From NCBI RefSeq assembly GCF_003003775.1, contig NZ_PVWJ01000042.1, forward strand, positions 1 to 38,784: a DNA stretch of 38,784 nucleotides, written 5' to 3'. The stretch is from Merismopedia glauca CCAP 1448/3. GTDB taxonomy: Bacteria > Cyanobacteriota > Cyanobacteriia > Cyanobacteriales > CCAP-1448. The notes beneath the pieces were generated by a model. The model saw only the letters and a program-made list of their open reading frames with translations. It did not search any database and was not told the origin of the DNA. Shown piece after piece: positions 1 to 38,784 of this stretch. Position 1 is the first letter of the stretch; each line of letters opens with the position of its first letter. The position numbers and the translations under genes are program-made.

Positions 1-23
1 CCCCTAGATGACATATTATCTAG

Positions 24-1157
24 TTAATAATCCACGCCTCGTTTTAAATCTACTCCGCGATCGGCGTAGTGTTTGTGACAAATCATTTCGGAATGAACGC
101 TAGCTAAATTAAAGTAAGATGGGGGATTGAGACAGCGACCAGTGATAATTACCTGTGTATCGCGTGGTTTTCTCAGTAAAGCGTCTACAATTGGTTTTTC
201 ATCTAATAATTCTAGATCGACGGTGGGGTTAAGTTCATCTAAAATGATAGTTTTGTATATACCTGATGCGATCGCACTTTGAGCTATTTCCCACCCACGT
301 TCGGCTTCGACGTAATCGATTTCTTGCTGTTGTCCTCGCCACACTATAGCATCGCCACCACACCGTTGATGATCGACTAGATCGGGGTAACTTTGTTGCA
401 AAGCTGCGATCGCCGCATCTTCAGTATACCCACTCCCGCCTTTGAGCCATTGCATAATTAAGACGCGGTGGGATTTATCCGTACTAATTCCCCTTCCAAT
501 GGCTTGTAAAGCTTTTCCTAAAGCGCTGGTAGATTTACCTTTCCCCGCACCTGTATAAATTTCAATTCCTTCTATCCCTTGTTCTTCAGGTAGGGAGTGG
601 TAATGGGGTTTCATTTCCGAATGCAAATCGGCTAAATCTAGTAAACTTTGGGGTGTACCTCGTCCTGTGACGATCACTTCTAGGTGTTGGGATTTGTGTT
701 TCAGAGTCTGGACTATCTCTTCAGTTGGTAGTAAACCTAAATCTAGGACGGGATTGAGTTCATCCAGCACGATGACAGAATAAAGATTGGATGCGATCGC
801 TCCTTTGGCGACATCCCAGCCTCTTTGAGCTTCTTGGCGGTCAAATTTGGTGATTTCTTCTTTGCCAAAATGTTCGGCTCTACCAGTACGAACTTGATCG
901 ATGAGGTGCGGGAAACCTTTTTGTAAAGCGGCGATCGCGGCATCTTCATCATAATCCCGTTCGGGACCTTTTAAAAACCCTAACAATAAGACGCGGGTAT
1001 CTAAACCGCTATGAATTCCCAAACCAATGGAACGCAAAACTACCCCTAGGGCGGCTTGAGATTTACCTTTGCCTGCCCCATCATACACGTGAATTTGACC
1101 TGTGACTCTTTCATTCCGCAAAGTGGCGGTGCGAATTCCAATCCCCGTTCTTGTCAT
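24..1157 (-). CDS. Tandem-duplicated corrinoid adenosyltransferase-like P-loop protein (BtuR/CobO family)
   Basis: The 377-residue product is two BtuR/CobO-type P-loop domains in one chain. Each has the Walker A motif GAGKGKS (about residues 27-33 and 203-209) and a Walker B-like segment LDELNP in its middle (about 131-136, and again in the second half). The two halves also share the phrases EDAAIAALQ, ERGW or QRGW, and VTGR or ITGR. Family knowledge: CobO/BtuR transfers the 5'-deoxyadenosyl group of ATP to cob(I)alamin or cob(I)yrinic acid diamide; the usual bacterial enzyme is a single domain of about 200 residues. The fused double form would give both active sites in one polypeptide. No cobalamin riboswitch or other cob gene is visible nearby. 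The start gives a short lead before the first P-loop and the gene is complete. The family call is firm; that it adenosylates corrinoids is inferred. Confidence 0.85.
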   Translation of the reverse strand: MTRTGIGIRTATLRNERVTGQIHVYDGAGKGKSQAALGVVLRSIGLGIHSGLDTRVLLLGFLKGPERDYDEDAAIAALQKGFPHLIDQVRTGRAEHFGKEEITKFDRQEAQRGWDVAKGAIASNLYSVIVLDELNPVLDLGLLPTEEIVQTLKHKSQHLEVIVTGRGTPQSLLDLADLHSEMKPHYHSLPEEQGIEGIEIYTGAGKGKSTSALGKALQAIGRGISTDKSHRVLIMQWLKGGSGYTEDAAIAALQQSYPDLVDHQRCGGDAIVWRGQQQEIDYVEAERGWEIAQSAIASGIYKTIILDELNPTVDLELLDEKPIVDALLRKPRDTQVIITGRCLNPPSYFNLASVHSEMICHKHYADRGVDLKRGVDY

Positions 1158-1556
1158 TTTCCTAGTTTTATTGGTGATGGTTGCGAAGCGGAAATCCCAG
1201 ATGAGGTATCCTTACCCAGTATATTGGATTCCTAACTTTTGGGAGCAAAATGTTAATTTTATTGCCTATTTCACGATCGAGATTAGTTGCAGCCTAACGA
1301 GCTACAAATAAATTTGTAACAACTGCTTGCATCACAAAAATACTGAAGATAGAATTAGATTTACCTGATTACAAAGGGGACAGCTATTAGTCTCAAATCA
1401 GATTTTTTTTGGCTTAAAATATTTAGTCTAGTTAAGTAGAATTTAGGGAAATTTAATCAGTTAAAATTCAATGCCTTAATCTGCTAATAAAACACTGCTT
1501 AGAGAAAATTAAATAAGTATTTTTATCAAAAAAATCCTAGCTAACAGCTAACAACG
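1158..1556. other. Intergenic region between divergent genes
   Basis: This 399-bp AT-rich spacer should hold promoters for both the minus-strand BtuR-like gene and the plus-strand oxidase. I see no gene in it. A 24-bp segment at 1192-1215 recurs at 3800-3823 with 3 mismatches, just upstream of the ABC permease gene, so it is a minor dispersed repeat. The last bases before the oxidase start contain two heptamer-like units (CTAACAG, CTAACAA). Confidence 0.5.
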
Positions 1557-3590
1557 ATGAAAGTAAATAGCCTATCTATAATCATAAAAAGTCTAATCTT
1601 AGGAATGATATTAGTGGCAGCGATCGCCCCCTCAACTCACGGGCATGGTGACGGCGTGGAGGGGGATCTAGCTAATATGGGCATGAAAAAACTGGAAGCA
1701 GGTGCTAACCCCAAAGCAGGTCTGCGTAGTAACAGAACTCATATTAGAACCAGAGCATTGGTACAGGGTTCGCCAGATCGAATTGGTCAATGGTCGGGAA
1801 TTATTAATACACCTGTCGTGCCGATTTTTGCCACCCTTTTACCTAATAAAAAGGTCTTGATGTGGGATTCAGTAGGAGACGCACCAACTGAGAGTTTCCC
1901 CGATCATAACTTTACCCGCGCCGCAGTTTGGAATCCGAATAACAACACATTCGTGCGGGTAGATGTGAGTGGTTTTAACATTTTTTGTGCTGGCTTTGCT
2001 CACCTAGCCGATGGCAGATTATTTGTAGCTGGGGGCAACAAAGATGCAGACTTGAATGGTATTCGCCAAACGCATATTTTTGATTTTAAAACTAACAGTT
2101 GGTCGCGAGGACCAGACATGGCTTATGAGCGTTGGTATCCTTCTGTAGCCGCCTTAGCTAATGGGGAACACTTTGTCATGGGGGGTGGACCCAATACTCA
2201 CGAAGTTCGCCAAACTAACAACTTGATGCGATCTTTGACTAATGCTGTTCTAGCACATTCTAAAGAGTATCCTTTTATCCAAACATCTATTGATGGTAGG
2301 GTTTTTTATGCAGGTCCCCAGAGTTTTATGGGGTTATTAAATACTAGTGGTACTGGAGTTTGGCAATTTTTTGGCAATAGAGATAATATTCGGCGTTCCT
2401 ATGGCAGTTACGTCATGTTTGATGTGGGTAAGTTTTTGGTAGCTGGTGGCGATCGCCCCCCCACAACTAGTGCAGTGACTATCGATCTTAACAGTGGTGC
2501 CCCTAGTGTTTCTGCCACATCCAATGCAATTTATCCTCGTCGCCAGCATAATATGACAGTACTGCCAGATGGTACGGTATTAACCACAGGAGGTTTGAGT
2601 AGCAGTGCAGCGCTAGTGGATCTTAATGCTGGGGTATATGCAGCCGAGTTGTGGAATCCTGCCACGGGGACTTGGCAAGAACTGGCTAGTGCTGAGGTGA
2701 CGCGCCAATATCATTCGGTAGCTTTACTGTTGCCAGATGGTCGAGTAATGACGGGTGGTGGTGGAATTTGCGGTACTTGCCAACAGGTGGGTTATTTACG
2801 CAAAGATATGGAGATATTCTCGCCACCATATTTATTTAAGCCAGATGGTTCCGGTGAATTGGCAACTCGTCCCACAATCGGTATTGTACCTGGGGCGATC
2901 GCCTACAATAATTCCTGGACACTACAAACACCCGATGCGGCATCAATTGCGAAAGTGTCTTTGATTCGCCTTGGTGCGCCTACCCACAGTCAAGATATGG
3001 ATCAACGCTACATACCGCTCAATTTTACCCGTAGTAACGCACAGTTGCAGATAGTTGCCCCAGCTAATGCCAATATCGCACCACCTGGCTATTATATGCT
3101 GTTTATTGTCAATAGCAGTGGTGTACCCTCAGTTGCCAAAACGATCAAAGTTCAATCTAGCACTAGTTTTGTGTCAACTGCGATCGCAAAACACAGTAAC
3201 AAATGTTTGGATGTTCCTGATGGTCAAATAGCTAATGGAGTCAGCCTGCAACAGTTATCTTGCAATGGCACTAAGGCTCAAAGTTTTAAATTTAGCTCCG
3301 TTTCAGGGGTTCCTAATACCTATAAAATTATCAACACGAACAGTAACAAATGTGTCGATGTTAATGGATCTTCCTCGAACGATGGAGAAGCGATCGTTCA
3401 ACAGAGTTGTAAGAATATTTTAAGCCAGCAATTCCGCTTAGAGCCAGTAGACAACGGCTATTATCAACTAATAGCAAGGCACAGTGATAAATGTATCGAC
3501 GTGGACGGAATTTCCCAAAGCAATGAAGCCACGATTATCCAGTGGCCCTGTCATGGTGGCAATAATCAACAGTGGAAGCTCAATTATTAG
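1557..3590 (+). CDS. Secreted galactose/glyoxal oxidase-like copper radical oxidase with C-terminal ricin-type lectin domain
   Basis: The 677-residue protein starts with a signal peptide (about residues 1-29). A kelch-type beta-propeller follows (about 80-430), then a galactose-oxidase C-terminal domain (DUF1929, about 435-533) and a ricin-type beta-trefoil (about 537-677) with three repeats ending in QSFKF, QQFRL and QQWKL. Every residue that makes the galactose oxidase copper site appears in context: Cys144 (FNIFCAGF) and Tyr194 (ERWYPS) for the Cys-Tyr thioether cofactor, Tyr385-His386 (RQYHS) and His477 (PTHSQD). Family knowledge: these enzymes oxidise primary alcohols or aldehydes with O2 and release H2O2; the lectin domain would anchor the protein to polysaccharide. 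Substrate is unknown. The protein should act outside the cytoplasmic membrane. It appears monocistronic. Its TAG stop overlaps the first base pair of a MITE-like element. Confidence 0.88.
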   Translation: MKVNSLSIIIKSLILGMILVAAIAPSTHGHGDGVEGDLANMGMKKLEAGANPKAGLRSNRTHIRTRALVQGSPDRIGQWSGIINTPVVPIFATLLPNKKVLMWDSVGDAPTESFPDHNFTRAAVWNPNNNTFVRVDVSGFNIFCAGFAHLADGRLFVAGGNKDADLNGIRQTHIFDFKTNSWSRGPDMAYERWYPSVAALANGEHFVMGGGPNTHEVRQTNNLMRSLTNAVLAHSKEYPFIQTSIDGRVFYAGPQSFMGLLNTSGTGVWQFFGNRDNIRRSYGSYVMFDVGKFLVAGGDRPPTTSAVTIDLNSGAPSVSATSNAIYPRRQHNMTVLPDGTVLTTGGLSSSAALVDLNAGVYAAELWNPATGTWQELASAEVTRQYHSVALLLPDGRVMTGGGGICGTCQQVGYLRKDMEIFSPPYLFKPDGSGELATRPTIGIVPGAIAYNNSWTLQTPDAASIAKVSLIRLGAPTHSQDMDQRYIPLNFTRSNAQLQIVAPANANIAPPGYYMLFIVNSSGVPSVAKTIKVQSSTSFVSTAIAKHSNKCLDVPDGQIANGVSLQQLSCNGTKAQSFKFSSVSGVPNTYKIINTNSNKCVDVNGSSSNDGEAIVQQSCKNILSQQFRLEPVDNGYYQLIARHSDKCIDVDGISQSNEATIIQWPCHGGNNQQWKLNY

Positions 3591-3743
3591 ACCTCTTGCA
3601 AAAGTCGAACCGTATCGATTGGAGTAAAGAGTAAAGAGTAAGAAATTAAATAGAGATATTTGGCGCGTTTAACGGTTATTGTGCAAGTATTTAGCTGGAT
3701 ATCGGCTTCAGTTTCACGAGTGTATGACTTATGCCAGAGATCT
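3589..3743 (+). mobile_element. MITE-like element, copy 1 (about 155 bp)
   Basis: Terminal inverted repeats match at 15 of 18 positions: AGACCTCTTGCAAAAGTC at 3589-3606, and the complement of AGATCTCTGGCATAAGTC at 3726-3743. After the left end comes a conserved stretch with CGTATCGATTGGAGTAAAGAGTA, which recurs at 18988-19042 and, reversed, at 33933-34116. There is room for no protein. TA dinucleotides flank both ends, so a TA target duplication is possible but not proven. No transposase of this type lies in the window. Confidence 0.65.
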
Positions 3744-3850
3744 ATTGAAAGAATGCCCTGGAAAATGCTATGTTTCATGGGGCGATCGCTGCTAAGCTAA
3801 AATCCCAAATAGGGTATCCTTACGCATGATGCTTAGTTAGTGACAGAAGT

Positions 3851-4624
3851 ATGAGTTTAGTCAGAATTGGCGCTATTGCTACCAACGGGTTTCGAGAAGT
3901 AATTCGCGATCGCATTCTTTACCTAATTGGTTTGTTTGCCATATTTATGATGATCTGCTCGCGGCTGTTACCAGAAATCTCGGCGGGAACTACTAATAAA
4001 ATTCTCCCCGATCTAGGATTAGCCACAATGACTATTTTGGCAGTAATTGTGACTATCTTTGTAGGGACGGGTTTAATTAATAAAGAAATTGAGAAAAAAA
4101 CTGTTTTAACCTTAATTCCCAAACCCGTTAGTCGGGCGGAATTTATTATTGGAAAACACTTAGGATTAGCCGCAGTTTTAGCAGTTTTAGTGGCTTCAAT
4201 GATGGCAATCTATCTTTTGATTTTAACAGTTAGTGGTATTTCTTATCCTATTTATAGTTTATTAGTAGCTGCTTTTTTCCTGTTTCTAGAACTTTGTTTA
4301 ATAGCTGCGGCTGGCTTGATGTTTGGTGTTTTTACTAGTTCGATTTTAGCAACTTTATTATCTTTTGCTATTTATTTAATCGGACATTTAAGTCAAGATA
4401 TGGTGAGGTTGAGTAACTTAACTCAAAATCCGAGTTTTGAACAATTAACTAATTGGTTGTATTTATTTTTACCTAATTTGTCTCGTTTAGATCTAAAAAA
4501 TGATGCTGTCTATGGAGTATTACCACCTGCTGACGTGTTGTGGAGTAATGCTTTGTATGGTGTGGTTTATACCGTGTTATTTCTGGCGATCGCAACCATT
4601 ATTTTTTCTCGTCGGGAGTTCTAA
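3851..4624 (+). CDS. ABC-2 type transporter permease
   Basis: The 257-residue product is a membrane protein with about six hydrophobic segments (near residues 25-42, 55-75, 105-130, 135-165, 165-182 and 232-250). It carries the ABC-2 signature between the second and third segments: NKEIEKKTVLTLIPKPVSR followed by EFIIGKHLG. Family knowledge: such subunits form the membrane pore of ABC exporters and pair with a separate ATPase; none is adjacent here, so the partner must be encoded elsewhere. The substrate is unknown. The start is an ATG shortly after the MITE-like element, and the N-terminus (arginine-rich, no signal peptide) is typical of the family. A hairpin at 4708-4736 lies downstream. 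Confidence 0.85.
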   Translation: MSLVRIGAIATNGFREVIRDRILYLIGLFAIFMMICSRLLPEISAGTTNKILPDLGLATMTILAVIVTIFVGTGLINKEIEKKTVLTLIPKPVSRAEFIIGKHLGLAAVLAVLVASMMAIYLLILTVSGISYPIYSLLVAAFFLFLELCLIAAAGLMFGVFTSSILATLLSFAIYLIGHLSQDMVRLSNLTQNPSFEQLTNWLYLFLPNLSRLDLKNDAVYGVLPPADVLWSNALYGVVYTVLFLAIATIIFSRREF

Positions 4625-4707
4625 AGATCGATCTTTCCGGAAATGGTAGCACTCTGGTTGTAGTTGCTTAGGACTGACGCAGATTGCCAAATTTTACACT
4701 ATCTGTA

Positions 4708-4736
4708 AAGTAGGGTAGGCATTGCCTACCTTACTT
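4708..4736. repeat. Intergenic palindrome, 14-bp arms
   Basis: The arms are AAGTAGGGTAGGCA (4708-4721) and TGCCTACCTTACTT (4723-4736), complementary except one G-T pair. No U-run follows on either strand, so this is a palindromic intergenic repeat rather than a clear terminator. The surrounding gap (4625-4859) shows no other feature. Confidence 0.6.
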
Positions 4737-4859
4737 ATGGTGTTTGTGCGTAAGTCATGTTGCTATTAAGCTGCGATCCCAAGTTGTCACCTAAATCTAG
4801 ATTTTGGGTACTCTTTATATAATTACTCCAATATCCACTTGGAAGACTGATATCTCAAT

Positions 4860-5474
4860 ATGTTTATCGAAACTCTGTTAACAGATCCTCTTCTATTTAT
4901 ACGTCTAATTATCATTCTTGTGGTTTCAATTACTATCCACGAATTAGCACACGGGATTGTAGCGTTATCTCAAGGAGATAATACGCCCCAAGTTACCGGA
5001 CATATGACCTTAAATCCAGTGGTTCATATGGGTTGGGAGTCGCTAATTTTCTTGTGCTTAGTTGGAATTGCTTGGGGACAAATGCCGGTTAATCCCAGTA
5101 AGTTTCGCTATCATAAACTTAGCAATATTTTAGTATCTGCGGCGGGTCCAGTGTCTAATTTAGGTTTGGCGAGTATTGGTATTGCTGGACTTTATTTATC
5201 GAAGGATAATGGATTAGTAAGTCAAGAGTTTTTATATCTAGCCGCACAAATTAATATTACCTTGTGCTTGTTTAATTTATTACCGATCCCTCCCCTAGAT
5301 GGATTCCATATTTGTAGCGAAATTTTTCCAGGTTTGAAGTGGTTAGAAAATAGTTACTTCGGACTTTTTGCGATGATGATTATTTGGATAACTGGAATTG
5401 GAACAATCTTCTTTGTTGTCAGTCAATGGATAATTTGTAAACTGGTTCCAACTTTGTCAGTTTGTAGCTTCTAG
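4860..5474 (+). CDS. Small M50-family site-2 protease-like membrane metallopeptidase
   Basis: The 204-residue product is hydrophobic with about five or six membrane segments. The zinc-binding motif HELAH lies at residues 27-31 (His27, Glu28, His31). The third ligand is in LPIPPLDG (Asp147), the usual N-P-x-x-P-x-D-G-like region of the family. Family knowledge: M50 proteases cleave inside or next to transmembrane helices, for example of anti-sigma factors; this short type has no PDZ domain. Both catalytic motifs are intact, so activity is expected. The ATG start puts the first membrane helix at residues 10-28. Neighbours (ABC permease, LarE) give no functional hint; the substrate is unknown. 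Confidence 0.85.
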   Translation: MFIETLLTDPLLFIRLIIILVVSITIHELAHGIVALSQGDNTPQVTGHMTLNPVVHMGWESLIFLCLVGIAWGQMPVNPSKFRYHKLSNILVSAAGPVSNLGLASIGIAGLYLSKDNGLVSQEFLYLAAQINITLCLFNLLPIPPLDGFHICSEIFPGLKWLENSYFGLFAMMIIWITGIGTIFFVVSQWIICKLVPTLSVCSF

Positions 5475-5525
5475 TTTCTCTTTCTAAATCGCTAGAATCG
5501 GAAAGTAGTGGTGAGACTAAAAAAA

Positions 5526-6356
5526 ATGGTGCTGGTAGAGAAACTCGAACAACTTAAATCTATTTTTGCGGAGATGGAATGTGCGTTGATCGCCTATTCT
5601 GGCGGGGTAGATAGCACTTTAGTCGCGAAAGTGGCTTATGATGTGTTAGGCGATCGCGCTGTGGCTGTGACGGCTGAATCTGCTTCGTTACTCCCCGAAG
5701 AGTTGGAAGATGCTCGGATTCAAGCTGCGGCTATTGGGATTTCTCATCGAATTGTCCAAACTCAGGAAATGGAAAATCCTAATTACACTAGCAACCCAGT
5801 CAATCGGTGTTACTTCTGTAAAAGCGAACTCCATGACACCCTCAAGCCTCTAGCACGTCAGATGGGATACCCTTATGTGGTAGATGGGGTAAATGCCGAT
5901 GACTTGCGAGATTACCGTCCAGGTATCCAAGCAGCGAAAGAAAGAGGAGCTAGATCTCCTTTGGCTGAAGTGGGAATTACTAAAGCTGAAGTGCGAGAAT
6001 TGTCTCAAAAACTCGGACTCCCTTGGTGGGATAAACCCGCTCAACCTTGTCTGAGTTCCAGATTTCCCTATGGTGAAGAGATTACTTTACCAAAACTGCA
6101 ACGGGTTGGTAGAGCCGAAGTGTATTTGCAAAAACTGGGTTGGAAGACTTTGCGGGTGCGTTCTGTTGGCGATACGGCAAAAATTGAGCTACCAGTCGAA
6201 CAAATTCAAAATTTTGTGGCTAGCACCGATTTACCAGCTTTGGTAAGCAAGTTTCAAGAGCTAGGGTTTGTTTACGTGACTCTAGATTTAGAAGGCTTCC
6301 AAAGCGGTAAGTTAAACCAAGTTTTGACACCAGCTAAAATACCCGTCACCTCTTGA
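5526..6356 (+). CDS. larE: LarE-type ATP-dependent sacrificial sulfur transferase
   Basis: A PP-loop ATP pyrophosphatase motif SGGVDS lies near the N-terminus. It is followed by a CYFCK pair and a PCLSSRFPYGE segment, whose Cys is the position of the sacrificed Cys176 in Lactobacillus plantarum LarE. Family knowledge: LarE adenylates pyridinium-3,5-biscarboxylic acid mononucleotide and donates sulfur from its own cysteine while building the nickel-pincer nucleotide cofactor of lactate racemase-type enzymes. The extra CxxC suggests it could instead be of the Fe-S-assisted type; this is inference. I chose the ATG at 5526, with GGTGAG about 10 bases upstream. An in-frame GTG at 5508 would add six residues. 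No larB or larC is adjacent. Confidence 0.85.
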   Translation: MVLVEKLEQLKSIFAEMECALIAYSGGVDSTLVAKVAYDVLGDRAVAVTAESASLLPEELEDARIQAAAIGISHRIVQTQEMENPNYTSNPVNRCYFCKSELHDTLKPLARQMGYPYVVDGVNADDLRDYRPGIQAAKERGARSPLAEVGITKAEVRELSQKLGLPWWDKPAQPCLSSRFPYGEEITLPKLQRVGRAEVYLQKLGWKTLRVRSVGDTAKIELPVEQIQNFVASTDLPALVSKFQELGFVYVTLDLEGFQSGKLNQVLTPAKIPVTS

Positions 6357-6498
6357 GTTTTTTCACTCAAAATCCGGCGGCTTAAGTTAAGATCTAAAAT
6401 ATTTAGGAATTTAGATAGATAATGCTTGCAATTAATAACTTTAGATGTTAGTATTTAAATACAAGTTCAGTTTAGTACTTTAACTAGATTGGACAACC

Positions 6499-6544
6499 AT
6501 ACCTAGCCGTTGCTGCTCCAGTCGGAGTGGTGGGGGCTAGGTAT
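6499..6544. repeat. Intergenic hairpin with 10-bp stem
   Basis: The stem is ATACCTAGCC (6499-6508) with GGCTAGGTAT (6535-6544). The loop itself contains a small CTCC/GGAG hairpin. This could be a small structured RNA or an intergenic repeat; nothing shows a promoter or terminator of its own. Confidence 0.5.
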
Positions 6545-6563
6545 TGCTTTGCTAATGACTCCT

Positions 6564-6594
6564 GTAGAGACGTAGCACTGCTACCTCTCTGCAC
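6564..6594. repeat. AGACGTAGCA palindrome family, degenerate copy
   Basis: It begins GTAGAGACGTAGCA and continues TGCTACCTCTCTGCAC, so the right arm is imperfect. Better copies are at 20549-20577 and 36575-36603. It resembles the widespread cyanobacterial palindromes containing GAGACG and CGTCTC. Confidence 0.6.
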
Positions 6595-6666
6595 CTAGCG
6601 ATCGCCTTTGAGTTACCTCAACTTGGTATCATCACTATGAGCTAACTGTGAGATTAATTAGAACTG

Positions 6667-7419
6667 ATGAGTCAATTACGCGCCTTACTTTTTGATGTTG
6701 ATGGTACTTTAGCCGATACCGAACGAGATGGACATCGAGTTGCTTTCAATCAAGCATTTGCAGAAGCTGGTTTAGATTGGAATTGGTCTGTAGAACTGTA
6801 TGGGAAACTATTAGAAGTAACTGGTGGAAAGGAACGCATCCGTCACTATTTAAAAACCTATTGTCCAGAATTAAGTATTCCAAGCGATGACGAAATTGCT
6901 GGCTTACACGCTACTAAAACTAAGTATTATTTAGAATTAATTGCTCAAGGAAAAGTACCACTGCGTCCTGGTGTATTAAGATTAATCCAAGAGGCCCGTG
7001 AAGCCGGATTGAGATTAGCGATAGCCACAACCACGACAATGGCTAACGTCACTAACTTATTAGATAAAACCCTAGATCCTAGTTTATTTGAAGCGATCGC
7101 GGCTGGTGATATAGTACCCCAGAAAAAACCTGCTCCTGATATCTATAACTATATCCTGAAAGAAATGGATTTAGCCCCAGAAGAATGTATGGCTTTTGAA
7201 GATTCTCATCCTGGATTGCGATCGTCTACAGGAGCAAATTTAACTACAATTATTACGGTTAATGATTACACCAAACACCAAGATTTTTCATCTGCGCCCT
7301 TAGTATTAAATCATTTTGGCGAACCAGATTTGCCCTGTACTGTTTTATCAGGAAAGATTCAAGATCTGAAATATTTGGATTTAGGGACTATTCAACAATT
7401 ACACGCTATGTGTGTTTAA
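6667..7419 (+). CDS. HAD-superfamily phosphatase, CbbY-like
   Basis: The 250-residue product opens with HAD motif I, FDVDGTLADTE (Asp10 nucleophile, Asp12 acid/base), followed by the ERDGHRVAFN segment typical of CbbY proteins. Motif II is in ATTTT, the motif III lysine in PQKKPAPDIY, and motif IV in AFEDSHPG. The cap between residues about 20 and 95 is alpha-helical (subfamily IA). Family knowledge: CbbY dephosphorylates xylulose-1,5-bisphosphate, a misfire inhibitor of Rubisco, which fits an autotroph. That activity is inferred from similarity; other phosphosugars are possible. No Rubisco gene is adjacent. It converges on the SWIM gene. Confidence 0.85.
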   Translation: MSQLRALLFDVDGTLADTERDGHRVAFNQAFAEAGLDWNWSVELYGKLLEVTGGKERIRHYLKTYCPELSIPSDDEIAGLHATKTKYYLELIAQGKVPLRPGVLRLIQEAREAGLRLAIATTTTMANVTNLLDKTLDPSLFEAIAAGDIVPQKKPAPDIYNYILKEMDLAPEECMAFEDSHPGLRSSTGANLTTIITVNDYTKHQDFSSAPLVLNHFGEPDLPCTVLSGKIQDLKYLDLGTIQQLHAMCV

Positions 7420-7450
7420 AAGGAAGAAGGAAGAGAGAAAAGCCAATATT

Positions 7451-7683
7451 GCGCCAGCACCAGTAGTTTTCCCCTTCGTAAACCCCTAGGGACTAGATCG
7501 ATCAACTCAAGCGGGTACGGGTACTATTGGTCGTTCAATTTACGAAATTCCATCCGGAAAACCAATAGTACCCGATTACCCGCACAGTCAAGATCGAGCT
7601 AGTGATGCATGATATAGCTTAGAACTCAGACAGCGATCTCACTGCCCATAATAGCAAGGTTCTTGACTAACTTGATGCTGAGC
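7451..7683. other. Tandem structured module, copy A
   Basis: First of two direct copies of a module whose outer ends are complementary (GCGCCAGCAC at 7451, GATGCTGAGC at 7674). Order of parts: a 58-bp conserved 5' block (about 86% identical to copy B), a hairpin with a 21-nt left arm at 7511-7531 and a 23-nt right arm at 7561-7583 (only a 2-nt bulge), then a conserved 3' block (53 of 57 positions identical over its first part). The 3' block contains AGTCAAGA (7586-7593) complementary to TCTTGACT (7661-7668); both are unchanged in copy B. The hairpin arms share no sequence with those of copy B. It could be a structured RNA or a non-autonomous mobile element; the strand is undetermined. Confidence 0.6.
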
Positions 7684-7718
7684 TAGTTTCAATCATACCC
7701 TATAAATTGGGAAAAATT

Positions 7719-7979
7719 GCCCCAGCACCAATCGTTTTCCCCTTCGTAAACCCCATAGGACTAGAGCGATCTACTCCAAAGGTGGGATACCCTACCGGAG
7801 CATTAAATTCACGGAATTAAACCCGTAATTTCCGGTAGGGCATCCCACCGCACAGTCAAGATCGAACTAGTGATGCATGATATAACTTAACACTCAGACA
7901 GCGATACGCGCAAGCGCGTCGTCCAAACGAACGCACTGCCCATAATAGCAAGGTTCTTGACTAACTTAGTGCTGGGCGC
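7719..7979. other. Tandem structured module, copy B
   Basis: Second direct copy, starting 35 bp after copy A. The outer ends pair over GCCCCAGCACC and GTGCTGGGCGC, and pairing extends through the flanking AATT (7715-7718) and AATT (7980-7983). The central hairpin has 19-nt arms at 7781-7799 and 7831-7849 with one mismatch, unrelated in sequence to copy A. The 3' block carries AGTCAAGA (7854-7861) and TCTTGACT (7955-7962). It also has an extra insertion of about 28 bp containing the palindrome ACGCGCAAGCGCGT. On the plus strand a TATAAA at 7701-7706 lies the right distance upstream for transcription to start at the module. On the minus strand the closing arm runs into five T residues. The right end coincides with the stop codon of the SWIM gene. 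Confidence 0.6.
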
Positions 7980-7982
7980 AAT

Positions 7983-9623
7983 TTAGAGACACTGACGGGC
8001 ATGGTGCATTCGCAGTGCCAAAATGTGTTCGCAAGGGCCTTTATACAGCTTATTTTGCTGATGCCAATTGCAGGTACATTCTGCTGCTATTATACGCTCA
8101 TCTCCATCAATTTTCACAGTAGGATTATAAGTCTTCAAGCGTTCTTTTACTTCCCCTGTCAAAGTAAGAACACCCCCATTTTGATTTGCCTCAGTCACTT
8201 TGACGACATTTTCTTGCAAAAACCTGGTAGCGCTAGCTTCTCGTTCGTTGGTAAACCTCAGCTTATCCATTGGTAGGGGTTCGCGACTCAACTCCCGTAC
8301 CCGATAAACTTGCTTGTTCAAGTCGTAAATTGCTCTTCCTGCTTGAGTATACGAACTTAAAGCCCCCAAAACTGTACTTTGACTGAGATTCAATCGCTTA
8401 GCTAATTGAGATGGGGTTTCTCGCCAAGTAGTTTTTAAAGCTTGGAATACAGTTTGCTTAGTTGCAGCATCGACATTTCCACGGGGTGCCATTAAGTCAA
8501 AATTGCCAGAACTAGACCAATCATTGGCAGTCCATCCCGATAAACCCAGGGTAAATGACATATCTCCCAAATCCGCAACGTAGAATGAAGGCATACCCGT
8601 TCCCAACAGGTGAACGGTAAACTTTTTCGCCACGGAAATAAGTCTTTCTAAAATCAGTAATCGCCGTCTTCCCCAGACTCTAATCGTCTGTTCGGAACTT
8701 CCTGTATAGATAGAACGGGGACAAATTACTTCAATATTCCACGGTTCAAACACTAGCCACACTGGTTGTCCGGGTTGCAGATGATAGCGCAAACTGCGAG
8801 GGCCTTGCTTCTCTTTGTGGCGACGCAACACCATACAAAGATTGTAGACATCCATCGGTTGTAAGTCAAATTGAATCGTTGGAAGTGACATCGCCGAACT
8901 AACTTGTAAAAACCCCCTTACCCACGTATCTGGTAAGTCGATTTTGACTTCTTTGTAGGCTGATTCGCTAGTAGTTTGAACTTCAAAACCGGAAGGATCT
9001 ACTTGTAATTGAGTGGTTTTATAAGTGCGAATTTTTTGAAATTCATCGTATAAACTAGCTGAGTAATCTACATTAGTAGTTCCGCAAGCAAACTCTTTAA
9101 TATCTTTGAATACTTCATAACTAGCACCTAATCTACCATAGCTAGATTCATCCATACTAAAGCATTCAAAAAATACTTCATCTGGATGTACTGTAATTAC
9201 TGGATCGAGGACAAACCAAGCATCTCGATCTTTTTGATAAATATAATCAAAATACTTTTGTCTGGCTTGATATAATGGTTTTAAACGTTCGTAAGAGCGG
9301 TGTCTTAAGCTTTGAATTTCGGCATTAAGACGATCGATCTTTTGTTTTATTTCTTGTTTTTGAGCAGCTACTAATTGCCAATCAATTTCTAACTGTTGAG
9401 CCGCCCATTCTTTGTAAGCTGTTTTGTCTTTTGGCTTGAATCTTAAGTCTGATATAACTACATCATGAAGGGCGCTAATAGCTTCTCTAAAAGCAATGTT
9501 TTGCCGCAGTTCACCCATAAAATATGTGGGTTGACGAGTCAAGTCGGGAGCAAATGACATTTGGGTATTATTGGCTCGTTCGATAACTCCGGTATTGCCA
9601 CTGTAGGCGTAATTAAATTCCAT
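7983..9623 (-). CDS. SWIM zinc-finger protein
   Basis: The 546-residue product carries a C-terminal SWIM zinc finger: Cys516-x-Cys518, then Cys531-x-His533. The rest has no motif I can name; a coiled stretch rich in Gln and Arg lies around residues 75-115 and a helix-turn-helix-like stretch with RLNLSQSTVLGALSSY around 400-425. Family knowledge: SWIM domains bind DNA or proteins and occur next to WGR, MoxR-ATPase and VWA genes in bacterial Yeh-type clusters. It starts 5 bases after the stop of the WGR-HEAT gene, so the two form an operon and probably a complex. Its TAA stop overlaps the outer boundary of the tandem module. Function unknown; a DNA-associated role is inference. Confidence 0.8.
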   Translation of the reverse strand: MEFNYAYSGNTGVIERANNTQMSFAPDLTRQPTYFMGELRQNIAFREAISALHDVVISDLRFKPKDKTAYKEWAAQQLEIDWQLVAAQKQEIKQKIDRLNAEIQSLRHRSYERLKPLYQARQKYFDYIYQKDRDAWFVLDPVITVHPDEVFFECFSMDESSYGRLGASYEVFKDIKEFACGTTNVDYSASLYDEFQKIRTYKTTQLQVDPSGFEVQTTSESAYKEVKIDLPDTWVRGFLQVSSAMSLPTIQFDLQPMDVYNLCMVLRRHKEKQGPRSLRYHLQPGQPVWLVFEPWNIEVICPRSIYTGSSEQTIRVWGRRRLLILERLISVAKKFTVHLLGTGMPSFYVADLGDMSFTLGLSGWTANDWSSSGNFDLMAPRGNVDAATKQTVFQALKTTWRETPSQLAKRLNLSQSTVLGALSSYTQAGRAIYDLNKQVYRVRELSREPLPMDKLRFTNEREASATRFLQENVVKVTEANQNGGVLTLTGEVKERLKTYNPTVKIDGDERIIAAECTCNWHQQNKLYKGPCEHILALRMHHARQCL

Positions 9624-9628
9624 AGTCT

Positions 9629-12600
9629 TTATCTGGTAAGGGTAACTGGTTTAACAGAAATAGGTAGAGAAATATGGGGATAATGTCGTTGAATTTGATG
9701 AAGAAGTTGAATGGCTTTAGCGCGATCGCTGATACAAATTGTCATAGATTGTCTAGTCATAATTTCAGCCACTAAACTGGCTACAAATTCACTTTGAGTC
9801 GCTTCTCGTTCCAGAAAAGTAAAAACTCGTTTTTTGGCGACTGCACCACGATTGACTAAAGATAAAACCCGTATAAAATAAGATTTCAACTCTTCTATTT
9901 TAGCCGATCTACCACTAGCGTAATCGGTTAAATAATCAGTGGCAAATAGTTGCATATCTGCTGATGGATGTTCGCTCAATTTGAGTAAATACTCTTCTCC
10001 ATAGCTTTGCTGAAAAGTCTTATTTACCAACTCTCTCCCAAACTCCCGGACATTTTCTTTGACGCTATCGCAGATACTAATTAAGATTTCAGGAGTCCAT
10101 TCCTGTAACTGAATTTTTTCGGTAAATAGTGCTTGAGCAAAGTTTTGCGTATCTTCCCATTTTGATTCTAGCAACTTCACAGCCACCTTCATGGCTGAGG
10201 CATCGCTTTTCAGGATATTTACCCTTTGAGTAACTATGGATTGAGCAATTTCTCTGACTTTAATTAATTCATGACTGGCTAATTTGACTAACTCTAAGAC
10301 TTCTAATTCGGCTAACCAAGTTTCAGAACTATTTTGTAACAGGTTTAATCCCAATTCTTGAGCGAAAACCGATTGAGATTCTAGCAACTTCATCACTTGC
10401 GACTTAGTGACTTGTTTCATCCAGTCAGTAACTTCATTTTGCAGCAAATTTACAATATATTCGTGTAAACCTTCTACCTTCTCTTGCCGACTCAATTTAT
10501 TAATTAATTCATCACTAATTCTCTGAGAAAAATCCGCAGATTCTCGACTTAAACGCCCAACTATCGGGCGAACTTCTTGACGGATACTTGCTAATTTATG
10601 AGTTGTCATGGATAATAGCAACTCATATCTTTGCGACAATATCTCTGAAGGCAACTTACCAAAAATTCTAATTCCGATTAAGCGGATTGACTCGTGTTGA
10701 GAATCTAGTAAAGACTCAATTAATTCTGTAGGTAAATCCACCGCCTTTATTTCATGGTTAAGTAGAATTTGCGCGGCTAATTCTTGAACTTCTTTGAGTG
10801 AATGTTTGAGCAAATCTAGAATTACACCCAATCCCAAATTAGACAGTTGCGGAGTAAAACTAACTAAAAGAGTTTCGCCAATTTCTTGAGCCAGGTTTGC
10901 TTGTGAATCTTCCAAACCAATTAAAATAGCAATTAAGCGCCCAATAAATACCTTGGCTCTATTTCCATCATCCCAAATATGAGTGCTGAGTAATTCCCGT
11001 GCAAACAAACGATTGTCGGGATGTTCGTTAGTAATTAATGTCGCCACGAAGTTACTATCTTGTAAAAAGTAACTTTGTTGAGATAAAATCCACTCATGCG
11101 ATCGCTCGCGGGCTGGTTTGTAAGCAGAATTAAGCGCAGCGAGAATTAATTCTAAATTGAATACATTCGGATCGTATTTTCCCTCAAGTAATTCAAACCC
11201 CAATTTAGCCGTTATTTCATAAGGCTTTTGAAGCAGTTTAATCAAACTAGATAATTCTATTTGACTGCAAAAATCCTGACAGCAGCGAATCGCTTTAACA
11301 GCAAATTTATGTACTGGCTGACAATTACTTTCTAAAAGTAGTTTTAATAACGCTTCAGGATTTTGTTCCCAAAGTTCGGGAAAAGATTCTTCTCTAGCTT
11401 CAGGTTCCGCATTTCCTGGTTGATAGGGTTCGACACAGCACCAAGCTTTAGAATTGTGTTTTAACTGATAGCGATCGCTGTTTTCATACAAAATGTGATA
11501 CAGCAGATGATACCTAGCAAAACTATCCCAATGATGATGGTATGCTATGGATCGCCAGTTTCCCCCTTCACGTTCCCATCGGTAAAAAGTACTGCTTCTT
11601 GGTGATTCAGCATCTGTGTCAGAATACTGCAACAGGATCTGAGTCGCTAAATTAATATATTGGGAATCTTGTTCCTCTCCTAATTCTGTTAAAGTGCGCC
11701 AAACTCTCCGACGCAAGTAATTCCGAGTTTGGTTGCTATAGCCCAGCTTAGCATCGGGGGCAGACATAGCGTTCTTGTATTCAGGATTGTCCCACTTACG
11801 ATACTCTCTAGTTTCTTGATTGTATTCGTACTGGTATTTCCGCACCCAAGTACCATTAGGGAGTTTAATGTAGTAGCGATCGCTATCGAACATCGCTGCT
11901 TCTTTCTCTAACCGATAAGTCAAAATCCCAAAAACTTCAGCATCTTGACGATACTCAGCCATTTTGAAGATATGGCGCATCCGTTGCCAATAATTTGGGC
12001 GCAAAGGCGCAGTGCGTAATATATTTAATAAAGCTGGACGCGCGTACTGGTTATCAATTCTATATAAAGTATCTAATACTTCAAACCGTCGATAATCATC
12101 GGTTTCTAAATAATTAGTTAAAATTTTGCAAAAATCCGTCGCCGAACCGCGTTTAACTGTGGTTTGCAACTCTGTTGGTAGCAAGTCAATCATCTCAGAT
12201 TGCAATTGACTGCGAGTCTCTTCATCCGAAAGTTTCAACAAACCTTCAAAAGCTATCCGACTGACAAAATCTGGAGTTGAGGGTTTTTGATAAAGATTAA
12301 TTAAAGCCGGAATTGCACCTTTACCACCACAGTTACCCAAAGCAGCAGCTATACAGTAGTCTTTTAGGTCATTCCCGCCACCTAAAAGGGGAATTATGAG
12401 GGGAGTCGCCTCAGCAATTTTCAACTCTCCAGCGCGCCATATGGCTCGTTCTAGGGACCATTTCGGACTACCACCTTCTGCTATACACTTAAGAATAGCC
12501 TGCTGACGTGCTGCGGGATCTTTAGTGACAGGTTTTACCGAAGCTGTTTCCGCAACCGTCACATCTTGATAACCACCTTTAACTTTAGACGCGACTAACT

Positions 12601-12796
12601 TATCAAATACTTTTTCTGCGGCTTTGAGATCTACAGGTGTATCTGTTTTTGTACCTTCCTTTAGATTAGTACCCCGCCTGCCATAACGGAAATTAACTAG
12701 ATACTTATCCGGTTCAACCTGATACAAATCGACTTCATAGACTTTATCAGAAGAACCTTCTTGATTATGAAGAGTAGTGCGTTTAACTAGTTTCAT
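9629..12796 (-). CDS. WGR domain and HEAT-repeat protein (MolR-like)
   Basis: The 1055-residue product begins with a WGR domain (about residues 1-78; YLVNFRYGRRGTNLKEGTKT is the core), the module found in PARPs and in bacterial MolR/YehI. Almost all the rest is helical and repetitive, with HEAT-like units around 95-200 and 480-1000 (for example ALLKLLLESNCQPVHKFAVK, and many leucine-rich helix pairs). Family knowledge: WGR domains bind nucleic acid ends or strand breaks, and HEAT solenoids are scaffolds. No catalytic domain is visible. It is the first gene of a two-gene operon with the SWIM protein. A DNA-damage or invader-sensing role is possible but only inferred. No MoxR ATPase or VWA partner is found in this window. 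Confidence 0.82.
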   Translation of the reverse strand: MKLVKRTTLHNQEGSSDKVYEVDLYQVEPDKYLVNFRYGRRGTNLKEGTKTDTPVDLKAAEKVFDKLVASKVKGGYQDVTVAETASVKPVTKDPAARQQAILKCIAEGGSPKWSLERAIWRAGELKIAEATPLIIPLLGGGNDLKDYCIAAALGNCGGKGAIPALINLYQKPSTPDFVSRIAFEGLLKLSDEETRSQLQSEMIDLLPTELQTTVKRGSATDFCKILTNYLETDDYRRFEVLDTLYRIDNQYARPALLNILRTAPLRPNYWQRMRHIFKMAEYRQDAEVFGILTYRLEKEAAMFDSDRYYIKLPNGTWVRKYQYEYNQETREYRKWDNPEYKNAMSAPDAKLGYSNQTRNYLRRRVWRTLTELGEEQDSQYINLATQILLQYSDTDAESPRSSTFYRWEREGGNWRSIAYHHHWDSFARYHLLYHILYENSDRYQLKHNSKAWCCVEPYQPGNAEPEAREESFPELWEQNPEALLKLLLESNCQPVHKFAVKAIRCCQDFCSQIELSSLIKLLQKPYEITAKLGFELLEGKYDPNVFNLELILAALNSAYKPARERSHEWILSQQSYFLQDSNFVATLITNEHPDNRLFARELLSTHIWDDGNRAKVFIGRLIAILIGLEDSQANLAQEIGETLLVSFTPQLSNLGLGVILDLLKHSLKEVQELAAQILLNHEIKAVDLPTELIESLLDSQHESIRLIGIRIFGKLPSEILSQRYELLLSMTTHKLASIRQEVRPIVGRLSRESADFSQRISDELINKLSRQEKVEGLHEYIVNLLQNEVTDWMKQVTKSQVMKLLESQSVFAQELGLNLLQNSSETWLAELEVLELVKLASHELIKVREIAQSIVTQRVNILKSDASAMKVAVKLLESKWEDTQNFAQALFTEKIQLQEWTPEILISICDSVKENVREFGRELVNKTFQQSYGEEYLLKLSEHPSADMQLFATDYLTDYASGRSAKIEELKSYFIRVLSLVNRGAVAKKRVFTFLEREATQSEFVASLVAEIMTRQSMTICISDRAKAIQLLHQIQRHYPHISLPISVKPVTLTR

Positions 12797-12877
12797 TTTT
12801 GAGTCTTGGGGCGATCGCTTACCTTTTGATCCAGTTTTATCCAGTCGCCTTCACCTCCATAGCTAATATATAGCAGA

Positions 12878-12915
<38 letters not shown>

Positions 12916-12987
12916 TAAGAATGTTAACTAAGCTATTTGTAAAATAAAAGCAATTTAACCAATTGGTATCAGGAATAAAAACAAATA

Positions 12988-13017
12988 GGGGTATAAATCC
13001 CAATGGATTACACCCCC
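12988..13017 (-). terminator. Rho-independent terminator of rplY
   Basis: On the minus strand, GGGGGTGTAATCC pairs with GGATTTATACCCC around a CATT loop. The stem is followed by TATTTGTTTTTATT. It lies 42 bases after the rplY stop, in the right orientation. Confidence 0.75.
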
Positions 13018-13058
13018 AATTTGATATGATGTTTGCCTAGGTAGAACGTTGTTTCCGA

Positions 13059-13637
13059 TTAAGCTTCAGCTTCTCCACTAGTTTGAGGAGCTAACACTTT
13101 GACGACAGTTTGCTCTGGTTCATCAAGGGAGCTAACACCTGCTGGTAAAACAATATCTTTTACCAGCAAACTATCTCCTAAACCCAAACCAGTGACGCTA
13201 ATATCAATCCCATCAGGAATGCTATCTGGAGCGCAACGGACGTTCATTTCGTTCATAATGGGATCGAGAATTCCACCTTCAACCTTGACCCCAGGAGCTT
13301 CACCTGTAAAGTGTAAAGGTATTTGAACGTCAACGTGTGATTGAGCGCTAACAGCAAAGAAACTCAGATGATAAGTATTATTTTTCCAAGGGTGTTTTTG
13401 GACTTCCCGCAACAGAGCCTTACCGCTCCAAGAAAGCTCAGGTATACTTAAATCGATCAAAGTATTATTAACCGCAGCACGTTTGAGGAGATTTTCGGCG
13501 GCTTTAGCTTCAATTGTCAAAGAAACTGACTCATTTCCTTTATGACCGTATAATACCGCAGGGATCGTACCACTTCTACGTAAAGCTCTAGCCTTACTAC
13601 CAGCAACACGCTGTTGACATTCGACTGTTAGTTGCAT
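13059..13637 (-). CDS. rplY: 50S ribosomal protein L25 (CTC-type, long form)
   Basis: The 192-residue product has the L25 5S-rRNA-binding domain at residues 1-90 (RRSGTIPAVLYGHKG, then LLREVQKHPWKNNTYHLSFF) followed by the beta-rich TL5/CTC C-terminal domain to about 183. The tail is acidic (TSGEAEA). Family knowledge: the protein binds 5S rRNA in the central protuberance of the large subunit; the long form is also called general stress protein CTC. It is divergent from pnp and appears monocistronic, with a terminator just downstream. Confidence 0.93.
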   Translation of the reverse strand: MQLTVECQQRVAGSKARALRRSGTIPAVLYGHKGNESVSLTIEAKAAENLLKRAAVNNTLIDLSIPELSWSGKALLREVQKHPWKNNTYHLSFFAVSAQSHVDVQIPLHFTGEAPGVKVEGGILDPIMNEMNVRCAPDSIPDGIDISVTGLGLGDSLLVKDIVLPAGVSSLDEPEQTVVKVLAPQTSGEAEA

Positions 13638-14126
13638 AATCTATCTTTCAATTTCTGAGGGCAATGAACTGCTCCGCCCATACTCCGTATGAACGAAGGT
13701 TTCATCCATACAAACATACAAACGTGCTTTTAACGCCTCATTTGCTGTTCAGCCTGGGGTTTGACAAATTGGCAGGATTTCTAATATATTCTATTTCCTG
13801 TCACTTACGCTAGGGGTAAGTAGAACGGCGTAATTAAACTGTGTTGGCTGGGCGGGTTTTGTATAAGCGAAAACTGTTACACCGTATGAATCTTGGCTAA
13901 ACCCGCCCCTACAATCTGTTTGTGTTTAATTGTGCCCACTTACTTAACCCAATTTCGGATTGGCTCTCCCTTGTCCCCGTTGTCCTCCCCCTCCTGCCCT
14001 GAAACCCGAAATCTAAAAAACCTCCAACCCCTACCAATCAGCAATTGTGCCTACCTATATGTAAGTCCTATAAGTGCTACTATTGCCATAAACGCAGAAA
14101 AGTGATACAGAAGGACAAGATTTTAA
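13638..14126. other. Divergent intergenic region between rplY and pnp
   Basis: This 489-bp gap should hold both promoters. It contains the long hairpin at 13850-13908 and smaller palindromes (CATACTCCGTATG near 13679; CTTAC with GTAAG near 13805-13820). I judge the short plus-strand open frame at 13893-14105 not to be a gene, since it begins inside the hairpin. AAGGACA about 10 bases before the pnp ATG is a fair ribosome binding site. Confidence 0.5.
13850..13908. repeat. Intergenic hairpin with GGGCGGGTTT arms
   Basis: GGGCGGGTTT (13850-13859) pairs perfectly with AAACCCGCCC (13899-13908) around a 39-nt loop. The design, a GC-rich stem with a longer AT-rich loop, is the same as the central hairpins in the tandem modules at 7511-7583 and 7781-7849. 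Confidence 0.6.
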
Positions 14127-16274
14127 ATGGAAGAGCTAGATAAGTCAATATCCTTTGATGGACGGGATATTCGACTCAAGGTGGGTCTACTAGCACCCCA
14201 AGCAGGTGGCTCAGTATTAATTGAATCAGGAGAAACCAGCGTTTTAGTCACAGCTACTCGCTCATCAGCCAGAGAAGGCATGGATTTCTTGCCTTTGACA
14301 GTAGATTACGAAGAAAGACTATACGCAGCAGGTCGCATTCCTGGTGGGTTTTTGAGAAGAGAAGGTCGCCCGCCAGAAAAAGTTATCCTTATCAGTCGGT
14401 TGATAGATCGCCCCTTACGTCCCCTATTTCCTCAGTGGTTGCGCGATGACATCCAAATTGTCGCTACCACCTTATCGATAGATGAACTAGTACCTCCAGA
14501 CGTTCTGGCAGTAACTGGAGCTTCCATAGCTGTTAGTTTAGCCCAAATTCCCTTTGCAGGACCAATGGCAGCCGTCAGAGTGGGACTTGTGGGCGATGAT
14601 TTTATCCTTAATCCCACCTATAAAGAAATAGAGATTGGGGATTTAGATCTAGTTGTCGCTGGTACTCCACAAGGGGTAATCATGGTGGAGGCAAGAGCCA
14701 ATCAATTACCAGAAAAAGATATTATTGAGGCGATCGATTTTGGCTATGAAGCGGTACTAGAGTTAATTACGGCTCAAAGAGAATTATTATCAGGACTAAA
14801 CCTGGAATTAGTTCAAGCCGAACCGCCTGTAGTTGATTTGACCTTACAGGAATATATTCGCGCTCAGGCAACTTCAGAAGTTAAAGCGATTATCGAACGG
14901 TGCGAAAAAGATAAAAACGTCAGAGATGCAGCCTTAGATGTAGTTAAAGAATCAATAGTTAAAACTATTGACGAACTACCCGAAGATGATCCAATTAAAG
15001 TGGCAACTGCAACTAATGGCAAAGCTGTGGGTAATATCTTTAAAGAAGTGACTAAGCAGCTAATGCGTAGCCAGATCATCGACCAGAAAATTCGCATTGA
15101 TGGTCGTCAGTTGGATGAAGTTCGCCCAGTTTCTTGCATGGTAGGTCTTCTTCCTCGACGGGTACATGGCAGTGGTTTATTCAATCGAGGATTAACCCAA
15201 GTTCTATCTGCCTGTACTTTAGGTACTCCAGGAGATGCCCAAGCATTAGCTGATGACTTTTTTGGTGAGGATAGTAAACGCTATCTACATCACTACAACT
15301 TCCCTCCCTATTCAGTAGGTGAAACTCGTCCTCTACGCGCTCCAGGTCGCCGAGAACTCGGTCATGGTGCTTTGGCAGAACGCGCTCTAGTGCCCGTACT
15401 CCCATCTAAAGAAGATTTTCCCTACGTAATTCGGGTGGTTTCGGAAGTTTTATCTTCCAACGGGTCAACTTCTATGGGTTCTGTTTGTGCCTCTACTTTA
15501 TCTTTAATGGATGCTGGGGTGCCGATTAGTAAACCCGTCAGTGGCGCGGCGATGGGTCTGATCAAAGAAGGAGAGGAAGTCCGAATCCTGACTGATATCC
15601 AAGGAATAGAAGATTTCTTAGGAGATATGGACTTTAAGGTCGCGGGAACGGATACTGGAATTACTGCTTTGCAAATGGATATGAAAATTGCAGGTTTACC
15701 TGTAACTACCATTGCTGATGCAGTTCACCAAGCCAGACCTGCCAGACTGCACATTTTGTCCAAAATGTTAACCGCTATAGCTCAGCCACGCTCGGAATTA
15801 TCTAGTTTTGCCCCACGGTTATTAACCATGAAAATCGAACCGGAATTTATCGGTTTGGTAATTGGACCTGGAGGGAAAACCATCAAAGGGATTACCGAGA
15901 AAACTGGCGCTAAGATCGATATTGAAGATGATGGAACTGTTACAGTTTCCGCTTTAGACAGCGAAAAAGCCAAAAAAGCGATCAATATCATTCGTGGTTT
16001 AACTCGCAAACTTAATGAAGGAGATGTTTATGCGGGTCGGGTGACGCGGATTATCCCGATAGGTGCTTTTGTGGAGTTATTTCCTGGTCAAGAGGGGATG
16101 ATTCATATTTCTCAATTAGCTGACTATAGAGTGGGCAAAGTTGAAGACGAGGTATCTGTGGGAGATGACGTAGTGGTTAAAGTCCGTGAAATTGATAATA
16201 AAGGTCGGATCAATCTCACCCGTTTAGGGATTCATCCAGATGAAGCTGCCGCCGCTAGAGCAAACAATGGTTAA
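14127..16274 (+). CDS. pnp: Polyribonucleotide nucleotidyltransferase (PNPase)
   Basis: The 715-residue product has the full PNPase order: RNase PH domain 1 (about 1-210), all-helical linker, RNase PH domain 2 (about 315-545), KH domain with the GxxG motif [10 protein letters not shown] (about 566-625) and S1 domain ([11 protein letters not shown] to GRINLTRLG, about 631-700). Family knowledge: it degrades RNA 3' to 5' with phosphate, can add tails in reverse, and in cyanobacteria is the main polyadenylating activity. Length and motifs are normal and the active-site regions look intact. It is divergent from rplY and followed by a 149-bp gap, so it is probably transcribed alone. Confidence 0.96.
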
Positions 16275-16423
16275 GTCTTGGGGCGTTAGCACGCGATAGG
16301 TGATGAGTTAGTTGTTGGCTTTTAGAAATATAACTAGAAGCTAACAGCTATGAGCGATTACCCACAGCGATCGCTTTGGTTCCCTTTATTTAATCAAAGA
16401 ATCTAGGAAACTTATCTTGCCAT

Positions 16424-17359
16424 ATGAACAATACTTCTTTAATGGATGATGCAAAATTAATAGAAAGCTTTGCTCAAGGGGAAACTCAACCGCTAATTAC
16501 TAAAAACTTACGGATAGAATCAGCCTGGAAAACTATACAACTAACTACTGCTAAAGGGGAAATGATTGGCATCTTGAAGATGTCAGAAGAACGTCCTTAT
16601 GCTTTGACTAAATATGACTCTGAATATTGGGATTTAATCCATCAAATCTTAATAGATAATCGTTTTGTTCCTTGTGGAAAATCTAATAATCAACCTGGTT
16701 TTTTCCAATATCAAAAGCATGATGTCCCGAAAGGATATAAAATCCGATATACGGAAGCTAGATTACTTTGGAAAACTTGGTGGCCCAAACAACGTCGCCA
16801 AAGACGCTATGAAATTCAGTTAGATATGTTGGTTTTTCGTCAAAATCGGTGGTATCCGATTCAAGATATCGTTGTTAATGACGCAATATTTTATGTTAAA
16901 ACATTAGTGGGTGAAATTACCCTATCAATGTCAGATTACATAGTCTGGTTGGAGAAAGTTCAAGACAAGCAAATCTTGCCAGAACCCCAAATATTACCTA
17001 ATCCAGAAAAAAATATGCTCTGGGAATCTGAACTACCAATAGAAGAAGATACTTCAGTAACCACGCCTTTACCTAAACCCAGCAAATTTACACCTCAAAA
17101 AGCGAAAACTGTGGCAACGAGTGGAGAGAAAGTTAAATCTCAACCAGCTATGAGTTCTGATACAGAAACTAAGATTGAAAAAGCTCTTTTACAATTAAAA
17201 GTTAAAGCTATTAAAGTTTTATCTAATTATCTGGAAAATGGTGCCACAGAAATCACGACTGAAGTTATTAAAGATGCATCGGGCAAAGTGACTAGTACTA
17301 AAATTGTCACCAGTCAAAAGCCCTGTCCTCAGTGGGTGGTAGAAATTTTGGTTAAATAA
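16424..17359 (+). CDS. Conserved-looking protein of unknown function, 311 aa
   Basis: I do not recognise a family. The N-terminal part (about 1-190) looks like a mixed alpha/beta domain rich in aromatic residues (KTWWPKQRRQRRYEIQLDML, FRQNRWYPIQD, MSDYIVWLEK). A low-complexity Pro/Lys/Thr linker follows (about 200-250), then a C-terminal helical stretch (EKALLQLKVKAIKVLSNYL) ending in a short beta segment. There is no signal peptide or membrane segment, so it is cytoplasmic. Composition and HIP1 density match the neighbours. It stands alone downstream of pnp. It is real by length, codon pattern and domain-linker-domain shape. Confidence 0.7.
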   Translation: MNNTSLMDDAKLIESFAQGETQPLITKNLRIESAWKTIQLTTAKGEMIGILKMSEERPYALTKYDSEYWDLIHQILIDNRFVPCGKSNNQPGFFQYQKHDVPKGYKIRYTEARLLWKTWWPKQRRQRRYEIQLDMLVFRQNRWYPIQDIVVNDAIFYVKTLVGEITLSMSDYIVWLEKVQDKQILPEPQILPNPEKNMLWESELPIEEDTSVTTPLPKPSKFTPQKAKTVATSGEKVKSQPAMSSDTETKIEKALLQLKVKAIKVLSNYLENGATEITTEVIKDASGKVTSTKIVTSQKPCPQWVVEILVK

Positions 17360-17644
17360 GCTCAACTTAAAGTAACCAAGACTTTAGGCAAATCAAAAAG
17401 TAGAAATTGATGTGTTGATTTAGATGGGAGATTTAGCGATTTAACTGCTCAAAGGTTTTTGCTGCTAAACTAGTCTAATCTCAGACCCTTTAATTTTGCT
17501 CATCTTTAAAAAATACTGGATTTGGCGATCGCGTAGCCGCCGCCTAGCGGCATCATACCTGCGGAATGTGGGTTTAAAGTCAGATTATTCTGCCAATCTC
17601 GTCACATTTTGCCGCTCTTACTCAATTTGCTGAACTTAATTTCC

Positions 17645-17842
17645 CTATCCAGTAATATGTTGCATCACGATATCGAATTTTCGCTCTAGTTCGACGAATC
17701 GCCCTTCAAGTCTGTCAAATCGTTGATTCACATCTACCTTTAGCCCATCAATGTCTTCATAGACGCGATTGAAAGCACCGTTTAGCTCACGCCAAGTAAC
17801 TTGTGCATCTTCCAATCTGCTAATCCTACATTGACTTCCTCC
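17645..17842 (-). pseudogene. 3' remnant of a coiled-coil protein gene, next to a group II intron end
   Basis: The last 55 or so codons read as a heptad-type coiled coil (ELNGAFNRVYEDIDGLKV, DVNQRFDRLEGRFVELERKF) ending HITG. The open frame continues upstream through the group II intron domains V and VI, where the translation is meaningless. The true gene therefore begins at about the intron 3' junction near 17842. No 5' exon is visible upstream on the minus strand. It is a fragment of a gene interrupted by the intron and then truncated, or an exon left by a rearrangement. Confidence 0.55.
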
Positions 17843-17920
17843 ATGAGGGGTCGAGGCGGATGTTACCATCCAGCCCCTCCCATCCGAAACCCGACGTGAG
17901 ATTTTCACCTCATCGGGCTA
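17843..17920 (-). mobile_element. Group II intron, 3'-terminal fragment (domains V and VI)
   Basis: On the minus strand, bases 17919-17887 fold as a canonical 33-nt domain V. It has a lower helix starting AGCCCGAT, an upper helix GAGGT and ATCTC closed by the GAAA tetraloop, an ACG bulge, and the closing strand GTCGGGTTT. The AGC of the catalytic triad is present. A domain VI-like hairpin follows, with GAGGGG pairing with CCCCTC and a GTAA loop on a GGATG/CATCC stem. The intron would end around 17843. No reverse transcriptase/maturase gene or 5' intron end is in the 400 bp upstream, so this is a truncated relic. Confidence 0.72.
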
Positions 17921-18329
17921 CTCAACATATCTACCCTTGTCAGTGGGACTCTCTACCTTTGGACGAAAGAATATTCCGTATCTAAGGCAGTTTTTTGATC
18001 GTGGCAATGGTGAAGGCATCGATGTAGCATGGATTGCAGCCCCAGGCACGTCAGGAATGGTTTCAAGAAACCTTAGCCCCGTCAGACCTAACCTTGTTGC
18101 CAATAACGCCTAATCCCCTAAAAAAATATGTCTTGAGATCTGGTATTATTGCTAATTAATTGCAATAATGTAATCAAGACATCAATGGTCAGGCTTCCCT
18201 AGTGTTGGGAAAAGGTTCAACCTACCTGTACTAATTGATTGACTGTGGTTTGATCCCCTAGACCCAGAAGTATTTGGGATTGGCAAGGTAAGGTAGCTAA
18301 AAAGTAGTAAATATTAGCAATAGTGGTTT
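17921..18329. other. Region without assignable gene, including a two-tier hairpin
   Basis: From 17921 to about 18111 both strands are open for about 60 codons. Neither reading resembles a family I know, so I call no gene. It may be debris of the host gene or of intron sequence. A large hairpin occupies 18128-18182, and the last 150 bases before the next gene show nothing else. Confidence 0.4.
18128..18182. repeat. 55-bp two-tier hairpin
   Basis: The outer arms ATGTCTTGA (18128-18136) and TCAAGACAT (18174-18182) pair perfectly. Inside, TATTATTGC pairs with GCAATAATG around a TAATTAATT loop. It may be the end of a small mobile element or a structured RNA. Confidence 0.55.
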
Positions 18330-18947
18330 ATGCCTAAGTCTAAACAAATTACTAAATTCGCGATCGCCGGTAAATTTATCGGTTTTACCCTGAAAGATGA
18401 CAACCAAATCAAAGAGATCCAATTACAGACCTATAAAGGAGAAGTTTGGATTAAACCTAATAAAGAGTTGCGTCCTACTCTCAAAAATGTCATCTCTGTA
18501 GGCGATTTGGTCATAGTGGAGGGTGAAAAGCACTTGAATGACAAAAATGGTCAAACTAAGCTAAAAGCCCATCTAGTCACCCTCAAGCAGCCAGCGATCG
18601 CAGTTGAGGCGACAAAACACCCAGATCCGCTTCTCTCTTGTACCAATAATCTCCTAGCTAAATCCATAAATCAGCAGCCAATCGCTAGCATCCTGATTTG
18701 TCAGAAATCTGATTGTCAAAAACGGGGTAGCCAAAATGTTTGTCGTCAGATTGAAGAAGCTTTACGCGATCGCGGTTTAGAATCACAAATTATCATTAAA
18801 AAAGTTGGTTGTATCAAACAGTGTAAATCTGGTCCTCACATGGTTTTAATGCCAGATAAAACCCGCTACAGTGAAGTTAAACCCAGTCGCATCCCTGAAT
18901 TAATCGAAAGACATTTTTCTGGCTATAAACAGCCTCAAAGTGCCTAA
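18330..18947 (+). CDS. Thioredoxin-like [2Fe-2S] ferredoxin domain protein
   Basis: The 205-residue product has an N-terminal beta-rich, OB-fold-like half (about 5-88; FAIAGKFIGF, then VGDLVIVEGEK) and a C-terminal thioredoxin-like 2Fe-2S ferredoxin domain (about 118-196). Candidate cluster ligands are Cys124 (ILICQKSDC) with Cys129 or Cys138, and Cys161 and Cys165 (VGCIKQCKSGP). Family knowledge: such domains occur in NuoE-like subunits and bidirectional hydrogenases and as stand-alone ferredoxins. This two-part form is a cyanobacterial type of unsettled role. There is no signal peptide, so it is cytoplasmic. No partner oxidoreductase lies alongside. Confidence 0.8.
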   Translation: MPKSKQITKFAIAGKFIGFTLKDDNQIKEIQLQTYKGEVWIKPNKELRPTLKNVISVGDLVIVEGEKHLNDKNGQTKLKAHLVTLKQPAIAVEATKHPDPLLSCTNNLLAKSINQQPIASILICQKSDCQKRGSQNVCRQIEEALRDRGLESQIIIKKVGCIKQCKSGPHMVLMPDKTRYSEVKPSRIPELIERHFSGYKQPQSA

Positions 18948-18987
18948 TCAGTTGCTTTAGCAGTTATTGAGGCGATGATATCCGACA

Positions 18988-19042
18988 TTAGACCTTTTGC
19001 AAAAGTCGAACCGTATAGATTGGAGTAAAGAGTAAAGAGTAA
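18988..19042 (+). mobile_element. MITE-like element, copy 2 (left end only)
   Basis: About 53 of 55 bases match copy 1 (3587-3640), including AGACCTTTTGCAAAAGTC and the GAGTAAA heptamer units. A possible degenerate right end (GCAGATCT) is near 19056-19063. It lies 41 bp after the ferredoxin-like gene. Confidence 0.6.
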
Positions 19043-19145
19043 TTGGGAACTAGTGCAGATCTATACAAATAATTTTGGCTACCTACTTATCGTGTAAACG
19101 GTGAGCTAAATTGATGGTATCGCTCATCTTCAAATATCAACCAAT

Positions 19146-19418
19146 ATGAGATTTGACCATCCCTTATGTATTAGCATGATGGGGATTTCAATCGCTCTAG
19201 TTCAAATTGCGCCATCTGTAGCTTTATCCCCTCAAGAAGTCGGTAAAATCGCCAAAAAAATTGTCGTGCGGATTGATGCTGGCACAAGTCAGGGTTCGGG
19301 GGTCATAATTAGCCATGAAGGGAATACTTACCATGTGCTAACAGCTAAGCACGTCATGTTTACAGAGAAAAATAGCTATGCCGTTATTACTCCCGATGGC
19401 GATCGCTACCTCCACTGA
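19146..19418 (+). pseudogene. Truncated trypsin-like serine protease (N-terminal 90 codons)
   Basis: The frame encodes a signal peptide (about residues 1-27) and the start of a trypsin-like domain. It carries SQGSGVIIS and the catalytic His69 in VLTAKHV, then stops at a TGA just after DGDRYLH. A full protease would need about 150 more residues with the Asp and Ser of the triad, and none follow in any frame. Sequence from another gene (DUF2808) takes over at this point, so this looks like the front half of a deletion fusion. The last codons contain a HIP1 octamer at 19399-19406. Confidence 0.75.
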
Positions 19419-19867
19419 CCGGAAAAAGAGGAATTTTTATCAAATCTCCCCGCTTATTAGGGGCAGCTACGACATTTAATCGAGCTTACACACCAGGCGC
19501 GACTTACTATTTTAACGTTAGTATCCCAGAAAATGCGGAAGGCTCTCTCAAACAGATAACCCTGACTCAAGTAGAAGGGGAAGATATTAAGTACCGATTA
19601 GACGAAACAGAAGCTTTTGAAGGTACACATCGAGATCGAGGTGCAGATCTCAAACCTATAGAAGTAGCGAACAATCCAGAAACCCGCACAATTTCTGTAA
19701 CTTTCTCTTCCCCTGTTCCCCCAGGTAAAACAGTAACTATTGGCTTATCCCCCACTCACAACCCGATGGATGGCGTATATTTATTCAAAGTTAAAGTCTT
19801 TCCTGAAGGTGACAATCCTCAAGCTTTAGAATTAGGTGTAGGTAGGTTACATTTCTACAATCGCTAG
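19376..19867 (+). pseudogene. DUF2808 gene lacking its start and signal peptide
   Basis: A frame shifted relative to the protease fragment is open from 19376 to a TAG at 19865-19867. From about 19418 it reads as a nearly whole DUF2808 domain (RGIFIKSPRLLGAATTFN, GATYYFNVSIPENAEG, DETEAFEGTHRDRG, NPMDGVYLFKVKVFPEG, ending GRLHFYNR). It has no ATG, GTG or TTG upstream in frame, and the signal peptide these cyanobacterial secreted proteins carry is missing. Junction and stop are both next to HIP1 octamers. Probably inactive; a rescue by frameshifting from the protease start is conceivable but unsupported. Confidence 0.75.
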
Positions 19868-19969
19868 CGATCGCACTTTCCTGCCACAAATAATTATTAT
19901 TTATGACTGGCACTAGGTGACCTAGATCGGATATACCAAAACTAGCACAACAGTTAGGGAATCATAACC

Positions 19970-20413
19970 ATGAAGTTAGCATCTGCTCTAGTGGCGATCG
20001 CATTTTGCTTAGTCGCCTGTCAAGCACAAAGCGATACTCAAACTCCCCTAGGAACCAGTTCTCCAGTCGCTTCTACATCAACCAAGTCTCAAAATCAAGG
20101 CGCTTTCATCGGACAGGGACACTCTACCACTGGAAACACCAAAATAGTGACAGAAAATGGTCAAAAATATTTACTACTAGATTCAGGCTTTAGTACTGAC
20201 AATGGTCCCGATCTTTTCGTCATTTTACACAAATCTGTACCACCCCAAGACTACGATGCCAAAAACTACGTCAACTTGGGTAAACTCGAAAAAACTAGCG
20301 GTTCTCAAAAATATTCAATTCCCGCCAACATTAATCCTCAAGATTTTCGTTCTGTTGCCATTTGGTGTCGTCAATTCAACGTGACTTTTGGCTATGCTCC
20401 CTTAGCTAAGTGA
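19970..20413 (+). CDS. DM13-domain lipoprotein
   Basis: The 147-residue product has a lipoprotein signal peptide with the lipobox LVAC (Cys17), then a Ser/Thr-rich linker (about 20-45). A DM13 domain fills the rest (about 46-145; GQGHSTTGNTKIV, NGPDLFVILHKS, YVNLGKLEKTSGSQKYSIP). The conserved cysteine of DM13 is in VAIWCRQFNVTFGYA. Family knowledge: DM13 is proposed to be an extracytoplasmic redox or electron-transfer domain; its reaction is not established. Expected location is lipid-anchored on the periplasmic face. It has no operon partner; the DUF2808/protease wreck lies just upstream. Confidence 0.85.
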   Translation: MKLASALVAIAFCLVACQAQSDTQTPLGTSSPVASTSTKSQNQGAFIGQGHSTTGNTKIVTENGQKYLLLDSGFSTDNGPDLFVILHKSVPPQDYDAKNYVNLGKLEKTSGSQKYSIPANINPQDFRSVAIWCRQFNVTFGYAPLAK

Positions 20414-20548
20414 GCGCTTAACTATATAATTAGCTATTAATCGTTAATTTCTTGACCAAAAGCGCTTCAAGTCCATCAGAAGACAAAAGTTTATCAAATG
20501 AGAACTCATGAACCAAAGTTTCATTGAATCTCTTTACTTCTGACTTCT

Positions 20549-20577
20549 GTACAGACGTAGCACTGCTACGTCTCTAC
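20549..20577. repeat. GTACAGACGTAGCA palindrome, copy 2
   Basis: Arms GTACAGACGTAGCA and TGCTACGTCTCTAC surround a single C, with one mismatch. Both sides carry the heptamer-like phrase CTTCTGACTT, as at 36575-36603. The rest of the gap 20414-20591 shows nothing else. Confidence 0.75.
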
Positions 20578-20591
20578 GAATGACTTCTGAC

Positions 20592-20753
20592 TTATTGATT
20601 ATCCATCGGTTCATCTTCTTCAGCTTTTGGCTGATTATTAGATTGATTATTGTTTCTAAAATAGCGACCAGAACTGGGATTTTTGCGAAATCTTCGAGCA
20701 TACGCTAGATTTCTTTCCGCTTTTTCTTTTTTCAGATTGCGGCGCTTTGCCAT
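20592..20753 (-). CDS. Small basic protein, 53 aa, function unknown
   Basis: An ATG at 20753 opens a 53-codon frame: a strongly basic N-terminal half (MAKRRNLKKEKAERNLAYAR, then RFRKNPSSGRYFR) and an acidic, Asn/Gln-rich tail ending in EEDEPMDNQ. The charge pattern (Lys/Arg-rich start, structured middle, acidic tail) and freedom from stops make it a likely gene, perhaps a nucleic-acid- or ribosome-associated small protein. I do not recognise a named family. It lies between the DM13 gene and the epimerase gene and shares the strand of the latter, with the epimerase downstream. Confidence 0.7.
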   Translation of the reverse strand: MAKRRNLKKEKAERNLAYARRFRKNPSSGRYFRNNNQSNNQPKAEEDEPMDNQ

Positions 20754-20884
20754 GATGACCTCATTAAAAAATTAACCTACTGCACAATAGAGCCAGGGAA
20801 TTTCCAACTATACAAGCTCTATTACCAACTTAGCAGAAAGATCTATGGTACTACTTTTTGTCTTGTGAGGAAAGCAAAAATTGC

Positions 20885-21913
20885 TCACAGCGATCGCCTT
20901 TTTTCCTCAACACCATAATACTCGCGATACCAATCAACAAATTTAGGAATGCCAATCTCAATCGGAACTTGGGGTTTAAAGTCAACCGCTTTGGCTAAAT
21001 CATTTATATCAGCATAAGTTTCGAGAACATCTCCTGGTTGCAAGGGTAAAAAGTTCTTTTTCGCTTCTTTCCCAATCGCTTGTTCTAAAACTTCAATAAA
21101 TTTTCCTAACTCAACTGATTGATTATTACCAATATTATATATTCGATATGGAGCCATACTCGTTGCTGGATCTGGATCTAATCCAGACCAATTAGGATTA
21201 ACTTTAGCTGGATTATCTAATACTTTAACCACACCTGCTACAATATCATCAACATAGGTAAAATCTCGTTTCATTTTGCCATAATTGAAAACATCAATCG
21301 GACGATCTTCAAAGATAGCTTTAGTAAATAAAAAAGTTGCCATATCTGGTCTTCCCCAAGGACCATAGACCGTAAAAAAGCGTAAGCCAGTAACAGGAAT
21401 TTGATACAGGTGACTATAGCTATGAGCCATTAATTCATTAGCTTTTTTGGTAGCAGCATAAAAACTAATGGGGTGGTCTACAGTATCGTGGACAGAAAAA
21501 GGCATTTTCGCATTTGCACCATAAACTGAACTGGAAGAAGCAAAGACTAAATGTTCTGGTTTGAAGTGTCGGCAACCTTCTAAAATATGCATGAATCCGA
21601 CTAGGTTACTATTTAAATAAGCATAGGGATTTTGCAGAGAATAACGCACGCCAACTTGTGCTGCTAAATGAACTATTTTATCGAGTTTAAGATCGGCAAA
21701 AAGCTGTTGAATTTCATCTCTATCTGCCAAGTCAATTTGGCAGAATTTAAAAGTAGATTGCTGGAACAAAATTGATAAGCGATCGCGCTTTAATTGCACG
21801 TCATAATAATCATTTAGATTATCAATCCCAATAACTTCATCGCCTCTATCTAATAAATATTTACTAACATGAAATCCGATAAAACCCGCCGCACCAGTGA
21901 CTAAAATTTTCAT
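20885..21913 (-). CDS. NAD-dependent nucleotide-sugar epimerase (UDP-glucuronate 4-epimerase-like)
   Basis: The 342-residue product is an extended short-chain dehydrogenase. It has the Rossmann motif GAAGFIG (residues 7-13), ASSSSVYG (125-132), and the catalytic Tyr152-x-x-x-Lys156 ([11 protein letters not shown]). The segments [16 protein letters not shown] and [10 protein letters not shown], and the tail length, match the UDP-glucuronate 4-epimerase group (CapI/LpsL). Family knowledge: these interconvert UDP-glucuronate and UDP-galacturonate for cell-surface polysaccharide. UDP-glucose epimerase activity cannot be excluded. No other polysaccharide gene is adjacent. It is divergent from ligA with a 165-bp gap. 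Confidence 0.88.
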
Positions 21914-22015
21914 TACTCAATTCAGGTTAATGCTCAGAGGCTATCTTACCGGAAAACTCTATCAGCACGAGCGATCGCCATTTACTTGAGTTTAGATCTT
22001 TAGGGGGCGAGATAG

Positions 22016-24100
<2,085 letters not shown>

Positions 24101-24185
24101 AATAAACTGCTGCGTTAATAAAAATTGCAGATGCTCTTTCTGCTTTTGCTCAACTAGATTATCCTTGGATGCAAGAATATTTCTG

Positions 24186-24404
24186 CTACTGAGGAATTTC
24201 AAACAAAGACCGAGGTAAACCTGACTGACGAATGATTGATTGCAACGTACCAATCCGTATCTCCGAATAATTGGGAACAGGAACGGTAATTGTTGAATCT
24301 TCTGTTTGCTGCTGCATTATGATGTGGCTACCTCGTTGTCGTACCTTCACAAATTCCAGAATTTGACAGACTTCATGAGCCGATAAAACCCGCAGTTTAC
24401 CCAA
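24186..24404 (-). CDS. hicA: HicA-type mRNA interferase toxin
   Basis: The 72-residue product matches HicA/YcfA: a double-stranded-RNA-binding-like fold with the catalytic His27 in RGSHIIM, and the typical opening KLRVLSAHEVCQIL and ending GTLQSIIRQSGL. Family knowledge: HicA cleaves mRNA and is blocked by HicB. Its start lies inside the end of hicB (8-bp overlap), so the two are translationally coupled in the order hicB-hicA, the less common order for this family. No damage to either gene is visible. Confidence 0.88.
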   Translation of the reverse strand: MGKLRVLSAHEVCQILEFVKVRQRGSHIIMQQQTEDSTITVPVPNYSEIRIGTLQSIIRQSGLPRSLFEIPQ

Positions 24405-24630
24405 CTGAAACCTCCAAACTAGTCACAAATATTTCCCCATGCAATCGACTCTCAATCTCTGAAGGATCGGCAGTTTTAAAAAATAGCTCTAATGCCTCAA
24501 TCAGATTATTTCGAGATTCCTCAACCGTCTTTCCTTGACTTGCAATATCTAATTCTGGACATAAAGAAACATATCCGTTCTCTTCGCGTTCAATGATGGC
24601 TGTAAATTGCCGTTTTTGTTTCATAATCAT
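24397..24630 (-). CDS. hicB: HicB-type antitoxin
   Basis: The 77-residue product is a short HicB: partial RNase H-like fold with FTAIIEREENGYVSLCPEL and SQGKTVEESRNNLIEALELF. It lacks a separate C-terminal DNA-binding domain, so autoregulation may need a different mechanism; that is inference from length. It precedes and overlaps hicA by 8 bp. The start could be either of the methionines at positions 1 and 3. Confidence 0.88.
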   Translation of the reverse strand: MIMKQKRQFTAIIEREENGYVSLCPELDIASQGKTVEESRNNLIEALELFFKTADPSEIESRLHGEIFVTSLEVSVG

Positions 24631-24676
24631 AAGAGTAACTGTTGATAGGTAACATTTAAGTTGACAGATAGCGTTT

Positions 24677-25246
24677 TCAATTTCTAGATTGGAAAAACTC
24701 AGCTATCTGGATGACACAATCGGTAAAAGCCAAAGGTGCGATTGCATCCTCTTCTTCTAACTGTTGTTGAAACTCATAATTGGTATCTCCAGGGTGTCGA
24801 AATACGTGCAAACAACGCCCTAAGACATCCAACACCCAATACTCAGCAATTCCAGAACGAGCGTATAAGGGTGCTTTTACTTCTAAATCCCGCTTCAGCG
24901 TAGAATCGGCTACCTCTATCAGCCCAAAAATCTCTCTAGGTGTGGGATGATGGTCTTCATAATCTAGGCGATCGCTCTGTACAATAGCTATATCTGGCTC
25001 TGGTTCTGATAGATCGCTCAACTGTACTGGATCTTGGAGTCGCAATAATACTTGATTAGCCAGTCTCTCCGACAAAATTCTAGCAATGCGCGTGACTGCG
25101 GCGCTATGAGCCGTACCTTTAGCAACCATCCGATAAATTTGCCCTTCGATTAACTCTACCCTTTCATCTGCGGCTAAAATCCCTGATTCTGCCATGCGAT
25201 GATAGTCTGCTACCGTGAGTAATCTTAACTCTGTTGCGCTGGTCAT
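24677..25246 (-). CDS. Uma2/DUF820-family PD-(D/E)XK nuclease-like protein
   Basis: The family layout is clear: LTVADYHRMAESGIL, ADERVELIEGQIYRM, HSAAVTRIARIL, EPEPDIAIV, GLIEVADSTLKRDLEVKAPLYA, GIAEYWVLDV. The putative nuclease residues are the Glu of VELIEG, the Asp of PDIAIV and the Glu...Lys of IEVAD...K. Family knowledge: Uma2 proteins are expanded in cyanobacteria, are predicted restriction-like nucleases, and mostly lack known function. I chose the ATG of MTSATELRLL at 25246; a longer frame from 25291 adds 15 residues that look non-native and would overlap the next gene. Confidence 0.85.
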   Translation of the reverse strand: MTSATELRLLTVADYHRMAESGILAADERVELIEGQIYRMVAKGTAHSAAVTRIARILSERLANQVLLRLQDPVQLSDLSEPEPDIAIVQSDRLDYEDHHPTPREIFGLIEVADSTLKRDLEVKAPLYARSGIAEYWVLDVLGRCLHVFRHPGDTNYEFQQQLEEEDAIAPLAFTDCVIQIAEFFQSRN

Positions 25247-25268
25247 TGACCCCATTCCCGTGTATTTT

Positions 25269-25835
25269 TTAGCGAACTTGCAGCCAATCAAAAATTTGAC
25301 CTAAAGTAAGTTGTAAACCTGGGGCAAATTCAGGAACTGGTAAAATATCTGTAGCTACTTCAAAATAGCAGGGAGTGCGATCGCGGGTGTAGGTAAAAAT
25401 TAACTTCTCGTTGGGATCGATCAGCCAACCAATTTGGGTTCCATGAGCCAGACAGTGTAAAATATTGCGAGTGACGCGAGTCGTGGTTTGTTCGGGGCTA
25501 AGGATTTCAATCGTCCAATCTGGGGCAGTGGTAAACTGATTAGCAATGGTTCCATCATCATTTGTAGCCAGCCGCTCCCAGGTGAAAACTACCACATCAG
25601 GAACAGTAGATCTGTTTCCAAAGGTACAGCGCAATTCGGGAAGTGCTAGAGCGATTTTGGGATCTTCCAGTACCAGATTAATTACAGCAGTTAGTTTCTG
25701 CTGAATGCGGCTATGTTGTCCTTGAGGCATGGGTTTTTGAGTAATTTTGCCATTGATGAATTCGCTAGCTGGCTTGGTTTCCGGTAGAGTCAGAAATTCT
25801 TCAAGGGTGGGGGTTTTGGGTAGAGTCTGAACCAT
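25269..25835 (-). CDS. Uma2/DUF820-family PD-(D/E)XK nuclease-like protein
   Basis: The 188-residue product has the Uma2 pattern: TLEEFLTLPETKPASEFING, HSRIQQKLTAVIN, STVPDVVVFTWERL, DWTIEILSPEQTTTRVTRNI, HGTQIGWLIDPNEKLIFTY. Candidate active-site residues are the Glu of SEFING, the Asp of VPDVVV and the Glu of IEILSP. It ends 22 bases before the start of the next Uma2 gene, in the same direction, so the pair is probably co-transcribed. The two proteins are distant paralogues, not recent duplicates. Confidence 0.85.
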   Translation of the reverse strand: MVQTLPKTPTLEEFLTLPETKPASEFINGKITQKPMPQGQHSRIQQKLTAVINLVLEDPKIALALPELRCTFGNRSTVPDVVVFTWERLATNDDGTIANQFTTAPDWTIEILSPEQTTTRVTRNILHCLAHGTQIGWLIDPNEKLIFTYTRDRTPCYFEVATDILPVPEFAPGLQLTLGQIFDWLQVR

Positions 25836-25915
25836 AAGCCCTGCTGGATTGAGTGCTATTTTCTATTGTAGGAGAACCGATCGCTTGTCATTCACCTAAA
25901 CTATTTTTGAGTTCT

Positions 25916-25943
25916 GTAGGGGTGCAATGCGTTGCACCCCTAC
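25916..25943. repeat. GTAGGGGTGCAA palindrome
   Basis: Arms GTAGGGGTGCAA (25916-25927) and TTGCACCCCTAC (25932-25943) pair perfectly around TGCG. It sits between the divergent Uma2 and restriction-modification genes, followed by a CTTCCTT-type heptamer run at about 25963-25981. Confidence 0.7.
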
Positions 25944-25987
25944 CCAAAATTTGTAGCGTCTTCCTTCTTCCCTCTTCCTTAAATTAA

Positions 25988-28900
25988 ATGCCTTACAAAT
26001 TACAGCCAAGACAAGCTTTAAATAAAGCCTTCCTCAAGCTTAAACCTAACAGAAATGAGATTGAACTGTTTAAAAATAATCTGATTAAACTATTGGATCG
26101 AATTAATGAAGCTGAATCAGAAGAGTTTCATAAAAATCTGGTTTCGGATTTTCTGAAGAATACATATTACAGTCAAAATCATTTTATCAATACCAAAGGG
26201 CGTAACGATCTTGTTATTCATAATGGCATAGATGCTCAAAGCAGTGTTGGCGTAATTCTGGAAGCTGAAAAGCTAACCAATAAAAGCGAGATGCTTAAAA
26301 TTAATACTCTGAATACAAAAGCATTTCAAGAATTAGTTTTATATTTTTTGCGAGAACGGATTACAGGCAAAAACCTGGACATTAGATATCTAGTTGCGAC
26401 TAATATTTACGAATGGTTTATGTTTGATGCAAGTATTTTTGAAAAAGCATTTGCTCAAGATAAAACACTAGTTAAGCAATTCACTGATTTTGAAGCCGGA
26501 AGATTGACGGGTAAAACAACAGAATTTTTCTATCAAGAAATAGCTAAACCAGCGATCGCATCAATTGAATCTGAACTTTATTTTACCCACTTCGATATTC
26601 GAGACTATGAGGATTCATTAAGAAATCCTGACAAGCAAGATGATACCAAACTCATTGCCTTGTTTAAACTACTTTCACCAGAGCATTTATTAAAGTTACC
26701 TTTTGCTAATGATAGCAACAGCCTTGACAAAACATTTTACACCGAGTTACTCCACATTATCGGTTTGACAGAAACAAAGGAAGGCGGAAAAAAACTCATT
26801 GGGCGCAAAAAAGAGAGTGAAAGAAATGCAGGTTCGTTGATAGAAAATGCGATCGCACAGCTTGATAGTTTAGACAAAATTTCTCGATTAGAAAAGCCAG
26901 AACAGTTTGGAGATACCGAAACAGACAGACTATTTAATGTTGCTTTAGAGTTGGCGATCGCTTGGGTAAATCGTATCCTATTTTTGAAGTTACTGGAAGC
27001 ACAGTTAATCAAATATCACAAAGGCGATAAGTCATTTGCGTTTCTCAACTTAGAAAAAGTAGAGAATTACGACGATTTAAACAGGCTTTTCTTTAGTGTA
27101 TTAGCGCGCCAACACAATGAAAGAAAGGAAGATGTCAAAAAGCTATTTGCTAACGTACCTTATCTCAACAGTTCGCTATTTGAACCAACATATCTTGAGC
27201 AATTAACTATTTTCATTAGCAATCTCAGAGATGAAAAGTTACCCATCTTCTCGTCTAGTGTGTTGAAAGATAGTAATGGGAAAAAACGAACTGGCGAACT
27301 GAATGCGCTAGAATACTTCTTTGAATTTCTCAATGCTTACGACTTTAGTAGTGAAGGTTCCGAAGAGATTCAAGAAGATAATAAAAGGCTGATTAATGCT
27401 TCTGTTCTCGGTTTGATTTTTGAGAAGATTAACGGTTATAAAGACGGTTCATTCTTCACACCTGGATTCATTACCATGTATATGTGTCGCGAAACAATTC
27501 GCCGAGCAATTGTACAGAAGTTCAATGAAATCAAGAGTTGGAATTGTCAAGATATAAATGGATTGTATGACAAAATTGGAGACAAAAAAGAAGCCAATGA
27601 GATTATAAATAGTTTAAAAATATGCGATCCGGCGGTGGGTTCTGGACACTTTTTAGTTTCAGCACTAAATGAAGTTATTGCTGTCAAAAGCGAACTCAAA
27701 ATTTTGCTAGATAGACAAGGCAAAACTTTAAGAGACTATCATGTAGAAGTTGTTAATGACGAGTTAATTGTCACCGATGACGACGGAAAATTATTTGAAT
27801 ACAATCCCAAAAATAAGGAAAGCCAGCGCATCCAAGAAACTCTATTTCATGAAAAACAAACGCTGATTGAAAACTGTTTATTCGGAGTAGATATCAACCC
27901 CAACTCAGTTAAGATATGTCGCTTGCGCTTATGGATTGAGCTTTTGAAGAATGCTTATTATAAACCAGATAGCAATTACACTGAACTGGAAACCTTGCCG
28001 AATATTGATATCAACATCAAATGCGGTAATTCTTTGATTAGTCGCTTTGCTCTAGATGCCGATTTGCGACAGGCTTTAAAGAAAAACCAGTGCGATATTA
28101 ATACTTACAAAAATGCCGTACAAACTTACCGCAATGCCGAAAATAAACAGCAAAAACGAGAAATGGAAAGGCTGATCGATGATATTAAAAAAAGCTTTCA
28201 GACAATAATTGCCAATAATGATATTAGACTTAGAAGGCGAAATGATATCGAAGCAAAGCTTCAGTCTAAGCAATTGGGTTTAGATTTAGAAATTACTCAG
28301 TTAAGCAAAACAGAGCAGAAAGCTGAAGAACAAAAGCGCAAAAAGTTAACTATTGAACTTGCGAAAATTAAAGCAGAACTTGAAGAAATTAATACTGGAA
28401 AAATTTATCAAAATGCCCTCGAATGGCGGTTTGAATTTCCTGAAGTATTGAACGATCGAGGTGATTTTATCGGGTTTGATGTAATTATTGGAAATCCGCC
28501 TTATGTGAGACAAGAAGAGATTAAAGCATTCAAACCAGTTTTGCAACAAAAATATCAATCTTATACAGGTGTAGCTGATTTGTTTGTCTATTTTTACGAA
28601 CAAGGTTTGCAGTTATTAAAGCCAAAAGGATATTTGACATATATTTCTTCTAATAAGTATTTTAGAGCAGGTTATGGAGAGAAATTACGTCAACTATTGA
28701 CAAGTTCAACCACTATTCACGAGTTAATTGATTTCGGAGATTTCCCAGTTTTTGAAGAAGCTACTGCTTATCCTAGTATCATTACATTGAGCAAAGTTAA
28801 ACCTGATGGAAACTACGTCAAAGCCTTATCTTGGGATGAAGCCAAAAAACAAAATATCGAACAGTTTGCTACAGTTTTAAAACAAGACAGTTTGATAATT

Positions 28901-29797
28901 CCACAAGAGGATTTAAAAGCCGAAGGTTGGCGACTAGAATCTTCACAAATCCTAGATCTGCTAGCCAAGCTGCGCCATGTTGGTACACCGCTAGGAGAAT
29001 ATGTAAATGGCAGATTTTATCGCGGTATTCTGACAGGTTTTAATGAAGCTTTTGTCGTAAATCGTGCTACTCGCGATAAACTAATTGATGAGCATCCTTC
29101 CTCTGCTGAAGTGTTAAAGCCTTTTCTACGCGGACGTGATGTTAAACGTTGGCAAGTTAATTTTGCAGATTGGTATTTAATTAAGCTTGAATCTTCCGAA
29201 AATAAACAACACTCTTGGTCAAATTTACCAGCAAAAGAAGCAGAGGAAATTTTTGCAGAAACCTATCCCGCAATTTATAAATACTTCTCTCAATTTAGAG
29301 AAGCTTTAATTAAACGATGCGATCAGGGTAAGTTCTTTTGGGAACTTAGATCTTGTATTTACTGGCAAGAATTTGAACAACCGAAGATCATTTATCCTGA
29401 TATTTATGAACATCAGAGTTTTTCTGTAGAAAAAGCTGGATTTTATGCCGGTAATACTTGCTACTTCATTCCAATTAATGAGCAATGGCTTTGCGGTATT
29501 TTGAACTCTCAATTAATTGAATGGTTTTACTCAATGACTTCTAACTCTATTCGAGGTGGTTATGTTAGGGCGTTTACAGATTACATGAAACAAATCCCCA
29601 TTCCCACTGCCACAGAATCAGATTGCAAAGCAATAGAAACCCTCGTGCAAAAATGCCTTGATGCTAAAGGTAACTCGACTCCGCTAGTTACAGATAAAGG
29701 AGTTAAAGATATTGAACAAGAAATAGACAAACTAGTTTATCAGCTTTACAGATTAACAGAAGAAGAGATTAAAATCGTGGAAGGGATTAGGGAATGA
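25988..29797 (+). CDS. Type IIG (Eco57I-like) restriction-modification enzyme
   Basis: The 1269-residue protein holds a putative nuclease domain at the N-terminus (about 1-170; GRNDLVIHNG, then GVILEAEKLTNKSEM). A helical connector follows, then an N6-adenine methyltransferase with motif I DPAVGSG (547-553) and motif IV NPPY (836-839). The target-recognition region of TaqI/Eco57I type is C-terminal (about 980-1240). Family knowledge: one chain both methylates adenine and cuts at a distance. The methylase motifs are intact. In the nuclease, the expected E-x-K reads E92-A-E94-K95, so the catalytic Lys may be replaced (see findings). It stands alone; its TGA overlaps the start of a DUF6883 remnant (ATGA). 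Confidence 0.88.
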   Translation: MPYKLQPRQALNKAFLKLKPNRNEIELFKNNLIKLLDRINEAESEEFHKNLVSDFLKNTYYSQNHFINTKGRNDLVIHNGIDAQSSVGVILEAEKLTNKSEMLKINTLNTKAFQELVLYFLRERITGKNLDIRYLVATNIYEWFMFDASIFEKAFAQDKTLVKQFTDFEAGRLTGKTTEFFYQEIAKPAIASIESELYFTHFDIRDYEDSLRNPDKQDDTKLIALFKLLSPEHLLKLPFANDSNSLDKTFYTELLHIIGLTETKEGGKKLIGRKKESERNAGSLIENAIAQLDSLDKISRLEKPEQFGDTETDRLFNVALELAIAWVNRILFLKLLEAQLIKYHKGDKSFAFLNLEKVENYDDLNRLFFSVLARQHNERKEDVKKLFANVPYLNSSLFEPTYLEQLTIFISNLRDEKLPIFSSSVLKDSNGKKRTGELNALEYFFEFLNAYDFSSEGSEEIQEDNKRLINASVLGLIFEKINGYKDGSFFTPGFITMYMCRETIRRAIVQKFNEIKSWNCQDINGLYDKIGDKKEANEIINSLKICDPAVGSGHFLVSALNEVIAVKSELKILLDRQGKTLRDYHVEVVNDELIVTDDDGKLFEYNPKNKESQRIQETLFHEKQTLIENCLFGVDINPNSVKICRLRLWIELLKNAYYKPDSNYTELETLPNIDINIKCGNSLISRFALDADLRQALKKNQCDINTYKNAVQTYRNAENKQQKREMERLIDDIKKSFQTIIANNDIRLRRRNDIEAKLQSKQLGLDLEITQLSKTEQKAEEQKRKKLTIELAKIKAELEEINTGKIYQNALEWRFEFPEVLNDRGDFIGFDVIIGNPPYVRQEEIKAFKPVLQQKYQSYTGVADLFVYFYEQGLQLLKPKGYLTYISSNKYFRAGYGEKLRQLLTSSTTIHELIDFGDFPVFEEATAYPSIITLSKVKPDGNYVKALSWDEAKKQNIEQFATVLKQDSLIIPQEDLKAEGWRLESSQILDLLAKLRHVGTPLGEYVNGRFYRGILTGFNEAFVVNRATRDKLIDEHPSSAEVLKPFLRGRDVKRWQVNFADWYLIKLESSENKQHSWSNLPAKEAEEIFAETYPAIYKYFSQFREALIKRCDQGKFFWELRSCIYWQEFEQPKIIYPDIYEHQSFSVEKAGFYAGNTCYFIPINEQWLCGILNSQLIEWFYSMTSNSIRGGYVRAFTDYMKQIPIPTATESDCKAIETLVQKCLDAKGNSTPLVTDKGVKDIEQEIDKLVYQLYRLTEEEIKIVEGIRE

Positions 29798-29853
29798 AAT
29801 TACCCAATGGACATCAAGCTGACTTGGGAAATAAAATCGATGAAAAAAATTAA
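29794..29853 (+). pseudogene. DUF6883 gene remnant (first 19 codons)
   Basis: An ATG overlapping the upstream stop opens MKLPNGHQADLGNKIDEK, which reads like the beginning of DUF6883 proteins, then hits a TAA. The start codon of the DUF4926 gene lies inside it. DUF6883 and DUF4926 genes are often neighbours, so an internal deletion probably removed most of the former and joined the two. Recognition rests on a short stretch. Confidence 0.5.
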
Positions 29854-30091
29854 AGACTTAGACATAGTAGCTATTACTGAAGATATCCAAACTACTCATT
29901 ATGAAACCGGAGAACCTATTACCTTATACAAAGGTCAAGTAGGAACAGTTGTTATGGAATTTGATGGGACAAACTTTGAGGTCGAATTTGCCAACAGTGA
30001 TGGCACAACTTACGCAATGGAAACTTTACCAATCAATCAATTAATGTTGCTACATTATGAACTCCCTCTCTCCAAACCTCTCTCCTTCTAG
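29840..30091 (+). CDS. DUF4926-family protein
   Basis: From the ATG at 29840 (MKKIKDLDIVAITEDI) the product has 83 residues with the DUF4926 pattern: VAITEDI, LYKGQVGTVVMEFDG, and FEVEFANSDGTTYAMETL ahead of a short tail. Its function is not established; the family is small, beta-rich and often found beside DUF6883, possibly as a partner. The longer frame from 29807 adds 11 residues that belong to the remnant's reading region. The tail (HYELPLSKPLSF) may be altered by a local rearrangement. It probably shares a transcript with the restriction gene. Confidence 0.75.
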   Translation: MKKIKDLDIVAITEDIQTTHYETGEPITLYKGQVGTVVMEFDGTNFEVEFANSDGTTYAMETLPINQLMLLHYELPLSKPLSF

Positions 30092-30140
30092 GAGAGAAGC
30101 TTTGAATTTCCCCCTTCTCTACCAACGAATTCATTTAATC

Positions 30141-30539
30141 TTAATCTTGTTTTTCATCTAAATGTTCGGCTACCGAATGATATAATTCAAGTACATGATG
30201 GTCTTGGAGTCGATAAAAGACATTACGCCCTTGCTTTTGGTACTTGACTAATCTCATCGCCCGTAGCGATCGCAATTGATGAGAAACGGCTGATTCACTC
30301 ATGGCTAAAGCTGCGGCTAAATCGCACACGCACAACTCTTTGATAGCTAAAATAGACAAGATCCTCAACCGATTTGGATCGGCTAACAAGCTGAAAAACT
30401 CACCCATCCGTTGCGCTTTTTCTAAAGATAGAATTTGCAATGGTAAGTCATTCAATTCCTCAATTGTAACAGGGTGCGATCGCTCGCACGTCGGACAATC
30501 TGTCGTTGCGATCGCAGTAGGTTGAGTGGTTTGGGACAT
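30141..30539 (-). CDS. smtB: ArsR/SmtB-family zinc-responsive repressor
   Basis: The 132-residue product is a winged-helix ArsR protein (FFSLLADPNRLRILSIL, then MSESAVSHQLRSLR as recognition helix). Both metal sites of SmtB/ZiaR can be seen. The alpha3N site is ELCVCDL (Cys70, Cys72), with N-terminal Cys15 and Cys18. The alpha5 zinc site has the exact spacing Asp113-x-His115, His126-x-x-Glu129. Family knowledge: zinc binding releases the repressor from DNA. It lies 106 bp downstream of a metallothionein gene on the same strand, and an operator-like palindrome lies upstream of that gene. Naming as SmtB rather than ZiaR rests on the metallothionein context. Confidence 0.85.
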   Translation of the reverse strand: MSQTTQPTAIATTDCPTCERSHPVTIEELNDLPLQILSLEKAQRMGEFFSLLADPNRLRILSILAIKELCVCDLAAALAMSESAVSHQLRSLRAMRLVKYQKQGRNVFYRLQDHHVLELYHSVAEHLDEKQD

Positions 30540-30645
30540 GGCGATTTATTGTATTAATTACTAATAACCAGAAAAAGACAAGAAAGCACTGCTCCCTTGT
30601 CTAAATTAGCTTTTTTACTAATTTTATCTCTCTAATTTTATGTCT

Positions 30646-30813
30646 CTAATGACAGTTACAACCATCGTGACCGCAGCTTTCTCCCTTGGGATGCCCATCA
30701 GCACAATTGTGACTGCAATAGTATTTACCATTTTGGGCGATCGCTTCCCCAATATTAACTACACACAGACAAGACTCACAAGCACATTTCATTGAAGTTA
30801 CAGTATTCATCAT
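30646..30813 (-). CDS. smtA: SmtA-type metallothionein
   Basis: A 55-codon frame on the minus strand starts MMNTVTSMKCACESCLCVV. It contains nine Cys and four His, including NGKYYCSHNCADGHPKGESC and a GCNCH end, the layout of cyanobacterial SmtA zinc metallothioneins. Family knowledge: SmtA binds four zinc ions and protects against excess zinc and cadmium. The second Met is an equally possible start. It precedes the smtB-like repressor on the same strand, with an operator palindrome about 37 bp upstream. All cysteines lie in CxC, CxxC or CxxxC spacings, so it should be functional. Confidence 0.9.
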   Translation of the reverse strand: MMNTVTSMKCACESCLCVVNIGEAIAQNGKYYCSHNCADGHPKGESCGHDGCNCH

Positions 30814-30850
30814 TTTGGCTCCAAACCGATCCTGACACTAATATAACACA

Positions 30851-30864
30851 TGAACATATGTTCA
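30851..30864. promoter_or_regulatory. SmtB-type operator upstream of smtA
   Basis: TGAACATATGTTCA is a perfect 14-bp palindrome, matching the TGAA...TTCA core of SmtB/ZiaR operators. On the minus strand it sits just before a TATATT that could serve as the -10 element of the smtA promoter, so a bound repressor would block it. Confidence 0.75.
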
Positions 30865-30977
30865 GATGTTTTATGCCTATTTACCTTGAATATTCAGTCC
30901 ACCAAACTTTTACAGCAAAAGACTTGCCAAACACTAGTCTAATTTGCTAGCCTAGTTAGGCGTTAAAAAACGCTTTC

Positions 30978-31050
<73 letters not shown>

Positions 31051-31284
31051 TTAAGAAACACTATATGTAGCAAGGGATTCTAACTAAAACACTAGATGTA
31101 GTAGAGGTGCAAAAGTGCCCTATGTCCTAAAGTGTCCTAACTCAAGAGTTAATGTGCAAATCACTATTGGTGGTTCGTTCAGCGTTCTACTAGGTAGGGC
31201 ACAAGCTGAAGATAAAGTTTACAGCCCTGATATCTTGCCAGGATATAACAAGGAAGAGTTAGAGGAACAGGGAACCGAGTTGCA

Positions 31285-31896
31285 CTAAACAGGCGGCATC
31301 ACGTCGTTCAAAGCAAAAACTAGTTCAGGCAACAACGGTGAAATTATGACTTCGTTAAGTCGATACAGCTTCCTTTGATAATCTCGATCCACTAGCTGAC
31401 AAATGGTTATAGTAGGCTGTTTTGGTCTACCAATAAACTCAATCCCTCCTAAACTTCGATAATCTACGATCCAATATTCAGGGATACCCAGCAGTGCATA
31501 TTCCTCTACTTTCCTAGCATAATCATCTTGCCAGTTGGTGCTGACGACTTCTATGACTAACTTAATCGAACTTCCCAGAGTAATCACTGGTTCTCTTGAC
31601 CACAGAGGTTCAGACGAGAGTTTGTTGTCTTCAAGGACGATCGCATCAGGTCGCAAGGCTGTAGCTTCGGTTGCTGGTGGTTTAATCAGACAAGTTCTGG
31701 GAATTGTCCAGTCGTAACCCAACCGGAGGATTTCTGCATTTATTCTAGCTGTGACTTTACCCGCAACTAGCTCGTGCAGTCCAGTTGGTTCCATGTTTCG
31801 CAATTCTCCATCAATTAGTTCATAGTTGGGATTATCGCCGTAATCTTGGATGAATTCGGGAAAAGTTAGAGTTTTTGGGGTGGTGTAGGTCATCAT
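31285..31896 (-). CDS. Uma2/DUF820-family PD-(D/E)XK nuclease-like protein
   Basis: The 203-residue product carries the family motifs YELIDGELRNM, LVAGKVTARINAEI, ALRPDAIVLED, IKLVIEVVSTNWQDDYARKVEEYALLG and IPEYWIVDYR. Putative catalytic residues are Glu of YELIDG, Asp of RPDAIV, Glu of VIEVVS and Lys of RKVEEY. It is the third member in 7 kb but is not close in sequence to the other two. It is preceded by an unknown small membrane-anchored protein gene on the same strand. Biological role unknown. Confidence 0.87.
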   Translation of the reverse strand: MMTYTTPKTLTFPEFIQDYGDNPNYELIDGELRNMEPTGLHELVAGKVTARINAEILRLGYDWTIPRTCLIKPPATEATALRPDAIVLEDNKLSSEPLWSREPVITLGSSIKLVIEVVSTNWQDDYARKVEEYALLGIPEYWIVDYRSLGGIEFIGRPKQPTITICQLVDRDYQRKLYRLNEVIISPLLPELVFALNDVMPPV

Positions 31897-31941
31897 GATG
31901 AGTAGATATTTTCAGTTGAGAACTCGACTTCAAAGCCTGTC

Positions 31942-32391
31942 TTAAGGTACTAGCAAACACGGTATTGCGATCCCAATCGCAGCACCGATTAACACCTGCC
32001 AAAAAATAGACAAGTCGTAAGAACTAAGTTCTCTGAGCGATCGCTTGTAGGAAACTAAGCAATATTCCGGTGACATCCATTTTGGTGCAGGAGCTATGAG
32101 TTCGTATTTGTAGTGAAACAATTCCCGCATTTGACTAGATACAAATGCACCTGAAATCTTATCGGCGAAATTCAAGATTTTTAGGGGTACTATCTTGTCA
32201 ATACGTTTGTATTCTCGTTTAGCAATGAAACCCCAACCAGGATTTTCTAGCTTCAGCCGCTCTTTGTAGTAGTCATTGGTACATTGATAACCTCTCTCAG
32301 CCATTGCTTGTAAAGCATTGCTGCCATAAATAGAGATCCATTCATCGCCAAGGTCAAAGGAATCGTTAACTGGTTTGGGATGGGTAATCAT
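31942..32391 (-). CDS. Unknown 149-aa protein with C-terminal membrane segment
   Basis: I do not recognise a family. The product has a soluble part of about 125 residues rich in charged and aromatic residues (LGDEWISIYGSNALQAMAER, YYKERLKLENPGWGFIAKRE) and ends in one hydrophobic helix (IFWQVLIGAAIGIAIPCLLV), which suggests a tail-anchored protein with the bulk in the cytoplasm. It lies 45 bp upstream of the Uma2 start on the same strand, so they may be co-transcribed. Base composition resembles the neighbours. Confidence 0.6.
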   Translation of the reverse strand: MITHPKPVNDSFDLGDEWISIYGSNALQAMAERGYQCTNDYYKERLKLENPGWGFIAKREYKRIDKIVPLKILNFADKISGAFVSSQMRELFHYKYELIAPAPKWMSPEYCLVSYKRSLRELSSYDLSIFWQVLIGAAIGIAIPCLLVP

Positions 32392-32523
32392 GGTAATAAT
32401 GATGATAGATCAGGAATACATTAAGTTTAGAACTGAGCAGATAAAACCATCTGTATACATTAACCGCGTCTTAGATTCGATCTAGATCATAAATAAGTTT
32501 TTTTCGCTGGAATACTTGGAAAA

Positions 32524-33846
32524 ATGCGTCAACCAATCGATCGCACCCACGATCGCCACCTCCGCAGTTGCGTAGAATCTGCTAATCAACCCGATACTGA
32601 TTTTCCAATTCAGAATCTACCTTTGGGGGTATTTAGGCACCTGGATCTATCCCCTAGAATTGGGGTAGCAATAGGTGAGTCTATCCTCGATCTCACCCAG
32701 TGTCATGAAACTGGATTACTCTCAGGATTACCGACTAATTTAGCTCAAGCTTGCACCAATACCAACTTAAATGCCTTGATGGGATTGGGAAATCAGGCTA
32801 GTATTTTGTTACGCCATCGGGTGAGTGAATTACTCAAACATCAACCTCATACCTCTTCACCAGCAGCAGAGTGCTTATGGGCTAAAGCAGATGTAGAACT
32901 TCTCTTACCTGCTACCATTGGAGATTACACGGATTTCTACGCTTCTATCTTCCATGCTACCCACGTTGGGCAATTATTTCGCCCAGATCAACCCTTACTT
33001 CCCAACTACAAACACATCCCCATCGCCTATCATGGTCGAGCCTCTTCTATCGTACCAAGTGGGACTCACATTCAACGTCCTTGGGGTCAATGTAAACCCC
33101 CCAACCAGCCTTTACCTAGTTTTACAGCCACCCAGCAGCTAGATTATGAGTTAGAAGTAGGTTGCTTTGTAGGTGTGGGAAATGAACTGGGACAGCCTGT
33201 TAGTATAGATTTTGCGCCAGATTATCTGTTTGGGATCTGTTTAGTTAACGATTGGTCAGCCAGAGACATCCAAGCTTGGGAATACCAGCCCCTGGGACCA
33301 TTTTTAGGCAAGAGTTTCACTACTACTATCTCACCTTGGGTAGTAACTATGGGGGCGATCGCACCTTTCTATACTAAAGCATTCTCGCGTCCTGAAGGCG
33401 ATCCATCTCCCCTACCTTACCTAGACTCCGCCACAGATATACAATCAGGAGGGATTAACCTCATTGTGACAGCATCCTTACAATCTGCCCAAATGCGCGC
33501 CCAAGGGATACCGCCAATCCAACTTAGTCAAGGCTCATTTCAACAAATGTACTGGACTCTAGCCCAAATGTTAACCCACCATACCAGTAATGGCTGTAAC
33601 TTGCGATCGGGAGATTTATTGGCTAGCGGGACGATTTCTGGCGCTGAGGATGGTTCTCTGGGATGTCTGCTAGAACAGACAAAGCGCGGTGCAAACCCAA
33701 TTACCCTACCCACAGGTGAAATTCGTTCCTTCCTCGCAGATGGTGATGAGGTGATTTTGCATGGATATTGCGAAGCAGAAGGTTACAACCGGATTGGTTT
33801 GGGAGAATGTAGAGGAATAGTTGTCAGAGAAAGGAAGGAAAAGTAG
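32524..33846 (+). CDS. fahA: Fumarylacetoacetase
   Basis: The 440-residue product matches fumarylacetoacetate hydrolase along its whole length. The ligands and catalytic residues known from mouse FAH are present in order: Asp137 (TDFYASIFHATHVG), His144, Glu209 and Glu211 (DYELEVGCFVG), Asp243 (VNDWSARDIQAWEY) and Lys263 (LGKSFTTT). Family knowledge: it hydrolyses 4-fumarylacetoacetate to fumarate and acetoacetate, the last step of tyrosine breakdown. No hpd or hmgA gene is in the window, so the rest of the pathway must be elsewhere if present. It appears monocistronic and converges on the response-regulator gene. Confidence 0.93.
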   Translation: MRQPIDRTHDRHLRSCVESANQPDTDFPIQNLPLGVFRHLDLSPRIGVAIGESILDLTQCHETGLLSGLPTNLAQACTNTNLNALMGLGNQASILLRHRVSELLKHQPHTSSPAAECLWAKADVELLLPATIGDYTDFYASIFHATHVGQLFRPDQPLLPNYKHIPIAYHGRASSIVPSGTHIQRPWGQCKPPNQPLPSFTATQQLDYELEVGCFVGVGNELGQPVSIDFAPDYLFGICLVNDWSARDIQAWEYQPLGPFLGKSFTTTISPWVVTMGAIAPFYTKAFSRPEGDPSPLPYLDSATDIQSGGINLIVTASLQSAQMRAQGIPPIQLSQGSFQQMYWTLAQMLTHHTSNGCNLRSGDLLASGTISGAEDGSLGCLLEQTKRGANPITLPTGEIRSFLADGDEVILHGYCEAEGYNRIGLGECRGIVVRERKEK

Positions 33847-33932
33847 GGAAGAGGCTTAAAAGTAAGTACCTATGCAAAATTAATTTAACATTTTGGTAAG
33901 TCACGAGTAACGAGTAGCCACTGAAGTACATA

Positions 33933-34116
33933 AGACCTCTTGCATAAGTCAGAAATTGAAGAGGTTTCGCCCTCATTTTTCGCTAATTAACCGCATAAAA
34001 CTGCATAAAAGTCGTTAAGCAATGGTTTAATTTCTAAAAGATGGGAACTAAGTTTATTACTCGTTACTCGTTACTCGTTACTCCAATCGATACGTCTTAA
34101 GTTTTGCAGGAGATCT
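33933..34116 (-). mobile_element. MITE-like element, copy 3 (about 184 bp, reversed)
   Basis: Ends are AGACCTCTTGCATAAGTC (33933-33950) and the complement of AGATCTCCTGCAAAAC (34101-34116). Read on the minus strand it repeats the internal order of copy 1: terminal repeat, CGTATCGATTGGAGTAA, then heptamer units (here GAGTAAC, three in a row). It fills most of the convergent gap between fahA and the regulator gene. Confidence 0.65.
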
Positions 34117-34140
34117 ATTATTTCCAGGAAATTTGATATC

Positions 34141-34866
34141 TCAAGATGTTGGGTTAACTACGCTACCAAAGCGGTATCCTTTGCCGTAAATAGTGTTAAT
34201 TAAGGGAGTTTCTCCAGTAAATTCGATTTTACGCCTTAAAAGTCGGATTAAAGCGGCTAAAACATTACTGCTAGGTGGTTCCCCATCTTTCCACAAATAT
34301 TGATAAATTTGCTGGTGAGTCAGTAATTGTCCTGGATAACTCATAAAATAAGCCAGTAATTGAGTTTCTTTTTCCGAAAGCTCAATAGCACGCCCCTGGC
34401 GATAAGCGATTTGATTGTTGCTGTCTAATTCTAATTCTCCCACTTGTAAATTACCGATTTTAAGCGCATCTTCAGGGGTAGCTTCGGAGTGTAAACTAGT
34501 AGCACGACGCAACAATGCCCGCACTCTGGCAAGTAATTCTCGCAATTCAAAAGGTTTGACTAAATAATCATCCGCACCAGCATCTAGTCCCAAAACGCGG
34601 TCATCTACGGTATCTTTAGCTGTAAGGAAAAGAACTGGAGTAGTTTTTCCCTGATGTCGCAACTGCTGACAAATTTCTAGCCCTGTAATTTCTGGTAGCA
34701 TCCAATCAAGGATCAGTAAATCGTATTCTCCGGTTGAAGCTAAATAACTTCCAGATTTACCATCATTAGCAGTATCAACCTGGTATCCTTCTTTGCTTAA
34801 CAACCGACTCAAGGGTTCTGTAAGTTCAATCTCGTCGTCAATTAACAGGATGCGAAGATTTTCCAT
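34141..34866 (-). CDS. OmpR-family response regulator
   Basis: From the ATG at 34866 the product has 241 residues: a receiver domain (ILLIDDE, phosphoacceptor Asp54 in LILDWMLPE, Lys104 in YLVKPFELRELLARVRALLRR) and an OmpR winged-helix DNA-binding domain (LSEKETQLLAYFMSYPGQ, ending TIYGKGYRFG). A frame from 34938 would add 24 residues unlike any receiver N-terminus and would overlap the divergent kinase start. No histidine kinase gene is adjacent. The divergent neighbour is a Ser/Thr kinase with a 60-bp shared promoter region, so cross-regulation is possible but unproven. Confidence 0.92.
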   Translation of the reverse strand: MENLRILLIDDEIELTEPLSRLLSKEGYQVDTANDGKSGSYLASTGEYDLLILDWMLPEITGLEICQQLRHQGKTTPVLFLTAKDTVDDRVLGLDAGADDYLVKPFELRELLARVRALLRRATSLHSEATPEDALKIGNLQVGELELDSNNQIAYRQGRAIELSEKETQLLAYFMSYPGQLLTHQQIYQYLWKDGEPPSSNVLAALIRLLRRKIEFTGETPLINTIYGKGYRFGSVVNPTS

Positions 34867-34926
34867 AATATCTCTTGCACTGAGCAGACAAACTGGGTCA
34901 GAATTTATCTTAAAACTCGATCTATC

Positions 34927-36558
34927 ATGACACTCCAATTATTAAATAATCGCTATCACTTAATTCGGGCATTAGGTAGTGGTGGTTTTGGAGATACTTT
35001 CTTAGCCGAAGACGCTCAAATGCCTTCTCATCGATTGTGTGTGATTAAACAATTAAAACAGATTGGCAACAGTCCAGAGATTTCTCAAGTGGTTCAAGAC
35101 AGGTTTGAAAGAGAAGCAGCAGTATTAGAAAAGTTGGGCGCAGGGATTCCTCAAATTCCGCAACTCTATGCTTATTTTACTATCGATACTAACTTTTATT
35201 TAATCCAAGAATGGATTGATGGAGAAACTTTAGCGGCTAAAGTGAAACGGTTGGGAAAACTGAGCGAAGCTGAAGTTAAAGAATTACTTGCTGGCTTATT
35301 GCCTATTTTAAGTTACGTTCATTCCCAACAGATAGTGCATCGAGATATTAAACCAGATAATATTATTATTCGTAAGTTAGATGGCAAACCCGTACTAATT
35401 GATTTTGGGGCTGTCAAAGAAACGATGGGGACTGAAGTTAGTTCTCAAGGAGAAACCAGAAGTTCTATAATTATTGGAACGCCAGGTTTCATGTCTTCCG
35501 AACAAGCCGCCGGACGACCTTTATATTCTAGTGATTTATATAGTTTAGGGTTAACCGCAATTTATGGTTTAACTGGCAAACATCCCCAAGATTTAGCCAT
35601 TAGTTGGGAGACAGGGGAGGTGATGTGGCATGAGCATATTTCAGATGTGAGTTCTAGCTTAATTCAAGTATTAGATAAAGCCGTACAATCTCATCCACGC
35701 GATCGCTTTTCTAGTGCCGACCAGATGTTACAAGCTTTGCAAACAGGTATCATTTCCGATCCTATTATTATTCCTAAAGCTAGCAAATTCAAGCCGTGGC
35801 ATGGAGGTTTAATAGCTGCAACTGTCATAGCTGCATTAACTGGTTGGTGGCTAGCTCAAAATCAGACGATCTCCCCACCGATTCCGGTTCAATCAGCTTT
35901 ATTAAGTCAGGTAATTCCCAGTTATATTCCCCAAGCTTTAAAACCAGAATTAGCACCAATTAAATGTTTAGAAAATGCGGAAATATATTTATTAGGGGAA
36001 ACGGCTAATTTTGACTTTGTTGTTTGTGGCATGAATCAAATTCCCGCTTATTATATTGGCAAACATAAAAGAACTGGAAACGGAATTACTGTATTTGGGA
36101 ACGGTTCGGAATTTCGCAATCAAGTAACTGTTTATCAACCCCCACGATATCAGTCTATTAAATATAATTCTCCCTATCTAGTAGTCAGACAAAATGACCT
36201 AGAAATTCTCAAAGAAGAAATTACGACTCTGTATAAATTAGAAACCCCAGACAACTCTCTCAACCTAGGTTTCTATTTAGTGAATGATGCAGCTTTTGCC
36301 GAAAGCGATCGCGCTAACTCTCAAGTACAATTATTACAAAAGGCTGGGTACAAACAAGCTGGTAGTTTCTGGGTTCCAGATTATCCTAACCTGTCTGGAA
36401 AGCCGTTATTTCAGGTTTATGTCCAGAGATTTGCCTCTAGTTCCGACTGTCGGCAATTCTTAAAGTCTTACTTATCTAAAAATCCGGCGGCTTATTGTGC
36501 TTATGCTAGTAAAAATCAAAATGATAGTGCAGAAACGTTTAAATCCCCGTTTCAATAA
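34927..36558 (+). CDS. Ser/Thr protein kinase with one membrane helix and extracytoplasmic domain
   Basis: The 543-residue product has a complete Hanks-type kinase domain (about 10-275): GSGGFGDTF loop, Lys41 in VIKQLK, HRDIKPDN with Asp140, and DFG at 159-161. One membrane helix (about 293-312) is followed by an outside domain of about 230 residues (GKHKRTGNGITVFGNGSEF; PNLSGKPLFQVYVQRF) of no family I know, perhaps a ligand sensor. Orientation puts the kinase in the cytoplasm. It is the first of two tandem kinases whose kinase domains are about half identical by eye but whose C-terminal parts differ entirely. Confidence 0.9.
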   Translation: MTLQLLNNRYHLIRALGSGGFGDTFLAEDAQMPSHRLCVIKQLKQIGNSPEISQVVQDRFEREAAVLEKLGAGIPQIPQLYAYFTIDTNFYLIQEWIDGETLAAKVKRLGKLSEAEVKELLAGLLPILSYVHSQQIVHRDIKPDNIIIRKLDGKPVLIDFGAVKETMGTEVSSQGETRSSIIIGTPGFMSSEQAAGRPLYSSDLYSLGLTAIYGLTGKHPQDLAISWETGEVMWHEHISDVSSSLIQVLDKAVQSHPRDRFSSADQMLQALQTGIISDPIIIPKASKFKPWHGGLIAATVIAALTGWWLAQNQTISPPIPVQSALLSQVIPSYIPQALKPELAPIKCLENAEIYLLGETANFDFVVCGMNQIPAYYIGKHKRTGNGITVFGNGSEFRNQVTVYQPPRYQSIKYNSPYLVVRQNDLEILKEEITTLYKLETPDNSLNLGFYLVNDAAFAESDRANSQVQLLQKAGYKQAGSFWVPDYPNLSGKPLFQVYVQRFASSSDCRQFLKSYLSKNPAAYCAYASKNQNDSAETFKSPFQ

Positions 36559-36574
36559 CATACTTCTGACTTCT

Positions 36575-36603
36575 GTACAGACGTAGCACTGCTACGTCTG
36601 TAC
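36575..36603. repeat. GTACAGACGTAGCA palindrome, copy 3 (perfect)
   Basis: Perfect 14-bp arms GTACAGACGTAGCA and TGCTACGTCTGTAC around one C. It is 16 bp after the kinase stop, flanked by CTTCTGACTT on both sides, as in copy 2. It is a repeat; possible use as a transcription-attenuating hairpin is inference, since no U-run follows. Confidence 0.8.
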
Positions 36604-36693
36604 TTCTGACTTCGTTCAAGGTCTTATTTCCGTATTTTCGATCCTATTGGTTGTATTTAGATTAAAGCTAGATGTAGAGAGTGGGAAGTAGCA

Positions 36694-38709
36694 ATGTCTC
36701 AAATGTTAAATAATCGGTATTTAATTATTCAACAACTAGGTTCAGGCGGGTTTGGAGATACATTTATCGCCGAAGATGTCCAAATTCCTTCTAGAAGAAA
36801 GTGTGTTATTAAACTCCTCAAAGCAGTTACCCAAAATCCCCAACTATCACAATTAATTCAGCAAAGATTTCAAAGAGAAGCTGCCTTATTAGAAGATTTA
36901 GGTCGTCACAGCCAAATTCCTACTCTCTACGCTTATTTCCAAGAAGCCAGCCAGTTTTATTTAGTCCAAGAACTGATAGAAGGTAAAACCCTTAGTAATA
37001 AAATAGCTCAAGAAGGCTTGATGAATGAAAATGCCGTGCGAGATTTCCTGAAAAATATCTTGCCAGTATTGAATTTTGTCCATAATAAACGAATTGTTCA
37101 CAGAGACATCAAACCTGATAATATTATTGTTCGTTATAGCGATGGGATGCCCGTTTTAATTGACTTCGGAGCAGTTAAAGAATCTCTCGGTACGGTAGTC
37201 AATTCTCAAGGACAAGCTGCTAGTTCCATTGTTATTGGTACGCCAGGATTTATGCCTTCCGAGCAAGCGGCTGGCAGACCAGTTTTTAGTAGCGACTTGT
37301 ATAGTATCGCTTTAACAGCTATTTACCTACTTACAGGTAAAATGCCCCAAGAATTGGATGTAGATCCTCGAAATGGAGAAATCCTCTGGCGACAGTATGC
37401 GCCTCATGTTACTCCAGTTTTAGCTGGAGTCTTAGATAGAGCAATTCAATCTCATGCGCGGGAAAGATTTGCTAGCGCTAGAGAAATGCTTGATGCATTG
37501 CAATCTGGGAATATTTACCCAGCTTCCCCTTCAGTGGGAGATGTTCCTCCCACAGTAATTGGAACACAGCAAGCTAACTCGGTTCCACCTCCAAACTACA
37601 ATGCTCAACCTTCTTATCAAGTTCCCCCAACGGTAGTTCCCACACCGCAACCGCAAGGCTATCAGCAACCTGGTTATCCCACACCGCAACCGCAAGGCTA
37701 TCAACAACCTGGTTATCCCACACCTCAACCGCAAGGCTATCAACAACCTGGTTATCCAGTCAACCAATATCAACAATCAGGTTTGGTGGGTGGAGGTGGT
37801 ACGTTCAATACTTCAGCACCTGTTCCCGCAGAAATTCAAGGATGGAACTGGGGAGCATTCCTGATGTCAGGTTTATGGTGTTTACCTAACCAAGTTTGGA
37901 TTGGATTACTGTCATGGATTCCCTATGTAGGTATACCTATGCCATTTATTTTAGGTGCTAAAGGAAATGTTTGGGCTTGGAGAAGTCGTCAGTGGCGTAG
38001 CGTGGAACAATTCAAAGCTCATCAAAGGGGTTGGGCGATCGCTGGTATAATTACTTGGTCTAGTTTATTCGCAATTTTCATCATTTTAGCTGCTATTGGT
38101 TCACAAGATGGAAAAAACAACAATTCTGGTAGTTCTAATGTAAGTACGACTGAAAATAGCTCTCCCACGCCTCAAGCTAGTATTTCTCCTAACCCATCAA
38201 TATCTGGAGATAGAGAAACTTTACCTGTAGAAATAGGTCAATTAGAAGCTTATAGATATAAAACCGGTTTATTTTCCCTTGATATACCTCAAGGCTGGAC
38301 TTTGAAAGAACAAAGTACTAGCCAACAGATATTTGTGGGATGGCAAGATAAAAATGAGAATGGAGCTATTTTCGTCATTGTGGGGCAAAATGCCGAGAAA
38401 CTCACGGATGAAGGACTAGGAAATAAACTTAAGGACTATATAAATTCAAGTTTTAACACTGATGGTTTAAAAGTAGAGTCTACAGATTTACCTGTTAAGC
38501 AGCCTAATGGTTCGGTGAGAGTTTCTTTTGCTTTAAGAGATAAATCTCTGAATGTGTTGTTGACGGGAAATGGCTTTATCGAGCAAGAAAACAACAAATT
38601 GTCGTACTTCTTGGTATTTGTTCCTCAATCTCAATATAGCAAACTCTTACCTTCTATTAATATGGTGATTGCTAGTTATACTTTATATGGTGCTGCTCCT
38701 CTAAAATAA
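36694..38709 (+). CDS. Ser/Thr protein kinase with Pro/Gln repeat linker and C-terminal PsbP/DUF1795-like domain
   Basis: The 671-residue product has a full kinase domain (about 7-270): GSGGFGDTF, Lys40, HRDIKPDN with Asp138, DFG 157-159. A linker of three exact 13-residue TPQPQGYQQPGYP-type units follows (317-355), then a DUF2628-like membrane portion of two or three helices (about 384-470; WNWGAFLMSGLWCL, GWAIAGIITWSSLFAIF). After a Ser/Thr/Asn-rich spacer, a C-terminal domain (about 515-671) begins YKTGLFSLDIPQGWTLKEQ, the opening typical of PsbP/DUF1795-like folds. The tail probably lies outside the membrane. It is a paralogue of the kinase upstream with a different sensor. The gene is complete, ending just before a heptamer tract. 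Confidence 0.88.
   Translation: MSQMLNNRYLIIQQLGSGGFGDTFIAEDVQIPSRRKCVIKLLKAVTQNPQLSQLIQQRFQREAALLEDLGRHSQIPTLYAYFQEASQFYLVQELIEGKTLSNKIAQEGLMNENAVRDFLKNILPVLNFVHNKRIVHRDIKPDNIIVRYSDGMPVLIDFGAVKESLGTVVNSQGQAASSIVIGTPGFMPSEQAAGRPVFSSDLYSIALTAIYLLTGKMPQELDVDPRNGEILWRQYAPHVTPVLAGVLDRAIQSHARERFASAREMLDALQSGNIYPASPSVGDVPPTVIGTQQANSVPPPNYNAQPSYQVPPTVVPTPQPQGYQQPGYPTPQPQGYQQPGYPTPQPQGYQQPGYPVNQYQQSGLVGGGGTFNTSAPVPAEIQGWNWGAFLMSGLWCLPNQVWIGLLSWIPYVGIPMPFILGAKGNVWAWRSRQWRSVEQFKAHQRGWAIAGIITWSSLFAIFIILAAIGSQDGKNNNSGSSNVSTTENSSPTPQASISPNPSISGDRETLPVEIGQLEAYRYKTGLFSLDIPQGWTLKEQSTSQQIFVGWQDKNENGAIFVIVGQNAEKLTDEGLGNKLKDYINSSFNTDGLKVESTDLPVKQPNGSVRVSFALRDKSLNVLLTGNGFIEQENNKLSYFLVFVPQSQYSKLLPSINMVIASYTLYGAAPLK
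37642..37758 (+). repeat. In-frame 39-bp tandem repeat, three units
   Basis: Three adjacent 39-bp units encode TPQPQGYQQPGYP. They differ from each other by only a few bases, so they arose recently. The unit number is likely to vary between strains and sets the linker length between kinase and membrane part. Confidence 0.9.
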
Positions 38710-38784
38710 GGAAGAAGGAAGAAGGAAGAAGGAAGAAGGAAGAAGGAAGAAGGAAGAAGGAAGAAGGAAGAAGGAAGAAGGAAG
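38710..38784. repeat. Heptanucleotide tandem repeat, GGAAGAA x 10.7, at the window end
   Basis: Perfect GGAAGAA units begin at the base after the kinase stop codon and run to the last base given, so the full length is unknown. A related short run follows the CbbY-like gene (about 7422-7436), and its complement precedes the restriction gene. Confidence 0.95.

Follow-up and report, generated by a model that had tools for sequence, protein, structure and literature searches.

Two tandem modules with exchanged stems in Merismopedia glauca, probable msr–msd RNAs of a type XIII retron with an unlinked reverse transcriptase

What kind of element keeps its flanks from one copy to the next and replaces, whole, the hairpin that lies between them? 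The question is raised by the window, the entire 38,784-nucleotide stretch of DNA from the cyanobacterium Merismopedia glauca CCAP 1448/3 that we analysed, in which two such modules lie side by side. They are, as we set out here, very probably two tandem msr–msd RNAs of a type XIII retron, the reverse transcriptase (RT) of which is encoded elsewhere in the genome. Type XIII retrons are predicted to defend bacteria against phage.

Comparison of the window with itself yields three pairs of direct repeats: 7445–7508 with 7713–7776 (86% identity), 7580–7637 with 7848–7905 (93%) and 7634–7683 with 7928–7977 (90%). An earlier note on this DNA had described two direct copies with similar flanks, and both are in place, at 86–93% repeat identity. 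They make up the one locus of the module in its own genome; no second matching locus was found there. We take the modules to work on the minus strand, because a run of T follows its 3′ end within 45 nt in 66 of 80 modules, against 11 of 80 over the same length at the other end on the other strand. (Thirteen of 93 modules, scoring below 50 bits for A or 15 bits for B, are left out of the 80-module counts and of the stem-arm and stem-cluster statistics given below.) In the window, TTTTT follows copy 2; copy 1 has just TTTT, not a clear run. As a retron-type msr–msd RNA read on the minus strand, a module is ∼230–270 nt long. With R1, a covariance model of the 5′ part of this non-coding RNA (ncRNA), copy 2 scores 66.7 bits (7848–7964) and copy 1 73.1 bits (7580–7670). 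The modules, their stems and the two neighbouring genes are as follows.

9629–12796, minus strand: WGR_XIII gene, 1055 aa, WGR domain and HEAT/ARM repeats (PF05406, PF13646); PADLOC WGR_XIII, 1188 bits
7983–9623, minus strand: SWIM_XIII gene, 546 aa, SWIM zinc finger at the C-terminus (PF04434); PADLOC SWIM_XIII, 813 bits
7713–7979, minus strand: ncRNA copy 2, SWIM-proximal, predicted type XIII retron msr–msd RNA, 5′ end near 7979
7781–7849, minus strand: exchanged msd stem of copy 2, arms 7781–7799 and 7831–7849
7445–7683, minus strand: ncRNA copy 1, distal, second predicted msr–msd RNA (repeat, fold and R1 match)
7511–7583, minus strand: msd stem of copy 1, arms 7511–7531 and 7561–7583

Hairpin complementarity is 100% in copy 1 (7518–7531 with 7561–7574) and 95% in copy 2 (7781–7799 with 7831–7849). 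The 72-nt cores fold at −35.3 and −46.5 kcal/mol, values equalled by none of 2000 letter shuffles of each, and the whole modules have fold z-scores of −5.7 to −6.8, counting both strands. Gapped alignment of one copy with the other gives 41% and 52% identity for the stem arms, near the level of shuffled 16-mers (40%, sd 10). The central hairpins have thus been exchanged with their pairing kept, as had been claimed. The loop, 67% identical, is less exchanged than the stem, and the 3′ block is 87% identical. Copy 2 alone carries an insertion of ∼26–28 nt in the loop of its msr hairpin (about 7906–7933).

The neighbouring genes say to what kind of system the modules belong. On the minus strand the WGR_XIII gene comes first, then the SWIM_XIII gene, with the modules directly behind. 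The SWIM_XIII profile covers residues 1–542 of the 546, and the protein has a conserved CxC..CxH finger. Modelling suggests that winged-helix-like helices and strands may lie ahead of the finger; the AlphaFold model is poor (pLDDT 54.6). The earlier note knew of no described family. The context of the modules is of a known kind: the proteins next to them form the set of a retron type already catalogued among defence systems, and the family assignments are well supported. The retron classification of Mestre et al. (2020) reportedly includes type XIII. The sole RT_XIII gene that we found in the Merismopedia genome lies outside the window, on contig C29 (3028–4428, 644 bits), and is an intact frame of 467 aa with RYADD, NATPH and QQEVTG. 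Retron RTs are marked by NAxxH, VTG and a YADD site. The closest solved RT by sequence is that of retron Ec86 (1.6e-58). The SWIM, WGR and RT frames are all open, and full length with respect to their models.

The RNA itself has a retron-like architecture: a1/a2 pairing, a conserved end G, an msr hairpin and an msd stem are all present. Its parts, with functions predicted by alignment or by analogy, are these.

7719–7977, minus strand: outer a1/a2 arms of copy 2 (7969–7977 with 7719–7729)
7948–7953, minus strand: CCTT-G-C of copy 2, predicted inner a1 strand and branching G (7949), after Eco1
7654–7659, minus strand: CCTT-G-C of copy 1, predicted inner a1 strand and branching G (7655), from the alignment
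7741–7746, minus strand: CGAAGG of copy 2, predicted inner a2 strand and template start, from the alignment
7473–7478, minus strand: CGAAGG of copy 1, predicted inner a2 strand and template start, from the alignment
7897–7941, minus strand: msr hairpin of copy 2, inserted stretch in its loop (fold, alignment)
7629–7647, minus strand: msr hairpin of copy 1 (helix 5, 99.6% of cells paired)
7760–7871, minus strand: conserved msd-stem base of copy 2 (7760–7775 with 7854–7871), carrying the variable stem
7492–7603, minus strand: conserved msd-stem base of copy 1 (7492–7507 with 7586–7603)

Across the family, CCTT-G-C faces CGAAGG and both are nearly invariant; CTTGC and CGAAG are each found in all 80 modules. 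A conserved strand, CACTAG..TC-TTGACT, pairs with AGT-TGA..CTAGT to make the base of the msd stem, and the variable stem that this base carries is topped by a conserved loop with a small hairpin of its own inside. In an alignment of 33 modules (A2), the outer a1/a2 arms covary, and 37 of the 63 modelled pairs show double changes. The covariation score is 0.376 against 0.148 for shuffled alignments (0 of 500 shuffles reach it) and 0.06–0.08 when the partner is slid. In the variable stem (helices 8 and 9), every one of the 20 modelled pairs has changes on both sides; the check that had been proposed, whether the stem varies with pairing preserved, comes out in favour of a functional fold. A second, long-range pairing that the earlier note had picked out, AGTCAAGA/TCTTGACT, is found in both copies, but its outer partner is not conserved across the family, and we have dropped it as a family feature: in the 33-module alignment it is confined to these two copies. 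The partner of the inner TCTTGACT is the AGTTGA flank, and the helix that they form belongs to the base of the msd stem. In Eco1, the counterpart of the junction is CCCTTA-G-C against TAAGGG. By this likeness, the conserved G of CCTT-G-C would be the branch point, and, since the CCTT-G-C/CGAAGG junction resembles the branching-G site of Eco1, msDNA is predicted to start opposite the bases just before CGAAGG.

We surveyed 388 genomes of the order. A DNA search with the module gave matches in 80 of them at E 0.01, the weakest probably due to chance. In 29 of 30 fetched loci the module adjoins a SWIM gene that reads towards it; an RT gene lies inside the 1.5-kb flank in seven of the 30, one of them matching RT_XIII at 671 bits. 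R1 finds 86 copies of at least 50 bits, in 70 of the 388 genomes, and RT_XIII occurs at 600 bits or more in 68, of which 67 also have the ncRNA (Fisher 2e-70); both cut-offs were chosen after seeing the gaps in the scores (630 to 558 for the RT, 51.9 to 45.4 for the ncRNA). The exceptions are few. Three genomes (G348, G367 and G376) have the ncRNA with no RT at the cut-off, G348 having a partial RT of 484 bits; one (G328) has the RT with no ncRNA at the cut-off, and a weaker ncRNA match of 44 bits. Among the 71 genomes with the RT, the ncRNA or both, SWIM_XIII is present in 70 and WGR_XIII in 69, mostly as single copies. The co-occurrence, like the RNA architecture and its covariation, is well supported. 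Measured at 3 kb, 36 of the 86 ncRNA copies lie behind SWIM only, 28 between SWIM and RT, six before RT only and 16 near neither. In all, 64 of the 86 share the strand of SWIM and follow it at a distance of no more than 3 kb, so that the covariance-model search suggested earlier, for fixed gene neighbours as opposed to many loci, points to fixed neighbours.

The same layout reaches beyond the order. A search of named genomes with the SWIM protein gave 401 relatives, the best 80 of which come from Cyanobacteria, Acidobacteriota, Myxococcota, a planctomycete metagenome-assembled genome (MAG) and Thiorhodococcus. Oscillatoria sp. PCC 10802, Chlorogloeopsis fritschii PCC 6912 and Calothrix sp. PCC 7103 are examples of named carriers. 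Among the loci of these best 80, the ncRNA 5′ block is found in 70 and the RT in 46, all 46 of them with the ncRNA; in the other 10, the fetched stretch holds no ncRNA match. (One locus, L192, was left out of the SWIM alignment on account of a stop in its translated stretch.) The order WGR–SWIM–ncRNA–RT recurs in Acidobacteriota, Myxococcota and Thiorhodococcus. With R2, a broader covariance model, four of 307 Acidobacteriota genomes are positive, two of them already known (that of locus L200 and one other). Positive Myxococcota number 13 of 292, one with two matches on different contigs, the second weak. A search of 72,556 plasmid and 50,697 phage records turned up nothing that matches the module, and one exact 27-base pattern was likewise not found in viral contigs.

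Retrons usually have their RT and ncRNA in one contiguous locus. The window departs from this, since the RT gene is not beside its ncRNAs: it is absent from the 38.8-kb contig of the window, and on C29 no ncRNA match adjoins it. The start of C29 is 3 kb away from the RT, and the modules have 7.4 kb of sequence between them and the closer end of their own contig, which puts RT and modules at least ∼10 kb apart. We have filed the window locus as a split variant, not a canonical retron. It has company. The RT and the ncRNA are within 6 kb of one another, always on the same strand, in 31 of the 67 genomes that have both; in four they are on one contig at distances of 28 kb, 639 kb, 1.1 Mb and 5.7 Mb; and in 32 they are on different contigs, some of which may be assembly breaks. 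In one genome (G121), all four parts are scattered across a single 5.4-Mb contig. The natural reading is that one RT would serve several dispersed templates in trans.

Nor are tandem templates peculiar to the window. More than one ncRNA copy of at least 50 bits is present in 13 of the 70 positive genomes of the order, the remaining 57 having a single copy, and more than one is found in eight of the best 80 SWIM loci. The Acidobacteria MAG locus L200 has four modules in tandem between SWIM and RT, at spacings of ∼256, 256 and 253 nt. Their 5′ blocks are 88–95% alike and their 3′ blocks 92–100%. The stem arms are 53–68% alike in gapped alignment, making four different stems, each near-perfectly paired, and the outer arms differ. 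Tandem copies occur in three of six positive Acidobacteriota genomes, a count that includes two genomes beyond the 307 surveyed. Multi-copy templates and an unlinked RT are thus well supported, and since arrays are found elsewhere, the two templates of the window are one case of a recurring layout.

Could the modules be something other than retron RNAs? Two near-identical tandem copies with inverted ends might suggest a MITE-like, non-autonomous element with a hairpin site that accepts palindromes, and 16 of the 86 copies, all in other genomes, do lie away from both SWIM and RT, either at distances above 3 kb or on a different contig. Many scattered copies, which were to be the mark of such an element, are not what we find: there is one locus in its own genome, with fixed neighbours, and 57 of 70 genomes are single-copy at 50 bits or more. 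The SWIM neighbour in 29 of 30 fetched loci, the near-perfect co-occurrence with RT_XIII, covariation that extends to the msr hairpin, and the want of a match among the 72,556 plasmid and 50,697 phage records all speak against mobility too. In view of distribution and neighbours we reject a MITE or other mobile element, and we give that reading next to no credence. A regulatory RNA of the SWIM 3′ region unrelated to retrons (a terminator, riboswitch or attenuator) would sit well with the 64 copies within 3 kb behind SWIM and the 3′ T-run in 66 of 80 modules. It would leave unexplained why the ncRNA goes together with an RT gene that frequently lies elsewhere, why six copies are beside RT only and 16 near neither, and why there are tandem arrays, and it is just as hard to credit. 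That the modules are decaying relics of a locus that has lost its RT, the second stem having changed by drift, strikes us as improbable. A 38.8-kb contig devoid of an RT, the ∼26–28-nt insertion in the msr loop of copy 2 and the want of a clear T-run after copy 1 are what decay would leave; against this stand the open, full-length SWIM, WGR and RT frames, the CCTTGC, CGAAGG, msr hairpin and near-perfect stem kept in both copies, and the fact that in 36 of 67 genomes the RT is not within 6 kb on one contig.

The reading as retron RNAs stays, and with it the matter of the stem. Stems have been exchanged whole in three settings: in tandem copies, in dispersed copies and in congeners. Among 71 distinct cores of normal length, binding of a 5′ arm to its own 3′ arm averages −29.5 kcal/mol, against −11.4 for arms of different modules. 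Only 0.5% of the mixed pairs bind as strongly as the median module does with its own arms. Since there is relatedness among many of the stems, 16% still bind as strongly as the weakest module. Ungapped identity averages 38% for the 5′ arms, and 76% and 81% for the flanks. Two genomes of one genus (G061 and G039) have flanking blocks that differ by one base and stems that are unrelated. In a genome of the window's family (G015), the second copy sits between the PPDK/acyltransferase gene and chorismate synthase, and compared with the other copy there its flanks are 93% alike and its stem 25%. Exchange is well supported by such pairs, and it is not the whole story. At 59 loci, SWIM-proximal stems of relatives with SWIM identity of at least 88% are mostly similar, with medians of 0.85–0.94; much stem change would therefore be gradual and compensatory, and exchange occasional. 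In the window, the stem of copy 1 resembles the stems of many relatives, and that of copy 2 is the exchanged one. We looked for a donor of the copy-2 stem: its arm was not found elsewhere in the genome with up to three mismatches allowed.

In other retrons, a complex of RT and msDNA is reported to keep the effector switched off, and the action of a phage protein on the msDNA to end this block (PMC13158370, PMC13405049, PMC12548924). The phage protein D5 is reported there to bind the msDNA of Kva2, and SSB that of Eco8 (PMC13405049, PMC13158370), and the stem-loop of Ec86 is said to be modified by a phage methyltransferase (PMC13158370). By analogy, the system of the window may work as follows. 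Both modules would be read from the minus strand, on which they follow the WGR_XIII and SWIM_XIII genes. The RT, supplied from elsewhere, would bind the outer a1/a2 stem, the CCTT-G-C/CGAAGG junction, the msr hairpin and the base of the msd stem, and would copy the msd into a hairpin msDNA in which the stem is the variable part. WGR and SWIM, as the constant protein partners, are likely to be the effector side; msDNA and RT would restrain them, and binding, modification or cleavage of the stem by a phage factor would lift the restraint. Thus, two templates would make two sensors. We infer, from the likeness to other retrons, that the variable stem is the part exposed to phage triggers, and that several templates would widen the sensing. 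The analogy with retron msd hairpins drawn in the earlier note was sound as to a functional fold with a variable stem, and type XIII genes adjoin it; the role in 'specificity' that it gave the stem is a conjecture.

How far can this be taken? It is possible, and we offer it tentatively, that type XIII retrons keep a library of interchangeable stem sensors, with one RT acting in trans, one WGR/SWIM effector and stems replaced as paired blocks. Each stem would then be bait for a different phage protein that binds, methylates or cuts DNA, and replacement might come about through msDNA recombining into its own gene. If so, the retron would renew its sensor and leave its proteins untouched. The competing thought, that the stem is a rigid double-stranded rod of neutral sequence, exchanged through drift and quasi-palindrome correction and with no sensor role, is a substantial possibility, if short of an even chance. 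It fits a stem that changes in sequence while its pairing stays and that drifts gradually among close relatives; a commentary also has it that msDNA sequences tolerate variation with defence kept (PMC13158370). It sits less well with several intact templates, with different stems, maintained side by side; with Ec86, where the stem-loop is, by the same account, what the phage methyltransferase modifies (PMC13158370); and with stems that are non-random. CTA/TAG occurs in 31 of 36 stem clusters (15 expected) and CTAG in 10 (2.1 expected); GATC occurs in none. This excess is just a lead, because stem clusters may share descent. We also considered the stems as sets of palindromic restriction sites and rejected the idea, there being no overall excess (33 against 31.7 expected).

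Among known systems, the type XIII retron (PADLOC RT_XIII, SWIM_XIII, WGR_XIII and HEAT-ARM_XIII) is the closest. It shares three protein families with the window system, and the window ncRNA has a1/a2 arms, a candidate branching G and a long msd stem. The differences are that the RT is unlinked in the genome of the window and not within 6 kb on one contig in 36 of 67 genomes, and that two to four templates can lie side by side with their stems exchanged. Retron-Eco1 (Ec86, type II) has the nearest solved RT by sequence and a similar a1–G junction. Its effector, an NDT with a winged helix, is a different one, and it has a single ncRNA beside its RT; the window RNA matches no Rfam retron model. 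Rfam holds retron msr families, and a search at E up to 10 returned just three microRNA models, far below their cut-offs, so that no known Rfam RNA is a credible match. CRISPR and TIGR arrays also set conserved flanks around exchangeable units. The likeness is general only, for here the variable unit pairs with itself. Retron-Kva2 (type IX) and Retron-Eco8 resemble the proposed system in that phage proteins, D5 and SSB, act on their msDNA; they differ in having HEPN or OLD effectors, and the parts of the reports available describe no template arrays (PMC13405049, PMC13158370).

In the open literature, at the level of titles and the beginnings of abstracts, we found no account of type XIII ncRNA, template arrays or unlinked RTs, which is not proof of absence. 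PADLOC is described as having msr–msd covariance models of its own (PMC9252829), and in a report on a Variovorax strain, retron type XIII is simply listed among the PADLOC hits (PMC11953036). The family alignment provides a working definition of the ncRNA of type XIII retrons, unmatched in Rfam. With the split layout, a search beside the RT alone would miss the templates in up to 36 of the 67 genomes, some of these perhaps being assembly breaks. And the window itself offers a natural swap: a single genome in which one RNA frame occurs twice, in adjacent copies whose paired stems differ.

The trinucleotides CTA/TAG are kept in 31 of the 36 clusters of variable stems of the predicted type XIII retron msr-msd RNAs. 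CTAG is abundant in these stems, and GATC is absent from all 36 clusters. This pattern may mark a constant point of contact or cleavage within the exchanged stem.

Some templates form a second class, distinguished by the core, the central variable msd region. In most of them it is long and branched, about 110–119 nt, and an outer stem of the AGCCACC..GGTGGCT type takes the place of the single stem. Several of these templates accompany a normal one in their genome, as its second copy. The templates at loci L139, L209 and L210 probably belong here too; the L139 core is 68 nt, versus about 110–119 nt in most of the class.

Templates of the second class, by locus
L073, 5968–6215, + strand
L077, 4765–5012, − strand
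L132
L134
L137, first copy
L206

In window copy 2, the SWIM-proximal one, the msr hairpin loop holds an insertion of ~26–28 nt (7906–7933), in part self-complementary, that is not found in copy 1 or the other 31 aligned ncRNA copies. In Calothrix parasitica NIES-267, a second ncRNA copy (L177, 1863–2056) lies upstream of the SWIM gene at a distance of 4 kb; its stem pairs poorly and looks decayed, and the adjoining stretch is weakly similar to WGR.

Overlapped by a small frame without a Pfam match (17645–17908), window 17843–17922 (−) matches an Rfam group II intron domain at 42.5 bits (gathering score, 40).

The ncRNA model also gives 13 weak matches (28–45 bits), in G108, G110, G127, G208, G280, G311, G337, G361 and other Cyanobacteriales genomes. 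All but one share their strand with an RT_XIII-like gene no more than 2.2 kb away, often in the order RT, then ncRNA. Ten of these RTs score 460–560 bits, as if they formed a sister group.
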